Source of the DNA: Timaviella obliquedivisa GSE-PSE-MK23-08B
GTDB lineage: Bacteria > Cyanobacteriota > Cyanobacteriia > Elainellales > Elainellaceae
Reading direction: 5' to 3'
Assembly: GCA_019358855.1 (NCBI GenBank)
Contig: JAHHII010000008.1
Span: forward strand, 124,001 to 188,000
DNA: 64,000 bases
The notes beneath the pieces were generated by a model that was not told the DNA's origin, did not search any database, and saw only the letters and a list, made by a program, of their open reading frames with translations. Numbering within the stretch: the stretch's first letter is position 1; every line of letters begins with the position of its first letter. Shown piece after piece: positions 1 to 64,000 of this stretch. Position numbers and translations under genes: made by a program.

Positions 1-440
1 TGGGTTTACCCATTCAGCTTCAGGAGTTTACCCTCACCCAAGTTCATGACTTAGCAAAACGCTATGGGTTGGATGATGATGGCATCGAACCCCAAGACCT
101 AGAGCCATTGCTAGAACTCGTGGGAGGACATCCTCATCTGGTGCAGCTTGCCTTGTATTGGCTGCGGCAACGAGATGTATCGCCAGCGCAGTTGTTGCAA
201 GATGCTGCCACTCAGTCGGGCATCTACCGCGATCATTTTCTCCGTCATTTGACGACTTTAAATCAAAATCCAGAGCTTTGGGTAGCCTATCGGCAAGTTG
301 TGTCTTCGCCGGAGGCGGTACAGCTAGAGGCGATCGCAGCCTACCGTCTAGAAAGCATGGGGCTGGTCAAAGTTTACGGCAACCAGGTCACACCTAGCTG
401 CGAACTCTACCGTCGTTTCTTTAATAATCAGCTTCAATAA
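1..440 (+). CDS. AAA-like domain protein, C-terminal part (5' end outside window)
   Basis: The frame is open from base 3 to the stop at 438-440, so the gene begins upstream of the window. About 145 residues are visible. They match the C-terminal helical part of cyanobacterial AAA-like STAND NTPases (AAA_35 type): a [11 protein letters not shown] segment, a [14 protein letters not shown] segment that resembles the sensor/winged-helix region of STAND ATPases, a [11 protein letters not shown] segment, and the ending [22 protein letters not shown]. No effector or repeat domain follows, so this copy ends after the NTPase module. It lies 44 bases before a second gene of the same family, suggesting tandem duplication. 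The ATPase motifs would be in the missing N-terminal part. Family assignment is by remembered similarity; the cellular role is unknown. Confidence 0.75.
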
Positions 441-484
441 AAACCGCTTCAATAAAATATCAACTAACTCCCGTTGCCCGATCC

Positions 485-3400
485 ATGCCTACTTACGAAT
501 ATCAGGTTGGCGGCAGTCTTAAGCTTGATGCGCCGAGTTACGTCGTCCGTCAAGCAGACCTTGACCTTTACAAGGCACTCATTGCTGGAGAACTTTGTTG
601 CGTTTTTAATTCTCGCCAAATGGGAAAATCTAGTCTGCGTGTGCAAATGCGTTCTCAGCTTCAGCAAGCTGGGATGCGTTGCGCCACCTTGGATATGACC
701 CGCATTGGCAGCGAACAAGTAACTCCGCAGCAGTGGTACAAGGGCATTGCAATGGATTTGCTGCGGAGTTTTGACCTGCTAGGCGGTTTTGACTTTAAGG
801 AATGGTGGCGGGAGCGCGAAGATTTGCCCATTCTTCATCGCCTGAGTCTGCTGCTAGAAGAAGTGCTGATGGTTAAATTTCCCTATGAAAGGCTGTTCAT
901 TTTTGTGGATGAAATTGACAGCGCCTTAAGCCTGAGCTTCCCGACCGATGATTTTTTTGCACTCATTCGCTATTGTCACAATCAACGTGCCGAAAATCCT
1001 GTTTATCAGCGTTTGACTTGGGCGTTGTTTGGTGTGGCGACTCCTTCTGATTTAATCCGCGATCGCACTCGCACCCCTTTTAATATTGGTCAGGCGATCG
1101 AGTTGCGGGGTTTCCAAGAGCATGAGGCGCAACCCTTACTGCTAGGGCTAAAGGATAGCGTTAGCAATCCTCAGGCAGTGCTGCGAACCATTTTAGCCTG
1201 GACAGGGGGGCAGCCTTTTTTAACTCAAAAGCTGTGTCAATTAGTTCAGGGGTTAGCCGCAGAAAAAAAGTCTTTAGGTGTCGCCATTCAAGTACCTTCA
1301 GGTTCGGAAGCTTTTTGGATGACCCAACTGGTGCGATCGCACTTAGTTCAGAACTGGGAATCCCAAGACCAACCCGAACATTTAAGAACCATCCGCGATC
1401 GCTTGCTGAGAGATGAGCAGTGTGCCGGACGCTTGCTGGGCATTTATCAACAAATTTTACATCAGCGTCCTGAGAATGTGGCTATAGAGCGCCGCACTCC
1501 GACAACCTATCCTGTGCCACTGGAACGCCGTATCTCAGGAATTGATAAAGATGAACCCGACAGCCTAGAGCAAGTGGAGCTATTACTTTCAGGTTTAGTT
1601 GAAAAACAGCAGGGTCAACTTCAGGTTAAAAACCGCATTTATCGAGAAGTCTTTAACCTTGAGTGGGTTGAAACTCACCTTACCTCTTTGCGTCCCTACG
1701 CCGAATCTATGAACTGCTGGCTGAGTTCAGGCGGCTTTGACGAATCTCGTTTACTGCGCGGGCAAGCACTGTTGGATGCTCAAGCTTGGGCACAGGGTAA
1801 ACGCCTGAGCAATCAAGATCATCAATTCTTTGCTGCTAGCCAACGGGTCGATCGCCGGGAATCTCAACTGGTTTTAGAAGCCGATCGCGCCTACGAGGTA
1901 GAAGCTAGACTGGCGGTCGAACGGCAGAGTAGCAAACGTCAACGGGGTTTACTGGCGATCGTCAGCTTGGCTTTGGTGGGGACAACGGCTCTAGGCATTG
2001 CTAGCTACGTGCAATACCGAAGGGCAGCCGTCAATGAAGTGAAAGCGATCGCCGCCTTTTCTAAAGGACTCTACACCGCCGACGAACGTCTGGAAGCGCT
2101 TGTAGCTGCCCTAAAAGCCCAACAACGGCTGCACCAAATTGGCGATCTGTCCGCCTATGCTCAATCAGAAGTAGATGCTGCCCTACGCCGTACCATTTAC
2201 GGTGCAACTGAGTACAATCGCTTCTCTGCCAACGCCACCGAAGCCCTTAGTCTAGCCCTCAGCCCCTACGGAAAAATCGCTGTTTCTGCCTATAGCAATG
2301 GCATGATCAAAATCTGGCAATGGGATGGTACCCTGCTCAAAACTCTACCAGCCCATAAGTCCCGAGTCCTAAAAATTCGGTTTAATCCCGATGGTCAAAC
2401 CTTCGCCTCTGCCAGTGAAGACGGCACTCTTAAGCTCTGGGACGTTGGCGGCAGGTTGATCAAAACTTTTGAAGGACACAAAGCTCCGGTTTGGAGTGTG
2501 GCATTTAGTCAGGGAGGCGGATTTCTTGCCTCTGCCAGCGAAGATAGCACTGTCAGGCTTTGGAAGCTGGATGGCACACTGCTGACGACCCTGAAAGGGC
2601 ACGAAGCTCCGGTTTGGGATGTGGCATTCAGCCCCGGTGCCAGCAACGGAATCATCGCCAGTGCCAGCGGTGATAATACGGTCAAACTGTGGCGATGGCA
2701 AAACCGTGGCAAGACTGAACCGCGCCTTTACAAAACCTTAAAAGGGCACAGCGCGGCTGTTTTAAGCCTTGCCTTTAACCCCGTTTGGAATCCTCGCAAT
2801 GCTGATCCGAAGGCGATGCTGCTGGCATCGGGCAGCGAGGACAATACGCTTAATTTATGGGATAACAACGGCACCTTAATAAAGACGATCGCCGCCCATG
2901 ATGCCGCTGTTAACTCGATCGCCTTCAACCAAGACGGACAAATCCTTGCCTCTGCCAGCAGCGATAACACGCTTAAACTTTGGCAAAGCGATGGTTCGCT
3001 TCTGACTGTGCTCAAAGGTCATCGAGCCGCTGTTTGGGATCTAGGCTTTAGTTTTGATAGTCAAATGCTGGCTTCTGCAAGTTCTGATGGCATGCTTAAA
3101 CTTTGGAAGACGGGTGGAATTTTGCAGAAGCGGCTATACGGTCATGAATCTATCATTTGGGATGTTAGCTTTCGCCCCGATGGGCAAGCGATCGCCACTG
3201 CCAGTTCTGACCCTAGTGTTAAGCTTTGGAACATGAACGGCAAAGTTACCCAAACCCTGTCAGGATTTAAAGCCGCAGTCAACCAAGCCGTATTTAGCCC
3301 CAATGGTCAATGGCTTGCCACCGCCAGTGACGATAGCCGCATTCGCCTCTGGACATTAAACGGCAAATTGCTTCAAGATTTTGTGGCTCATCCTGCTCCT

Positions 3401-4117
3401 GTGCTTTCCCTCGCGGTTAGCCCCGACAACCAGTTCCTGGCATCGGGCAGCAGTAACCGCACGATCCGGCTCTGGGATAAAAAAGGCAATTTACTGATTA
3501 CGCTTAATGGTCATAACGCTAGGGTTGCCAGCCTGGCGTTTAGTCCCAATAGCCGATTGCTTGCCTCTAGCAGTGGCGATGAAACCATTAAACTGTGGCA
3601 CCGCGATCGCACAGGCAGGTTTCAATCTCACGCCGCCCAAACTCTTCAAAACGGCAGCACCGCCACAGGAATCGCTTTTAGTGCTGATGGGCAGTACATT
3701 GCTTCGGCAAACGGAGATGGCACTGTTCACCTTTGGCATCAAGATCAGGGCAAATTCCCCGATCGCCCTACGCTAATTCTTAAAGGAAATCAAGCCGCAG
3801 CCACCGGAATTGCGTTCAGCCCCAATGGTCAGGTCTTAGCAAGCAGCAGCGTCGATGGTAGCATCCGGCTGTGGAAACGCGATGGCACTTTGCTCACTGC
3901 CCTCATTGGTCATCAGGCGGGCGTATTGAGCGTTGAGTTTAGCCCTAATGGTCAAACTCTTGCCTCGGCAGGAGACGACCAAACTGTGATTCTTTGGGAT
4001 GTGCAGCGAATTGTCAGCTTAGATTTGTTGCAATATGGCTGTAATTGGGTTCAGGATTACCTCAAAACGAACGCAGAAATAGCAGAGAGCGATCGCCAGG
4101 TTTGCTTACCTCAATAG
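485..4117 (+). CDS. AAA-like STAND NTPase fused to 14 WD40 repeats
   Basis: A 1210-residue protein. Residues 1-400 are an AAA_35-type NTPase: Walker A is [10 protein letters not shown] (Lys48), Walker B-like [10 protein letters not shown] lies near residue 140, and [15 protein letters not shown] is the sensor-helix signature. A hydrophobic segment near residues 487-510 ([20 protein letters not shown]) looks like one membrane span. From about 580 to 1170 there are 14 WD40 repeats, each closing with a [ILV]xLW motif (IKIW, LKLW, VRLW and so on), enough for two seven-bladed propellers. In STAND proteins the repeats sense a ligand and the NTPase acts as an oligomerisation switch; no separate effector domain is visible. 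The paralogous NTPase gene lies immediately upstream on the same strand. The ATG at 485 places the NTPase start at the expected distance from Walker A. Confidence 0.85.
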
Positions 4118-4514
4118 CCTCTTCACTTCTTCACTCCAGCCTCATCTAGCATTGTGTTGAATTACTGAGAATATGTAGAAAATACGTAAGGGTTCTCTTG
4201 TAAGCGATCGGGCAAATGAGGGTAAGTTTGGTTTGTTCCAGCATTTTTTCAGTAATGCTGAGGCATTTCTCAAAAAGTTTATCAATGGATCTGTGCAATA
4301 TCTAAGAGGTCAGTTATTCTTGACAGGGTAGATTATTCCTAAAAAGAATTGCAGTCTTCTACACCCAGTCAGCTTTCAGCAGCATTTTTTTCCCAGTCAC
4401 TCACCAATTCCTGCTGTTCCCTCCTAAAGATTGAATTTTGTTTGAATTTTGACTGATTCAGTAGTTTGGAGCTTGGAAGAGTTAAGAAGTTAAACGTAAA
4501 GTCTGCGCTCCCTC
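4118..4514. other. intergenic region, 397 bp, no gene seen
   Basis: No open frame with recognisable coding character lies between the WD40 gene and the M23 peptidase gene. It probably holds the promoter of the peptidase gene. A TTGAATTTTG motif occurs twice in succession around 4431-4452, just before a TTGACT that could be a -35 element, but no convincing -10 partner was identified. Confidence 0.5.
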
Positions 4515-5483
4515 ATGATGCAAAAAAAGATTAGACGATCGACGCGAAAAGTTCTCCTTCTATTTGGACTAAGCTTGTGCAGTTTCTTTGTCCTAGAAAT
4601 GGGTCAGCAAATGGTTAAGGCACTGGATCTAGGCAAAGTTGCTTCAAATTCAGCCTTAACAGCCCATTCTGTGCAAAATCTGTCTCAAGAGCTAAAAGTT
4701 GCTCCTACAGGACAACTTTCTCCTCTGATCCAACCTGCTCCTCTGATCCAACTTGCTCCTTTGACCCAACTTGCTCCTCAATCAAAAACGCCTACCCAGC
4801 CATCAAATCAGGCACCGACTCAATCAGTCCAACAATCAGTCCAACAATCGGCTCAAACTAAATTCCAATTAGCTCCTGCCCAACAGCAACCTCAAGCTCT
4901 TGCCATTAACAGCGGTACAGCAGATTCTACTCAACAGCCTATTGCTCAGAACGTTGCCGCTGTTCAGCTAGCTGCCGTTAGTAATGAATGGTCAGGCGCG
5001 TCCTTCCCTGTCGAAGATTTTCAAGAGTACACCTCCCCCTTTGGCTATCGCTCCTCTCCTTATGGGGGCTATTCCCAAGAATTTCATTATGGGCTAGACA
5101 TGGCTGCTCCTGAAGGCAGCTATGTTCGCAACTGGTGGCCTGGCAGAGTGGTAGAAGTCACAGATAACACCAACTGCGGGTCATCGGTGGTTCTGGAATC
5201 GGGCCCTTGGACACATATTTATTGTCATATGCAAGGGCATGTTGAACAGACTGCTAATGGATTGGTCTTGATTGATCGAGAAGGCGGCATTCAAATTGCA
5301 CGCGGACAAGATGTTCCGGCAGGCGCACGGATTGGACGGGTTGGCATGACCGGACGCACCACCGGGCCGCACCTCCACTGGGGCTTAAAATATGACAGTA
5401 ACTGGGTCGATCCGGCGCTGGTGCTACGGGCTATGTACTCTAACCAACAGGCATCTGCTCCAGGCGATCGCTCTTCTCAGTAG
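4515..5483 (+). CDS. secreted M23 family (LytM-like) metallopeptidase
   Basis: 322 residues. The N-terminus is basic and then hydrophobic (KVLLLFGLSLCSFFVLEMG), which suits a signal peptide or membrane anchor. Residues 60-150 form a low-complexity Gln/Pro/Ala linker with short tandem repeats. The C-terminal domain from about 170 is an M23/LytM peptidase: FHYGLDMAAP carries the HxxxD zinc ligands and TTGPHLHWGL carries the HxH ligands, so the zinc site looks intact. M23 enzymes cut peptidoglycan peptide crosslinks or regulate amidases. A glycosyltransferase gene starts 13 bases downstream on the same strand, so the two are probably cotranscribed. The intact metal ligands argue for an active hydrolase rather than an EnvC/NlpD-like activator. 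Confidence 0.88.
   Translation: MMQKKIRRSTRKVLLLFGLSLCSFFVLEMGQQMVKALDLGKVASNSALTAHSVQNLSQELKVAPTGQLSPLIQPAPLIQLAPLTQLAPQSKTPTQPSNQAPTQSVQQSVQQSAQTKFQLAPAQQQPQALAINSGTADSTQQPIAQNVAAVQLAAVSNEWSGASFPVEDFQEYTSPFGYRSSPYGGYSQEFHYGLDMAAPEGSYVRNWWPGRVVEVTDNTNCGSSVVLESGPWTHIYCHMQGHVEQTANGLVLIDREGGIQIARGQDVPAGARIGRVGMTGRTTGPHLHWGLKYDSNWVDPALVLRAMYSNQQASAPGDRSSQ
4721..4774 (+). repeat. three tandem 18-bp units inside the M23 gene linker
   Basis: Three consecutive 18-base units of the form TCCTCTGATCCAACYTGC encode a repeated six-residue Ala/Pro/Leu/Gln-containing motif. The third copy differs at a few bases. A 12-base TCAGTCCAACAA duplication follows near 4824-4847. Both are in frame, so copy-number change would vary linker length without breaking the protein. 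Confidence 0.8.
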
Positions 5484-5496
5484 TTACCGTAGTCCT

Positions 5497-6483
5497 ATGC
5501 GAAAACTTTATTTTCTCGTTCCGGGTACAGGCGGTAAATTTGCCTGCGGTGGGCTGTGGGCAGAACTCAAAACTCTGCGCTTAGCCCAACAACTCTGTTC
5601 GGCAGAAGTTGTCACCTATCGTCAACGCGAACCTGATACCTTATTCCTGGACGACGTTTTGCAAAGCAGCAACTTGCAAGACATCATCTTTGTCATGAGT
5701 TGGGGGTTTGATGTCGCCAAGCTTGCTAAAAAGCTCAGAGCATTCAACGCCGTTTACCATGCCCATAGCGCTGGATATGGCTTCAAGTTGCCTGCGTCTG
5801 TTCCCATCATTACGGTCAGTCGCAACACTTTAGGCTACTGGGGACAACAGGCTCCTAACTCGCTCCTTTACTACCTCCCTAACCAAATTTCCGACGAGTT
5901 TCGCAACTTTAACCTGTCGCGTGATACTGATGTTTTAGTGCAAGCCCGCAAGTCTTCAGAGTATCTTCTTCAGCACCTTGTTCCCGCGCTTAAAGCAAAA
6001 TGCAAGGTGCTGGTCGTGGATGCTTATGTAGAAGATCTGAGTGAGTTGTTTAATCGGGCGAAAGTTTATCTCTATGACTCGGCTGAGTACTGGGCACAAC
6101 AGCGAGTCAGCGAAGGATTTGGGTTGCAGCCCATGGAGGCGATCGCCTGTGGTTGCCAAGTTTTCTCCAGCGTTAACGGCGGGCTTTCTGACTACCTTGA
6201 CCCTGGCTTCAACTGTCACAAAATTGCCGGATATTCTCAGGACTATGACCTTCAACGTATCCTCAACGTCATTCAGTCCAAAACGCCTTTGTTCTCGCCT
6301 CAACCCAATTTTTTAGAAGAATACCGCAGCGAAAATATTACCCAACGCCTTCAGGTCATCCTCACAGAACTCAACAATTTCTTCGATCACAAACCCTCGT
6401 GTGCTGACAATATTCCCACGCTCACCCCACCCCGAAAAGCCAAGCTGTTTCTGCAACGAGTCCGAAAAAAACTGGGTGTGTAG
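5497..6483 (+). CDS. GT-B fold glycosyltransferase (group 1/GT4-like)
   Basis: The ATG at 5497 gives a 328-residue protein that begins MRKLYFLVPGTGGKFACGG, a typical first strand and glycine-rich loop of a GT-B enzyme. An upstream in-frame start at 5392 would overlap the M23 gene heavily and adds non-conserved residues, so it is rejected. Near residue 205 the motif EGFGLQPMEAIACG supplies the EX7E signature of nucleotide-sugar-binding retaining glycosyltransferases. It follows the M23 gene by 13 bases, and the convergent radical-SAM gene ends 3 bases beyond its stop. Donor and acceptor cannot be told from sequence; a role in envelope polysaccharide is an inference from the neighbour. Confidence 0.72.
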   Translation: MRKLYFLVPGTGGKFACGGLWAELKTLRLAQQLCSAEVVTYRQREPDTLFLDDVLQSSNLQDIIFVMSWGFDVAKLAKKLRAFNAVYHAHSAGYGFKLPASVPIITVSRNTLGYWGQQAPNSLLYYLPNQISDEFRNFNLSRDTDVLVQARKSSEYLLQHLVPALKAKCKVLVVDAYVEDLSELFNRAKVYLYDSAEYWAQQRVSEGFGLQPMEAIACGCQVFSSVNGGLSDYLDPGFNCHKIAGYSQDYDLQRILNVIQSKTPLFSPQPNFLEEYRSENITQRLQVILTELNNFFDHKPSCADNIPTLTPPRKAKLFLQRVRKKLGV

Positions 6484-6486
6484 CCG

Positions 6487-7845
6487 CTACTTTTTACCCG
6501 GAGCGATCGCCGCGACGCAGATCTCTAGTAATTCTTCAATACTGCCAATCTGCCAAATCTGTGTATCAAGCTGCTGCGCCAGTTCATCAACCGTCATGTC
6601 GTCCAAAAATCTGGCATCATCGTGCTTAAGCATGAGCGACGGCAGTAAAATTCCAGCCCCCAAATCTTCTCCCTTGAGCGCCTGAAAAATATCCTGCCCT
6701 GTGATCAAACCCGTCACTGAGATTTGTTGTCCCCAATATTCGCTCTTCAACGCTGCCATCTTGACCTGCAATCCCTCAACCTGATTCAGCCGTTGCACGA
6801 TCGGCTCAAATGCCTGCTCCACAGCGTTGCCCACCACCCACGTTAACTGCCGAGGCAAGGAAACTTTAACGGGCAACCGTCTTGCCGCCGATTTAAATTC
6901 TTTCAGAAACTGCCGAATTGAACCGACTCCATTGCCAATCTGGGGATAGTCTTCGTAATGAGATTCTGGCGGTAAACTTTCCTTGCCAATTAAAAACCAC
7001 TCATCGGCTAACCAGGCAAACGTGCTGTCAAACTGCTGGCGAAACTTCTGTTGTAGGCGCTGCACTTGATGAATCACTTCCTGCGCCTTTTCTGGCGTTA
7101 CGGGCACTAGCTCATCCTCTGCCGGGCGAAAGCGCGTTAGCCCGACAGGCACGATCGCCACTGAAGCCACTGCCGGAATATCGCCGCCATGGAACTGCGC
7201 TAAATCCATCAACGTTTGCTCTAAATGTTCGCCATCGTTAATGCCAGGACAAACCACAACCTGCGCATGAATCTGTAGCTCATGTTCCTGAAACCACTTT
7301 AACTGCTCCAAAATTTGTCCTGCACGCAGATTTTTAAGAAGCCGAACCCGAACTTCTACTTCAGTTGCATGAACTGAAACATAGAGTGGCGATAGGCGCA
7401 TCTGGGCAATTCTGTCCCATTCTCGTTGGGTCAAGTTAGTCAGCGTTAGGTAGCTGCCATAGAGAAAACTAAGGCGATAATCGTCATCTTTGAAGTAGAG
7501 CGATCGCCGCTTTCCAGGAGGCTGCTGATCGATAAAGCAAAACGGACAGTGATTGTTGCACTGAATCAGACCATCAAATAAAGCCGTCTCAAACTCTAGG
7601 CCTAAGTCTTCGTCGTAGTCTTTTTCAATTTCAACCTGGTGCTTTTTTCCCTTGGCATCCAGGACTTCTAAATCTAAGAATTCGTCAGCGCACAAAAAAC
7701 GATAGTCGATGAGGTCGCGCAAAGGTTGACCATTGATGCTAACCAGGCGATCGCCCACGTCAAAGCCCACCTCAGCGGCGATCGAATCGGGTAAAACGCG
7801 GGTGATTTGAGCCGGACGCAAAGAAGATTCGCTCATGACTAGCAA
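6487..7845 (-). CDS. TIGR03279-type PDZ / radical-SAM / DUF512 protein
   Basis: 452 residues, the usual length for this cyanobacterial family. Residues 10-60 are a PDZ-like domain (ITRVLPDSIAAEVGFDVGDRL). The motif CNNHCPFCFI gives a CX3CX2C cysteine triad as in radical-SAM iron-sulfur proteins. The C-terminal half matches DUF512. The protein is annotated in databases as a putative FeS-containing oxidoreductase, but its substrate is unknown. The start could be 7845 or the ATG at 7836; both keep the PDZ domain whole. It converges on the glycosyltransferase gene with a 3-base gap and no visible terminator between them. Confidence 0.85.
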   Translation of the reverse strand: MLVMSESSLRPAQITRVLPDSIAAEVGFDVGDRLVSINGQPLRDLIDYRFLCADEFLDLEVLDAKGKKHQVEIEKDYDEDLGLEFETALFDGLIQCNNHCPFCFIDQQPPGKRRSLYFKDDDYRLSFLYGSYLTLTNLTQREWDRIAQMRLSPLYVSVHATEVEVRVRLLKNLRAGQILEQLKWFQEHELQIHAQVVVCPGINDGEHLEQTLMDLAQFHGGDIPAVASVAIVPVGLTRFRPAEDELVPVTPEKAQEVIHQVQRLQQKFRQQFDSTFAWLADEWFLIGKESLPPESHYEDYPQIGNGVGSIRQFLKEFKSAARRLPVKVSLPRQLTWVVGNAVEQAFEPIVQRLNQVEGLQVKMAALKSEYWGQQISVTGLITGQDIFQALKGEDLGAGILLPSLMLKHDDARFLDDMTVDELAQQLDTQIWQIGSIEELLEICVAAIAPGKK

Positions 7846-8222
7846 TGCACAGACAAAGGGTCAGCAGGTAGACATTTGACGCAGCCTACCCATCAGCCCT
7901 AATTTTAGGCATTTTTGTAACTGCTGTGCATTTTTCTATGACTGCTGTATGCCTGCCACCTGCCTGCGCTCTCAGTCCCTCAAATGTTCCTGAAGTCTCC
8001 TGAACAATAAGGTACTTGCGGGGAAATAAAAGACCTCAAAGGGAGAGCGAACGACCATTCGACGGCTTTAAGTCATCTGTTAGGGCAGTAGTTGATAAAC
8101 TATCGGTAAGAGTTCGCTATCTCAAGAGGCTGGGTGTAACTGGATAGAGCGTAAACAAGCATTCTGACTTACAATCTGGGCATTTCTGATTAGTCTTTCA
8201 TGCCCAGAGAGGAAAGATTTCC
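7846..8222. other. intergenic region, 377 bp, between divergent genes
   Basis: This stretch separates the divergently transcribed TIGR03279 gene and the restriction endonuclease gene and should hold both promoters. The endonuclease has a clear ribosome binding site, GAGGAAAGA at about 8209-8217, just before its ATG. No C-box-like operator of the kind used by controller proteins of restriction systems was recognised, and no small controller-protein gene is present. Confidence 0.5.
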
Positions 8223-8975
8223 ATGCCCGTCACCTTTGATGACATCATCAGTGCCTCTAGTTCTGAAGAAAGCTTTTTAGAAATTTTTCAAAATGCCTTT
8301 TCCCAGCAAGACCAGCCATTCTTGGAGGCACACCGCACGATTTTAACAGCCTGTTACAGGAACCCAGGGCTTTCTCCAACGCTGAAAAGCAACACGCCAG
8401 AAGTTTTAGCCCAGTCTTGGCTGAGAAAGTACTGTGATAGTTACGAGAACAGAATTTCAAGACGAATCTCGCAGCCTCCTGGAACAGTTGCTGATCCAGT
8501 CGTCACTACAATCATCAATGCCAGATTGACAGGGCTAACAGAAGGACATCTTGAGCAGATCAAATATGCTCATAGACTATCAATGTCCGCAGAAAATATT
8601 CAAGGCTTACTTCTTGAAGAATTTCTAGCTGAACAGTTAGCTGAACATGGTTGGCATTGTTGCTGGGGCGAGTCCGTTCGTCATGTTGATTTTTGCAACG
8701 TAGATGGTTCTCTATTGCAGGTGAAGAACCGGAGTAATTCAGAAAATAGCTCGTCTTCCAGAGTAAGGATCAACCAACCGATTGAAAAATGGTATAGAGT
8801 TGATGCCAGGACAGGATTATACCGATGGTCATACTTCAATGAGAAATACGACACAGATCGTTTCTCGGAAGAGAGCTTTATCATATTTGTTCAACGGGTT
8901 GTGACTAGTAATCGAGAAGCTTTAGCGGTAGAAGTAAATAATCCTTGGAAATTTTTGTCTGAGCCGTCAGACTAA
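8223..8975 (+). CDS. probable type II restriction endonuclease (SinI-like)
   Basis: 250 residues. The pairing with a convergent cytosine-5 methyltransferase gene is the strongest evidence for function. A PD-(D/E)XK-like core is visible: an LLLEEFLAEQL helix near 129-140, then GESVRHVDF (Asp156) and, ten residues on, LLQVKNR (Gln166, Lys168), fitting the D...(E/Q)xK metal site. The overall pattern resembles the SinI family (PF09570), whose members cut GGWCC, but this family call is tentative and so is the target. The RBS GAGGAAAGA supports the ATG at 8223. There is no GCGATCGC octamer within the gene, unlike most neighbours, which fits but does not prove recent acquisition. Its 3' end overlaps the methyltransferase 3' end by 9 bases. 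Confidence 0.72.
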   Translation: MPVTFDDIISASSSEESFLEIFQNAFSQQDQPFLEAHRTILTACYRNPGLSPTLKSNTPEVLAQSWLRKYCDSYENRISRRISQPPGTVADPVVTTIINARLTGLTEGHLEQIKYAHRLSMSAENIQGLLLEEFLAEQLAEHGWHCCWGESVRHVDFCNVDGSLLQVKNRSNSENSSSSRVRINQPIEKWYRVDARTGLYRWSYFNEKYDTDRFSEESFIIFVQRVVTSNREALAVEVNNPWKFLSEPSD

Positions 8976-10397
8976 ATTCAAAGAAAGCTGTTCTCCTGCT
9001 AGTTCTGCAAGATCACCTAATGTTTCAACTGTCCAACTTATATCGTCAGTCTTGTGGTAGCGCGAATAGGGAAAGTCTGGATAAACGATCGGTGTTTCGC
9101 CTTTCAGATGCGTCAATAACATCCTGGCGATCGCCCTCCCTAAAGAGCAGGGTACAGCATTTCCAACTTGCCGATATTGATCGAGCAAAGTGCCTGTGAT
9201 CATCCAATCATCTGGAAATTCTTGGATACGCTTGTATTCTTCGATGCTGAGCGGTCTATCTTCTTCTGGATGCGCTAGGTCGGTGGCAGGCATTGCTGGA
9301 TGGGTTACTAACGTTGGGGCAGGCTTATCCCAAGCTAGCCTCCGATAAAAACCAGTTCTCCCCCCTCCTGCATGATAAGAAGCCCCTAGTGCTGCTTGAT
9401 GTAAATCTTCTGGCAAATCCCGCCAGTATTGTCCAGGTTTCAGCAGCCGATAATACTTGAGACGTTTTTCAGGAAACTTGACAAAATGATGTCCATCTTC
9501 GGGCAGACCTTCTAAAGCCTCCCGCAATGTTTTCCACGGTGGCAGCCCATATAAACCCTTCTCCGCGTGAGTCGGTGTGAGATAGGGAAGCTTTTCTCCA
9601 TCACGGCTACAAGCAATCACAACTCTTTCCCGTTGTTGTGGCGATCCAAAATTAGCGGAATTGTATAGGTTAAAGGAAATGCTATATCCTGCCTGTTTGA
9701 GTTTTCGGGTGATAAAAAGCAATGCTCCCCCTCTTTGTTCGTCTTGGGATAAAAGCGGGAAATTCTTTCCTCTCATTTCATGCGGTCGATGATTCAATGG
9801 AGCGGACAATAAGCCTCGCACGTTTTCGATGACTGCAAATCTGGGTTTAAGTTCAGTGATTAAATCAATGAATGTCAAAAAGACATTTCCTCGATCGTCA
9901 TTGAAGCCTTGCCGCTTTCCTGCACTGCTAAAGGCTTGGCATGGTGGACCGCCGATGATTACATCAATCTCATCGGTCGAACTCAATCCTGCTTTTTCTC
10001 TAATTTCTGTCGCTGAATAATCCCTAATATCCCCGATCAGAGCCATATCCGGTCGATTTGTCTCGATTGTTTTGCGGGCGGCTGAATCAACTTCACAGGC
10101 AAGCAGTACCTTGATTCCTTCCTTTTCTAGCCCTAAGTCTAGACCCATGCAGCCAGAAAAAAAGCTCAAGGCTTTGAGATTTGGTTTACTGAAGGATCGT
10201 CGCCCATGATCAGGAATGCCTGTAGTTGCATCATCTCCCTTGCAACGGTACTCATGAACAGATTCTGATGCTACAATCCATCGACTGCTGATCCTCTCGC
10301 CGCTGATTTCACCATACCGGAGCAGTTGACGGACATATTGCTCCGAACAGTTCAGGATTTCAGAGCTTTCTTTGACAGAGAGGTATTGGTTGAGCAT
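8967..10397 (-). CDS. DNA (cytosine-5-)-methyltransferase with N-terminal HTH domain
   Basis: 476 residues. Residues 1-52 look like an excisionase/MerR-type helix-turn-helix (YLSVKESSEILNCSEQYVRQ), which is an addition to the usual C5-methyltransferase plan. The catalytic part carries motif I FFSGCMGLDLG (79-89, AdoMet binding), motif IV GGPPCQAFSSAG with nucleophile Cys153, motif VI ENVRGLL (Glu191), motif VIII QQRERV, and the C-terminal motifs IX/X including RQVGNAVP. All are intact, so the enzyme should be active. It protects host DNA from the endonuclease encoded convergently. The N-terminal HTH may bind its own promoter, as some C5-methyltransferases do through N-terminal extensions (M.SsoII, M.EcoRII); that is inference. 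Confidence 0.93.
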   Translation of the reverse strand: MLNQYLSVKESSEILNCSEQYVRQLLRYGEISGERISSRWIVASESVHEYRCKGDDATTGIPDHGRRSFSKPNLKALSFFSGCMGLDLGLEKEGIKVLLACEVDSAARKTIETNRPDMALIGDIRDYSATEIREKAGLSSTDEIDVIIGGPPCQAFSSAGKRQGFNDDRGNVFLTFIDLITELKPRFAVIENVRGLLSAPLNHRPHEMRGKNFPLLSQDEQRGGALLFITRKLKQAGYSISFNLYNSANFGSPQQRERVVIACSRDGEKLPYLTPTHAEKGLYGLPPWKTLREALEGLPEDGHHFVKFPEKRLKYYRLLKPGQYWRDLPEDLHQAALGASYHAGGGRTGFYRRLAWDKPAPTLVTHPAMPATDLAHPEEDRPLSIEEYKRIQEFPDDWMITGTLLDQYRQVGNAVPCSLGRAIARMLLTHLKGETPIVYPDFPYSRYHKTDDISWTVETLGDLAELAGEQLSLNLV

Positions 10398-10415
10398 GAT
10401 TTCGGGTGCGAAACT

Positions 10416-10447
10416 AAAATAAGGTACCCTATAGTAATGTCAAGACA
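10416..10447 (-). promoter_or_regulatory. candidate methyltransferase promoter with TGTCnnGACA palindrome
   Basis: On the minus strand a TTGACA -35 hexamer (10438-10443) is followed after 16 bases by TATTTT (10416-10421), 18 bases before the methyltransferase ATG. The -35 lies inside the inverted repeat TGTC-TT-GACA (10438-10447). A protein bound there would block the promoter. The HTH at the N-terminus of the methyltransferase is an obvious candidate. Confidence 0.45.
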
Positions 10448-10592
10448 ATTTACTTGCAAGTTTTGTGAACAAACGTTCTAATACTGCTGTTTTGACTAAA
10501 GATAGCGTCAGCCGTCGAACACTGCGTTAGTGCGGACGGAACAGAGGTTATCGGTCAGAGTTTAAGGTTGTCTGCTGCCGCACAACTTCACT

Positions 10593-10645
10593 ATTCGCCC
10601 TTACCCGTTAATCCTCCTACTGTAAGGGCGAATGGTCATTCGCCC
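10593..10645. repeat. palindromic GGGCGAATG repeat, copy 1, plus inverted half copy
   Basis: GGGCGAATG-GT-CATTCGCCC at 10626-10645 forms a perfect 9-bp stem. The 12 bases ATTCGCCCTTAC at 10593-10604 are the exact reverse complement of GTAAGGGCGAAT at 10622-10633, so two mutually exclusive hairpins are possible. Elements of this type are scattered through intergenic regions of many cyanobacteria. Confidence 0.75.
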
Positions 10646-10691
10646 CCAGAACACGCCGATGGCAACTGCACCTAAGCCTGCATCAATCTTA

Positions 10692-10716
10692 TGTAGGGGC
10701 GAATGACCATCCGCCC
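10692..10716. repeat. palindromic GGGCGAATG repeat, copy 2
   Basis: TGTAGGGGCGAATGACCATC followed by CGCCC. It shares the TGTA-GGGGCGAATG left end with the other copies. The stem GGGCGAATG/CATCCGCCC has one mismatch. Confidence 0.75.
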
Positions 10717-10765
10717 TGCTGTTGCCGGAGCATGTTTGTCCAATGAATTCTCGCCGTCAATACCC

Positions 10766-10790
10766 TGTAGGGACGAATGGGCATTCGCCC
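10766..10790. repeat. palindromic GGGCGAATG repeat, copy 3
   Basis: TGTAGGGACGAATGGGCATT followed by CGCCC. Same orientation as copies 1 and 2, with one mismatch in the stem. The three copies are spaced about 71-74 bases start to start. Confidence 0.75.
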
Positions 10791-10948
10791 ACTAGGACGT
10801 TATTTTGATGCAAACCCCTAACGTTCTCTAAGTTTTAAGTCTCCAGCATTCTTCCAAACGATGTATTTCCTTCTGTCAAGGTAGATTCCTCGGAAACCCT
10901 GTAAAATTTAGTTTATAGGAGTCACTCCTCACTTCATGATTAGCCCAT

Positions 10949-11551
10949 ATGCTTACCCGGTTTCTTGCTTCTCAATCGGTGGAACTAGCTGTACCCGACC
11001 AGCCTATTCCCATTCAAAATTACATGCGTCAGCCCCAGCGTCTCATCAAAGCGCTAGTTGACTCAAATCGCACGGAGCAATTGAGCGCTGAGTGTTTTCG
11101 GCTGAAGATGCAGCCCCTTAGTTTTATCATGCTTAGCGTTCAGCCCATTGTTGATATGCAGGTTTGGGCAGAGTTGGATGGGACTATTCATCTCAAGTCT
11201 GTGGGCTGCGAAATTCGAGGCGTTGAGTATATCAATCAAAGATTTAGCCTCAACCTCAACGGTCGCTTAACGCCTCAGCAAATTGATGGGGTGACTTATC
11301 TGGTGGGCAAAGCCGATTTAGAAGTGCAGGTCGCTATGCCGCCGCTCTTTTGGCTCACGCCTAAACCTTTGTTAGAAAGTACTGGGAACGCTTTGCTACA
11401 TAGTGTTCTGTTGACGATTCGCCATCGACTAATGCATCAGCTTTTAGCTGATTATCGAAATTGGGCGATCGCTCAGCTTGCTGAAGTTCATAATACAGCC
11501 ATTAATCCTCATTGGTCGGCAGCGGCTGGGCTTCTGCCTCAAGCAGACTAA
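10949..11551 (+). CDS. DUF1997 domain protein
   Basis: 200 residues, matching the cyanobacterial/plastid DUF1997 family in length and in recognisable blocks such as RLKMQPLSFIMLSVQPIVDM and VAMPPLFWLTPKPLLESTGN. The family looks like a lipid- or hydrophobic-ligand-binding fold, but its function is not established. There is no signal peptide. The ATG at 10949 is chosen because the conserved region begins shortly after it; an ATG at 10936 is out of frame. The last 50 bases overlap the 3' end of the convergent rnhB gene, an unusually long tail-to-tail overlap. Confidence 0.82.
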   Translation: MLTRFLASQSVELAVPDQPIPIQNYMRQPQRLIKALVDSNRTEQLSAECFRLKMQPLSFIMLSVQPIVDMQVWAELDGTIHLKSVGCEIRGVEYINQRFSLNLNGRLTPQQIDGVTYLVGKADLEVQVAMPPLFWLTPKPLLESTGNALLHSVLLTIRHRLMHQLLADYRNWAIAQLAEVHNTAINPHWSAAAGLLPQAD

Positions 11552-12179
11552 GGCGACAAGGGCTGAACGACAGGCGGTGCTGTGCTGTGGCCCCCAATTT
11601 TTGCAACCCTGCCCGATGCTTGGCTGTTCCATATCCTTTATTCATGGCAATATCGTAGCCCTGATATCGCTTTGCCAAGCGCACCATGAGACGATCGCGC
11701 CAGACCTTTGCCAGGATACTAGCCGCCCCGATCGCCAATGATTTTTCGTCGCCCTTGACCAGAGTTTGCTGAGGAATCAACAAATAGGGAATTTTTTGAT
11801 TCCCATCTACCCAGCAAAAATCAGGTTGCACTGCCAAGCGGACGATCGCCCGTTTCATTGCTAGCAACGAAGCTTGAAGAATGTTGAGGCGATCGATTTC
11901 TTGAACCGAGGCAATGCCAATTTGATGGGCGATCGCAACTGCCCGAATTTGTTCTGCAAGGTGCGATCGTTGCGCTGCTGATAGCTTCTTACTATCAGTC
12001 ACCCCTGCTGCCACTAAACTATCTGCTGCTGCTACTGGCAAAATTACAGCCGCCGCTACAACAGGTCCAAACAAACAACCCCTCCCTACCTCATCAACAC
12101 CTGCAATTCGGTGAGGGTTATACCCAGAAGCCTCTGATAATTCTGAAAGTGCCAAAAAACTGAGTTGCCGGGTCATCAT
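11502..12179 (-). CDS. rnhB: ribonuclease HII
   Basis: 225 residues. The RNase HII signature GVDEVGRGCLFGPV is present near residue 27, carrying the first Asp-Glu pair of the metal site, and VTDSKKLS and the later CWVDG supply further active-site acidic residues. The enzyme cuts RNA in RNA-DNA hybrids and removes misincorporated ribonucleotides from DNA. It lies 78 bases downstream of rne on the same strand, an arrangement known in other cyanobacteria, so RNA processing genes are probably cotranscribed. Its C-terminus overlaps DUF1997 by 50 bases. Confidence 0.95.
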   Translation of the reverse strand: MMTRQLSFLALSELSEASGYNPHRIAGVDEVGRGCLFGPVVAAAVILPVAAADSLVAAGVTDSKKLSAAQRSHLAEQIRAVAIAHQIGIASVQEIDRLNILQASLLAMKRAIVRLAVQPDFCWVDGNQKIPYLLIPQQTLVKGDEKSLAIGAASILAKVWRDRLMVRLAKRYQGYDIAMNKGYGTAKHRAGLQKLGATAQHRLSFSPCRLSLLEAEAQPLPTNED

Positions 12180-12192
12180 ACTTCCTCAAACA

Positions 12193-12225
12193 ATAAAAGC
12201 CTCAGCATTGCGCTAAAGCTTTTAT
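12193..12225 (-). terminator. stem-loop between rne and rnhB
   Basis: ATAAAAGC (12193-12200) and GCTTTTAT (12218-12225) are exact inverted repeats with a 17-base loop. This lies between the rne stop and rnhB start. It may be a weak attenuator or processing site; there is no clean U-run after it, so it is not a convincing intrinsic terminator. Confidence 0.3.
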
Positions 12226-12257
12226 CGATCGCTTTTTCCTACTTTAGGCAATAGTGC

Positions 12258-14435
12258 TTAACTGGCAGTAGAAGAACGGCGACGGCGACGGCGACGCGTA
12301 TTGTCGGCACTATCTTCGCTAATACTCTCCTCGGCAACACCCTCTTCAGCAATATTGCCTTCAAAAATATTGCCTTCGGTACTCTCTCCAAGACTATTGT
12401 CTTGATCAACCTCTTGAGGTTCAGGCTCAACCGACTTGACTAACACTGGAGCCGTGTAAGAAGACACAACATCAGGCTCTAAGTAAAGCACGGAGTCAGA
12501 CCTACGCGCCTCATCGACCTCGTCCATTTCATCGGCTTCATCTATTTCTTGAGTAACATCTGCCGCCGTGAGCTTAGCAGGAGGTGGCAATATGACAGAG
12601 GCTCCATTCGGCATCCGGGTACTCTGCCCTGGTAATGCCACAGCGACAATAATCGATTTTGGATCTTTAATAGGTTCAGCCGATAAAATCAGCGGCGAAA
12701 TGCCCATAAATGAGTAAACATCCTGCTCTTCCTCAGTCATCTCAACCGAAATTATCTGCGGGGGTTCGGCTGGAGGACGTTCGCGTCGAGCCGATCGCCC
12801 GTTCGCTGCTTTTTCAGGGCGTGCTTCCCGATTTAGGTTACGAGTAGGTAGAGGGGTGGGCGTAGGAGTTTCTTCTACCGCAATATCTTGCTCTAAGCGA
12901 TCGCTCAGATCCTCGTTCACTTCTGCTGGGGTAATACGACCCGCCGGATTTCTCGCAATAGGCTCTCCGACCCGTACTCGACCGCGACGGCGACGATTCT
13001 CATTCCCTCTGCTGGGCGAGTAGCTGGGATGATTTGCCAAATCTAGCTCTTGCAGATCAGACGAAGAATCTAGATCCAGATCTTCCCCTGGTTTTTCCCA
13101 AACTTCTCGTGCAGGCTCTCGTGACGGCAAACTGCGAGGTTCAGCGATCGCCCCCACAGACCGGAAGGTTTCTAGCGGTTCTGCTGCCAAAGAATCCGCT
13201 TCACCGGGCAAGTGCACCAAATGTCCCAACCCACCACAGGTCGTGCAAACTCGTCCAAACAGTTCGTAAATGTTTTGTCCCTGGCGCTTCCGGGTCAACT
13301 CCACCAGTCCTAGCTCAGAAAGCTGAGCAATCTGGGGTCGTGCCTTATCTGCTCGGAGCGACTTGTTAAATTGTTCCAACACTTGCAGCTTGTCACGGTT
13401 AGCATCCATGTCAATAAAATCGACAATGATGACTCCTGCAATGTTGCGCAACCGCAACTGTCGAGCAATCTCGGTTGCTGCCTCTGAGTTCGTCCAAAGT
13501 ACCGTTTCACGCGCTGTTGCCGAGCGGGTAAATGAGCCAGAGTTAACATCAATAACCGTCAGGGCTTCGGTGCGTTCAATGATGATGTAACCTCCAGAAG
13601 GCAAATCCACTCTGGGTTTCAGCGCTTCTCGAATGGCTGCATTAACGCGGAAATACTCTAAGATGGAAACGCGATCGCGGTGTTGATCAATCAGTACATT
13701 CTGCGGAGTTTTCCCGCCGCTCCAGCTTGTCAAGTACTGCTTTACTCGCTTTAGCCCAGTGCTAGAGTCCACCACAATTCGGTTGACTTCACTGCCATAA
13801 ACGTCGCGCAATACCCGTTGAATAAAGTCATCATCTCGGTTTAGTAAACTGGGTGGGCGGGTTGTTCCAGCCTCTTGCTGCACATTTTCCCACTGCTTTT
13901 GCAGCGTTTCTAAATCTTCAATAATGGCTTCTTCAGGAATCCCTTCTGCCTCCGTTCGCACCAGTAAGCCCATGCCCGCAGGCTTCACTAAAATTGCTAA
14001 CGCCCGCAAGCGGTTACGCTCTGCTTCACTTCTAATCCGCCGAGACAAATTAACCCCTCGACCATAGGGCATGAGGACTAGGTAGCGACCTGGCAAACTG
14101 ACGTTTCCCGTTAACCGGGGACCCTTGTTCCCAGTTGGCTCCTTCATAATTTGAACCAACACTTTCTGCTGGGGAGCCAGCAACTCGGTGATTGAGCCCG
14201 CCGACTTTCTCAGCTTCAAAGGTCCTAAATCTGTGACGTGGATAAATCCGTTGCGTTCGCTATCACCAATGTTAACGAAGGCAGCATCTATCCCAGGAAG
14301 GACATTTTCTACAATGCCCAGGTAGATGTCTCCAACCTGATGACTACCCTTAGCAACGATTAACTCTTGGATTTGATCTTCTGAAAAAACGGCGGCAATC
14401 CGATGCTGTTCGGCAATAATAATTTGCTTTGACAT
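12258..14435 (-). CDS. rne: ribonuclease E/G
   Basis: 725 residues. The N-terminal ~400 residues are the catalytic core: S1-like RNA-binding segment GDIYLGIVENVLPGIDAAFV, the DNase I-like metal site around VIDVNSG and VDFIDM, and the zinc-link motif CTTCGGLG that dimerises the enzyme. The rest is a low-complexity, acidic and Arg/Pro-rich tail that ends in seven consecutive arginines followed by SS. In Anabaena a similar C-terminal arginine-rich peptide recruits PNPase, so this enzyme probably nucleates a degradosome-like complex. It starts mRNA decay and processes rRNA and tRNA. The 466-base region upstream is probably a long leader that could support autoregulation. Confidence 0.95.
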   Translation of the reverse strand: MSKQIIIAEQHRIAAVFSEDQIQELIVAKGSHQVGDIYLGIVENVLPGIDAAFVNIGDSERNGFIHVTDLGPLKLRKSAGSITELLAPQQKVLVQIMKEPTGNKGPRLTGNVSLPGRYLVLMPYGRGVNLSRRIRSEAERNRLRALAILVKPAGMGLLVRTEAEGIPEEAIIEDLETLQKQWENVQQEAGTTRPPSLLNRDDDFIQRVLRDVYGSEVNRIVVDSSTGLKRVKQYLTSWSGGKTPQNVLIDQHRDRVSILEYFRVNAAIREALKPRVDLPSGGYIIIERTEALTVIDVNSGSFTRSATARETVLWTNSEAATEIARQLRLRNIAGVIIVDFIDMDANRDKLQVLEQFNKSLRADKARPQIAQLSELGLVELTRKRQGQNIYELFGRVCTTCGGLGHLVHLPGEADSLAAEPLETFRSVGAIAEPRSLPSREPAREVWEKPGEDLDLDSSSDLQELDLANHPSYSPSRGNENRRRRGRVRVGEPIARNPAGRITPAEVNEDLSDRLEQDIAVEETPTPTPLPTRNLNREARPEKAANGRSARRERPPAEPPQIISVEMTEEEQDVYSFMGISPLILSAEPIKDPKSIIVAVALPGQSTRMPNGASVILPPPAKLTAADVTQEIDEADEMDEVDEARRSDSVLYLEPDVVSSYTAPVLVKSVEPEPQEVDQDNSLGESTEGNIFEGNIAEEGVAEESISEDSADNTRRRRRRRSSTAS

Positions 14436-14901
14436 TCAAGTTCCTCAAAAACTGGCAGTCATGGAAGCAATGGCTTCACAAACGCCATCCATGCTGCAAC
14501 TTAGTACGGGATAATTACGAAAAATTCTGACAGAGTGAGAAGGAAAGCATATTAATGCCTGCCTTGAGTCAATTCTTAGGTAGGGGAAGCCCTAGAAAAT
14601 GTAACGGAACAAACAGTTCCACGACGATTGATCACGGCGATAGTGCAGTTAGCAACTGAACCACCCGCTTTTTTATAGATGACTGATCTACAAAAAAGGA
14701 CACCCAGCGATCGAATTGAAATCAAAGGCTTGGCGGAAGTGAACTTTGTTCAAGATGCAATGCCGAAGACCACTGGCAGCAACCTGAACATTTTGCTCAC
14801 ATTCAGCTTCTCTTGCAAAGCATTATAACGCAGAGATACTCTTACGCTATCAATGATATAAAACATTCCAATAAGAAATCTCTAGAAATCTTAAAAATGT
14901 C
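14436..14901 (-). promoter_or_regulatory. rne upstream region / probable 5' leader, 466 bp
   Basis: No gene is visible between the upstream radical-SAM gene and rne. On the minus strand it contains the hairpin TTTTTTG-TAGAT-CAGTC-ATCTA-TAAAAAA at 14669-14697, a U-rich/A-rich stem with one mismatch. Cyanobacterial rne leaders are known to be long and U-rich and to be cut by RNase E itself; this stretch would fit that role by inference. Confidence 0.45.
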
Positions 14902-17547
14902 TCAAATTTTAGCCAAGAGTAGCTGTTGACGATGAGCATGAACCCAGTGAATTTCTTGCTGAGAAACTTGCTCTAACAGGTAAATGACGTGCTCAGGACG
15001 TAACAAGGTTCCATCATTCTGGCAACTGCCAACATAGCGGAGGGTTGCCCAAGCCGCAGAGAAGGCAGGGACGAACTTAGGAAGTTCGGTATTAGGAGGC
15101 AGAAGTTCTAGGGCAAACAGGCGATCGCGCAAATTTACCCGCTTGACTTGACCTGACTTTGTAGTCTGCTCTATTGTAATCTCCTCTGCCGCCAAAATTG
15201 CATCGACCCAATTTTGCCAAGAGGCAGTTTCTGAAGAACCTAGCGTCATCCAATATTCAGCCTTTTCCAAAATCTGCGTTGCAGAAGGCGACTTGAGCGC
15301 AACCTCTTCTACTTGATAGATGGGCATGGTAGGAGGAAGTTGTGCCGCCAACTTTGCCCGAAACTCATCGACATCCATTGAGCGAGTCAGGTCAAAATCA
15401 ATGATTTCCCCTGAACTCGTAATGCCTAATGACAGAGCATTCGCCAACGCAAACTTAGGACTGGGATGGAATCCACCCGAAAAACTAATGGGCAGCGCTG
15501 CTCGTCGCAAGGCTCTGTCAAATAGACGCACCAGATCAAGATGGCTTGTTAATGCCATGTCGCCTAACTTCCCAAACCAAATTCTGACCCGCTGTGCCCG
15601 TTCCACATTCGGCACAAACTGCCCTGTGAATTCGGGAATGGGCATCGGCGGCACGACTACGTTGTGACCAAAATCTGTGCCGCACACGCCACAATGAGAA
15701 CACCCATCAAACGAACAATCGGGAACGATCGCTGCCTCAAGTGCCTTCTGTAAATCGGCTTTCAACCATTCTTTGTCAATTCCAGTATCAATATGATCCC
15801 AAGGTAAAGGAGCATCATACGAGGGCGCTATAGATTCCTCACCCTCTGCTTGTTCCTGAAAAAGATTCCACTCGCCGCTTTCTACCTGCCGATATTTCCA
15901 GGTTAGGTCAGATTCAGCGATCGCCTCTGTCCACGCAGAATACGCTCGCTCCAGGCTTTCCCACCAAGCATCCATGCCTGCGCCCAACTCCCAGGCGCGA
16001 CGAATCACTGGAGCCAGACGGCGATCGCCCCGTCCCACAAAATCTTCCATTGCTGAAATTCGCACGTCAGTAAAGTTACTCTTCAACCCGCGAATTGTAT
16101 GGAATTCTTCTCGCAGCAGCCGCTGTTTCCGCTTAAACTCGCCTTTGGACACCGAATGCCACTGAAACGGAGTGTGCGGCTTAGGCGTAAAGTTAGAAAT
16201 CGTTACATTGAAGCTCATGCGCTTGCGACCTCGGCTGCCGCACTCTCGCTGAAGCCACCGCAGCGTTTCGGCAATTCCTAATACATCCTCGTCAGTTTCT
16301 CCAGGCAGCCCAATCATAAAATAGAGCTTAACCTTGTCCCAGCCTTGCTCAAATGCTGTTTTGACCCCGCGCAATAGTTCCTCATTGTTCAGCCCTTTGT
16401 TAATAATGTCTCGCATCCGCTGCGTTCCGGCTTCGGGGGCAAAGGTCAGTCCGCCTTGTCGGGTGCCACCCAGGATATTGGCAATGTTTTCGTCAAAGCG
16501 ATCGACTCGCTGACTAGGCAAGGAAAGGGAAATATTGTCATCTTTAAGGCGATTTTTAATCTCTACGCCGACTGCTGGCAATGCCAGATAATCTGAACAG
16601 CTTAAAGAAAGTAAAGAAAACTCGTTGTAGCCTGTTGCTCGCATTCCCTGCTCGATCGCCTCTACTACCTGCGTTGGTTCCACATCTCGTGCAGGGCGAG
16701 TCAGCATTCCGGGCTGACAAAAGCGACAGCCTCTAGTGCAGCCACGCCGAATTTCAATAGTCAATCGATCATGTACTGTTTCGACGTAGGGAACCAATCC
16801 AATAGAATATGCCGGAATCGGCGTTGCTACCCGTCGCAATACGCGCTCAGGCACATCCGAGCGATTCGGCACCACCGAGCCATCTGCCGCCATATTGTAA
16901 AACCGGGGCACATACACTCCAGGAACTTGTGCCAGATCTAGGAGTAGTTCTTCCCGACTTAAGCCAGCCAGTTTTCCCTGCTCCAGAACCAGACCAATTT
17001 CAGGAAGCAGTTCTTCGCCATCGCCTAGCGCCACAAAGTCTAAAAAGTCGGCATAGGGCTCTGGGTTAGAGGTGGCAGTTTGTCCGCCAGCAAAGATCAG
17101 CGGATAACTGCCTTGCTCAACATTCCAAACCCCGATCGCATCACGCTCTTTCCAGGTCAGCGGAATGCCTGCCAAGTCCAACATTTCTAAAATATTGGTT
17201 GCCCCTAGCTCGTAGCTGAGGCTAAAGCCCAAAATATCGAAGTTGGTGAGCGATCGCCTAGACTCTACCGCGAATAACGGCGTTTGAGTGGCACGGAGTT
17301 GCTGAGACAAGTCAGCAGCCGGAAGATAGGCGCGATCGCATGACTGCCTAGGCTGAACATTCAAAATACTATAAAGAATGATGTGCCCTAGGTTAGAAGC
17401 CCCGACTTCATACATTTCAGGATAAGTCAGAACCCAGTGAACCTTTGCCGCTTCCCACGCCTTATGCACTGCCCCTAACTCATTACCTAAATAACGAGCA
17501 GGGCGAGAAATTTCTGAAGTTAATAGCTGGTCAACGGCAACTGCCAC
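14902..17547 (-). CDS. B12-binding-like radical-SAM protein fused to DUF2344 (TIGR03960/TIGR03936)
   Basis: 881 residues in two parts. The N-terminal ~620 residues are a radical-SAM protein of the TIGR03960 type, with the cluster motif RRGCTRGCRFCQPG (CX3CX2C), SLPSQRVD and FAPEAGTQRMRDIINKG blocks typical of the family. A short cysteine cluster CSFDGCSHCGVCG joins it to a C-terminal DUF2344/TIGR03936 domain beginning RVRIWFGKLGDMALTSHLDL. Many bacteria carry these as a fusion or as neighbours, often next to rne/rng, as here. The reaction is unknown; RNA modification is a reasonable guess from the context. The ATG at 17547 fits the family start. Confidence 0.9.
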   Translation of the reverse strand: MAVAVDQLLTSEISRPARYLGNELGAVHKAWEAAKVHWVLTYPEMYEVGASNLGHIILYSILNVQPRQSCDRAYLPAADLSQQLRATQTPLFAVESRRSLTNFDILGFSLSYELGATNILEMLDLAGIPLTWKERDAIGVWNVEQGSYPLIFAGGQTATSNPEPYADFLDFVALGDGEELLPEIGLVLEQGKLAGLSREELLLDLAQVPGVYVPRFYNMAADGSVVPNRSDVPERVLRRVATPIPAYSIGLVPYVETVHDRLTIEIRRGCTRGCRFCQPGMLTRPARDVEPTQVVEAIEQGMRATGYNEFSLLSLSCSDYLALPAVGVEIKNRLKDDNISLSLPSQRVDRFDENIANILGGTRQGGLTFAPEAGTQRMRDIINKGLNNEELLRGVKTAFEQGWDKVKLYFMIGLPGETDEDVLGIAETLRWLQRECGSRGRKRMSFNVTISNFTPKPHTPFQWHSVSKGEFKRKQRLLREEFHTIRGLKSNFTDVRISAMEDFVGRGDRRLAPVIRRAWELGAGMDAWWESLERAYSAWTEAIAESDLTWKYRQVESGEWNLFQEQAEGEESIAPSYDAPLPWDHIDTGIDKEWLKADLQKALEAAIVPDCSFDGCSHCGVCGTDFGHNVVVPPMPIPEFTGQFVPNVERAQRVRIWFGKLGDMALTSHLDLVRLFDRALRRAALPISFSGGFHPSPKFALANALSLGITSSGEIIDFDLTRSMDVDEFRAKLAAQLPPTMPIYQVEEVALKSPSATQILEKAEYWMTLGSSETASWQNWVDAILAAEEITIEQTTKSGQVKRVNLRDRLFALELLPPNTELPKFVPAFSAAWATLRYVGSCQNDGTLLRPEHVIYLLEQVSQQEIHWVHAHRQQLLLAKI

Positions 17548-17658
17548 GGTAATTACGCTCTAAATGGACGGGTTTCAATAGTCCACTATAGTCAAGAACG
17601 GCACGATTAACAGAGCTACCCCGAGTTCATTCAACTAAACTAGCCTCAACAAAAGCTC

Positions 17659-18003
17659 TTACGCAGCCACCAAGTCTAGATCTGGGAAGGGTTGGCTCTC
17701 CGACGAAATCTCAAACACGCGATCGAGCTGCGTCAATTCAAAAATGATGCGAACAGAAGCAGAAACTCCAAATAGCCCAAACTGCTTATTGAGATGCTGT
17801 GCCAAAGTTAGGGTAGATACCAATATCATTAACCCAGCGCTATCTAATGCCACGACCTGGCTCATATCGACCATTAGCGAAGAGTTCTCTTGAGCAGAAA
17901 TTATGTCTGCTAAATACTCCCCTATTTCGGCTGCATTCTCTGCATTAATGTTGCCCTGAAGCTTGACAATTTTCGTTTTGGAATGGGTAAGGACGTTTGA
18001 CAT
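17659..18003 (-). CDS. STAS domain protein (anti-sigma-factor-antagonist type)
   Basis: 114 residues from the ATG at 18003; the upstream in-frame start at 18012 adds only three residues. The single STAS domain contains VVALDSAGLMILVSTL, where the serine of DSAG is the usual phosphorylation site in SpoIIAA/RsbV-type antagonists. Such proteins bind anti-sigma factor kinases in partner-switching modules. No matching RsbW-like kinase or PP2C phosphatase gene is adjacent, so the partner must be elsewhere. Confidence 0.85.
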   Translation of the reverse strand: MSNVLTHSKTKIVKLQGNINAENAAEIGEYLADIISAQENSSLMVDMSQVVALDSAGLMILVSTLTLAQHLNKQFGLFGVSASVRIIFELTQLDRVFEISSESQPFPDLDLVAA

Positions 18004-18683
18004 TATTAGCATGGTTTGGCTCTGATATGAAGGGGCAACGAGAAGTCAGGAACGATTTTCGAGACTGTAGATGAATGTAAATGAACATAACCTTGCAACT
18101 TTAGAAGAGACCAGAAAAACAAAGTCACTTTGCACAATCTTCACCAACCAAATTCCTACAATTGAAGTGTTGAGCAAGTGTTTCTGTGATCCAGTATTTA
18201 ACGATACATTTCTCTTCTGTTGTCGTCAGTTTGCACTGGGTCTAGATATTTAATGCAATACGTTGGCTAAAAAGATAGATCAGGAAAACTTAGGTTAGTT
18301 ACGATGTAAGCTTGAAAACAATTACTTTTATACAGCAACAGTAACGTCACCAATCAAGATAAAAAGTATAAAGACATACGGGCGCTCAAAATCTATCTAT
18401 GCCTAAAGATACTTGTGTGCCAAACTGCTCTGAAGCAAATTGATTTAGAGCGTCAGAATATTTGCGATCGCACTAAGCTAAGAATTTTTAGAGTATCCCC
18501 CAAGTACGACTGCTTGAGTTGAAAGCTACAACTTAAAGTCCTAAGCAAATAACTACCTTAGTTGCAAGCCCAGTGATCGGCATCATTCAAAAGAAGTGTC
18601 TTCGATCATACCGACTGACCTTTATCTAGTGGAAGATTTAGCCCAAAGAGAGTGTAGCTGACAGTATTGTGATGCCATTCATT
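18004..18683. other. intergenic region, about 680 bp, no supported gene
   Basis: A 60-codon frame at 18071-18253 has no recognisable features and is not called. The stretch is AT-rich relative to neighbours and contains one GCGATCGC octamer near 18465. It separates the divergent STAS gene and the 65-residue conserved protein and could hold both promoters or an unrecognised small RNA. Confidence 0.4.
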
Positions 18684-18878
18684 ATGAAAACTACTGACAT
18701 GATTCGGAAATTAGTTGCAAGAGCGCTGTCGATTAAACAGCTTACTCCCGATATTGAGAATGAAATTAACTACGAGTTGACTCGTTTAGGTTATATCTCA
18801 GATGTAGATTATGAGGCACTAGAACTACTGATGTTAGAACTGGATGCAGGACGAATTCAGCTAGTTTCTAACCTATAG
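18684..18878 (+). CDS. conserved hypothetical small protein, 64 aa
   Basis: The ATG at 18684 gives MKTTDMIRKLVARALSIKQL and continues with ...GYISDVDYEALELLMLELDAGRIQLV. In-frame starts at 18669 (GTG) and 18672 (ATG) add five or four residues. The protein is predicted to be helical with a basic N-terminus and an acidic C-terminus. It resembles small uncharacterised cyanobacterial proteins; no function is known. No membrane segment or cysteine is present. Confidence 0.65.
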   Translation: MKTTDMIRKLVARALSIKQLTPDIENEINYELTRLGYISDVDYEALELLMLELDAGRIQLVSNL

Positions 18879-18904
18879 CGCTGGATGATTTTAAAGAGTA
18901 TCAA

Positions 18905-19318
18905 TCATTTAGAAAATTGTTCTGAATGAGTTTGCCAAACTTGGTGAACAAAGTTTTGAAGCAGGGGTAAAGGAATCTCTTTGTTGTCCGTCAATTGTCC
19001 TGTGGGCAAGTCATTTTTGGGTGCATTAAGTTGAGCGATGACTGGAATAGCTTCTATGTCTAGGGCGATGCGGAACAAAGATATGGGTAAGAGTAGGTCT
19101 GAGCCGTGACGTAGATCATACAGAATGAAGGGCTTGTAGAAACTACTGTCTAGCGCGTCTGGGAATTGTATGAGTGCTAGTGGTCTTGCCCAACAAAGTT
19201 GCCGAGAACTGATAATCTGAATGGTTTCGGCATAGAGACGGGTTGCTTCATGCTGGAGGTAAATGATTTGTCCATCCTGAAATTCGGGTAGGGCGACAGT
19301 CAGTGAAGCTATGGTCAC
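18905..19318 (-). CDS. conserved hypothetical protein, 137 aa
   Basis: Soluble, no signal peptide. The N-terminal half, with YLQHEATRLYAETIQIISSRQLCWARPLALI, has the look of the uncharacterised cyanobacterial proteins that carry a beta-rich domain; no catalytic motif can be named. It converges on the 64-aa protein with a 26-base gap and its start region abuts the prolyl aminopeptidase gene on the other strand. Confidence 0.65.
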   Translation of the reverse strand: MTIASLTVALPEFQDGQIIYLQHEATRLYAETIQIISSRQLCWARPLALIQFPDALDSSFYKPFILYDLRHGSDLLLPISLFRIALDIEAIPVIAQLNAPKNDLPTGQLTDNKEIPLPLLQNFVHQVWQTHSEQFSK

Positions 19319-19367
19319 AGAGATTAAATCTAAGGGATGTAGAATACTCTATCCTTTTGAGCAGGTC

Positions 19368-20333
19368 ATGATGAAATGTGATTTGATGCTAGAACTTTAT
19401 CCTACGATCGCTCCTTACAATACCGGAACGCTAAAAGTTTCCGACCTTCACACCCTTTACTTTGAACAAGCCGGAAACCCCAATGGCAAGCCGCTTATTT
19501 TTCTCCATGGCGGTCCAGGTGGCGGTATTGATCCTATCTATCGGCAGTATTTTGATCCACAAAAATGGCGAATTGTTCTGTTTGACCAACGTGGGTGTGG
19601 GCGTAGTACTCCCCATGCTGAGCTAGAAGAGAATACGACGTGGGATTTGGTTAGCGATATTGAAAAGCTGCGTCTTTATTTGAACATTAACCAATGGGTT
19701 GTGTTTGGTGGCAGTTGGGGCAGCACACTGGCGCTGGCGTATAGCCAAACCCATCCTGAATCTTGCAAAGGTTTGATTCTACGAGGTATTTTCTTGCTCC
19801 GGCAAAAGGAGTTGCGCTGGTTTTATCAAGAAGGGACAAGCTATATTTTTCCAGAGGCTTGGGAGGGTTACTTAAAGCCTATTCCCATTGAAGAGCGAAC
19901 TGACTTGATTAGTGCTTATTATCAAAGGCTCACGAGTCTTGATCCGAGCATCCGGTTAGAAGCTGCAAAGGCTTGGTCTATTTGGGAGGCAAGCACCAGC
20001 AAGTTGTTACTCGACCCCAATTTGCAGCGAAAATTTGGCGAAAGTAACTTTGCCGACGCGTTTGCACGAATTGAGTGCCATTACTTTGTTAATAAGGGAT
20101 TTCTAGAGGCAGAAGATCAATTGTTGAAAGGGTGCGATCGCATTCGTCACATTCCTACTGTGATTGTTCAAGGTCGCTACGATGTGGTTTGTCCCATGGT
20201 TTCTGCCTGGGAATTGCATCAATCCTTTCCTGAAGCCGAGTTTATTGTTGTTCCTGATGCAGGACACTCCATGACCGAACCCGGAATTCGGAGTGCCCTG
20301 ATTGAAGCGGGCGATCGCTTTGCTACTCTTTAG
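19368..20333 (+). CDS. pip: prolyl aminopeptidase (proline iminopeptidase)
   Basis: About 321 residues, alpha/beta hydrolase fold, peptidase family S33. Visible motifs are the oxyanion HGGPGGG, the DQRGCGRS block, the nucleophile elbow GGSWGS, an acid in GRYDVVCP and the catalytic His in DAGHSM. It removes N-terminal proline from peptides in the cytoplasm. Family homology begins at MLELYPTIAPYN (ATG at 19386); the ATG at 19368 is equally possible. The longest in-frame start (19311) overlaps the divergent hypothetical gene and is unlikely. nadA converges 20 bases after the stop. Confidence 0.92.
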   Translation: MMKCDLMLELYPTIAPYNTGTLKVSDLHTLYFEQAGNPNGKPLIFLHGGPGGGIDPIYRQYFDPQKWRIVLFDQRGCGRSTPHAELEENTTWDLVSDIEKLRLYLNINQWVVFGGSWGSTLALAYSQTHPESCKGLILRGIFLLRQKELRWFYQEGTSYIFPEAWEGYLKPIPIEERTDLISAYYQRLTSLDPSIRLEAAKAWSIWEASTSKLLLDPNLQRKFGESNFADAFARIECHYFVNKGFLEAEDQLLKGCDRIRHIPTVIVQGRYDVVCPMVSAWELHQSFPEAEFIVVPDAGHSMTEPGIRSALIEAGDRFATL

Positions 20334-20353
20334 CCCGTCTTTTAGTACAGTTC

Positions 20354-21316
20354 TCAACTCATGGCTAACATCCGCTGAATCGGTTGCAGTGCTGCAACCT
20401 GAATCTCCTCTGGCAAAGTGATTTCAGGAGATCGGGTTTTCATTGCCCAGTAAAGCTTCTCTAATGTATTGAGCCGCATGTAAGGACATTCGTTGCAAGC
20501 GCAATTATTCAAAGGTGGTGCCGGAATAAAGAGCTTGTTGGGCGCTTGCTTCTGCATTTGGTGAATAATGCCTGGTTCGGTCGCAACAATGAAAGCCGAT
20601 CGCGGACTGCGTTGGCTGTAGTTCAGTAGCGCGGTAGTAGAGCCAATATAGCTGGCGTGGCGCAGGACAGGCGGTTCGCATTCAGGGTGGGCAATGATTT
20701 CAGCTTCGGGATGCTCGATCTGCAACTGAACTAGCTTCTTCTCTGAGAAAGTTTCATGCACAATGCAGCTTCCTTGCCAAAGCACCATGTCTCGCCCAGT
20801 TTGCTCCATAACGTAGCGCCCTAAGTTGCGATCGGGTGCAAAAATAATGGGCTGGTCGTTAGAAATTTGGCGAACAATATTAACCGCATTGGAACTGGTG
20901 CAAATAATATCGCTCATCGCCTTAATTTCGGCGGTGCAGTTGATGTAAGAAATGACAATATGATTGGGGTGAGCCGCCTTAAACTGGGCAAAGGCAGCGG
21001 GTGGGCAGCTATCGGCTAACGAGCAGCCTGCACTTAGGTCGGGCAGTAAAACAAGCTTATGGGGATTGAGAATTTTGGCGGTTTCTGCCATAAAGTGAAC
21101 CCCAGCAAACACAATAACATCGGCTTCGGTGCTTGCTGCTTGCTGAGAAAGTCCTAGGGAATCGCCGATATAATCAGCGATGTCTTGAATATCTGGATCT
21201 TGGTAATAGTGCGCTAGAACAACTGCGTTAAGCTCGCGCTTTAACTCGGCGATCGCTGCAAACAAATCAGTAGGTAAAGTAACAGAATTTTGGTGAGGTA
21301 GGGTGGTTGCAAACAC
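20354..21316 (-). CDS. nadA: quinolinate synthase NadA
   Basis: 320 residues. It condenses iminoaspartate with dihydroxyacetone phosphate to give quinolinate in NAD biosynthesis, using a [4Fe-4S] cluster. The family motifs [20 protein letters not shown] near the N-terminus, the cysteines in [11 protein letters not shown], and the C-terminal [18 protein letters not shown] are present. The N-terminal HYYQ and the [10 protein letters not shown] segment are typical. nadB and nadC are not in the window. It is likely monocistronic, since sfsA upstream is separated by 121 bases. Confidence 0.96.
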
Positions 21317-21437
21317 GTTTTTTGTGGAAGTTTGTGTGGATAGTCAGATCTTTACAACGACTAGCTAAGACTTTTGATTCTTTTATTATAGTTATTTTTA
21401 CTAAAAATGTTTCTAGGTAAACTGGTGAAGTTCCCAA

Positions 21438-22160
21438 CTAAAGCTTTAGTTCAGCTAAGCCTAGGTAACGCAGACCTGCAAGAGTTACATCAAAGCGACA
21501 AGGAAGAACTTCCAAACCCAGGGCGATCGCTGCTCGTAAAAGCTTGCCGTAAATTGGGTCGGCGCTATCTCCTGGAGAAAATTGAGTACAATCTCCTCGG
21601 TTAATTAAGTAGAGCATTGCCGATCGCGATCGGGGGAGCAGTGCCATCAGTTCCCGCAAGTGCTTTTGTCCTCGCGTGGTCACGCAATCAGGAAACAATG
21701 CCAGATGACCATCCGTCCAGGTTGTATTTTTGACTTCTACGTAAAGCGATCGCCCATCCTCTCCAGTCAGTAGAAAGTCTATCCGGCTCTTTCTATCAAT
21801 TCCGTAAGGAACTTCCCCTTGAATTTGTTGATACTCTCCTAACTCTGGAAACAGGCGTGCTTCTAAAGCTGCTTTGATCACCCGATTCGGCAATGCTGTA
21901 TTCACCCCCACCCAAGTTGGCTGTAAATCATTCACCTCAATTAATTCCCAGGTGTAAGGCAACTTGCGAGTGAGGCTGCTGCTCAGGGAAACTTGAACTC
22001 GGCTGCCAGGAATACAAATTCCGGTCATAGGACCTGTGTTGGGACAGTGAGCCGTAATTGTTTCTCCAGAATCCAACTCAATATCTGCGAAGAATCGCTT
22101 GTAGCGTTGGATCAAGATGCCAGAATAGAGGGGAGGGTAAGGATAAATCCAGTCAGACAT
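21438..22160 (-). CDS. sfsA: SfsA family DNA/RNA nuclease-like protein
   Basis: 240 residues, full length for SfsA. Recognisable blocks are RYKRFFADIELDSGE, HCPNTGPMTGICIPG and the PD-(D/E)XK-like RIDFLLTGEDG...YVEVKNTTW followed by FPDCVTTRGQKHLREL. It was named for sugar fermentation stimulation in E. coli and contains a nuclease-like fold; the physiological role is not settled. It lies 10 bases downstream of the sugar ABC permease gene on the same strand and may be cotranscribed with it. Confidence 0.93.
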   Translation of the reverse strand: MSDWIYPYPPLYSGILIQRYKRFFADIELDSGETITAHCPNTGPMTGICIPGSRVQVSLSSSLTRKLPYTWELIEVNDLQPTWVGVNTALPNRVIKAALEARLFPELGEYQQIQGEVPYGIDRKSRIDFLLTGEDGRSLYVEVKNTTWTDGHLALFPDCVTTRGQKHLRELMALLPRSRSAMLYLINRGDCTQFSPGDSADPIYGKLLRAAIALGLEVLPCRFDVTLAGLRYLGLAELKL

Positions 22161-22170
22161 GGTACATAGG

Positions 22171-23067
22171 TTACAGAATGGTGGATGGCTGACGACTTAA
22201 GGCTAGGCGAACCGAAGAGAGGAGAAGAATAAGCAAAAACATGGCGAGTCCAATGGTACAGGCATAGCTGATTTCTAAATCTTGGAATGCTCGCTCGTAA
22301 ACGTAGTAGACCAATGTTTTAGAACTGCTCCGAGGTCCGCCCTGAGTCATGATGTAAACTTCTTCAAACACTTTGGTCGCTGAAATTGCTGAAATGACGG
22401 CTACTAGAAAAAGGTAGGGACGCATTAAAGGAACGGTGATGTCCCAGTGCTTGCGCCACCCATCAGAACCATCGATCGCTGCTGCCTCGTAGAGATCAGA
22501 CGGAATCGACTGTAGTCCAGCCAAATAAATCACCATGTAGTATCCCAGCCCTTTCCAAATGGTGACCACCATCACGCTAAACAGCGCAAACTTAGGACTA
22601 GTTAGCCAAGGTAACCCTTCTTTAGAAAGACGTAACCAGATCAATAGCTGATTAAACAAACCCGTCTCGGAGTACAACCATCTCCAAGCAATGCCTGCTA
22701 CCACCATCGAAATCACGACGGGCGTGTAATAAGCTGCCCGAAACCACTGAACCCCTGGAATACTGCGGTTAACCAGAATTGCTAACCCTAAGGGTGCAAT
22801 CACCAAAATGGGCACTACGCCAATCAGATAACCGATCGTATTACTCAAGGTTTTCCAGAAAACCTGATCTTTGAATAGCCGCCCAAAATTTTCTAGCCCA
22901 ATCCACTGGGGTGGCTGGGTGATGTCATACTCGTAGCGGGTAAAGCTGAGTAGAAAAGCTTGGATAGCCGGATAGAATACCGTTAGCCCTAGCACCAGTA
23001 GGGCAGGCAGCAGAAATAAGTACGGCGTTGACTGTTGACGGAGAGCATTCCAACGTTTCGACATCAT
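22171..23067 (-). CDS. sugar ABC transporter permease (MalF/UgpA type)
   Basis: 298 residues with about six membrane spans. The EAA loop that contacts the ATPase is clear: EAAAIDGSDGWRKHWDITVP. It belongs to the carbohydrate-uptake type 1 family. No partner permease, binding protein or ATPase lies nearby, so this is an orphan half of a transporter whose other parts must be encoded elsewhere. Two ATGs start it (23067 or 23064). Confidence 0.9.
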   Translation of the reverse strand: MMSKRWNALRQQSTPYLFLLPALLVLGLTVFYPAIQAFLLSFTRYEYDITQPPQWIGLENFGRLFKDQVFWKTLSNTIGYLIGVVPILVIAPLGLAILVNRSIPGVQWFRAAYYTPVVISMVVAGIAWRWLYSETGLFNQLLIWLRLSKEGLPWLTSPKFALFSVMVVTIWKGLGYYMVIYLAGLQSIPSDLYEAAAIDGSDGWRKHWDITVPLMRPYLFLVAVISAISATKVFEEVYIMTQGGPRSSSKTLVYYVYERAFQDLEISYACTIGLAMFLLILLLSSVRLALSRQPSTIL

Positions 23068-23212
23068 GTATTGACTGAATGCTTAACTGTCGAGGATGAC
23101 AGGGAAAGTCTATCTTAGAATGCGGTTCTGAACTTGCACAAATTTGATCCTCACCCCACAATGGGGGAACGTTTAACTGCCCAGCGCTCCGAGCGCAACG
23201 GAGAAGAGTGAC

Positions 23213-23308
23213 ATGGAACTTAGCGAATTATTCACGCTCATATTGATGCTTAGCCCTGGTTTGTTGCTGTCGGTGATCGTGATGGCAGTTTTTGCCGCAG
23301 GCGGTTAA
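23213..23308 (+). CDS. 31-residue predicted single-span membrane microprotein
   Basis: The frame MELSELFTLILMLSPGLLLS continues for 11 more residues to end AAGG. It has a short acidic N-terminus and one hydrophobic helix. A good RBS, GGAGA at 23200-23204, stands 8 bases before the ATG. Its size and architecture resemble the small single-span subunits of cyanobacterial photosynthetic complexes (Psb, Pet, Psa, Ndh small subunits), but I cannot match it to a named one. It is divergent from the ABC permease gene, 145 bases away. Confidence 0.55.
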   Translation: MELSELFTLILMLSPGLLLSVIVMAVFAAGG

Positions 23309-23750
23309 TTTCAACGATCGCGTTAGTTGAATGATGATGGGTGCAGACAAGGTTTCTGGTTTTAACTGGTTTTGAAAGGAGTGTAGAATCTAGGTTTGGC
23401 GCATTAAGCGCTAGTTTTAACCTGTGATTCTAAATTGATTAAGTGACTTCCCTTCCTTGTTGTTTTATCCAGTCGTGTATTATCCAGTCGTGTATATGTC
23501 TCACCCTCTCAAATACAACATCACCCCCCTTGAAAGGGGAGTTCTCTTAAGCATTTGGGAGCCTGCCCCTAAAAACGAAGTTAGAGTCAGACCCTTTTTG
23601 TTCATGGTAAAGTGCCGACTGGTGTCGGAGGTTGATGCTAAAAGGCTTTTGGCGCACTATCTCAGCGCTTACCCAGCCAAGAGCCAGGCTTTAGAAATAC
23701 AATGAGTTTTATCTAGAATTGCTATTCGGTAGAGCAGGGCGTGCAAACTT
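23309..23750. other. intergenic region, 442 bp, with short repeats
   Basis: An 82-codon frame at 23457-23705 exists, but its composition is poor and it begins inside a tandem repeat, so it is not called. The stretch contains the 15-bp tandem duplication listed below and a CCCCCCTTGAAAGGGG palindrome-like element near 23524-23539 of a kind scattered in cyanobacterial genomes. Confidence 0.4.
23466..23495 (+). repeat. exact tandem duplication of a 15-bp unit
   Basis: TATCCAGTCGTGTAT occurs twice head to tail at 23466-23480 and 23481-23495 with no mismatch. Confidence 0.85.
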
Positions 23751-25307
23751 GTGATTGAGGTCGAAGTCCATCAACAACTCCGTGCTTTTCTGCGAGAGCA
23801 GGGTGAGCCTTATTGGCACCATCACCTAACGATGGCGCGGTTGATTGCGCGGGCATTGCGCATCGGGCGGAGTGCCTTAATTCAGGCGGGTGCTCCCTCT
23901 GGCTATCACGGGCGCTATCGTCTGAGCTACCTCATGCCGCTGCTAATTTGGCAGGAGCCTGTGGTTCTAGTAGCAACGGAGGTAGTGCAGCAACGATTAT
24001 TAATGGTAGAGCTTCCTCGGTTGCGGCAATGGATTCAGACTCATAAGGCGATTCTGACAGGCGATCGCTTCCCTACCAATGATTTTCAAGGATTGCTCCT
24101 CACGACTCCTCAAGCTTGGTTGAGCGATCGCCTCCACAATGAGGGGCGCTTCCCAGGTGGCATTCCTACTATTATTGATGGCGTAGATGATCTAGAAACT
24201 TGGACTCGACAGCAACTCACCACTCAACTGCACCCCCAAGATTGGGACGCTCTGATGATGGCGTGCCCGGAACAAATAGAGCTAATTCGAGATACTCGAG
24301 TGCAGCTAACGCGCTCCATCTTTCAACATCCGATTAATCCTTACGATCGCTACCTGGTTGATCTCCAAGAGCAAGAAATTTTAGCCGGACTCTATCAATC
24401 GCTTCAAAAGAGCCATTCGGCTCAAGCAGAATCAAGTTACTTACCTCGTGCCTGGCAGAAGTTTGGGCACGCTCTCTGGACGGGCGAACAAATGCTTTGG
24501 GCAGCTTTAGTCAGACATCAGGGGCAATTCCTGCTCTACGCTAGTCCTGTTGAAGTAGGCTCCCACCTCCAGCCGATTTGGTCACAGCAGCCCATAGTAT
24601 TGATTGGTGGCACACTAGATCCTGAAACCGAGGCAAAGACTTATCGGCAGCAGATGGGCTTAGGCGATTTAACCTGCCTGAAGTTTTCGGTCGATCGCCA
24701 AAATGAACTCATTCAACTCTATGTGCCCGATCGATTGCCTATGCCCAATACGCCCCAATTTCAGCCCGTGCTGATGCAAGAAATTCGGGCATTGTTAGGA
24801 GCAACTAACACCGTTAACCAAGGTTTGACGGTTGTATTGGTCGAAGATGTGCCCTTAAAAGCGCAGGTGGGATCAATGCTGGCAGCCGAATATGGCTCAC
24901 GAGTGCAAGTCGAAAAAACCTGCTTAGATGACCATGGTGTCTTAATTACGGGCTGGGGCTTTTGGCGGCAGTATCAGGCAGTCTTACCCGCCCCCAACTT
25001 GCTGATCATTACAACGCTGCCAATTCCGTCGTTAGAAGATCCTTTAGTGGCAGGACGAGTCGCGCATTACAAACAGATGCATCAGGACTGGTTCCGACTC
25101 TATTTGCTGCCCGAAACTTTGAGCGAACTGCAACGGGCGATCGCTCCCATTCGAGAAACCCAAGGCGTTGTGGCACTGCTAGATAACCGCGTCAATCACC
25201 GCAGCTACGGACAGCAAGTACTGGCTGCCCTCAGCCCATCAGCCCGAATTAATTATATTGATGCTAGCTTGTTCAGCCATCCTGAAGAGTTGAAGATACG
25301 AGACTGA
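23751..25307 (+). CDS. DinG-like helicase-fold protein with degenerate ATPase motifs
   Basis: 518 residues, GTG start. The layout follows DinG/XPD-type helicases, yet each catalytic motif is altered. Walker A, normally GTGTGKS/T, reads QAGAPSGYHGRYRLSYLMPLL with no lysine. The DEAH box position reads IIDGVDDLE. Motif VI, normally QGxGRxIR, reads LQRAIAPIRETQGVVALLDN, and is followed by RVNHRSYGQQVLAAL, which matches the DinG RxxxxxYG ending. The four iron-sulfur cysteines are absent. The frame is intact, so this is a full-length protein rather than a decaying pseudogene. It may bind DNA without unwinding it. Alternative: a protein of unrelated function that kept only the fold. Confidence 0.65.
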   Translation: MIEVEVHQQLRAFLREQGEPYWHHHLTMARLIARALRIGRSALIQAGAPSGYHGRYRLSYLMPLLIWQEPVVLVATEVVQQRLLMVELPRLRQWIQTHKAILTGDRFPTNDFQGLLLTTPQAWLSDRLHNEGRFPGGIPTIIDGVDDLETWTRQQLTTQLHPQDWDALMMACPEQIELIRDTRVQLTRSIFQHPINPYDRYLVDLQEQEILAGLYQSLQKSHSAQAESSYLPRAWQKFGHALWTGEQMLWAALVRHQGQFLLYASPVEVGSHLQPIWSQQPIVLIGGTLDPETEAKTYRQQMGLGDLTCLKFSVDRQNELIQLYVPDRLPMPNTPQFQPVLMQEIRALLGATNTVNQGLTVVLVEDVPLKAQVGSMLAAEYGSRVQVEKTCLDDHGVLITGWGFWRQYQAVLPAPNLLIITTLPIPSLEDPLVAGRVAHYKQMHQDWFRLYLLPETLSELQRAIAPIRETQGVVALLDNRVNHRSYGQQVLAALSPSARINYIDASLFSHPEELKIRD

Positions 25308-25367
25308 AACCCAGGAGCATCCATCTCTTGATATCATCAACATAAAGAGCGACAAGGATGGACAGTC

Positions 25368-25580
25368 ATGGGTGATTCCAAACGCCGCAAGGAAACACTA
25401 GGAGATAAATATGGACAAGAGGAAAACGTATTGCCTTTTGTCCCCATTAAAAAAGGACAAGCTGCTCAATTCGTCAAGTGGAGTACGTTTGGTGCCTGGT
25501 TGGGCATAGGCGTGTTAGTTGCATACTGGGTCACAATTCGTCTTTTGGGTCCGGCTTTGGGATGGTGGCAGGTTAATTGA
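25368..25580 (+). CDS. DUF2839 family small membrane protein
   Basis: 70 residues. It begins MGDSKRRKETLGDKYGQEEN, the basic, charged N-terminus typical of DUF2839, and ends with a hydrophobic helix FGAWLGIGVLVAYWVTIRLL. The family is common in cyanobacteria and has no known function. It lies 60 bases after the helicase-like gene on the same strand. Confidence 0.8.
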   Translation: MGDSKRRKETLGDKYGQEENVLPFVPIKKGQAAQFVKWSTFGAWLGIGVLVAYWVTIRLLGPALGWWQVN

Positions 25581-25947
25581 GTAAATTTTAATGTGATCTT
25601 AAGAGTTTATTCTCTCTAGTCTCGACAAATTTGCCCCTAAGACGTTAGGTTGAAGGGGTCAACTACCCTGTCTACCCCAATCTTGCAGCGTTTTTCACAG
25701 AAGAGACTGTGGAATCCGTTCGAGTGTTGTTGTAGATACCTTTAAATCTTGAGGGGTTAGATACCCTGGTAGAGAATCAGTCAAACCTATAATTAAACTA
25801 ATTTAACTATAGATTAGGCATTGCTTCGGAGCAGCACTCTAAATCAATGCAAAGCGATTAAGGGTTCAGTCCTAGATGGCAAATGTTTAAGAAATACTTA
25901 AATAGATTTAGAATGATAGGGTTACGTGTGGTGAAAGGAGGACAGGT
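25581..25947. other. intergenic region, 367 bp, upstream of DUF1815
   Basis: No gene is seen. Two imperfect copies of GGGGTnAnnTACCCTG lie at 25655-25670 and 25753-25768 (13 of 16 bases identical). The second continues as TTAGATACCCTGGTAG, the same 16 bases as the highly conserved 790 loop of 16S rRNA; no other rRNA sequence surrounds it. A strong RBS AAAGGAGGACAGG precedes the DUF1815 ATG. Confidence 0.5.
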
Positions 25948-26328
25948 ATGTTTCTCAGACTTGCGGAGCAACACCGCCAATTTGTTCAAGATCTGGTGAT
26001 GAACCTTCAAGCTTTGGCAACTGTGCTAGAGCGTCGAGGCTATTTGGCTTCTTGCTACACCTGTGGCGGTCAAATGAACAGTGCTTCTTTTATGGTGAGC
26101 TTAGCGGAGAATCATCTCATTCGATTTCTTGTTTCTGACTACGGAATCACCTGGACAGAAATGCGAGATGATCGGGAATTGATGAAATTAGAGGGCGCTG
26201 AAGCAATCAGCCAGCTTCAGGAATTAGAGAACTTGGTGAAATATCAGGTTCAGCCTTCAAAGTGTCGCCCAGAGCTTACCAAAGTGGGAGCACGAGAAGA
26301 GTTGATTTCGGATCATGGATTGGTTTAG
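25948..26328 (+). CDS. DUF1815 family protein
   Basis: 126 residues. The first ~105 match the strongly conserved cyanobacterial DUF1815 family: MFLRLAEQHRQFVQDLVMNL, then ASCYTCGGQMNSASFMVSL and FLVSDYGITWTEMRDDRELM. The CYTCGGQ cysteine pair is a constant feature. The family has no known function. The RBS is close to consensus (AAAGGAGG), pointing to efficient translation. The C-terminal 20 residues are variable and look like a tail. dacB converges 25 bases downstream. Confidence 0.9.
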   Translation: MFLRLAEQHRQFVQDLVMNLQALATVLERRGYLASCYTCGGQMNSASFMVSLAENHLIRFLVSDYGITWTEMRDDRELMKLEGAEAISQLQELENLVKYQVQPSKCRPELTKVGAREELISDHGLV

Positions 26329-26353
26329 CTTCCTGGAAGGGCATCTTTCTGCT

Positions 26354-27823
26354 CTAGCATTTTTGTAGTTGTGCTAGAAGCTCTACAATCTCATCGATCG
26401 CCTCTTGAATCTCCTCCACAGGTCGGTCAAATTGGTTAATCAGGATGCTGAATACCAGGGGAGAATAGTCTGGTGGTTCTAAGTAGCCAGACAGCGCGGT
26501 TGAGCCACTGAGAAACCCGGTTTTTCCTTGAAGCTTGCCCGCGACGGGGCTATTGAGAAATCGATTTTGCAACGAGCCAACTCTGCCCGCAACTGCTAAA
26601 GAATTTCGATAGGGTACTGCGTGAGGTGATGCCCCCATCCCTTGGAGAGTCTGTACTAAACTCTCGGGTGTTGCCCAGTTATGACGAGACACCCCAGATC
26701 CATCCCTCAGGTTATAGCCTGCCACATCTACGCCTAACTGAGTTAAGGCTTTTTTCACTGCTTCCACTCCCGCCTCTAAGCTAGAGCTTGCTTGGGGAGA
26801 TCGGGTAATTCCTAAGGTTCGGAGCAGGCTTTCGGCGTAAAGATTATTACTTTCTTGATTGACCTTTGCAATTAGCCCTGGCAGAGATTCAGATTCTACG
26901 GCTGAAATTTCTGTTCCCTGGGCTCCAGTGCGTTCTGTGGTCACAAAAGATTGATTGACCTGAATATTCCACTGGCGCAGGGCTTGCTTAAAACGCTGAA
27001 GAAAATAGCGGGAGGGCTGAGTAATGGCGATCGCTGCTGTTTCTGGCCTTGAGCCGACTCGCAACTGTCCTCGAACATTGAGTTGCGATCGTTCTAGATC
27101 ACGCCCGACTTGCAAAGACTCTTCTGCTGCGGCTGCGACTGTTTTAGAGCGATTACTGATTTGCCAACGAGTTGCTTCCGCTGGGTCATCCCAAACGATT
27201 CGCAAGGGTTGTCCTAAGTTTTGAGGAAAGAAGGTCAAGCCGATCAAATTTTCGTTGAGAATTAAACTGTTGACTGGAGCACCATATCCAGATTGGACAT
27301 CTTCCCATTCCCAAGTGGGATTGGTGGCATCGCCTTGAAAATAACTATCGTCGGCAATCAGTTGGTCGATTTGGGTAATATTGCGATCGCGGATTTGCTT
27401 TGCTAACTGGTTGAGTTGAATATCTGTCAAGCTGGGATCGCCCCGCCCCACAACCCTTAGTATTACTTGATCTGAATGCACTTGGTAAACAGAAGTCCGA
27501 ATGGTGTAGCGATCGCCCAATACTTCCAATGCTGCTGCCGTCGTCAGCAGTTTTAAGTTGGAAGCTGGAATGAAAAATCGATCGGCATCTTGGGCATAAA
27601 GCGTCTCGCGCGCTGCTTCGCAGATGCCGCAAGGGTCGCCTAGCGTTTGCACCAAAATTCCCCAGCGCGATCGCCGAAACTCAGGACGGTTGGTAACTGC
27701 CGAAATCTTATCTGGAAGCTGCGCCGAACAGATGCCTGTCTGAGCCGCAGCAGGCTTTAGCCATAACGTAACAATCAGTGTCGTTAAGCTGAGGAGCCAC
27801 AAGAAAAGTCTGTTTTGCGTCAT
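26354..27823 (-). CDS. dacB: D-alanyl-D-alanine carboxypeptidase/endopeptidase (PBP4, peptidase S13)
   Basis: 489 residues with a signal peptide (LFLWLLSLTTLIVTLWLKPAAA, cut near AAAQ). The penicillin-binding motifs are present: SNLK (SxxK nucleophile), SNN in NQESNNLYAESLLR (SxN), and KTG in LQGKTGFLSGS. These give an intact S13 active site. It trims or cuts peptidoglycan crosslinks in the periplasm. Its start overlaps the stop of the upstream FAD oxidoreductase gene by four bases (ATGA), so the two are translationally coupled; the pairing has no obvious biochemical logic. Confidence 0.92.
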   Translation of the reverse strand: MTQNRLFLWLLSLTTLIVTLWLKPAAAQTGICSAQLPDKISAVTNRPEFRRSRWGILVQTLGDPCGICEAARETLYAQDADRFFIPASNLKLLTTAAALEVLGDRYTIRTSVYQVHSDQVILRVVGRGDPSLTDIQLNQLAKQIRDRNITQIDQLIADDSYFQGDATNPTWEWEDVQSGYGAPVNSLILNENLIGLTFFPQNLGQPLRIVWDDPAEATRWQISNRSKTVAAAAEESLQVGRDLERSQLNVRGQLRVGSRPETAAIAITQPSRYFLQRFKQALRQWNIQVNQSFVTTERTGAQGTEISAVESESLPGLIAKVNQESNNLYAESLLRTLGITRSPQASSSLEAGVEAVKKALTQLGVDVAGYNLRDGSGVSRHNWATPESLVQTLQGMGASPHAVPYRNSLAVAGRVGSLQNRFLNSPVAGKLQGKTGFLSGSTALSGYLEPPDYSPLVFSILINQFDRPVEEIQEAIDEIVELLAQLQKC

Positions 27824-29616
27824 TTTCTTAGATTATCAGAGGACTGCGTCTCCAAATCCTTCAAGTGTTCCACGAGTATCCAATTCCCCGAGCGATTTAG
27901 CCGTCCTCGGACTTTAAGAAGTTGCCCATCACAACATTCTTTTAACTGTTGGTTGACCTCAGGATGAATAGTGACCAAAGCCAATCTTTGTTGCGGTGAA
28001 TCCATTGATACGGTAAGCGTATAGTCTTGGTCAGCGCCACGTTGAAAAATTCCGGTAAAGGTTAAGCTTCCATCGATCGCAACGACTGTCTTAGCAGAAA
28101 ACGTAGTCGGACAATTGCCATCTAATGGATACTTGTCAGGATGGTTGAGATAGTAATCTTGCCAGTGTTGCCAATCTGGATGATGGGAAGACAAGTTGAA
28201 TAGAGGCACCAGCGCAGCAGGAGCGATCGCGTCTGCTAATAGCGCAGCTTGCACCAAATTCACTGGTAACTCCCTTGGCTGACACCCTTTTTCTATACAC
28301 AGGGCTGCCGCCATTCCTGCCGCTTGCCCAATGCCCAAAACAATTGGCTGTAAACGGGTTGCCCCGTTGGCGATATGGGATACTGAAATATTTTTCTCAC
28401 ACACTAATAGCCCATCGGTTTCTGCCGGGATCAAGCATCGATAGGGCAGCGTGAAAGGTGTACCCGTCCAGCGTCCACCCCAACGAATTGACTTGGGCGT
28501 AAGGGGAAAGTCGTAGCCAGGATAGTGATGATCGTTAGCATAGTTGCCAATGGCGATCGCTTCACACCGTTGATGCTCGTTAAGGGGTAAAGCAGCTACA
28601 GTTCCTCCTGCGATCGGCAAAATATCTTGCTCACGGGCGATCGTCAATCCTCTCACCCGCCGACTTTCTCGGTAGTAGGGATGTAAGGCAAAGGCTCCAC
28701 CTCCCAACCCCTCATGCAGAGGAAAAACATGATCTGCCAGTCCATACCGCTGTCCAAGCTGATTTCGTAGAAACCGAGCAAAGCTTTGAGAATGCCAATA
28801 AGCCTCCTGTAAAAACTCTTTCCGTGCTTCCTCTGATTTGACCAGCCGCCCTAAATTCACTCCATAGTCGTTTCCCTGCTGAGGCCAATTCATCATGAAC
28901 TGATGCTCAGGCAATTGCCCATAGCTCAAAAGCTGCTCCCAGCCATACCTAGCCTCAGTTCCCACAAACGCTTCAGGCATATCTACCATTGGAGCAAGAA
29001 TTTCTGGCGATACTGCTCCCCTTCCAAAATCCTGTAACACAACTACCCAAGTCGGAGCTTGAACTGGATACTTCTCAGTCATTGCATTGGCTCGAACTGG
29101 CGCGCTCGGCTCTCCCCACTGCGATCGCCATTCCCACCCCCAACGGTGAGGAACTTCCGCCAGCGCTAACACATCCCCTAGTTCAGTTCCATCTAAAATA
29201 ACCTCTGCCCGGATGAGAAAATCAGCAAACCTTACTGCCGTAATCCTTTCACTTTTCCTCTCTATTTCTAAAGGCGTTTGGTGACTAATCCAACGCAAGT
29301 TCGGTAATGTCTTAACCCAATCGGCAAAAATTTCTGCGCCTATCTTAGGGGAATAGGTAAAGAAACTCACCCAACCATGATCCAGCGGCTGCCGTCGTTG
29401 GAGTTCTTTAATAAATGCACCCCAAATGCCCGTTTGAAATGCCAGTAACTCGTTGCCATCAGGAGCCGAAACCCCCGCCGACGTTAACATTCCCCCTAGC
29501 CAAGAAAATTCGCTAACCAAAATCGTTTGTACGCCGCGCCGCGCCGCTTGCAGTGCAGCAGCAGTGCCACCCGCTCCGCCTCCTACAACCAGGACATCAG
29601 TCTTCAGTTCTTCCAT
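27820..29616 (-). CDS. FAD-dependent oxidoreductase (FAD_oxidored family)
   Basis: The ATG at 29616 starts MEELKTDVLVVGGGAGGTAA, placing the GxGxxG dinucleotide-binding motif where expected; the longer in-frame start at 29643 adds nine residues. About 598 residues. RESRRVRGLTIAREQDIL and GLLVCEKNISVSHIANGATRLQPIVLGIGQAAG are typical of PF12831 proteins that include many uncharacterised flavoenzymes. The C-terminal ~100 residues form a separate beta-rich segment. The substrate is unknown. It lies 28 bases downstream of the DUF3493 gene and overlaps dacB by 4 bases. Confidence 0.86.
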   Translation of the reverse strand: MEELKTDVLVVGGGAGGTAAALQAARRGVQTILVSEFSWLGGMLTSAGVSAPDGNELLAFQTGIWGAFIKELQRRQPLDHGWVSFFTYSPKIGAEIFADWVKTLPNLRWISHQTPLEIERKSERITAVRFADFLIRAEVILDGTELGDVLALAEVPHRWGWEWRSQWGEPSAPVRANAMTEKYPVQAPTWVVVLQDFGRGAVSPEILAPMVDMPEAFVGTEARYGWEQLLSYGQLPEHQFMMNWPQQGNDYGVNLGRLVKSEEARKEFLQEAYWHSQSFARFLRNQLGQRYGLADHVFPLHEGLGGGAFALHPYYRESRRVRGLTIAREQDILPIAGGTVAALPLNEHQRCEAIAIGNYANDHHYPGYDFPLTPKSIRWGGRWTGTPFTLPYRCLIPAETDGLLVCEKNISVSHIANGATRLQPIVLGIGQAAGMAAALCIEKGCQPRELPVNLVQAALLADAIAPAALVPLFNLSSHHPDWQHWQDYYLNHPDKYPLDGNCPTTFSAKTVVAIDGSLTFTGIFQRGADQDYTLTVSMDSPQQRLALVTIHPEVNQQLKECCDGQLLKVRGRLNRSGNWILVEHLKDLETQSSDNLRK

Positions 29617-29644
29617 AACTTTAAAGATGCGAGTTCCTTTCACC

Positions 29645-29941
29645 TTAAGGCTTACGTTCTGCCCGCTGCTCCCAGCGAAATAATGCCACCATTAAGGCAA
29701 CAATCCCCATCTGGAAGGCAAAATTGGGCAGAGCGTTACCAATATCTCGTCCTGCAATTAATTGGGTGAGGAACACAACTCCCCCGATCGCCCCTGATGC
29801 ACCACAAGCAAAATAAACAAATTTTCTCAGCCCACGATAAGGAGCTTTTGCCTCTGCTTGAAGCTGGGCATAGAGTTGAGGGTCGAGCTTTCGTGGGTTT
29901 TCAGGACTTTTTGAAGCGTTTTGAGTCGAAAGATCAGGCAT
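29645..29941 (-). CDS. DUF3493 family membrane protein (LPA1/Rep27-like)
   Basis: 98 residues with two probable membrane spans (FVYFACGASGAIGGVVFLTQLI and FAFQMGIVALMVALF). The segment AEAKAPYRGLRKFVYFA is the hallmark of DUF3493. Plant and algal relatives (LPA1, REP27) help in photosystem II D1 assembly or repair, which suggests but does not show a photosystem role here. It sits 30 bases after the kinase gene and 28 before the oxidoreductase. Confidence 0.85.
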   Translation of the reverse strand: MPDLSTQNASKSPENPRKLDPQLYAQLQAEAKAPYRGLRKFVYFACGASGAIGGVVFLTQLIAGRDIGNALPNFAFQMGIVALMVALFRWEQRAERKP

Positions 29942-29971
29942 GGGTTTTAGGGAAGCAGGACTATCAAAAAC

Positions 29972-31585
29972 TTACCACAATCCTCGTTTGCCGTTAGGGT
30001 GAACCGTTGCCCAATTGGTTCGTGCCAGTGTCAGTTGTTCTGCTGAAACTTTTGCTCCTGTTAAATCTGCTCCACAAAGGTTAGCCCCGCGCAAATTGGC
30101 ATTGCTGAGATAGGAGTAGCTCAGGTCTGCTCCCCGCAAATCGGCACCTTCTAAATCAGCGTGGCTCAGGTAGGCTCTCGACAAATTTGCGTTTTTAACG
30201 CTGGCTTGGCTCAAACTGGCTCTACCAAAGTCAGCATTGAATAGGTTAGCGCCTTGTAAATTAATTTTATAAAGTTTTGCCTGGTGAAAATTGGCTCCAG
30301 ACAAATCCGTCTTAGCTAAATTTAGCAAGCTCAAATCATGAGAATTAAAATCTCGCTTGCCTTTGGCATACGCTTCTAACAAAGCGGCGGCTGTTAGGTT
30401 AGGAATTTTAGTTGAAGTCTTGCTTGTTGTTTGCTCATCCGTTCTTTCTGAGGATGGAATAGCGGCGATCGCCTGTTGCATGACTGGATGGCGCGATACT
30501 CCAGTTTGTAAACTTGTTGCTTCAGAGTGGCTCTTGGCATGACGGGCGCGAATAGCAGCAGCCATGCGAGCAGAGGGAGAGGATGAAGCAGAAGACGTTG
30601 AATCATTGCGATCGATCGTGGAATGGGTATTGTGACGTGGGGTTCGCCCTGCCTGATTTGCCATACCCTTTGCCAAACTATCCATGTAAGGTTCTAATTC
30701 CAGTGCCCTCAGTACTTCAGTTGCATTCTGGTAGCGATGACGAACAGACACCTCCAGCATCTTTTTGAGAACTTCTGCCAGGTGGTCGCTGATGTGTACC
30801 AAATCTCGCCAGACCAATTCTCCGCTAGCAGGGTCGTACGCCATATCTTTGGGTGACTTAGTGGTGAGCAGATAGAGACAAGTAACTCCTAGTGCATAAA
30901 TGTCACTGGCATAGACAGGACGCATTGCCATTTGCTCGGGAGGTGCATAGCCGGGTGTTCCAATAGCGTATGCCGTCAGTGCGGTTTGTTCAGAAGCTGT
31001 AGACAGGACAGGACTAACCTGATCTTTTACAGCGCCGAAGTCAATTAGAACTAACTTTTTATCTTGAGAACGCCGAATAATGTTGGCGGGTTTGAGATCA
31101 CGATGAATCACCTGCTGGCTGTGAACGTATTGCATCAGCGGCAAAATTTCGCTGAGGAACTGTTTGATCCCAGATTCATTGAAAGCCCCCGATCGCTTGA
31201 CCTCTTGCTGTAGCGTCGAGCCACTGACATATTCTTGAACCAGATAAAACTCTCGATTTACCTCAAAATAATCTAACAGGCGCGGAATTTGAGGATGGTT
31301 CCCAATTTTTCCTAAAGTCTTGGCTTCCCGCTGAAATAAATCTCGCGCCATTTGTAAGACGTGATAAGAAGTCGTTACGGGTCGCAATTGCTTAATTACG
31401 CAGTAAGGAGAACCGGGTAAAGATTCATCCTTTGCTACAAAGGTGGCTCCAAAACCACCTTGCCCTAATGCCTGAAGAACACGATAGCGATCGCGCATTA
31501 AAAGATTGGTTCCACAAGCTGCACATTGGTCAACAGTATTAGAATTCTCGGGATTAGGACAGGCAGGATTTAAGCAGTAGCTCAT
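29972..31585 (-). CDS. serine/threonine protein kinase with zinc-ribbon-like N-terminus and pentapeptide repeats (SpkB-like)
   Basis: 537 residues. The N-terminus CLNPACPNPENSNTVDQCAACG has four cysteines in a zinc-ribbon arrangement. A Hanks kinase domain follows (about 33-290) with the glycine loop LGQGGFGATFVA, catalytic HRDLKPANI, and DFGAVKD. A linker leads to pentapeptide repeats of the A(N/D)Lxx type from about 430 to 510 (ANLSRAYLSHADLEGADLRG). The same architecture occurs in Synechocystis SpkB. It probably senses redox or stress through the cysteines, by analogy. It heads a minus-strand run with DUF3493, the FAD oxidoreductase and dacB. Confidence 0.9.
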   Translation of the reverse strand: MSYCLNPACPNPENSNTVDQCAACGTNLLMRDRYRVLQALGQGGFGATFVAKDESLPGSPYCVIKQLRPVTTSYHVLQMARDLFQREAKTLGKIGNHPQIPRLLDYFEVNREFYLVQEYVSGSTLQQEVKRSGAFNESGIKQFLSEILPLMQYVHSQQVIHRDLKPANIIRRSQDKKLVLIDFGAVKDQVSPVLSTASEQTALTAYAIGTPGYAPPEQMAMRPVYASDIYALGVTCLYLLTTKSPKDMAYDPASGELVWRDLVHISDHLAEVLKKMLEVSVRHRYQNATEVLRALELEPYMDSLAKGMANQAGRTPRHNTHSTIDRNDSTSSASSSPSARMAAAIRARHAKSHSEATSLQTGVSRHPVMQQAIAAIPSSERTDEQTTSKTSTKIPNLTAAALLEAYAKGKRDFNSHDLSLLNLAKTDLSGANFHQAKLYKINLQGANLFNADFGRASLSQASVKNANLSRAYLSHADLEGADLRGADLSYSYLSNANLRGANLCGADLTGAKVSAEQLTLARTNWATVHPNGKRGLW

Positions 31586-31976
31586 GCAGCATCACTCGCT
31601 TGATAAATTGCCAGGTATCGCCATCTTTACAGCAGATCTGACACCCTTCAGCTTTCTTACTATTCCCTGGCTAGATGGATAGAAGCTCAGTTTGATCAGG
31701 CAATCTATTTGAAGAGTTGCTGAAGAACCCGATAGTTTCACGAGAGTTTCTGTGTGAGTAACTCGTACATTATTCTTATCTAAGCAACTGAAGTAAGTAA
31801 TTATACTCCTAGAAATCAATGTTCTGTGTTTCGAGCAACATAATTGTGCCTAGCCGTACTCTCTCAAGAATGAGAAGTGCTAATGAATGACCGATTAGCC
31901 CTGTCTGTATTTAACTTTAAGCCTAAAATTTCTTAGAACCCTGACATCCTAGGGAGAGCCACACTCTAAGGGCACA
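31586..31976. other. intergenic region, 391 bp, no gene seen
   Basis: This stretch lies between the rsgA stop (minus strand) and the kinase start (minus strand). It should hold the kinase promoter on the left-going strand. A 75-codon minus-strand frame at 31592-31819 shows no recognisable features. No hairpin with a U-run was found after rsgA. Confidence 0.4.
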
Positions 31977-33077
31977 TCAATCACTTTCTGTTAAGGATTC
32001 TTCGATGTCGTGACAGAGATCTCGAAGCGTTTGTTTTTGGGTTCGACGAGAGGGCTGACGATATTTTTTAGTCGCCAACTTAGGTTCAACTTGCAGTTGA
32101 TTTTCTCCTTTGTTATTCATTAATTTTGTGCTTTCCTCGTCTTCGCTAGAGTGATTAAGGGTTTCCTGATAAACTATTGTTTCCTCTAAAAATGTTAAAT
32201 AGTCGTCGTATCTCTCCCACATTCCTCTAACAACACAGTTAGGTTCGGTACGGTGCAAACAATTGCTAAACTGGCAGGAGTTTCCCATTAACTGTTGGCG
32301 TGCTTCAGGAAAATACTGTGCTAACTCGGTGGGTGTACAGTTTAAATCTGGCTGGTTAAAACCAGGGCTGTCGGCTAGTAAACCGCCCCCGGGCAGACGA
32401 AATAGCTCGACATGACGGGTAGTATGTCGTCCTCGACCCAGTTTGCCAGAAACTGAGTTAACCCTCAAATCAATAGCGGGAATAAGTCGATTAATTAAAC
32501 TAGATTTGCCAACCCCAGAAGGGCCAGAAACGATCGTAATAGTATTGGCTAATTGTTGTTGTAGGACAGTTAAATTGCTGCTTTCCTGAAGGCTAATAAT
32601 AACTGGATCGTAGCCCCATTGATGAAGGCGATCGCACCATTTCTGCCGCATCTCTGGCGTTACTAAATCACTCTTATTCAAACAAAGACTTACCGACAAA
32701 CCCGTAGACTCAGCCTTAACTAAAAAGCGACTGAGTTGGAACGGATCTAAATTTGGTTCCGCAAGCGCAAATACCAGCAAGATTCGGTTGGCGTTGGCAA
32801 CGGGTGGACGATCCATTTGAGTTTGGCGAGGTTCTACATCAGAAATTGCGCCTCGTCGGTCTACCCAATCTGGTTCTGCAACAGCTACGCGATCGCCTAC
32901 CATAACCTGCTGCCCAATTTTTTTTAACCGCGATCGGCGGGTACAAAGTAAGTAATCAACTTCCCCTGCTTCTTCTGGAATAAAAGCATCCAGCCTCACT
33001 CGATAGTAATTGGCTTGAACAGCAACAACAGTTCCAACTGGAGCAGGGACAACTTGGGAATTGTTGCCCATACTCAT
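31977..33077 (-). CDS. rsgA: ribosome small subunit-dependent GTPase A
   Basis: 366 residues. It is a circularly permuted GTPase: G4 (LNKSDLV) comes before G1 (GPSGVGKSSLINRL) and G3 (DSPGF). An N-terminal OB-fold (VVAVQANYYRVRLD) and a C-terminal zinc-binding region (CQFSNCLHRTEPNCVV) are in place. The protein helps mature the 30S subunit. It ends in a lysine/arginine-rich tail of about 60 residues, longer than usual. Its ATG overlaps the stop of the TusA-like gene (ATGA), so translation is coupled. Confidence 0.94.
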   Translation of the reverse strand: MSMGNNSQVVPAPVGTVVAVQANYYRVRLDAFIPEEAGEVDYLLCTRRSRLKKIGQQVMVGDRVAVAEPDWVDRRGAISDVEPRQTQMDRPPVANANRILLVFALAEPNLDPFQLSRFLVKAESTGLSVSLCLNKSDLVTPEMRQKWCDRLHQWGYDPVIISLQESSNLTVLQQQLANTITIVSGPSGVGKSSLINRLIPAIDLRVNSVSGKLGRGRHTTRHVELFRLPGGGLLADSPGFNQPDLNCTPTELAQYFPEARQQLMGNSCQFSNCLHRTEPNCVVRGMWERYDDYLTFLEETIVYQETLNHSSEDEESTKLMNNKGENQLQVEPKLATKKYRQPSRRTQKQTLRDLCHDIEESLTESD

Positions 33078-33334
33078 AGTTCAGGCTCGTCTATCTGATA
33101 GGGACGACGAATCTTGAGGGTGAAAAAGTCAGTGCGCTCCTCAATTTGCTCGATTCCATAACCTTCCATTTTGAGGCTGTCTGGGACTTGCTCCATGGGT
33201 TCTCCTGCATCCAACCAAACCTCCAGAAGAGAACCAGGAGCCATCTTTTCTAGACGAAGTTTGGTACGAACAAAGTTAATGGGGCAGGGAGTTCCCCGGA
33301 GGTCGAGTTGAGCGTCAGGTATTAAATGGCTCAT
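33074..33334 (-). CDS. TusA/SirA-like sulfurtransferase family protein
   Basis: 86 residues with the family motif [20 protein letters not shown], whose single cysteine in the CP motif carries persulfide in TusA. The typical C-terminal beta strand follows. In cyanobacteria this small gene often follows dnaJ, as it does here, and its start overlaps the dnaJ stop by four bases. Its job in cyanobacteria is not established; tRNA thiolation or cofactor sulfur transfer is possible. Confidence 0.88.
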
Positions 33335-34461
33335 CCTCGAAAGAGTCCTCCAAATAATCCACCACTTTTGCTGAGGCGATCGCCCCGAATTTTTGCCAAT
33401 TTTTCCAATAGTTCTTTTTCTTCGGCACTAATTTTAGTAGGAATGTCAATCGCAACGGTGATCAAGTGATCACCCCGACTCACAGGGTTGCCCAAACGGG
33501 GAACACCACGATTCTCCAGGGTAATGGTGGTATTGGGCTGAGTTCCGGGCGCGATCGTAACTTCCGCAGGACCATCTACAGTTTCAACTTCAATGCGATC
33601 GCCCAAAATTGCCTGCAAATAACTGAGCTTAATTTTAGAGAGAATATTGATGCCATCTCGCTGAAACTCGGCATCTTCGTTTACGAATAAGTAGACATAC
33701 AAATCCCCAGGCGGACCGCTGCGTTGCCCAGTATCTCCCTCACTGGAAACTCGGAGGCGTGTGCCATTGTCGACCCCAGCAGGGATCGTAATCTTTAGCT
33801 TCTTCGCCTCTTGCTTCTGTCCGCTGCCGCCACACACATCACACTTGTCTTCGATCATTTGCCCTGTGCCGTTGCAGGTGGGGCAAACAGAAACTTGAGT
33901 AAAACTGCCAAAAGGAGTGCGGGTGGCGCGGCGCACTTGCCCAGCCCCAGTACAAGTTGAGCAAACTCGTGGCTGAGTGCCAGGTTTCGCACCCGAGCCG
34001 CTGCAAGTGGTACAAGTCTCTAAGTGGCTGATCCGAATTTCTTTTTCGCCGCCAAAGATTGCTTCTCGAAAATCTAGTTTAAGGTCAAGGCGTAAGTCAT
34101 CGCCTCGGGTCGGTCCACCCCGTCTGCGCCCAGGTTGTTGCTGCTGACCCGCGCCACCTGAGAAGCCGCTGAAGAAGCTCTCGAAAATATCTGCAAAGCC
34201 GCCCAGGTCACTAAAGTCTTGGTAGCCAGCACTCGCAGCAGAACCTACCCCAGCTTCACCAAAACGATCGTAACGCGATCGCGTTTCGGGTTCAGAAAGG
34301 ACTTCGTAAGCTCGATTAATTTCTTTAAAGCGCTCCTCGGCACCTGCGTCTTTGTTGACATCAGGATGATATTTACGAGCGAGCCGTCTGTAAGCGCGTT
34401 TCAGTTCCTCTTTGTCTGCGTTGCGCTGAACGCCAAGGAGTTCGTAGTAATCACCTGCCAT
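33331..34461 (-). CDS. dnaJ: chaperone DnaJ (type I, Hsp40)
   Basis: 376 residues with full type I architecture. The J domain carries the HPD triad (KYHPDVN) needed to stimulate DnaK ATPase. A Gly/Phe/Gln-rich linker follows (around 70-120). Four CxxCxGxG zinc-finger repeats are present ([32 protein letters not shown]), then the C-terminal substrate-binding domain. It lies downstream of dnaK with a 217-base gap holding a strong stem-loop. Confidence 0.96.
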
Positions 34462-34629
34462 AGAGCGTTGCTAAATAAGGGGGATGAAGAAGTTGAAAGT
34501 GGAGATTTGCTTTGCGCCATGATAGCTCATGGCTCACAATTTCCACCCACTCCATCCTAAACTAATCAGACAGGGAACGGCTGTCCATTTAAACATGCCA
34601 TTTTTTAAGACAAGATGAATGGGGGGAAC

Positions 34630-34661
34630 AGGCTTGAGCTTACTCCCTCTAAGTCAAGCCT
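34630..34661 (-). terminator. stem-loop between dnaK and dnaJ
   Basis: AGGCTTGA (34630-34637) pairs with TCAAGCCT (34654-34661); inside it CTTA (34639-34642) pairs with TAAG (34650-34653), leaving a 7-base loop. It is 17 bases past the dnaK stop. There is no immediate U-run on the minus strand, so it may be a partial terminator or a stabilising/processing element that lowers dnaJ expression relative to dnaK. Confidence 0.5.
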
Positions 34662-34678
34662 GATAAGACTCTCTCAGC

Positions 34679-36649
34679 TTAATCAACGGCTTCATAATCA
34701 GCTGTGATCGTTTCGTCGTTTGCGAAGTCGTTGTCGTAATCATTAGAACTCTTGCATGCATCTGTATCGCTTGCCCAAGGAGCCGCCGCTGCATAGGCAT
34801 ATTCTCCTTCGCTGCGACTATTGCCCAAGCTAGGTTCTGCTGCCTGTTGATAGACAGCTTCGCCCAGTGTGTATAAAGTCTGCTGAAGTGCGTCTAGACA
34901 CTGTTTCATCTCTTCCACGGTCACAGAACGGCTTGCCAGAGCTACTCGTAAATCAGAGACGCGATCTGCTGCCGATCGCTTGAGATCGTCGGTGATGAAG
35001 TCAGCGCTGTCTCGTAAAGTTGATTCGTAGCTGTAGAACAAGCTATCTGCCTGGTTGCGCAGCGTTACAAGCTGTCTACGTTGATCGTCATCTTCAGCGT
35101 AAAGCTCTGCCTCTTGGCGCATTCGCTCGACCTCGGCTTCACTCAATCCGCCAGTGTTGCTAATCGTGATGCCTTGCTCGCGTCCTGTGCCTTTGTCGCG
35201 GGCTGCAACCTGCAAGATACCGTTTGCGTCAATTTCAAAAGACACCTCAATTTGGGGAACGCCTCTAGGTGCAGATGGGATGCCTGTTAGCTGGAACTTC
35301 CCAAGGCTCTTATTATCTCTTGCCAGTGCCCGTTCGCCTTGCAGTGCATGAACTTCAACAGAGGTTTGACCGTCTGTGGCAGTAGAGAAAGTTTGGGTTT
35401 TGCTGCTGGGAATCGTGGTGTTGCGCTCAATAACTTTAGTGAAAACTTCACCTAAGGTTTCGATACCCAAGGATAAAGGAGTCACGTCTAGCAGGAGCAG
35501 ATCCTTGACTTCGCCGCCCAGTACGCCTGCTTGAATGGCCGCACCCAATGCTACGGCTTCGTCAGGGTTGACAGAGCGATCGGGCATTTTGCCGCCAAAG
35601 TGCTTTTGAATTGCCTCTTGAACAGCTGGGGTACGAGTTGAGCCGCCAACGAGGATAATGCGATCGATTTGATCGGGAGAGAGATCGCAGTCTTTCAAAG
35701 CCTGGGTAACCGGGTCGATGGTTGCCTGGACTAAGGGCGCGACTAACTCTTCAAAATGGGCACGGGTCAGCTCCATTTCTAGATGCTTCGGGCCTGTCTC
35801 ATCTGCCGTGATAAATGGCAAATTGACAGTCGTCGTCAGCATTGTAGAGAGTTCAATCTTTGCCTTTTCGGCAGCTTCTCTCAGACGCTGAAGCGCCATT
35901 TTGTCAGTCAAAAGGTCAATTTGTTCTTGCTGCTGAAACTTCTGTCTCATCCACTCAACTAAGAGGCTATCGAAGTCATCACCGCCTAAACGATTGTTGC
36001 CAGAGGTGGCTTTGACTTCAAAAACGCCATCGCCTAACTGCAGCACAGAGACATCGAACGTACCGCCGCCCAAGTCAAAGACTAAGACAGTTTGATCTTG
36101 GTGCTGCTTCTCTAATCCATAGGATAGGGCGGCGGCAGTCGGCTCGTTAATGATGCGCAGGACTTCTAGCCCTGCAATAGTTCCAGCGTCTTTGGTGGCT
36201 TGGCGCTGGGCATCAGTAAAGTATGCCGGAACGGTAATTACAGCTTGATTAACTGTTTCGCCTAAGTAGTTTTCAGCATCCTGCTTCAATTTTTGCAGGA
36301 TCATGGCGGAGACTTCTTGGGGGGTGTAGGCGTTGCTTCTAATTTGCACGTCTACTGTTTCATCGCGCCCTTTGACACAGACGTAGGGAACCCGACACCG
36401 CTCTTGTTCGGTATCATTCCAGCGGCGACCAATAAATCGCTTAATGCTAAAAACTGTGTTTTCGGCGTTGGTAACGGCTTGCCGTTTGGCAAGTTGCCCC
36501 ACGAGCCTTTCGCCTGTTTTGCCAAACCCCACAATGCTGGGCGTGGTTCGCCCTCCTTCAGAGTTAGAGATTACAACAGGCTTACCGCCCTCAAGAACGG
36601 CTACACAACAGTTGGTTGTGCCCAGGTCAATGCCAATGACTTTTCCCAT
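34679..36649 (-). CDS. dnaK: molecular chaperone DnaK (Hsp70)
   Basis: 656 residues from the ATG at 36649 ([20 protein letters not shown]); an in-frame start at 36688 adds 13 residues that are not conserved. The ATPase domain contains [12 protein letters not shown] and [10 protein letters not shown], and the interdomain linker is [16 protein letters not shown]. The substrate-binding domain is complete. The C-terminus is acidic (ending DYEAVD), as in many Hsp70s. It works with GrpE and DnaJ, both in the same run. Cyanobacteria have several DnaK paralogs; the grpE-dnaJ context suggests the general stress-related copy. Confidence 0.97.
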
Positions 36650-36855
36650 AATTTGCGTTCGTGTCTGTGTTCGAGTGAATGAGCGCACAACTGAGAGTAC
36701 GGCTCAATAGAACCCATTTCATCCTTGCTGAAGTATTCCTCAATCTATGGGAAATACGATCAAGGACACTCGAAAAACTTTGTAACGAATGCATGACCCT
36801 TGCAGAGACTAGTAATCGCCGCAGATTAGAAAAGCATTGGCATTTTAGGAATAAA

Positions 36856-37629
36856 TTAGCCTATATCTGATAATCCGTCGTCTGGACTATCGCCATCGGG
36901 GGCAGCAGCGACTTTGACCAGGGCGTGCCGAAGGATACGATCGCCCATCATGTACCCGCGCACCAGTTCTTCCATAACTGAACCTTCGGGGAACTCGCTG
37001 GTGGGTTCTCTCATTACGGCTTCGTGCAGGTTGGGGTCGAAGTCCTGACCTTCTGCCCGCATGGGAGATACGCCAATGCGCTTGAGAGAATCTACAAGTT
37101 GCTTGTAGATGCCCTGGTAGCTCTTGTGAATGGTGGTTTCGGCTTCGTTTTGCGGCTTGATGTGCGATCGCGCCCGTTCAAAGTTATCGACTACAGAAAG
37201 CAGTTCGTTAATGGTGGCAATTTTTACCTGAACTTCCAGGTCTTCTTTCTCTTTCGCTGTCCGTCTCCGGTAGTTCTCAAAATCTGCTGCCAAGCGCTTT
37301 TGCTGATTGGTCAGTTCTTCAACTTGGGCTGAGCGATCGTCAAGCTGAGCCTTCAATGTATTAATGCTCTGAGTTAATTCTTTAACATGGGCATCCTGTG
37401 CCTCAGGGGTTGGTTCTGGGCTAAGGTCAAACGGCTCTGTTTCCGCGTCCAGGATAAGCTCCTCTGCGATCGCTGGCTCAGGAACCAAATTTTCGTCCTG
37501 AGATTGAGGTTCGTTTGCGGTTTCTAGATTTATTTCAGCAGACATGGGCTGTTGTTCCATTTGCTCTAAATTCTCTGAGATCTTAGCCGCTGGCTCTTGA
37601 ATATTTTCTAGTGGGTTCCATTCATTCAT
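36856..37629 (-). CDS. grpE: nucleotide exchange factor GrpE
   Basis: 257 residues. The N-terminal ~85 residues are acidic and variable; a long coiled coil follows (SINTLKAQLDDRSAQVEEL and beyond), then the conserved block FENYRRRTAKEKEDLE, ELLSVVDNFERA, and the C-terminal beta domain with VMEELVRGYMMGDRILRHAL. It releases ADP from DnaK. It heads the minus-strand chaperone run. No CIRCE operator (TTAGCACTC inverted repeat) was seen upstream, so control is probably not through HrcA. Confidence 0.95.
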   Translation of the reverse strand: MNEWNPLENIQEPAAKISENLEQMEQQPMSAEINLETANEPQSQDENLVPEPAIAEELILDAETEPFDLSPEPTPEAQDAHVKELTQSINTLKAQLDDRSAQVEELTNQQKRLAADFENYRRRTAKEKEDLEVQVKIATINELLSVVDNFERARSHIKPQNEAETTIHKSYQGIYKQLVDSLKRIGVSPMRAEGQDFDPNLHEAVMREPTSEFPEGSVMEELVRGYMMGDRILRHALVKVAAAPDGDSPDDGLSDIG

Positions 37630-37797
37630 AATTATTACTAATTTCAGACTATCCTAATCCAACAGAACTTCTAGCGCTGATGAGATGGGATCGGTCAAAC
37701 TTCTAAAAGATCACTTCTGATTGTAACGATTTAATGTGAGTAGCATCTCACGAGTTACTGATCTCTTGGTTCAACTTTTTATAAAATCTGGAAGCCC

Positions 37798-38883
37798 GTG
37801 AATTCTGCTCGAAATCCTCTTAATTTACTGCTGCTTTCAACCCCAGTAGGTGCTTTAGGCTCAGGGTTGGGAGGAGGTGTAGAGCTAACGTTGCGAAATA
37901 TTGCATTGGAGTTGATGGGACGAGGGCACTCGGTAGACATTCTGGCTCCGATGGGTTCGGGTATGCCAGGGCTCTCGATCGCCCCAATTGGCGGCAAGCT
38001 TCATACCACAGCCCAAACCCAGGGACGCAATGCTCCTATTGAGATGCCTGGAGATTCGGTGTTAGCGAATATGTGGGAATACGCCCGTGAGAATCAGGAC
38101 AAGTACGATTTGCTGGTGAATTTTGCTTATGATTGGCTGCCTTTCTACCTGACTCCTTTCTTGGAGACTCCGATCGCCCATTTGGTTAGTATGGGTTCTT
38201 TGACTTTGGCGATGGATGCTGTCATTGGGCAAACTGCTGTTCGGTTTCCCGGAACAATTGGGGTGCATAGTCGGGCGCAGGCAGAGACGTTCGAGTTTGC
38301 AGATAGGTGTCGATGTTTGGGGAATGGCATCGATTTAAAGATCTACGATTTTTGTGCCGAGCCAGAGAATTATTTGGGTTGGGTAGGGCGGATTGCGCCT
38401 GAGAAAGGAATTGAAGATGCGATCGCGGCTGCCGATCGCCTAAGCATCCCGCTCAAAATTTGGGGAGCTATGCCCGACTTGGATTACTGGGACAAAATTT
38501 GTATGTTTTATCCTGATGCCGCTTTCACCTACGAAGGGTTTCTATCTACCAAAGCTCTACAGAAAGCTTTAGGTCGCTGTCAAGGATTACTGATGACCCA
38601 CAAATGGGTGGAGGCGTTTGGAAATGTGGCGATCGAAGCGCTTGCCTGTGGCGTTCCTGTGATTTCTTACCAGCGAGGCGGCCCTGCCGAGATTGTGCAA
38701 GATGGCGTGACGGGTTGGTTAGTGAAGCCAGATAGCTTAGATGGGCTAGTCGAGGCGATCGCCCATCTGCCGCAGATCGATCGCCAAGCCTGCCGCTACC
38801 GTGCTGAAGCAGAATATTCAATGCTGTCAATGGGCGATCGTATGGAAGCCTGGTTTTACGATATTTTAGAAGCCAAAGTCTAA
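37798..38883 (+). CDS. GT4-type glycosyltransferase
   Basis: 361 residues from a GTG start with GGAAG upstream. The N-terminal glycine-rich loop (STPVGALGSGLGGGVELTL) and the C-terminal EX7E motif (EAFGNVAIEALACG) identify a GT-B retaining glycosyltransferase of family GT4. The region GWVGRIAPEKGIEDAI is the usual donor-domain start. The sugar and acceptor are unknown. The LD-carboxypeptidase gene follows after 12 bases, and chlD 26 bases after that, so the three are probably one transcript. Confidence 0.86.
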   Translation: MNSARNPLNLLLLSTPVGALGSGLGGGVELTLRNIALELMGRGHSVDILAPMGSGMPGLSIAPIGGKLHTTAQTQGRNAPIEMPGDSVLANMWEYARENQDKYDLLVNFAYDWLPFYLTPFLETPIAHLVSMGSLTLAMDAVIGQTAVRFPGTIGVHSRAQAETFEFADRCRCLGNGIDLKIYDFCAEPENYLGWVGRIAPEKGIEDAIAAADRLSIPLKIWGAMPDLDYWDKICMFYPDAAFTYEGFLSTKALQKALGRCQGLLMTHKWVEAFGNVAIEALACGVPVISYQRGGPAEIVQDGVTGWLVKPDSLDGLVEAIAHLPQIDRQACRYRAEAEYSMLSMGDRMEAWFYDILEAKV

Positions 38884-38895
38884 AATCTAAAATTC

Positions 38896-39816
38896 ATGCG
38901 CCCTTGTACTGTTCCCGCTCCTTTGCGCCCCGGTGATCTGCTTTACGTCATCGCGCCCAGCGGTGCGCTGAGGGAGTTTACCGCTTTTCAAAAGGGTGTT
39001 GAAATTTGGCGATCGCGGGGCTACCGCGTGGAGCTATGTCCAGGCTACGACAATCGCTGGGGCTACTTGGCTGGGACGGATGAGGGACGGCGATCGCAGC
39101 TTGAATTTGCCCTCAAAAATCCAGAATGCCGAGGGATTCTCTGTGCCAGAGGCGGATATGGTGGGGCGCGACTGTTGGAGAACTGGCAGTGGATTACTTC
39201 TGAACCTAAGTGGCTGATTGGGTTTTCGGATATTACTAGCTTACTGTGGCGCTTCAGCCTGGAGGGGATTTCTAGTGTTCATGCCCCGTTGCTAACAACT
39301 TTGGCGGCGGAGCCAGAGTGGTCGGTGCAGCGATTATTTGATTGGGTAGAAGGGCGATCGCTTGCGGGTGTCTCAAAGAGGGCGTTACCTCCGTTGAACG
39401 GCGAAGGCTGGGGCAAGGGTCAGGCAACCGGACTTTTGTTACCTGCCAATCTCACTGTGGCGACTCATCTACTCGGAACGCCAATTCAAGCGTCCTTAGA
39501 AAATGTAATTTTGGCGTTTGAAGATGTGACTGAAGCGCCCTATCGCATCGATCGAATGTTGACCCAGTGGCGAATGAGCGGCGCATTTGAGCAAGTTAAA
39601 GGGATTGCCCTAGGTCGATTTAGCCAATGTGAGCCGCCTGTCAATGTGCCCAGTTTTACTGTGGAAGAAGTGCTACGCGATCGCCTCTCCGATTTAGGAA
39701 TCCCGATCGTTTCAGGCTTGCCCTTTGGTCATGATGGCGAAAATGCTGCCCTGCCCGTTGGCGTTCCAGCCCAGTTAGATGGTGAGCAAGGCACCTTAAC
39801 TGTAGGCGTTGCTTGA
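38896..39816 (+). CDS. LD-carboxypeptidase (peptidase family S66)
   Basis: 306 residues. The nucleophile serine is in WLIGFSDITSLL, the Glu in LAFEDVTEAPYRIDRML, and the His in LPFGHDGENAALPVG, which together are the S66 triad. ILCARGGYGGARLL is the conserved glycine loop. Enzymes of this family cut the L,D bond of tetrapeptides during murein recycling; some instead cleave microcin C or other substrates. No signal peptide, so it acts in the cytoplasm. Confidence 0.92.
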   Translation: MRPCTVPAPLRPGDLLYVIAPSGALREFTAFQKGVEIWRSRGYRVELCPGYDNRWGYLAGTDEGRRSQLEFALKNPECRGILCARGGYGGARLLENWQWITSEPKWLIGFSDITSLLWRFSLEGISSVHAPLLTTLAAEPEWSVQRLFDWVEGRSLAGVSKRALPPLNGEGWGKGQATGLLLPANLTVATHLLGTPIQASLENVILAFEDVTEAPYRIDRMLTQWRMSGAFEQVKGIALGRFSQCEPPVNVPSFTVEEVLRDRLSDLGIPIVSGLPFGHDGENAALPVGVPAQLDGEQGTLTVGVA

Positions 39817-39842
39817 TATGCTAGAAGGTGCGACTCGCCAAA

Positions 39843-41894
39843 ATGAAAACCATGCCTGCCCTGACCAGTTCCCCCATGACGAATGCTTTTCCTCTGACCG
39901 CAGTGGTTGGACAAGAGGCAATTAAGCTTGCTCTTTTGTTGGCTGCGATCGATCCAGCGCTAGGAGGTGTGGTAATCGCGGGGCGGCGCGGCACAGCAAA
40001 ATCTGTGATGGCACGGGCGATTCATGCGTTGCTGCCACCGATTGAAGTGATTCAAGGCTCTTACTGTAACTGCGATCCCAGCCGTCCCAGCGAGTGGGAT
40101 GACGAAACGATCGACAGAGCCAGCCACTCCAATGAATTGCCTACCGAAATCATTCCTTCGCCATTCATTCAAATTCCTTTAGGTGTAACAGAAGACCGTC
40201 TATTGGGGTCAGTCGATGTTACTCAGTCAATTAAGCGAGGTGAAACTATCTTCCTGCCAGGGCTTTTGGCAGAAGGACATCGGGGCGTTTTGTACATTGA
40301 CGAAATCAATTTGTTAGACGACCAGGTGGCGAATCTTCTGCTAGGGGCGTTAACTGATGGGCACAACCAGATTGAACGGGAAGGAATCAGCTATCAGCAT
40401 CCTTGTAAGCCGCTGTTGATCGCCACTTATAATCCAGAAGAAGGGGAATTGCGAGAACATTTACTGGATAGAATTGCGATCGCCCTTTCTGCCGATGCTG
40501 TGCTAGGGCTCGATCAGCGCGTTGCAGCAGTAGATCAAGCCACTGAATACGCCGACTCTCCCCAAGCGTTTCTGCAACAGTACGCCGAAGACCTGGATTC
40601 AATGAAAACTCAGATCATTCTGGCGCGGGAATGGCTCAAAGAGGTCCAGATTGCCCGTGAGCAAATTACCTATTTGGTCAGCGAGGCGCTGCGGGGTGGC
40701 GTTCAAGGACATCGGGCAGAGTTATTTGCCGTCCGGGTAGCAAAAGCCCATGCTGCCCTAGATGGACGAACCGACGTAACCGCAGAAGATTTGCGGCGGG
40801 CTGTTGAGTTGGTCATTGTGCCCCGCTCAACGATCGTTCAGACTCCGCCCGATGAAGCACCGCCGCCACCGCCGCCACCTCAGCCCCCACAGCAAAACGA
40901 GCAGCAGGACGAGCCAGAGGAAGAAGACGAAGAGGATGACGACGAGCAGCCTGAGCAAGAGCCACCAATCGTTCCTGAAGAATTTATCTTTGACCCAGAG
41001 GGTGTAATTCTTGACCCGACGGTGCTTTACTTCGCTCAAATGGCGCAAAAGCGTGGAAAATCAGGTGCGAACAGCATTATCTTCTCCGAAGATCGGGGGC
41101 GCTACATTAAGCCAATGCTGCCCAAAGGTGGAAAAGTCCGACGCATTGCGGTCGATGCCACTTTGCGGAGTGCCGCACCCTATCAAAAAGCGCGACGACA
41201 GCGGTATGAGCAGACACAAGAAGGTTCGCTATCTCGCAAGAACGTTTTTGTGGAGCAAGGGGATATTCGGGCAAAGCGATTGGCTCGGAAGGCTGGCTCG
41301 TTGATTGTATTTGTGGTGGATGCGTCGGGATCGATGGCGTTGAATCGGATGCAGTCTGCTAAGGGCGCTGTGATGCGGCTGTTGACTGAGGCTTACCAAA
41401 ACCGCGATGAGATTGCATTGATTCCGTTTCGGGGAGAACAAGCAGAAGTGTTGCTGCCCCCAACTCGCTCAATTTCGGCAGCGCGGCGGCGACTGGAGCG
41501 AATGCCCTGTGGCGGTGGATCGCCGCTAGCGCACGGGCTAACTCAGGCGGTGCGGGTCGGTACGAACGCCCAAAAGTCGGGAGATATTGGGCAGGTTGTG
41601 ATTGTGGCGATTACTGATGGACGAGGCAATATTTCGTTGGCGCGATCGCTGGGTGAGCCGATTGTGGAAGGGGAAAAGCCGGACATTAAGGCAGAATTAC
41701 TGGATATTGCTGGGAAGATTCGAGCTTTAGGAATTCAGCTATTGGTGATTGATACCGAGAATAAGTTTGTTTCGACGGGGTTTGCTAAAGAACTGGCGAA
41801 ACACGCAGGTGGAAAGTATTATCACTTGCCGAAAGCAACCGATCAGGCGATCGCCGCCATGACCAAAGGCGCACTACGCGACATGACCCGCTAA
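39843..41894 (+). CDS. chlD: magnesium chelatase subunit D
   Basis: About 683 residues. The N-terminal AAA+ domain includes [16 protein letters not shown] and the P-loop GRRGTAKS. The middle is a proline run and a long acidic stretch (around 340-380). The C-terminal von Willebrand A domain has an intact MIDAS motif DASGSM. ChlD joins ChlI and ChlH to insert Mg into protoporphyrin IX, the first step committed to chlorophyll. ChlI and ChlH are not in the window. Starts at 39828 (GTG), 39843 (ATG) and 39852 (ATG) are all in frame; 39843 is preferred. Confidence 0.95.
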
Positions 41895-41956
41895 AAAAGC
41901 CCTTTTCTTACGCATAAATAAACTTGGTAGTATTTCACTGATAACCTTGCACTGGC

Positions 41957-43288
41957 TTACTTTATCCTCCGTAACGCGGCAGTTTGTGCCAAAGTCTGTG
42001 CCGAATTGTATGGGTTGTCTACGCGATAGACTTCAACTTTGTTTTCTCCTTGAAGTTGCTTTAGCACTTCCTTCGCTGCTGATTCGCTATGCCCCAATTC
42101 AGTTAAGTGAAAGCGGAGAAATCGAACAAGACCAACAAAACCATTGGGTCGATTTGAGTAGAATTCTTCCTGATCACGTAACTCATCCAAAAACTCTGCT
42201 TCTGTCAAAGAACTGGTTTGTAATATTGGCGTGTCCTTTAAGCTGTCAGGTGGTAAAGGATCTTCATCTATGGTACGTGCAATGATTTGTTCTTGAACCG
42301 CCTCACGTTCAACCTGGGTAATTACTGGTTGCTCAGGTGATTCATAAGCCTCACCAATGATTAGAATAAGTTCATCTGCAATTCGTTTACCGTTAGTCAA
42401 ATCCTCCTTAGTAAAAAGATTAGTATGTGCAATCTTATTTCTAAGCAATTCCCAATCTTTCCACTTTGATTTGAAGTCTCGGTCTGCGAATGCTGTCTTG
42501 AAAAATTTATGGTAGTTTGATTGGAGATCAGATTTAAGTTTTTTGAGAGCCTCGATATCTTCAGGCAGGTGCCTTACGCGGTACTCAATATCTTCACGGG
42601 TTAGAAATCCTGAAGTTTGTTCAAAGATCAGTTCACCAAGTTCGTCAAAATCGATTAAGAAAGCGCTATTGTCAATACTTGAACCAAAGACACGTTCATT
42701 TTTCTTTCGCATTTTCACTTTGTCATCCATCTCTTTGGATGCGCTGACTTTCCACCAACCACCGCCGAAGCGCGTTGTCATGACATGCGTCAGGTATCCG
42801 CGTAATCTATTCTCTACTCGGTACAGGTAGGGGTATAGTTCGCAAGCAATATGCTCAGATACCTCATCTTTCGTGATGTATCTATGCTCAAATTCTTGCG
42901 CTTTGATGTAATCGACGATCAGAACCCTCAATGGCTCGATTGCGTCAAATTCGCCAGTCAGACTAATGGAAAACGCCCGCGTTGCTGCTTTAGGCGGTGC
43001 CTCTTTACTTACCTTTGCGGCTTGATTGGCGACTTGAAGGAAAGTCGTGCCATCTTCAATTTTCAGAGTTTTTTGATTCAACTCAGGAGTATGCCAGAGT
43101 CCTGAGAAGCTACGTATTGCATATAATAGGCTCAACGCATTCTCATATCGTGTTTTCCTACCTGGATCGAGCACCAGCATTTCAAAATTCACAGAACTCA
43201 TATGAGGTTCTACTCCAAAAATTATCGTATTGATATCGAAAACGCTGATATGTTCTAGAAATATTGTTTTCGTCTGTTGAGGTGTCAT
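41957..43288 (-). CDS. HEPN-domain protein with RX4H motif
   Basis: 443 residues, no close named family recognised. Around 155-180 the segment YRVENRLRGYLTHVMTTRFG followed by GGWWK resembles the Swt1-like HEPN helix bundle. At 283-288 RNKIAH is the RX4H signature of catalytic HEPN RNases. The C-terminal 60 residues may be a winged helix (SAAKEVLKQLQGENKVEVYR). HEPN proteins are often RNase toxins or defence effectors; no antitoxin (MNT-type) gene lies beside it. The 1.3-kb gene contains no GCGATCGC octamer, unlike nearly all neighbours, which hints at recent transfer. It sits between chlD and sigF, both core genes. Confidence 0.6.
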   Translation of the reverse strand: MTPQQTKTIFLEHISVFDINTIIFGVEPHMSSVNFEMLVLDPGRKTRYENALSLLYAIRSFSGLWHTPELNQKTLKIEDGTTFLQVANQAAKVSKEAPPKAATRAFSISLTGEFDAIEPLRVLIVDYIKAQEFEHRYITKDEVSEHIACELYPYLYRVENRLRGYLTHVMTTRFGGGWWKVSASKEMDDKVKMRKKNERVFGSSIDNSAFLIDFDELGELIFEQTSGFLTREDIEYRVRHLPEDIEALKKLKSDLQSNYHKFFKTAFADRDFKSKWKDWELLRNKIAHTNLFTKEDLTNGKRIADELILIIGEAYESPEQPVITQVEREAVQEQIIARTIDEDPLPPDSLKDTPILQTSSLTEAEFLDELRDQEEFYSNRPNGFVGLVRFLRFHLTELGHSESAAKEVLKQLQGENKVEVYRVDNPYNSAQTLAQTAALRRIK

Positions 43289-43338
43289 AGGTAACGTCTC
43301 TACGGAAGCTCAACCATTAGGTCTAGACCACTAGCCGC

Positions 43339-44178
43339 TTAAGGGTCAGTCTGCAAAGCCTGGGGCTGTAAATACGTCACCATCTGCTCTAGTCCTCGCT
43401 GAATGCGACGGGTGACGGTCATGGGGCTAACCCCAATGCGTTCGGCAGCTTCTTTGCGGGAAAGATCGTTGAAGAAGACAAACTCGATCGCCGCTCTGGT
43501 TTTATCTTCGAGTTGGCAGAGGGCATGCTGGAGTTGTTGACGGTCTTCTTCTAAACGTTGGATGACCTGGTAGTGTGTGTCGGGTAGGGTTTCGCCGAGG
43601 GTAATGGAGGAATCAATTTGCTGAGAAACGGTGGCATCCAGGCTGAGGGGCAGACGGTTTTTGACCGCCATTTTGATTTCGCGCCATTCGTAGACAGAAA
43701 TGCCTAGTTCATCGGCGATCTCAGAATCGAGGGGTTGTCGTCCCAGGTCTTTAGTTAGTTCAACCCGGACTTTCTGCCCTTCTTTCTGCAAGTCTTGCCA
43801 ACGACGAGGGACTTTAACCGAACTACTGCGATCGCGCAGAAAATGCAGCATCTCACCCCGAATATAGGGGACTGCGAACGAGCTAAAGGCGCAGCCCTGA
43901 GCCGGGTTAAAGCGCTCGATCGCCCGGATTAAACCTAAATAGCCAATTTGTTCGAGGTCTTCGTAGGGTTCAGCACACTGATGGCTGACCCGATGAGCAA
44001 TCTTGCGAACTAATCCAGCATTGAGGCGGACTAGCTTGTTGCGAAGGGCTACCGAGGGCTTGTGCTGGTATGCCATCAGCAGTTCCATGCTACGGGAGCG
44101 GAGAGAGGATTGAGCAGCTATCATCTTAAGAATCCACCTTGCGTCTGAATCTGTTGCCATGCGTCCGATATGGCTCAT
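43339..44178 (-). CDS. sigF: group 3 sigma factor SigF-type (sigma-B/F/G family)
   Basis: 279 residues. Region 2 includes LVRKIAHRVSHQCAEPYEDL, EQIGYLGLIRAIERFNPAQG and FSSFAVPYIRGEMLHFLRD; region 3 has VPRRWQDLQ; region 4 ends with the helix-turn-helix RKEAAERIGVSPMTVTRRIQ. The HQCAEPYEDLEQIG block is characteristic of cyanobacterial SigF, which in Synechocystis controls pilus and motility genes and the cell surface. The start could be 44178 or the ATG at 44160. The STAS protein at 17659 is a possible regulator type, but no link is visible. Confidence 0.92.
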   Translation of the reverse strand: MSHIGRMATDSDARWILKMIAAQSSLRSRSMELLMAYQHKPSVALRNKLVRLNAGLVRKIAHRVSHQCAEPYEDLEQIGYLGLIRAIERFNPAQGCAFSSFAVPYIRGEMLHFLRDRSSSVKVPRRWQDLQKEGQKVRVELTKDLGRQPLDSEIADELGISVYEWREIKMAVKNRLPLSLDATVSQQIDSSITLGETLPDTHYQVIQRLEEDRQQLQHALCQLEDKTRAAIEFVFFNDLSRKEAAERIGVSPMTVTRRIQRGLEQMVTYLQPQALQTDP

Positions 44179-44501
44179 TGTCGGTATTAGAGACAGGGCA
44201 AACCATCGTTATTCCACTGGGATAGAATTTTGTCTCCGTAGAGGTGTAAGCAGAAACACTGACCCTACGGAGATAGACAGAAAGATTGATGGCTAAAGGC
44301 TTGTAGAACGATGGGGTAAAGATGGAGCGACCGCTCGTCCGTGAGATGGCTTAAAATATAGACAGGTCTGGATTTGAGATTGAGGGCGATCGCCTTTTTG
44401 GGGAGGGTTACGGTTATCTGCAAGTCTGTCAACCTCTCTTAGGGCATCCTGGAGCTTCCGTACAAAAAACCTGATTCACTGTCAATTAAGAGACGAAGCA
44501 C
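44179..44501. other. intergenic region, 323 bp, between sigF and the Bax-inhibitor gene
   Basis: A divergent promoter region with no gene. It contains the long inverted repeat listed separately and one GCGATCGC octamer near 44387. No -10/-35 pair could be assigned with confidence. Confidence 0.5.
44231..44275. promoter_or_regulatory. long inverted repeat between divergent genes
   Basis: TCTCCGTAG (44233-44241) and CTACGGAGA (44265-44273) are exact inverted repeats separated by 23 bases; adding a G-U and a U-A pair outside gives an 11-bp stem. Inside, GGTGT and ACACT can extend the structure. No U-run follows on either strand, so an operator or leader hairpin is more likely than a terminator. 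Confidence 0.45.
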
Positions 44502-45227
44502 ATGAGCAACACTAGTAACTTTAGAGAAGCGATTCGGAAATCCAAAGGGCAAGCATTAGTAGGTCCTAATGTGATTGCCAATGCCTTGCCTTACCTTGGC
44601 GGCGGCTTAGTTCTGACTGCCCTTGGAACCTACGGTGGTTTGAGCGTTATTCAAAGTAACTACAGCATCTTTATGCCCACCTTTATTGGGGCAATGGTGC
44701 TGCAACTGATTCTTTTCTTTGTGGCGCGTGGTGTGGCTGAAAAAGGCAATAATGCTGTGGCTTTGCCGCTATTGGCAACCTATAGCCTACTGACTGGCTA
44801 TACCTTGAGCGGCTTAGTAGCGGTTGCGCTAGGAACAGCAGGCGTTGGCATTGGCGGCGTAGGAGTTGCTGCTCTAGGCTGTGGCGTTACCTTTGTGGTA
44901 GCACGGCAAGTGGGGTCTAATCTTTCTGAACAAGATGGTAATGCGCTATCTCAGACAGTTCGCTTAGGGGTGATTGCTCTGTTAGTGGTAATGGTTGGAC
45001 AGCTAATTAGTTCGCTGTTAGGCTTTTACACGCCAACTTGGTTAGAAATAGGCATCTCTGGAATTGGCGTTTTGCTGTTTGCAGGTGCGGCTGTAGTGGA
45101 TTTCCATACGCTGCCTCGCATTTATCGCGATGACCAAGGGATCCCGGCGGCTTTGTCGATGTATTTGACTTACATTAACCTGTTTGTTTTTATTTTACGG
45201 TTCTTGCTAGCCATGAACCGCGACTAA
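44502..45227 (+). CDS. Bax inhibitor-1 family membrane protein
   Basis: 241 residues, seven predicted membrane helices. The last third, GAAVVDFHTLPRIYRDDQGI followed by YLTYINLFVFILRFLLAM, carries the family signature in which acidic residues regulate a calcium/proton leak in BsYetJ-type proteins. The function in cyanobacteria is unknown. A strong intrinsic terminator follows 43 bases after the stop, so the gene is monocistronic or the last in its unit. Confidence 0.88.
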   Translation: MSNTSNFREAIRKSKGQALVGPNVIANALPYLGGGLVLTALGTYGGLSVIQSNYSIFMPTFIGAMVLQLILFFVARGVAEKGNNAVALPLLATYSLLTGYTLSGLVAVALGTAGVGIGGVGVAALGCGVTFVVARQVGSNLSEQDGNALSQTVRLGVIALLVVMVGQLISSLLGFYTPTWLEIGISGIGVLLFAGAAVVDFHTLPRIYRDDQGIPAALSMYLTYINLFVFILRFLLAMNRD

Positions 45228-45269
45228 AAGTGGAGTGTTCGTAAGCTAAGTGAGTGACCTATGAGGTTG

Positions 45270-45304
45270 AGTCGGGCGGGAGCGATCGCGCCCGACTTGT
45301 TTTT
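45270..45304 (+). terminator. intrinsic terminator after the Bax inhibitor-1 gene
   Basis: AGTCGGGCG (45270-45278) pairs perfectly with CGCCCGACT (45289-45297), loop of 10 bases, followed by TGTTTTT. The loop and right arm contain the HIP1 octamer GCGATCGC (45282-45289). Confidence 0.85.
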
Positions 45305-45369
45305 GGGGGGTAGGGATGCGGTAGGCTGAAATAAACTGATGAAAACTGTTGATTTAAAACTTAGGACTT

Positions 45370-45915
45370 ATGAACGATAGTCAGCTTCTGTTGGTTTATC
45401 TAAGCATTTTGGTGGCGCTACTAGCAGGGGTTGGCTGGTTTTTATTTCGCCAAATCTTTAAGACCCGCCGAGTAGAAGGAACAATGACGCGGCTTCAAAA
45501 TAAGCTCAATGAGGGAACAGGAACCGCGAAAGAGCATTATGAATTGGGCAGTATTTTACTAGATAAGCAGCTTTACAAACCCGCGATCGCTCAGTTTCAA
45601 AAAGCGCTCAAAGCAAAAGACCTGGAAGGATCTGAAAATATTGCCATTATCTACAATGCGTTAGGGTTTACCTACGCAGCGCAAGAGCAGTATGACTTGG
45701 CAATTAAGCAATATAAAGAAGCCCTCGAATTACAGACTGGATATTCTACAGCTTGGAACAACCTAGGATTTGCTTATGAGAAGAAGCAATTAACCACTCA
45801 AGCTCTCGAAGCTTACGACGAATCCTTAAAGTCTGATCCTAAGAATGCAACGGCAAAGCGTCGATCTGCTTCTCTACGGAAGCGTTTAGTCCCTTCTTCT
45901 GGCGTTGCGGAATAG
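45370..45915 (+). CDS. TPR protein with N-terminal membrane anchor
   Basis: 181 residues. Residues 5-27 (LLVYLSILVALLAGVGWFLF) form one membrane span, then a short basic linker, then about three TPR units (for example YNALGFTYAAQEQYDLAIKQ and WNNLGFAYEKKQLTTQALEA). TPRs mediate protein-protein contact. The orientation puts the TPRs in the cytoplasm or on a thylakoid face by the positive-inside rule (RQIFKTRR after the span). Partners are unknown; similar short TPR proteins occur in photosystem assembly. Confidence 0.82.
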   Translation: MNDSQLLLVYLSILVALLAGVGWFLFRQIFKTRRVEGTMTRLQNKLNEGTGTAKEHYELGSILLDKQLYKPAIAQFQKALKAKDLEGSENIAIIYNALGFTYAAQEQYDLAIKQYKEALELQTGYSTAWNNLGFAYEKKQLTTQALEAYDESLKSDPKNATAKRRSASLRKRLVPSSGVAE

Positions 45916-46085
45916 TCTTCAACGCTGGTTCTCTAGAGGGGCTTTGAGTGGATTTCTTTTCTAACAACGCCCCTCTTAGAATCTGACTCTTGCTCAATTC
46001 GCTTTCCCTATTTAATGGGTGGTCAAAGGGGCAGCCCACCAGATCATCTGTAATCTCCGTACTGTTTGCAGGTAACACAGGGCAT

Positions 46086-46820
46086 TTAGAGGTCTAACGC
46101 TGCCCACTCGGGTTCGCGATAGTAGCGGGTCATGTCGTCAAACTTCCGGAGCTCTGCTCGATGCACCCAAATTTCTTGGGGTGAGTCTACATCCAATGCT
46201 TGCTGACTCAAGGACGTGAGCGTTTGGCTAATACTCTGACGGTCTGCTGTGGCTGCTGCATCGCCGAAATAGCCTAGAGTGACGTGGGCAGTAAAGTTGT
46301 ATTGCTGCTCAATGCCTAGGGCAATTAGGTCAGGGTTTTGGTAGATGGCTTGACGAACCTGCAATACTTGCTCGTAGGAAGATTCGTCGCTAGGGGCAAG
46401 GCAAACGCCGATGGCACGGGTTCTGAGGAATAGCCCCATAACTTGCCAGTGAATTGGCTTTTCTCCTTTTTTACATTTTTGAAGGCTTTGGGCAACTCGC
46501 TGCTGTAGCTCTGCCTCAAAGGTGGGAGATTCGCTAGCGTGACGATAGGCGCTGTCCCAGATGAGGTCGGCAATAGTCATGTGGAAGCTGGAGGAGGGCA
46601 CCGGGAAAAACACGCCTGGATCAAGCTGCGCGGTAATCTGCTGTTGATGGTGTTCTAGATATTGGTAGAACGCGGTGTTTTTATCATCTTCGACCCAAGG
46701 CGGCGTTAGGAGGGTGTAGCCAGGGAATGGGGTAGCTTGAACTTGCCCTTCGGATGGCTGAAACTTGGGAGATGGCTGAATATGCTGTACTTGAGACTGA
46801 TAAGCCTCTGGTAAGGTCAT
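46086..46820 (-). CDS. DUF1868 protein, 2H phosphoesterase fold
   Basis: The ATG at 46820 gives 244 residues starting MTLPEAYQSQVQHIQPS; upstream in-frame starts reach into the divergent holA gene and are rejected. Two HxT/S motifs of the 2H superfamily are visible: FHMTIADL near 112 and TAHVTLGYF near 181. 2H enzymes (LigT-, CPDase-like) cut or form 2',3'-cyclic phosphate or 2'-5' RNA bonds. The substrate of DUF1868 proteins is unknown. holA starts 136 bases upstream on the opposite strand. Confidence 0.78.
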   Translation of the reverse strand: MTLPEAYQSQVQHIQPSPKFQPSEGQVQATPFPGYTLLTPPWVEDDKNTAFYQYLEHHQQQITAQLDPGVFFPVPSSSFHMTIADLIWDSAYRHASESPTFEAELQQRVAQSLQKCKKGEKPIHWQVMGLFLRTRAIGVCLAPSDESSYEQVLQVRQAIYQNPDLIALGIEQQYNFTAHVTLGYFGDAAATADRQSISQTLTSLSQQALDVDSPQEIWVHRAELRKFDDMTRYYREPEWAALDL

Positions 46821-46955
46821 CCGCGCTACTCGATTAACGTAAATTTGATAAGAGTCGTCCAATCTACCTGTCCTCTTTTTCCAACTGGGGCGATCGCATT
46901 TTATAGCTTCAATTAATGTAACGGGAATCTGAGCTAAAAAATTAGGGAGTAGGGC

Positions 46956-47936
46956 ATGGCAATTTATTTTTTTTGGGGAGAAGATGACTTTGCATTGGGG
47001 CAGGCGGTAGCGGCACTGCGCGATCGCACGGTTGATCCAGATTGGGCAAGTTTTAACTACGATAAGCTGCCCGCAGATCAAACCGATGCAGTCGTTCAGG
47101 GTTTGAATTTGGCAATGACTCCTGTGTTTGGAACCGGGAGCCGATTGGTTTGGTTGGCAGATACCCTTTTGGCGCAGCGATGTCCAGACGATTTGCTAAG
47201 AGAACTAGAGCGGACTTTACCCGTTTTACCTGAAACCACAGTGCTGCTGCTCACTTCTTCAAGCAAATTAGACGGACGCTTGAAGTCTACAAAATTGTTT
47301 CAGAAGGTGGCAGAGATTCGGGAGTTTTCGCCAATTTCGCCCTGGAAGACCGATTTGTTGATACAAAATGTGCGGCAGGTCGCGCAATCGGTGGGTGTGA
47401 AGCTGACGAATGGGGCGATCGAGCTATTGGCGGAGGCAGTCGGAAATAATTCTCGGCAACTTTATAGTGAAATGGAAAAGCTGCGCCTGTATGTAGGAGA
47501 GAGCCAAGCTCCTGTAAATGAGGCGGCTGTACTGAACTTGGTGACGGCTCATACTCAAAATAGTTTGCAGCTGGCAGTGGCAATTCGGCAGGGAGACACA
47601 GCGAAGGCGTTGACTTTAGTGTCTGACTTGTTTAGCCGTAATGAGCCTGGGTTGCGGATTGTGGCAACGCTGGTGGGACAGTTTCGGACGAGGCTCTGGA
47701 TCAAGCTGATGATGGAGACAGGAGAGCGGGACGAACGAGAGATTGCCCGATTAGCAGAGATTGGCAATCCGAAGCAGGTTTATTTTTTGCAGAAAGAGGT
47801 GAAGCCGCTACGGTTGGCAAGTCTCCAGCAGACGTTGCCGATTTTGATGGAGTTGGAGTTTGGGTTAAAGTTTGGTGCTGATCCGTTGGAGTTAATGCAG
47901 ATGAAGGTGATGGAACTGTGTCAGCTTTATGTCTAA
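46956..47936 (+). CDS. holA: DNA polymerase III subunit delta
   Basis: 326 residues, full length. It begins MAIYFFWGEDDFALGQAVAA, the usual degenerate Walker-like start of HolA. The blocks WLADTLLAQR, TVLLLTSSSKLDGRLKSTK and RIVATLVGQFRTRLWIKL match the three-domain delta clamp-loader subunit. It opens the beta clamp during loading. No other clamp-loader gene is nearby. Confidence 0.92.
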   Translation: MAIYFFWGEDDFALGQAVAALRDRTVDPDWASFNYDKLPADQTDAVVQGLNLAMTPVFGTGSRLVWLADTLLAQRCPDDLLRELERTLPVLPETTVLLLTSSSKLDGRLKSTKLFQKVAEIREFSPISPWKTDLLIQNVRQVAQSVGVKLTNGAIELLAEAVGNNSRQLYSEMEKLRLYVGESQAPVNEAAVLNLVTAHTQNSLQLAVAIRQGDTAKALTLVSDLFSRNEPGLRIVATLVGQFRTRLWIKLMMETGERDEREIARLAEIGNPKQVYFLQKEVKPLRLASLQQTLPILMELEFGLKFGADPLELMQMKVMELCQLYV

Positions 47937-48064
47937 GTTTATGGCTAAGTTCTTTTTGCAGGATCTTTTCTGCAAGATTGTCAATGCGTGGAACTTCCTA
48001 CCTATAAAATGATTCAAAACAATTAATCGTACTCAATCGTTAGGGTTTAGCCCAAGTGTCAGCT

Positions 48065-48535
48065 ATGGTTATTGCTCATCAAATGTCTCACTTCAAGTTC
48101 AAGAACCTGCTCGCTCGATCGCTGATGGTGGGAGTGGGAGCGGCCGCCAGTTTGTGTTTAGGGCTTGTGCCTAGTTTTCAAAGTTCTGTGGGGGTGTCTT
48201 TCAGCAGTGCGGCTTATGCGCAGTCTATTTCTAACTCAGATGTGCAGAGCTATGCGCGTTCAGTGTTGGCGATCGAGCCTTTACGGCAGTCGGCGTATGA
48301 GGAAATTAAGGGCATTAGTGGAAGTGTGCCTCGAATTGAGTGTCATCGTCCCAGCAGTTTGAATGATCTGCCAGGTAATGTGCGGCAAGTTGCAGTAAGT
48401 TATTGCAATCAAGCTATTTCTATTGTTGAAGGAAATGGCTTAACCATCACTCGCTTTAATGAAATTCGGGTGGCGCAAGATGCAGATTCGTCTTTGTTGA
48501 ATCGAATTCAGCAGGCGATTATGGAATTGCGCTAG
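48065..48535 (+). CDS. secreted DUF4168 domain protein
   Basis: About 156 residues from ATG 48065 (a GTG at 48056 is in frame). A signal peptide (LMVGVGAAASLCLGLVPSF) runs to AYAQ near residue 53. The mature part, SNSDVQSYARSVLAIEPLRQ onward and ending FNEIRVAQDADSSLLNRIQQ, matches DUF4168, a short helical domain frequent in cyanobacterial and proteobacterial exported proteins with no known function. Two cysteines (CHRPS and SYCNQ) may form a disulfide. Its stop overlaps the end of the convergent membrane-protein gene by 4 bases. Confidence 0.82.
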   Translation: MVIAHQMSHFKFKNLLARSLMVGVGAAASLCLGLVPSFQSSVGVSFSSAAYAQSISNSDVQSYARSVLAIEPLRQSAYEEIKGISGSVPRIECHRPSSLNDLPGNVRQVAVSYCNQAISIVEGNGLTITRFNEIRVAQDADSSLLNRIQQAIMELR

Positions 48536-50286
48536 GGACGTGTCTTAATCATTTGCGGTGTCTTCACACCGCCTGAGAGCAAGCACTGAGCTTCTAAGAC
48601 AGATAAATTGTTGGCTTTCAGAATGGTGCAAGGTTTGATGAGGGGAACGATCGCCAGTTTTTCCTGTTTTTGGAGACGGGCGATCGCTTCATTAGTAGCA
48701 GGTTGAAATTGCATCAGCCAGTTTTTCAGACCTGGGTTATTAAGAATAGCTTTGGGCTGGAAGGCATTGCGATCGACCAGGAAAAAATCGATGTTGTATT
48801 TTCTAATGAAGTTTTGAAGTGCAGGGAGAGAAGGGCTGTACTGTGCGTTGATCAGATCAATCGCTCGTTGCCGAATTTGATTGTAATAGCCTAAATGAAA
48901 CGGTAGAGCGTATTCTTTAGAAACTAGGATCGATCGCTTGCTAAATGCTGGAATATTGTCGATTTCTTCAGCTAGCGATGCAATCAAAATATCTTTGGGT
49001 TGCTGAGCAAAGAACTGATAAACTTTGGGCGTGCCACCAATAATTTGAGATTGTCCTTTCAGGAAGATTGCAGGAATAGTAGGAATTAATAGGTCGGCGA
49101 GAATAAAGATTGTCGTGAGGACAATCACTACTCTTATCTTTATGTGATTCAAGTTGTGCTGAAGCAACCCTATTCTAAATCTCTCTAACTCTAATGTAAT
49201 ACCAATTCCAGCCGTGATTACCATTGCAAACCAAAAGCTATGCCCTGTGAAACGACTTGGGAAGTACAGCCGGGGCAGAAAGATATGTGCTAGTAGGAAA
49301 AGACAAAGCGAAGCATACAGTAGATCACGCAGCAGTGTAATCTTTTCAGAAACAAGATGAGATAGTGGCGATCGTCTCCGAAAGATGCGAAAAAGAACGC
49401 TTAGTAGAATAATGGGCGGAACGAACCTAGGAAGTATGGCACTATCACCGCTGATCCAGGTTTGCCAAAAGTCTTGATTAAAGTACCCCAGTCTTCCACC
49501 TGCTCCAAACTCTGGCATAGCTTGCATTTGAGCGGCGGTAACCATGGGATTAAAAGCGGACAGATCGGGGAAGAACCTGAGGATGAGAGCGATCGCTAAG
49601 CCTGCCCCAACGAGACCGAATAGGTAGGGCGATCGTTGCCTAGAAAGCTGAGGTTTTCCGGTTTTCCACTGCACTAGCCGCATCAACAAGGTGCCAGCTT
49701 CTACTAATGCCAAAGGGGGATAAAAGACGGCTTGTAGTGCCACGCTAATCATGCAAGCGATAAAGGATTGTTTAAGCAAGTAATAAATAAATGCTAGAAA
49801 TAACGGGTATAAAAATGCTCTTGAGGTTCCTGTAATAATTTCATCTCGCATCCAGAGCCCTTGATTGAGGATCAGCGTAGTCAAAAAAGCTCCGAATGGT
49901 ACTGGAAATAACTGCATCACTACGCCAAAACAGTAGGCAGAAGTAATGAAACCTAAAACAATGGGCAATAATTTGGCTAATAATAAAGGCTCAATTCCTA
50001 ATTGAGCCATGAAATAATAAAAAGCTTCATATCCTTTTGGATTAATCGCCTGAAAATAGTCAGCAATGATGTCGTTAGGAAAAAGAGTAGGATCAATAAA
50101 TCGATGCATCCAGAAGATATGCTGTCGGGCATCATCTTGAATTAAGTAAGGATGACTGAAAGCATTGATCAGTGAAATAACACCATAATATACTGGAAAG
50201 AAACAGCTAAAAATAAACCAGAAAAACCAATAGTTTTCTTTAGCTTCTTGATTAAAAATCGGCGTGTTTAAAAGTTTTTTTAACAT
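48532..50286 (-). CDS. polytopic membrane protein, GT-C-like, function unknown
   Basis: About 584 residues from ATG 50286; a TTG-initiated version at 50310 adds eight residues. It has about ten to eleven predicted membrane helices in the first 400 residues, followed by a soluble C-terminal domain of about 170 residues. The first lumenal loop has QDDARQHIFWMHRF, with an Asp-Asp pair reminiscent of GT-C glycosyltransferases that use polyprenyl-linked sugars. That assignment is weak. Similar uncharacterised proteins are common in cyanobacteria. No operon partner on its strand. Confidence 0.65.
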   Translation of the reverse strand: MLKKLLNTPIFNQEAKENYWFFWFIFSCFFPVYYGVISLINAFSHPYLIQDDARQHIFWMHRFIDPTLFPNDIIADYFQAINPKGYEAFYYFMAQLGIEPLLLAKLLPIVLGFITSAYCFGVVMQLFPVPFGAFLTTLILNQGLWMRDEIITGTSRAFLYPLFLAFIYYLLKQSFIACMISVALQAVFYPPLALVEAGTLLMRLVQWKTGKPQLSRQRSPYLFGLVGAGLAIALILRFFPDLSAFNPMVTAAQMQAMPEFGAGGRLGYFNQDFWQTWISGDSAILPRFVPPIILLSVLFRIFRRRSPLSHLVSEKITLLRDLLYASLCLFLLAHIFLPRLYFPSRFTGHSFWFAMVITAGIGITLELERFRIGLLQHNLNHIKIRVVIVLTTIFILADLLIPTIPAIFLKGQSQIIGGTPKVYQFFAQQPKDILIASLAEEIDNIPAFSKRSILVSKEYALPFHLGYYNQIRQRAIDLINAQYSPSLPALQNFIRKYNIDFFLVDRNAFQPKAILNNPGLKNWLMQFQPATNEAIARLQKQEKLAIVPLIKPCTILKANNLSVLEAQCLLSGGVKTPQMIKTRP

Positions 50287-50350
50287 AAAAGTTTTGCCAG
50301 ATCTCCGCAAGAGTTTACCATAATGGAGTCCTCATCCTAAGCTCTAGTAA

Positions 50351-51256
50351 ATGGCTGCATCCTATCCCCGCAATTTAGTTGGTTATGGGCGTAATACGCC
50401 CCATCCTCAATGGCAAAACCAGGCTCGTATTGCAGTGCAGTTTGTCATTAATTACGAGGAAGGGGGAGAAAGCTGTATTTTGCATGGTGATGCTGCCTCG
50501 GAATCTTTTTTGTCAGAAAGCGTAGGGGCAACTTCCCTCCTAGGGGTGCGGAATATGAATATGGAATCGATGTATGAGTACGGGAGCCGGGCAGGCTTTT
50601 GGCGCTTGCATCGGCTATTTACAGAGCGATCGCTGCCTGTGACGGTTTACGGCGTAGCCATGGCTTTAGAGCGCAATCCTGAAGCTGTGGCAGCAATGCT
50701 GGAGGCAGACTGGGAGATTGCAAGTCATGGCTATCGCTGGATTGACTATCAGTATGTGGGTGAGGAGGTGGAGCAGGAGCATTTGCAGCAGGCGATCGCC
50801 ATTCATACGCAAGTCACGGGGTCACGTCCTTTAGGGTGGTACACAGGACGCATTAGCCCCAACACTCGACGCTTAGTGGCAGCCGAAGGCGGCTTTCTTT
50901 ACGATTCTGATAGCTATGCCGACGATCTGCCCTACTGGGTTCATGACTTTAACAAACCTCACTTGGTTATTCCTTACACCTTAGACGTGAATGACATGCG
51001 GTTTGGAACCTATCAAGGCTTTAATTGTGGCGACCAGTTTTTTGCCTATTTGCGTGATACCTTCGATGTGCTTTATGCCGAAGGCGCTACGGCTCCCAAA
51101 ATGATGAGCGTGGGGCTGCACTGTCGTTTAGTCGGTAAACCTGGACGAATTGCTGCCCTTGCCCGTTTTTTAGACTATGTGCAAGAACATGAACAGGTTT
51201 GGACTTGTCGGCGGATTGATATTGCTCGGCATTGGCACAAGCACCATCAGCCTTAA
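50351..51256 (+). CDS. puuE: polysaccharide deacetylase family protein, PuuE allantoinase type
   Basis: 301 residues. The NodB-like fold is recognised from QARIAVQFVINYEEGGESCI, GSRAGFWRLHRLF, ASHGYRWIDYQYV and GWYTGRISPNTRRLVAAEGG. The pattern is that of PuuE-type allantoinases, which are metal-independent and open the allantoin ring. No other purine-degradation gene (uricase, allantoate amidohydrolase) lies nearby, so the true substrate could be another cyclic amide. The ATG at 50351 fits the family start. Confidence 0.83.
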   Translation: MAASYPRNLVGYGRNTPHPQWQNQARIAVQFVINYEEGGESCILHGDAASESFLSESVGATSLLGVRNMNMESMYEYGSRAGFWRLHRLFTERSLPVTVYGVAMALERNPEAVAAMLEADWEIASHGYRWIDYQYVGEEVEQEHLQQAIAIHTQVTGSRPLGWYTGRISPNTRRLVAAEGGFLYDSDSYADDLPYWVHDFNKPHLVIPYTLDVNDMRFGTYQGFNCGDQFFAYLRDTFDVLYAEGATAPKMMSVGLHCRLVGKPGRIAALARFLDYVQEHEQVWTCRRIDIARHWHKHHQP

Positions 51257-51271
51257 AGGCGGGCGCAAACC

Positions 51272-52066
51272 CTAAGGCAGGGCAAACCGAACAAGCAAAC
51301 TTGCAACAGCACCCAAAACATTCATAAAGTTGCCCCGTGCCCCGCGTTGTCCTTGAGCCGCTGCTGCTTGCATTGCTTCAATGCCTGAAGAAAACTGGGT
51401 TGATGCTTCAGTTCCAGCCGTGTTGCCCTGGACAGTGTAAAGCTGCTCCGCTTGCTTAGAATCTTGCAGTGCCCCGGTTTGATCGCCTAGCTGAATACGA
51501 GAAATGCCGCGCGCTAGATAAGCATTAGCAAAGCTGCCATCTGCTGCGATCGCCTGATTGTAGTTTTCGATCGCGCCTCTAAAGTTGCCGCGCTGGGCTT
51601 CTGCCAGCCCCAAATTATAAAGGTTGTCATGGGTAGCTACTTGAGAAGGCAGCCCAACTGCACCCAAAAAATTTGCCCCCTCTAGATTTGCCCCTTCTAA
51701 GTTCGCCCCAGACAACCGAGCGCCTCTTAAGTCTGCGCCACTCAAGTCTGCGCCACTCAGGTCTGCGCCCGTTAAATTGGCATTGAACAAAACAGCGCCG
51801 CTGAGGTTGCTGCCACTGAGGTTACTGCCGCTGAGGTTAGCCCGAGTTAAATTAATTTGGCTAAGGTTTGCCTGGTTAATTTGAGCGCCTGCTAAGTTGG
51901 CGTACACCAGTCCTGCCCCACTCAGATCGCAGCCTTGACACATTTGGGTGGTAATTAATTGCTGGGTATCTTCTAAATCTTCGGCGTAGCTAGGTGGGGT
52001 GAAGTAGAAAGCGCCAAGTGAAGTCCCAGTAGAAAGGGTTAAGGCTAGAAAGATGAGCGGTTTCAT
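51272..52066 (-). CDS. secreted pentapeptide-repeat and TPR protein
   Basis: The ATG at 52066 gives 264 residues with a signal peptide ([20 protein letters not shown], cut near SYAE). [12 protein letters not shown] segment starts a right-handed pentapeptide helix of about 14 units ([20 protein letters not shown]). A two-unit TPR follows ([20 protein letters not shown]). The longer in-frame start at 52225 would remove the signal peptide position and overlap the upstream glycosyltransferase gene. The protein is likely periplasmic or lumenal. The role is unknown. Confidence 0.82.
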
Positions 52067-52211
52067 ACGTTTAACCGATGGAGGTTGATTAAGCAGACTA
52101 TACCCAGACCAAAAGTTTACTAAAGATTTTGGGAAAAGTGCAGATCTCTTGTCAAAATGCAAGAAACAAAGCAAGAGTTCCCTAATTCCTTCGTAAACTA
52201 ATCTCACCCCA

Positions 52212-53321
52212 CTATTCTTCACCAAATAGCCTAGCGCCTTGAAGAATGTTCTGCCTATGATACCGTTCGCTGCGGTTGTGCCGAGAGCGGCGTATGAGAA
52301 ATTTGAGGGGTCTTCCTAGCCGTTTTTGTAAAAATGATTGCTGCTGCCATTGTTCGTAATCTTGGGCGATCGAACCTGCCAAGATCTGCCGCCACTGCCA
52401 AGCGACTTGGTTGGCTGTAAAGTCTTTGACCCGTTGGAAGCCGTTTTCAACCATTGCTGCGTAAAGATCTGGGTCATTTTTTAGGCGTTGAAGCGCATCA
52501 ATAGTCTCTTTGAGGGTACGAACCTCGATAAAGTCGAGGTTAGATTGGCGAATAGCCTGGTAGGCGGGTTCGGGGCCAAGAATGGCAGGACACCCTGCGA
52601 ACCAAGCGTTGATTAGTTTAAGGGCAGGCTTAACAGTCAGGTCATGCTGGGTGTTATTACGGACGGCTAGGACTACATCGGCTTGGGTATAATCAGTCCA
52701 TTCTTGAAACAGGCGGGTGGTGGGGTCGGCGGAAGGGTCGGCAGTGACGACAAACTGAATCCCGATCGCGCTCAATTCCTCTTTAAACTGAAGCGTTTTG
52801 AAGGGGGCAGCAAGGTTACGCTCCATCCCTTTGAAGACAAGGTTTTCAACTTGGGTACCCCGATCGCTATGACGAGGAATCAAATTAGGTTGGGGCCAAT
52901 GGGGGACGTAGTGATCAGTTTTATCGATAACATTTAGGGTGTTAATGACGAGGCGCTGCTCACAAATTTCAGGACGACCGCGATCGTAGCGACAAGCCAC
53001 AACGTAGCTATTGAAGGCGCGATCGCTCGAAACCAAGTCATCATACGGCACAATGCAAATTTTGCCAGGAACATAATCAGGGACAAGGTAAACATTTAAG
53101 CCTAAACGCTTGAGACTGATGTAAGACTGGGCTGACCAAATATCTCTAACGCTCAGACAACGTTCATACAAAGGCGAAACATCTGTTGGTAGAGACTCAC
53201 TTTCTATTAAATCTTGCCAGCGCTCCACGTCCTTGCAAACAAAGTAAACCGGATAAGGCAGTGACTCTAACGGTTCTAAGTTAGACCATTGGGCAGGGGG
53301 ACGGCTAATTGTCATGGGCAA
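52212..53321 (-). CDS. GT-B-like glycosyltransferase
   Basis: 369 residues. The N-terminal half has [16 protein letters not shown] and later [20 protein letters not shown]. The C-terminal half has [20 protein letters not shown] and [20 protein letters not shown], a donor-binding region typical of GT-B enzymes. The EX7E motif is not obvious, so the family number cannot be given. The C-terminus is basic ([14 protein letters not shown]), which may bind membrane. It is 146 bases upstream of the pentapeptide/TPR gene on the same strand. Confidence 0.68.
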
Positions 53322-53765
53322 CGCTGCAAGCTAAGGGAAATGGCTGAAGTATTAACAAGGCTATGAACCAGTTTGGGCAGTCAAAACAAGGGTGATAACG
53401 ACGTTTCAAAAAACGAAATATGGCGATCGCAGCCAATATCTAGGAATTATCTTCAATGTCTATGGCAGTATTTCCGTACATAACCCTAAAAACTTTACAT
53501 TATTTTAGAATCAGCGTGCCTTCTCAAAACTTGCTCTAAAAACCGAATAAATCCCACATGCGAGTGAAAGATTAGCACTACGGAAATCAATAGAAAAAAG
53601 GTAGCCTAGCCTGCCAAAACTCGCTACGTAAATTATAAGGAATTTGATCTAACGAGAAGTCCATATCGCCATAGGTAAGATTCTAACTTCAAACAGTACA
53701 AAGTACTTTTCTCGAAGCATCAGAAGGATTACGGATCTTTCATCACTCTATAAATTGAGCAAATT

Positions 53766-53788
53766 TTAAAGCTTCATAAAAGCTTTAA
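53766..53788. terminator. A/T-rich hairpin, possible bidirectional terminator
   Basis: TTAAAGCTT (53766-53774) and AAGCTTTAA (53780-53788) are exact inverted repeats around a 5-base loop, followed on the plus strand by TTTAGGTTTG. It is isolated in the gene-poor region. Confidence 0.35.
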
Positions 53789-54613
53789 TTTAGGTTTGTA
53801 GGTTCGTCGTTAGATGTATTTTTTTTTACATGAAGCGTTGGCTGAGTCTTATCCCGATCGCATTCTCGACATCCAAAAACAACAAATGCGCCGACTGAGA
53901 ATTGCTAAAAACCCACCCGAAAAACAGTGAAAAGCTAAGCTTTGAGGACAAAAAATTACTAGTGCGTATTGACATGCATCGCTACTCTGCATAAACTTTT
54001 CATAAATTCCAATACGTTAGATCACGTGCAGCAAAACGTACTTCAGCACCGAATCAGTATTTCTACTGGATTAGGTACGGAGAAAGGTTCGCCTGATGTG
54101 TTCTGTACAAGTTTGGACAAGCCGAATTTGATTTCGGTATCTGAGAGTGGGTTAAATGTCCTGTTGGATTGTCTAACTTTCTGGCTGCATCAACCTAGGC
54201 GACTTAATTTCGTCATCCTTTGTAAGTTCCTGAACTATGACCACTATTTGTTCCCTGTTATCCTCAGCCATCTTGGCGAGGATGTTGTACTACTTGGTAG
54301 TTGGATTATCGGTCAAGTTTGTCACGGTGTTTGGTCACTTAGCAGCAGTTCCTTTGATGAAAAAAGGGCGATTCAGGCACCCATTGTCGTATCAAGGTAG
54401 CGGACATCTCCCTGAAAGAGAAGGGAGGCTTTGCCGATTTGAACAAGGTAAAGCTAATCTAAACTCCGGCTTACGGAATGCTTGGTATAGCCAACAGGTT
54501 TGGGGCAGTCGGGGGGATTTTCAATTAATTTTTTTGTTGCACCAGGAGCCACAGAGCTTTGGCAGCAATGATTGTGACGATCTTATCAGCCTTTTAGAGT
54601 TTGCAGTTGATAA

Positions 54614-54658
54614 GTTTGCAGGTCGGCAGTTTGCAGGTCGACAGTTTGCAGGTTGACA
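54614..54658 (+). repeat. three tandem 15-bp units
   Basis: GTTTGCAGGTCGGCA, GTTTGCAGGTCGACA and GTTTGCAGGTTGACA lie head to tail. The unit length is a multiple of three, but no supported gene contains it. Confidence 0.85.
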
Positions 54659-54856
54659 AGGTTGATTGCCTGACGATGCCGATAAAAGTTGGACTTTGCA
54701 CCCAATTTTTTTGAAGAGCATTATCTTGCCACGATAGAGCCGTTGAGCTTTACGAATGTCGATCGCCTAATGTCGGCAGATTAATTCAGGGTGTTTATTT
54801 AATTTAGGTTTTTTTGAGTAGATTTCTCCATATTTTGGCGTACTAGAGTTCCTCAG

Positions 54857-54898
54857 AAGGTTGTAATCGTTAAAAGGTCGTAATCGTTTTTGACGATT
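54857..54898 (+). promoter_or_regulatory. direct repeat and palindrome upstream of the cellulose operon
   Basis: AAGGTTGTAATCGTT (54857-54871) is repeated as AAGGTCGTAATCGTT (54874-54888), 17 bases apart start to start. The second copy runs into AATCGT-TTTTG-ACGATT (54882-54898), an inverted repeat. The block lies about 230 bases before the barrel gene's ATG and could be a regulator-binding site for the operon. Confidence 0.4.
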
Positions 54899-55130
54899 TA
54901 TTCCCAGCGGAAAAGTCTGTGCAAAGTTTGGTTCGGCTTGAAGGTCGTACTTCCCTTTGGACGAGCATGGATTCTCTTTTGTTCCTAAACTGCCCATGGT
55001 CTCGAAAATTCCTTATGAACACGGTTCAGGCGATCGCCGAGAGTGTAACGTCCATTATTTTTTGCAAATTATAAGGATCTTATGCCGATGTTCACCTGCA
55101 CCTCCCTGCGGATTAAAGTTACTTTTTGCC

Positions 55131-56588
55131 ATGCCTAATTTATCTCAGGTCATTTTCCCTAACTGCTTGACAGCGGTTCACACAAAGGTTTTATGGGCAG
55201 GGTTAACGCTCGCACTGGTTAGTGCAGAAACCAAGTCTGCACTAGCGGTGTCAGCGCCACTGTCTAAGTCTGTCCTCAGGCTAGAACCCTCCCTGGAACA
55301 TGCGCTGACCCATGGAGCTACCGCATCTTCTCTTGACGGGAATCTGGCTAATAGTTGGATGAGTGAAATTGAACAGGGGCAACTTGTTCAAGCAACTCCA
55401 TCGGCTTCAACCCGTCCTCGACCTGCCCCAATTAATAACCGATTTGTAGTACCACCCGGGCTGACCAACCGAGAACCCCAAAGCCAGCCCTTGCCCATGT
55501 CACCGAACCTGCCTCTAAACCCTACTCCGCCATCTAGGGGGCAGCCTCCTCCGACTGACCCTTTCGGAGCCAGTGATTCTACACGCAGTCTTGATTTGGG
55601 CGCGCCTATCACCACGCCAACCCTCAGATTACAAGGCGCATATGTGTTACAGGGCGATGAGGACAGCATTCGGGCTCGAGCAGTTGGCATCTATCCTTTG
55701 GCCGATTGGATTCAGGTAGGAGCCGTAGTTGATCTAACTGATGACGATGACTTCAACATTTTGGAAGGGGGTGGCGTAGACCTCACTGAGCTATACGTAG
55801 CAGCAGCGCCCTTCCAAAGCTTGCCAAATCTACGGTTTGTCGTGGGGCAAATTGACTTTACCTCTTACTTCGATCGCAACAGTTTTGCCAAAGATCGAAC
55901 CACTCACTTTTTTAACTCGGTTTTTCAGTCTAACCCGGCATTGCAAGCAACTACGTTTACGTCGCGTCCAGGTGCCTTGCTGAACTGGACAATTACTGAC
56001 AATGTGGAGGCGAAAGTTGCCGCTTTTTCGTCAGAGCCAAATCTGGGCGATTTTGCCGTTGATGGATTTGCTGGCGAACTGGGTTTGCGGTTAGAAAATT
56101 TCATCATTCGAGGCACCTACACCTCTGCTGTGGATAGCGGCACTCGGACTGGGTTTGATGAAATTTATGGTTTGGAGCGAGGCAATGGGCGAATTGGCTT
56201 ACTGGATGGCGATCGCGAGGACGCTTACGGTATCAATGCTGAGTACTTTTTCCCCGACATTAAGCTGGGGCTGTTTGGGCGCTACGGACACTATACAAAT
56301 CAGGATCTAGAAGGCGAAAATACGGCTGATACCTATAGTTTTGGTTTAAATCTTCTGGACTTAATGGTGCCTGACGATCGCCTGGGGCTAGGCTACGGGC
56401 GGCAGCTTTCTAACAGCAGTCTGCGAGACGACAAAACCCCTGATGTAATAGAGATTTTCTATGATGTGCGAGTTCTGCCCAACCTTAGGGTGGGCGTTAC
56501 CTTCCAGGCTTTAAATGAATTTTCAGAAAGCGTTGCTGGATTCCGCATTCGGACTGACTTTGACTTGATTCCAAGGAGAAGGCTGTAA
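55131..56588 (+). CDS. outer-membrane beta-barrel protein of the cellulose operon (BcsC-barrel-like)
   Basis: The ATG at 55131 gives 485 residues with a signal peptide (VLWAGLTLALVSAETKSALA). A Pro/Arg-rich linker (about 85-140) leads to a barrel from about residue 155 to the end: alternating amphipathic strands with aromatic girdles such as LRLQGAYVLQGDED, RFVVGQIDFTSYFDR and LRVGVTFQALNEFSESVAGF, and a C-terminal strand FRIRTDFDLI. It also resembles carbohydrate porins. It heads the run and is followed after 2 bases by the TPR gene. By position it would be the exit pore, the equivalent of the C-terminal barrel of E. coli BcsC. Function is inferred from context. Confidence 0.72.
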   Translation: MPNLSQVIFPNCLTAVHTKVLWAGLTLALVSAETKSALAVSAPLSKSVLRLEPSLEHALTHGATASSLDGNLANSWMSEIEQGQLVQATPSASTRPRPAPINNRFVVPPGLTNREPQSQPLPMSPNLPLNPTPPSRGQPPPTDPFGASDSTRSLDLGAPITTPTLRLQGAYVLQGDEDSIRARAVGIYPLADWIQVGAVVDLTDDDDFNILEGGGVDLTELYVAAAPFQSLPNLRFVVGQIDFTSYFDRNSFAKDRTTHFFNSVFQSNPALQATTFTSRPGALLNWTITDNVEAKVAAFSSEPNLGDFAVDGFAGELGLRLENFIIRGTYTSAVDSGTRTGFDEIYGLERGNGRIGLLDGDREDAYGINAEYFFPDIKLGLFGRYGHYTNQDLEGENTADTYSFGLNLLDLMVPDDRLGLGYGRQLSNSSLRDDKTPDVIEIFYDVRVLPNLRVGVTFQALNEFSESVAGFRIRTDFDLIPRRRL

Positions 56589-56590
56589 CT

Positions 56591-59005
56591 ATGACCCACA
56601 AGATAGAGGCTTCTAATCAAAAACCAAAATCTCGACCTGATGGCTGGCTGCTTGGCTTAGGGCTAAGCTCTCTAATGATGAGCGCAGTTCCTGCCATAGC
56701 ACAGGTTCCCGCTACGGTAGAAGCCGGGAATGCCCTAATTAATCAAGGGCTCATTAATCAAGCCATTCCGGTGCTGGAAGCAGCAGTCAAACAATATCCT
56801 CAATCGGTAGAGGCACGTCTGGCGTTAGCAAACGCTTATTTTAGGGCGGGCACTTATACCAACAATGAAGCCGCATTTAGAACGTATAACGAAGTTCTAG
56901 CGCTTGACCCTACAAATAAAGCGGCATTGTTTGCTGTGGGTCTGATGGGTGAGTACAAGTTTGATTGGCGGTTTGAGGGCATTGCGGCTCTGACGAGGCT
57001 GATTGAACTGGAGCCTGACAATATTGAAGCGCGCTCACAACGGGCGCTGTTAAACGGATACTTGGGCAATTTGCCCAATGCGATCGCCGATTACGATATC
57101 GTCATTCCCACCAATCCTCCACCTGAAGTTATTTTGGCAGCGGCTCAGTCGTACACTTACGCCGGAGACTACCGCAAGGCGCTGGACTTATTTACTCGCT
57201 ACAGAAGTACAGGCGGCACGATTGAGCAGTATGCAGCGATCGCCTACGGTATTGTGCTCCGGGAGACGGGCGACCCGGTTCAATCGGTTGAGATTCTTGA
57301 GCAAGCCCTGGCGAATACCACAAGGCTAGACGGTATTGCCATTCGCGCCCGCGCCGCCCTCAGCGTTTCCTACGCTCAGGTTGAGCAGATGGAGCAAGCC
57401 ATGACCGCCCTGGCACCGCTCGACGGTCGGTTTGACTCTCGGATGATTGTGGCGCGATCGCTCCATCAAATTAATGGAGATTTGGACAGCATTGAGCTAG
57501 AGCAGCAAGTCGTTGATATTTACTACAGAGTTCTAGAAGCGCCGCTGCCACCAGACTATGTTGTTCCGCCTGACAATCAGGGGCGCGAGAACTTCTACCT
57601 CACTAACTCCATTGCCCGTGAGATGGCAGATGTTTTAAGCAGTATTCCATCAGAGCGACCCCTAGCGCGCAAGCTCTACATTCAGCTTGTCGAAAGCCTG
57701 CCCGGCGATCGCATTCTGCCTGTCAACCTTGCCATCATTGAACGGCAAATGGGTTTGATTTCGCGGACAGAGCTACGTACCCGCATCCAGCCTTACATTC
57801 AGCCCCTGCCCCCCAGCACCTACGATCAGCGCTTGCTGGCTCAGGCATTGGTACGGCTCGATTCTCCTGATCCCTCTCTGCTGCCCTTCTATCAACCCTT
57901 TGTCGATGCCCAGGTCAATGAACCTTTGCTGTGGTTCCGCATTGCCCAGATGCAAATTCAGGGTAACAACTTGGCGGCGGCAAAAGCGGCTTTAACAGAG
58001 TATCAAGCCACTCAAGAGGGGCAGCAAGATCGTTATGGCACCCTGCTGTTGCTAGCCGAAATCGATCGCCGGGAGAGTAATCTCGATGGCAGTATCCAGA
58101 AGTACGAAGAAATTATTGCTGCCCCTAAGGTCGATCGGGGAATTCGCAGCGGTGCGCTCCAGGCATTAGCGGGTATTTACCGAATTAGAGGGCAACTGCC
58201 AGAAGCGATCGCCCTTTATGACCAAATTATTGCCCGCTATCCCGATGACCTTGCCAAGCCCCTCGGACGAGCCAGCCTTGCCTACCAATCCGAAGAAATC
58301 ACTCAGGCAGAGGCACAAGCCATCCTCAACCAATGGCTGACCACTCGCCCCGCTAGCGACACCCCCTTAGAGCTTTACAGCTTGGTAGCGGCATTGCCGG
58401 CTGATCCTCAAAAAGAGGCGCTTTACAACCGCCTGTTAGCGGCTACCCCTGAGTCGGTGCCTGTGCGCTTGCGCCTGTTGCAGGTTGTGGCAATGCGCGA
58501 CCCCGATGATGCCAGGGCACAACTGGCAGATTTCATTGCGAATGATCCTGAAAACCTGGGTTCTTACTTCATTCAAGGCGAGTTTGCCCAAGGTTTGGGC
58601 GACCTAGACTTAGCCAGCGAGGCATATGAGTCCATTTTGGCAAGGAGCGCTCGCAACACCGACGCTCTGGCGGCATTGGGCGGCGTGCGGTTTCAGCAGC
58701 GGCAGTACAGTGAAGCCACCGATCTTTATGCTGAAGTCTTGCAGCTAGAGCCGAGCAATCGCATTGCTCAAACAGCGATCGCTGAACTTACAGCGGCACA
58801 GGGCAATCGTTTAGAAGCCATCCGAAAACTCGAAGAAATTCAGCGCCAAGATGCTTCTAGCTCTCGCCCCGACACAACCCCTGGCCCAACTCCTGATCCA
58901 ACTCCTGACCCAACTCCTGACCCCAATCTGGTGCAACGGCAGCAGCGGATTGAGGCTGATTTCCTCCAGCAACGAGGATTTCAACCCCCCTGGGAACGGT
59001 ACTAG
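56591..59005 (+). CDS. periplasmic TPR protein, BcsC-like without the barrel
   Basis: 804 residues with a signal peptide (LGLGLSSLMMSAVPAIAQ). TPR-type helical pairs fill most of the protein (for example ARLALANAYFRAGTYTNNEA, ALQALAGIYRIRGQLPEAIA and ALGGVRFQQRQYSEATDLYA), as in the periplasmic scaffold of BcsC. A PTPDPTPDP stretch near 780 precedes the C-terminal QQRGFQPPWERY. There is no beta barrel: that part is the adjacent upstream gene. GH8 follows 20 bases later. In known systems this part spans the periplasm and guides the glucan. Confidence 0.8.
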   Translation: MTHKIEASNQKPKSRPDGWLLGLGLSSLMMSAVPAIAQVPATVEAGNALINQGLINQAIPVLEAAVKQYPQSVEARLALANAYFRAGTYTNNEAAFRTYNEVLALDPTNKAALFAVGLMGEYKFDWRFEGIAALTRLIELEPDNIEARSQRALLNGYLGNLPNAIADYDIVIPTNPPPEVILAAAQSYTYAGDYRKALDLFTRYRSTGGTIEQYAAIAYGIVLRETGDPVQSVEILEQALANTTRLDGIAIRARAALSVSYAQVEQMEQAMTALAPLDGRFDSRMIVARSLHQINGDLDSIELEQQVVDIYYRVLEAPLPPDYVVPPDNQGRENFYLTNSIAREMADVLSSIPSERPLARKLYIQLVESLPGDRILPVNLAIIERQMGLISRTELRTRIQPYIQPLPPSTYDQRLLAQALVRLDSPDPSLLPFYQPFVDAQVNEPLLWFRIAQMQIQGNNLAAAKAALTEYQATQEGQQDRYGTLLLLAEIDRRESNLDGSIQKYEEIIAAPKVDRGIRSGALQALAGIYRIRGQLPEAIALYDQIIARYPDDLAKPLGRASLAYQSEEITQAEAQAILNQWLTTRPASDTPLELYSLVAALPADPQKEALYNRLLAATPESVPVRLRLLQVVAMRDPDDARAQLADFIANDPENLGSYFIQGEFAQGLGDLDLASEAYESILARSARNTDALAALGGVRFQQRQYSEATDLYAEVLQLEPSNRIAQTAIAELTAAQGNRLEAIRKLEEIQRQDASSSRPDTTPGPTPDPTPDPTPDPNLVQRQQRIEADFLQQRGFQPPWERY

Positions 59006-59025
59006 CCCTCTCACCCAAGGTTTCC

Positions 59026-60285
59026 ATGATGCGATCGCTCCTCCGATACTTTCAACGTTCGACCCTGGTGATCCCGATGCTGTTGTTTACGGCTTCAGCG
59101 CTGTTGTTGAGTTTGCCAAGCTGTGTCGATAGCATCCAAACGTCCTCAGGGAGACTTTCAACGGCTAGCGCGGCAGTGCGTCCAATTTCTACCTCTGAGC
59201 TATTGTCACAAAGCTGGAATGCCTACCGCGATCGCTTTATTCAAGGCGATGGACGGGTAATTGACCGCGAATCGGCAGATCGCACTACCTCCGAGGCACA
59301 GGCATATGCCTTACTGCGATCGGTGCTGATGGATGATGCCGCCACCTTTGAACGGGTGCTGAACTGGGGAGAAAACAACCTTCAGCGGCGAAGTTTAGAT
59401 GGAAATCGCAGCGATCGACTTTGGGCTTGGCAGTGGGGACACAATCTGGAAAAAAATCAATGGTTGCCCCTAGATGCCAACTTTGCTAGCGATGGCGATA
59501 GCGATGCCATCACAGCGCTCATTTTTGCTGGGCGACGCTGGCAGCGATCGGATTATCTCGATTTGGCAAAGCTGAAGCTGAAGGATTTGTGGAGCTTATC
59601 GGTGTTGCCCTTAAGTAACCCAAATGATAAAAAAAACTACTTTCTACCCGGCCCTAAAGCCGTCTTTCAGCCTCAACCCAACCAAATTCTGCTGAACCCT
59701 TCCTACCTTGCTCCCTACGCCTTTCGCCTTTTTGCTCAAATTGACCCTGAGCGAGATTGGCTGAGCTTAGTAGAGAGCAGCTACGACTTATTAGCCGACT
59801 CGGCTCAACTTTCTAGCTTGCGTCTACCCAGCAATTGGGTGGTGTTAAACACGAGTACCTACAAAATCTTGCCGAACGACTTGTCCAGCCGCCTCAACAG
59901 CCGCTATGGCTACGATGCTTACCGCGTGTGGTGGCGATTGGCGCTTGATGCCGCCTGGTTTGATGAACCTCGAGCAAAGCAGTATTTGCAACAGCATCTA
60001 GAGCCGTTGCAGGCAATGTGGCGATCGCAACAGAAAATTCCTGCCGAGATTGATCTCCAAGGTCAAGCCCTCGTGCCCTACGAATCGATCGCACAGTACG
60101 CCATGCTATATGCCGCTTTTGCCATTACTAACCCCGCTCTAGCAAACCAGATTCGCCTCCAAAAGCTTCTGCCCGCTTTCCGAGATGGCTTTTGGGAAAA
60201 CGACTCTGCTTACTACATTCAAAACTTGGGCTGGCTTGGATTGTACCCTCCAGACAGGGTAGCAGCCAACTGGCTCCAGCCATAG
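59026..60285 (+). CDS. bcsZ: glycosyl hydrolase family 8 (BcsZ-like endoglucanase)
   Basis: 419 residues. The N-terminus is hydrophobic with a cysteine at 33 (LLLSLPSC), a possible but imperfect lipobox. Family 8 motifs: RTTSEAQAYALLRS with the probable general acid Glu90; DANFASDGDSDAITAL; LNPSYLAPYAFRLF; and SRYGYDAYRVWW with Asp297 as the likely base, as in BcsZ. The enzyme hydrolyses beta-1,4-glucan and is required for correct cellulose export in other bacteria. It lies between the TPR gene and bcsB. Confidence 0.9.
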   Translation: MMRSLLRYFQRSTLVIPMLLFTASALLLSLPSCVDSIQTSSGRLSTASAAVRPISTSELLSQSWNAYRDRFIQGDGRVIDRESADRTTSEAQAYALLRSVLMDDAATFERVLNWGENNLQRRSLDGNRSDRLWAWQWGHNLEKNQWLPLDANFASDGDSDAITALIFAGRRWQRSDYLDLAKLKLKDLWSLSVLPLSNPNDKKNYFLPGPKAVFQPQPNQILLNPSYLAPYAFRLFAQIDPERDWLSLVESSYDLLADSAQLSSLRLPSNWVVLNTSTYKILPNDLSSRLNSRYGYDAYRVWWRLALDAAWFDEPRAKQYLQQHLEPLQAMWRSQQKIPAEIDLQGQALVPYESIAQYAMLYAAFAITNPALANQIRLQKLLPAFRDGFWENDSAYYIQNLGWLGLYPPDRVAANWLQP

Positions 60286-60323
60286 ATTTATTCCTTCACA
60301 ACCCCTTAGCAACCCACCTGTCT

Positions 60324-62777
60324 ATGTTTCCTTTCAATCGTCACCGTACTTCTCCCTCTCGCAATCGTCGAGCTTGGCATAAACGCCCTTTAGTCTGGTT
60401 CTTTTGTTTAACTTGCCTGGGCACAGGATTAGGGCTATTGCCCACCTTGGTCAAAGCCCAAGCTAGGGGCAAAGATCAGAGTCCGCCAGTCGTGCGTCAG
60501 TTTGCCCTCCCCCATCCCCGCACCCCGTTAATTTATCAGCCCCAACTGGCGGCTTCCCTCACCTTGGCTCAAGCGGCATCTCCCAGCCCAACCCCTAGCC
60601 CATCTCCTAGCTCAGCCGCTCCTGCCATTTCCCCAACGAACTCAACTTCTGTTGCTGCTAAGACCAATGAACCCATCATTCAGCATGTTTGGGAGTTCAA
60701 CCGCAACCCCTCTGTTGGTAACCGCCTTCGGCTAGAAGGTGTTTATCCTGAGGGACATGTCGAGTTTACGCGTCCTCAGAGTTGGGATGTGCGATCGGCG
60801 CAGGTGCAACTCCGGCTTCAACATTCGCCTTCCCTATTGCCCGATCGCTCTAACATCACGGTACGGATCAATGATACGAGTGTAGGCAGCGTTCCCTTAG
60901 GCAAGAGTCAAGGGCAGCCCAACGAGATTGTATTCAACATTCCTGCCAACCTCCTGCAAGACCGCAACGACCTGTCTATCTTGACAGAGCAGCAGACCTC
61001 AGACACTTGCTCTAATCCGGCTGATCCGACCCTGTGGACTGAGATTTTGCCCGACTCTAAGGTGATTTTGAACTTTAGACCCAAGCCGATCGCCCTGGGG
61101 TTTAGCCGCTATCCCTATCCTTTTTTGGATAACCTCAGCCTCGAAACCAACAAAATTACTTACCTTCGTCCCCAGACCTACACGGCTGAATGGCTGACCG
61201 CAGCCTCTCGGTTTGAGACTTCCCTGGGCAGATGGTTAGGTAAGGTACTCCTAAACACCCAGATTGTCGGAGGATTGGGCGACGTGAAAGGGGGCGATCG
61301 CCTGGTTGTCATTGGCACGCCCGCTGAGCAACCTGCGCTTGCCCAACTGCCCTTACCCTTTGCCCTCCAAGGCGGCAAATTTGTCGATGCTAAAAAAGCC
61401 GCTATTCCTGACGACGTGGGCATTGTGATCATGGCGCTGACTAAAGACAGCCGCGTTCCCACCCTGGTTGCAACAGGCAACGCTCCGGCTGGAGTCGCCA
61501 AGGCAGTGCAGTTCTTGGTTCAAGCCAAAGATGCTCAACTAGGTACAGGGCAGGCGCTCACGGTCAACGCTCTGACCGAAGTCCCGACTCCCGCGCCGCG
61601 CAATTGGGCAGGCTATATGCCTGTCGAAAACAACTTCCAGTTGAGCGCTCTTTACGATACCAGCGGGGAACTCATTAAAGACACGACCGTGCGAGGAACC
61701 AGTGCCCCTCCGGTTCATATTGCCTTCAAGGCATTGCCCGACGATCGCTTCCTCGACGGGAGCGCCATGACCCTGCGCTACAGCTACAGCCCCCAAATGG
61801 ACAGCCGCACCTCGGCGGTCGAAGTCCGTATTGACCAGGTGACCGTTGCCTCTAAGCGGCTGAGCTCTAACGGGGGTGAACGGGAAACCTTTAGCTTCCG
61901 TTTGCCCGAAGAAAAGATTAAATCTGACTCGGTTATGGATGTCCATTTTGTGATGAAGCCGGAGGCAGGCAGCGAATGTGGCTTAGAAGCCGACCAACAA
62001 CTTTGGGGCACTGTCCATGCCAATACCAGCTTCGAGATGCGCCGCGATAACGTGGTGCGCATTCCTGACTTAACGCTGCTGCGAACCGGCTATCCCTTCA
62101 CCGAACCTCAGGATCTCTCGACAGCCGCGATCGCGCTTCCCACTAACCCAACCGAAAGCGATGTGCAAACCCTGCTGGCTTTTAGTGAGCGTTTAGGGCG
62201 AGTCAGCCAAGCCGAATCAGTTAAAACCCAGGTATTTGTCGGTGAAGTTCCGAAGGAAGCGAAGGATCGGCTCAACGTGGTTGGCATTGGCACCCGCGAT
62301 CGCCTGACTGTGCCCGAAGTGTTCCAAGAAAAAGAAGGGTTTAGCCTGGGCAACGCCTTTACTCGCCAGTGGGAACAAAGCCAAGTGCAAACCACCAGCG
62401 ACAACGAAGGAGTGGTTAAGGCGATCGTTTCCCCTTGGAACAAAGATCGCCAACTCATTGCCTTTACAGGACAGACCGAGCAAGGGCTGGAAGAGTTGCA
62501 ATCCCTTTTTCAGCAAGAGTCACTGTTTAGAAAGCTGGGCGGCGACACGTTGTTAATTAGCAGCAATACGCCCACGCCTGTCGCTTCAAACCCCGATGAT
62601 TACAACACTCAGTACCTCCAAGAAGCCAAGCAGCGCCGCGTTGCCAATACTAGCGTGGTCGGGCGAGTTGTGTTGTTCTTGCAAGACAACTGGTTCATGG
62701 TGCCTGCTGGGATTGCTTTGGTGGCGCTTCCTCTGTATGGCTTCTCTCAGCTTTATCTCAATCGCATCGATCAGTAA
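60324..62777 (+). CDS. bcsB: cellulose synthase regulatory/carbohydrate-binding subunit BcsB
   Basis: The ATG at 60324 gives 817 residues; the longer in-frame start at 60192 overlaps the GH8 gene. There is a signal peptide (PLVWFFCLTCLGTGLGLL), a Ser/Pro linker (about 95-110), then the BcsB beta domains: HVEFTRPQSWDVRSAQVQLR, NRNDLSILTEQQTSDTCSNP-type cysteine region and DVHFVMKPEAGSECGLEADQ. The last 25 residues (PAGIALVALPLYGFSQLYLN) are the membrane anchor that packs against BcsA. It lies 22 bases before bcsA. Confidence 0.9.
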   Translation: MFPFNRHRTSPSRNRRAWHKRPLVWFFCLTCLGTGLGLLPTLVKAQARGKDQSPPVVRQFALPHPRTPLIYQPQLAASLTLAQAASPSPTPSPSPSSAAPAISPTNSTSVAAKTNEPIIQHVWEFNRNPSVGNRLRLEGVYPEGHVEFTRPQSWDVRSAQVQLRLQHSPSLLPDRSNITVRINDTSVGSVPLGKSQGQPNEIVFNIPANLLQDRNDLSILTEQQTSDTCSNPADPTLWTEILPDSKVILNFRPKPIALGFSRYPYPFLDNLSLETNKITYLRPQTYTAEWLTAASRFETSLGRWLGKVLLNTQIVGGLGDVKGGDRLVVIGTPAEQPALAQLPLPFALQGGKFVDAKKAAIPDDVGIVIMALTKDSRVPTLVATGNAPAGVAKAVQFLVQAKDAQLGTGQALTVNALTEVPTPAPRNWAGYMPVENNFQLSALYDTSGELIKDTTVRGTSAPPVHIAFKALPDDRFLDGSAMTLRYSYSPQMDSRTSAVEVRIDQVTVASKRLSSNGGERETFSFRLPEEKIKSDSVMDVHFVMKPEAGSECGLEADQQLWGTVHANTSFEMRRDNVVRIPDLTLLRTGYPFTEPQDLSTAAIALPTNPTESDVQTLLAFSERLGRVSQAESVKTQVFVGEVPKEAKDRLNVVGIGTRDRLTVPEVFQEKEGFSLGNAFTRQWEQSQVQTTSDNEGVVKAIVSPWNKDRQLIAFTGQTEQGLEELQSLFQQESLFRKLGGDTLLISSNTPTPVASNPDDYNTQYLQEAKQRRVANTSVVGRVVLFLQDNWFMVPAGIALVALPLYGFSQLYLNRIDQ

Positions 62778-62799
62778 GGAATCAGTAAGGAAAATTAAT

Positions 62800-64000
62800 A
62801 TGGCAAGTATTACTCCCCCCGTGCAGCCGCGTAGACAACAATCTTGGCTGACTCGCGGGTTTATGAATCTACCGAACTGGTTTGAGCAGTTGTTTCCCAG
62901 AGCCGGAAAGTGGCAAGTGTTCTGGATTGTTATGCTGTTGCTGCTGCTCTCGGTGCCGTTGATAATTACGCCGCTTGATCTTTGGAAACAGATTTTTGTG
63001 GCAGGCATGTTAATTGTGCTAGGTTGGTTTGCCGTCAAAATTGAGGCGCGGCAAGGGCAAAAGCGTTATAGCGAATATCTGCACGTTTTTCTGGCATGGC
63101 TGAGTATTGTCACAACGCTGCGATATTTGTATTACCGTACCCACTACACGTTGGCGTTGGATAGTTGGGTGAATGGTTTTTTTAGCATTCTGCTGTATGC
63201 CGCAGAGCTATACGCGATCGCCACTCTTCTGCTCTCTTATTTCCAAACTTTGAGACTGCGCGATCGCCATGCCTTAGACTTATCTACTGTTCCTGGCGAC
63301 CAGCTTTTTAGCGTTGATGTTTACATCCCGACTTATAACGAAGATGTAGCGATCGTGCGGAAAACGGTGCTGGCTTCTTTGGCGATCGATTACCCCGAAG
63401 ATAAAAAGGAAGTTTATATTCTTGATGATGGACGCGATCCAAAATACCGCGATCGGCGGGAACAACTCCGTCAGATGTGCGCTGAATTAGGCTGTACTTT
63501 GCTTACCCGTGACAACAATGAACACGCCAAGGCTGGCAACATTAACGCCGCCCTCACCCGCACCAGCGGAGATTTAATCCTCATCCTAGATTGTGACCAC
63601 ATTCCCACCCATCAATTTCTGCAAGAAACCGTCGGCTTCTTCTACAAGCCTAAAGTCGCCATGGTGCAAACGCCCCACTGGTTCTACAACCCTGATCCTT
63701 TTGAACGGAATTTGTTAACGCGTGGACGGGTGCCTGTGACCAACGAGTTGTTCTATAAAGTGATTCAAAAAGGGAACGACTTCTGGAACGCTGCGTTCTT
63801 CTGTGGATCGGCGGCTGTGATTCGTCGGGACTATGTCTTGGATGTCGGTGGTATCGCAACGGGAACGGTGACTGAAGATTGTCATACCTCGCTGCGTTTG
63901 CACGGTAAAGGCTATGAATCGGTATACTACGACAAAATTATGGTGGCAGGTTTAGCACCCGAAACCTATCCCTCCTACGTGAAGCAGCAAGCCCGTTGGG
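62800..64000 (+). CDS. bcsA: cellulose synthase catalytic subunit BcsA (3' end outside window)
   Basis: The ATG at 62800 follows TAAGGAAAATTA. 400 residues are visible and the frame is open at the right edge. About four N-terminal membrane helices are followed by a GT2 catalytic domain: IPTYNED, DDG (209-211), DCD (264-266) with the UDP/metal Asp residues, FFCGSA (333-338), TED (358-360) carrying the catalytic base, and QQARW at 396-400, the QxxRW motif for the acceptor glucan. All are intact. The C-terminal helices and the c-di-GMP-binding PilZ domain, if any, lie beyond the window. It polymerises UDP-glucose into beta-1,4-glucan while translocating it. Confidence 0.95.
   Translation, partial: MASITPPVQPRRQQSWLTRGFMNLPNWFEQLFPRAGKWQVFWIVMLLLLLSVPLIITPLDLWKQIFVAGMLIVLGWFAVKIEARQGQKRYSEYLHVFLAWLSIVTTLRYLYYRTHYTLALDSWVNGFFSILLYAAELYAIATLLLSYFQTLRLRDRHALDLSTVPGDQLFSVDVYIPTYNEDVAIVRKTVLASLAIDYPEDKKEVYILDDGRDPKYRDRREQLRQMCAELGCTLLTRDNNEHAKAGNINAALTRTSGDLILILDCDHIPTHQFLQETVGFFYKPKVAMVQTPHWFYNPDPFERNLLTRGRVPVTNELFYKVIQKGNDFWNAAFFCGSAAVIRRDYVLDVGGIATGTVTEDCHTSLRLHGKGYESVYYDKIMVAGLAPETYPSYVKQQARW

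Follow-up and report, generated by a model that had tools for sequence, protein, structure and literature searches.

How does a cyanobacterium that carries a cellulose synthase operon move the polymer across its outer membrane? A 2025 review calls the mechanism of cyanobacterial cellulose secretion poorly defined and the secretion step a research gap (PMC12430437). According to a phylum-wide survey, few cyanobacteria have domains of BcsB and GH8, none of the analysed strains has a BcsC_C domain, and no outer-membrane exporter can be assigned with confidence to the synthase-dependent route (PMC4594306). Another report describes BcsC-type barrels in five cyanobacterial strains and tentatively ties them to heterocysts (PMC4365693). 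On BcsC barrels in cyanobacteria, these two sources disagree.

Exporters made of a TPR part and a barrel are already known (BcsC, PgaA, and PelB, and AlgK with AlgE in two parts), as are BcsB and GH8 in some cyanobacteria. We analysed a 64,000-nucleotide stretch of DNA from Timaviella obliquedivisa (the window), which ends in a bcs operon with separate barrel and TPR genes.

A bcs operon with separate barrel and TPR genes

The original prediction had given the gene order as barrel, TPR protein, GH8, BcsB, and BcsA. We found all five open reading frames in their predicted places, on the plus strand and with Pfam support, and BcsA has a PilZ domain (Table 1). The 485-residue barrel and 804-residue TPR genes are indeed adjacent. 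A gap of 2 bp separates the barrel stop codon from the ATG of the TPR gene, and a Shine-Dalgarno sequence, AAGGAG, ends 12 bases before this ATG. The mechanical reading frame of the barrel opens earlier than its ATG, at 54957, and that of BcsB opens at 60192. The BcsA gene ends about 1.04 kb past the window (L002:14037).

Table 1. Coordinates in the window of the bcs operon genes and of two conserved stretches
Feature	Coordinates	Strand	Basis or remarks
OprB-like outer-membrane barrel, 485 aa	55131..56588	+	Pfam OprB; AF2; co-conservation with BcsB
Barrel parts: signal peptide, Pro-rich linker, 16-strand barrel; proposed cellulose exit pore	55131..56588	+	
Most conserved stretch of the barrel, DFTSYFDRNSFAKD...FQSNPAL	55854..55943	+	Run of invariant columns, 31 rows; AF2 strand positions
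Periplasmic TPR solenoid protein, 804 aa	56591..59005	+	Pfam TPR models; proposed BcsB-barrel scaffold
Conserved C-terminal tail of the TPR protein, RGFQPPWERY	58973..59002	+	RG[FYI]QPxW conservation
GH8 endoglucanase (BcsZ type), 419 aa	59026..60285	+	Pfam Glyco_hydro_8; NCBIfam BcsZ
BcsB, periplasmic, C-terminal TM anchor	60324..62777 (likely ATG 60324)	+	Pfam BcsB
BcsA cellulose synthase with PilZ	62800..64000 (likely ATG 62800; cut by window end)	+	CelA; PilZ

BcsA scored above the NCBIfam CelA cut-off (709 versus 699 bits) and has the Pfam domains Glycos_transf_2, Cellulose_synt, and PilZ (42.2 bits; cut-off, 22.5). BcsB matched Pfam BcsB with an E value of 6.3e-92, and it also matched the NCBIfam BcsB model but under its cut-off. 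The GH8 protein matched Pfam Glyco_hydro_8 (E value, 1.2e-37) and NCBIfam BcsZ (E value, 4.7e-47), the latter at 160.7 bits, which is below the 299-bit cut-off. The catalytic motifs of BcsA and GH8 had been called intact, and they can be read in the sequence: SEA, SDGDSDA, and YDAYRVWW in GH8, and DDG, DCDH, TED, QQARW, FFCGS, FDVTDK, and RQAHR...NISENG in BcsA, the last two of which are located past the window end. We take FDVTDK to be the gating loop FxVTxK and RQAHR...NISENG to be the PilZ c-di-GMP site. This cellulose operon is probably under c-di-GMP control.

The barrel is a relative of cyanobacterial SLH/OprB porins

In E. coli and Komagataeibacter (type I/II), BcsC is likewise a TPR solenoid with a 16-strand barrel, and it accompanies BcsA, BcsB, and BcsZ. 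The original prediction was that the operon in the window has BcsC split into two genes. If so, fission and reordering would have placed the protein's own C-terminal BcsC domain in a separate gene. That a bcs operon has neighbouring genes for a TPR protein and a 16-strand barrel fits this, and there is a reported precedent, the fission of pelB in Pel operons (PMC7112194). The TPR family profile also matched a BcsC TPR profile at 98.9%, but we set this aside because TPR arrays match one another anyway. The barrel told against fission. There was no match to BCSC_C (PF05420) at an E value of ≤1 in the window barrel or in any of the 31 barrel rows of its family. In hhalign comparisons, the family profile reached a probability of 0.6% (E value, 0.093; 32 columns) against a BcsC barrel profile of four rows and 98.5% (E value, 2.4e-15; 277 columns) against six cyanobacterial SLH/OprB porins. 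These six were taken from 11 weak barrel matches in the phylum, with one 421-aa porin left aside. We rejected BcsC fission on these grounds and regard it as highly unlikely.

Pfam and structure comparisons lead to the same porins. OprB was the one Pfam model to match the window barrel at an E value of ≤1 (31.3 bits; cut-off, 22.9), and 23 of the 31 barrel rows matched it at that threshold. The AF2 model, of 404 residues and with a mean pLDDT of 72.4, has 16 strands. Its first 77 residues have pLDDT values of <50, and the linker is unordered. The best solved fold match was Pseudomonas putida OprB (VIA Z score, 25.7 over 292 residues at 2.9 Å), followed by porins with scores of 22.4 and below, and Foldseek also placed P. 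putida OprB first. The barrel has both an OprB domain over the cut-off and the 16-strand porin fold, as in the OprB porin family. A BcsC barrel is not among the 50 structure matches listed by Foldseek and VIA, an absence that carries no weight. Searching PDB sequences with the barrel profile gave just two chance matches, with E values of about 1.

Conservation within the family is highest in DLTSYFDRNSFAKD...FQTNPAL. This stretch aligns with DFIDRNxYAN...NNPL of the SLH/OprB porins, so that DRNxxA...NP is common to both. By AF2 strand positions, it sits between strands 5 and 6. In general porins, loop L3 lies between strands 5 and 6, and the conserved stretch presumably corresponds to it. Therefore, the OprB match, the P. 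putida OprB fold, the profile kinship, and the aligned stretch identify the barrel as a relative of cyanobacterial SLH/OprB porins.

It differs from these porins in three respects: it has no SLH domain in a Pfam scan, it has a Pro-rich N-terminal arm, and it is fixed beside TPR and bcs genes. SLH and OprB domains were present in all four weak barrel relatives scanned, one with OprB just under the cut-off, and the SLH domain was presumably lost from the barrel lineage. The arm has a median length of about 220 residues (range, 117 to 859) over 30 loci. These lengths are approximate because the ORF starts are mechanical, and L062, L068, and L072 were left out. L072 was also left out of one alignment (A1).

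At an E value of ≤1e-3, there was no BCSC_C match in the window's genome, 8 of 386 genomes had one, and 2 of the 386 passed the cut-off. Weak matches were somewhat more frequent among genomes with full-length BcsB (2 of 17, G338 and G343) than among the others (6 of 369; Fisher P = 0.04), though they were distant from the bcs loci. In G338, which has the barrel, the match is sub-threshold and 2.5 Mb from the bcs locus. Because no homology to BcsC barrels could be detected and the barrel is an SLH/OprB-type porin, we read the barrel-TPR module as a replacement for BcsC and not as a split form of it.

Co-conservation of the barrel with bcs genes

We surveyed one set of 386 cyanobacterial genomes for the barrel, the TPR protein, and BcsB. 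Strong barrel matches (E value, ≤1e-85) were found in 16 genomes (19 loci), strong TPR matches (E value, ≤1e-139) in the same 16 (20 loci), and full-length BcsB (E value, ≤1e-83) in those 16 plus G343 (22 loci). In each of the three score lists, a wide gap sets the strong matches off from the rest. The Fisher P value for co-occurrence is about 2e-27, a figure that ignores the kinship of the genomes. The 16 barrel genomes span 15 genera and seven families, and congeners carry or lack the set as a whole: in genus g21 it is complete in G068 and G167 and absent from G278, and in genus g57 it is complete in G289 and absent from G185. G343 has two full BcsB genes and no strong barrel or TPR match. 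Five further genomes, with weaker BcsB matches over the Pfam cut-off, likewise lack strong barrel and TPR matches; in four of these, the BcsB-like gene is by a distant glycosyltransferase, and in one it is a fragment. The original prediction had named, as a finding that would refute it, an OprB/SLH porin match without co-conservation with bcs genes. The porin match was found, but the barrel is co-conserved with bcs genes, since all 16 barrel genomes have full-length BcsB.

The pair itself, proposed as something to look for in other cyanobacteria, was found at 32 distinct loci. These are the survey loci and 14 from named genomes, one of which is the G118 locus; L068 and L116 represent a single locus and entered the count once, and the TPR proteins of the next closest locus pairs are 87 to 92% identical. 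At all 32, barrel and TPR are in separate genes on one strand with the barrel first, an order far beyond chance, and at 19 the start and stop codons overlap by 4 bp. Within the survey, the TPR gene is directly downstream of the barrel gene in 19/19 cases, and 16 of the 19 barrels share a contig with BcsB at a distance of no more than 10 kb. In two of the remaining three (G005 and G118), the contig ends directly downstream of the TPR gene, and the third pair, on contig C427 of G360, stands apart from any BcsB. No TPR family gene was seen beside a different barrel among the loci examined. One locus (L111, in G011) has TPR, BcsB, and BcsA genes without any barrel, and the same genome has a complete second locus (L112).

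The genes have also diverged together. Barrel and TPR distances correlate with an r value of 0.89 over 33 loci, which none of 2,000 permutations reached. For all locus genes, the correlations range from 0.78 to 0.94, and again none of 2,000 permutations was as high. (L113, L134 to L138, and L068 were omitted from this comparison.) Such a correlation reflects joint inheritance, not contact, and co-evolution and shared descent would both produce it. In one genome, the genes of two loci keep matched partners, L121 pairing with L067 in barrel, TPR, BcsB, and BcsA.

GH8 is beside 22 of 34 BcsB loci, is absent there in 11, and is at a contig edge in 1. Of the 11 loci without adjoining GH8, 10 retain the barrel, the exception being L111. 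A cellulase-type gene recurs near nine loci; the two members that were scanned belong to GH5, and one of them also has a CBM2 cellulose-binding domain. As cellulase-type neighbours, they fit cellulose as the product. Another recurring neighbour is found at 13 loci, and the two members scanned had no Pfam match above the cut-off.

These neighbours bear on two other roles for the barrel. It might be a sugar-uptake porin that reclaims cello-oligosaccharides released by GH8 or GH5, with export through some other, unlinked pore such as a TolC-like protein. Its best solved fold is a carbohydrate porin, the GH5 genes recur, and a TolC route has been put forward, as a proposal only, for other cyanobacterial cellulose systems (PMC12430437). 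However, none of the 10 loci that keep the barrel without GH8 is among the nine GH5 loci, and the barrel is tied to the TPR gene by position and by the frequent start/stop overlap. We consider uptake unlikely. Alternatively, the barrel and TPR protein might secrete a protein or some glucan other than cellulose, while a different polymer is supplied by the bcs genes. The sub-cut-off equivalog scores of BcsB and GH8 are compatible with this, but BcsA is above the CelA cut-off, cellulase-type genes recur nearby, and all of the genes travel together, including the L121 and L067 partners. Among the readings considered, we find this one the least probable.

A proposed route for cellulose export

The TPR protein matched many Pfam TPR models. 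Its signal region has no cysteine and thus no lipobox. Predicted structures had been suggested as a check on the two proteins. Alongside the 16-strand barrel, a TPR homologue (L123) was modelled as an all-helical solenoid with pLDDT values around 95. A read-through model of barrel plus TPR protein from a homologue had a pTM of 0.59 and gave no docking evidence, and a fold search with it returned generic TPR proteins. The tail RG[FYI]QPxW is present in 33/33 aligned TPR rows and in Allocoleopsis, which makes 34/34 loci. Nothing like it was seen in the inspected parts of four BcsC sequences.

E. coli BcsC is reported to bind BcsB through TPR repeat 1 (PMC11379886), and a putative cellulose ligand has been described as stacking on Trp766, where the linker between TPRs and barrel begins. 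By analogy, the invariant Trp that ends the cyanobacterial solenoid may occupy an equivalent place.

A lipoprotein family with an invariant lipobox Cys was found at 17 of the 32 distinct loci and in Allocoleopsis. Its gene is mostly divergent and adjoins the barrel, and it follows BcsA in L123. Matches occurred in 15 of the 386 genomes, all of them among the 16 barrel genomes, and in 0 of the 370 others. Since the profile rows come from those genomes, the informative part is the absence from the other 370. The window's genome is the sole barrel genome without the lipoprotein. Pfam matches of the family did not exceed chance level, and a PDB search gave none at an E value of ≤1. It might be analogous to PelC.

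We think it likely that the barrel and TPR protein form a cellulose export module that stands in for BcsC, a recruited porin with a TPR scaffold, analogous to AlgE and AlgK. We infer that the polymer is cellulose and that the barrel is its exit pore. BcsA, with its PilZ domain, would make the glucan and pass it to BcsB. The N-terminal repeats of the TPR solenoid would bind BcsB, and the chain would be carried across the periplasm. The tail, RGFQPxWERY, would then dock on the barrel or feed the chain into it, and the glucan would leave via the porin-derived 16-strand barrel. GH8 may trim stray chains, an optional step. The L3-type stretch counts against glucan passage, since it points to a diffusion porin with a constriction, which a glucan chain might not be able to thread. 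Also on the contrary side are the barrel-less locus L111, the isolated pair in G360, the BcsB of G343 and of the five genomes with weaker matches, and the slight excess of BCSC_C matches among genomes with full-length BcsB.

A more specific version of the module, to which we lean by a little, is that an ordinary nutrient porin lost its peptidoglycan anchor, took on cellulose secretion as its sole task, and became linked to the TPR scaffold by the invariant Trp tail, with the lipoprotein as a further part in most lineages. The tail Trp would then have the role of BcsC Trp766, with the chain stacking at the pore mouth.

Known systems resemble the proposed module in part. BcsC, reported to have 16 strands and 19 predicted TPRs (PMC11379886), is one polypeptide with a BCSC_C barrel, whereas here there are two genes, the barrel comes first, and it is of the porin type. 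In alginate export, AlgK and AlgE are a TPR scaffold and an outer-membrane barrel that are separate proteins (PMC9734138), and the bcs operon likewise has separate TPR and barrel genes. However, polymer and synthase differ, and the window TPR protein has no lipobox, unlike the lipoprotein AlgK. The window barrel matches OprB and no alginate-export model, and it has 16 strands, whereas the AlgE barrel has 18. The Pel system is described as combining a barrel, TPRs, and a lipoprotein partner, PelC, which forms a ring around PelB (PMC12141448). The lipoprotein of one family in 15/16 barrel genomes is reminiscent of this, but PelB is one polypeptide. The type III bcs operon of one rhizobial plasmid also has BcsA, BcsB, GH8, and a separate TPR gene; in contrast to the window, it has no adjoining barrel gene, and blastp gave no match between its TPR protein and that of the window at an E value of 1e-3. 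The type IV XcsAB-TolC model is likewise cyanobacterial with a PilZ synthase, and it is outlined as having HlyD-like and TolC parts and no bcsB (PMC12430437).

Among the open-licence PMC papers that our searches listed, none describes a barrel of this porin type, its constant association with the TPR protein, the tail, or the lipoprotein. The analysis names candidate genes for the missing cyanobacterial cellulose exporter and a possible lipoprotein partner, and they are present in a sequenced strain, Allocoleopsis franciscana PCC 7113. If the proposal is true, a porin that served diffusion was converted into a secretion pore for a polymer, which would be a useful case for outer-membrane evolution. 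It would also fill a known gap in how cyanobacterial cellulose coats are built and be of use for engineering cellulose export in phototrophs.

In A. franciscana PCC 7113, the barrel, TPR, lipoprotein, BcsB, and BcsA genes are on plasmid pMIC7113.02, with the barrel-TPR pair on the strand opposite BcsB-BcsA. Its barrel and lipoprotein are annotated as hypothetical proteins, and PMC12587747 only names the Allocoleopsis genome. A search of 72,556 plasmid records with the barrel (E value, ≤1e-3) gave, besides Allocoleopsis, two short Candidatus Manganitrophus matches covering 11% of the query. The Allocoleopsis locus adjoins a chemotaxis-type cluster on pMIC7113.02.

Genes beside the bcs operons

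We found a lipoprotein family that was confined to genomes with the barrel-TPR pair. Among 386 cyanobacterial genomes, it was present in 15 of the 16 with the pair and in none of the other 370. The genes are at the fetched loci L115 and L133, at 15 further loci, and also at the Allocoleopsis plasmid locus (L144), and in most loci they are divergent from the barrel gene. The genome of the window has no member. This is an undescribed family.

Nine bcs loci, the window's not among them, have a GH5 cellulase-type gene nearby (L115, L131, and seven others). Both members that we scanned for domains were GH5, and one has a CBM2 cellulose-binding domain. The window's operon itself is adjoined by pentapeptide/TPR and glycosyltransferase-like genes pointing away from it, and a related pentapeptide-type gene is near four other loci.

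In Allocoleopsis, signalling genes come directly after the plasmid-borne bcs genes. Their proximity hints that cellulose output in this organism is under signal control.

Coordinates of bcs-associated genes and variant loci
Feature	Locus	Positions	Strand
Lipoprotein gene	L115	5220-5975	
Lipoprotein gene	L133	4745-5605	
Lipoprotein gene	L144	7790-8596	
GH5 cellulase-type gene	L115	7540-8877	
GH5 cellulase-type gene	L131	17513-19228	
Pentapeptide/TPR protein and glycosyltransferase-like genes	Window	51272-53321	minus
bcs genes, then response regulators, CheW, methyl-accepting protein, hybrid kinase	L144	17357-26820	
BcsB-like/glycosyltransferase pair	L134	8012-12287	
Two adjacent BcsB genes	L113	8197-12935	
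TPR-BcsB-BcsA	L111	9509-16903	

Variant BcsB loci

Four genomes have a second, distinct system, in which a BcsB-like protein (~650 residues) adjoins a glycosyltransferase (L134 and the similar pairs at L135, L136, and L138). In the L134 pair, the only one scanned, the glycosyltransferase has an MshEN domain and PilZ had no match. In genome G343, which belongs to a different class of the phylum, two BcsB genes are adjacent (L113), and no BcsA, barrel, or TPR relatives were found in the 20 kb fetched. L111 lacks the barrel and GH8; its genome (G011) also has one complete locus.

Barrel N-terminal arms

The proline-rich barrel N-termini of L128, L132, L122, and L127 have repeated PTFNQLLN-like motifs, and those of L064 and L065 have YPNYPQ-type repeats. 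Repeats in the proline-rich arms may be binding motifs for the TPR groove.
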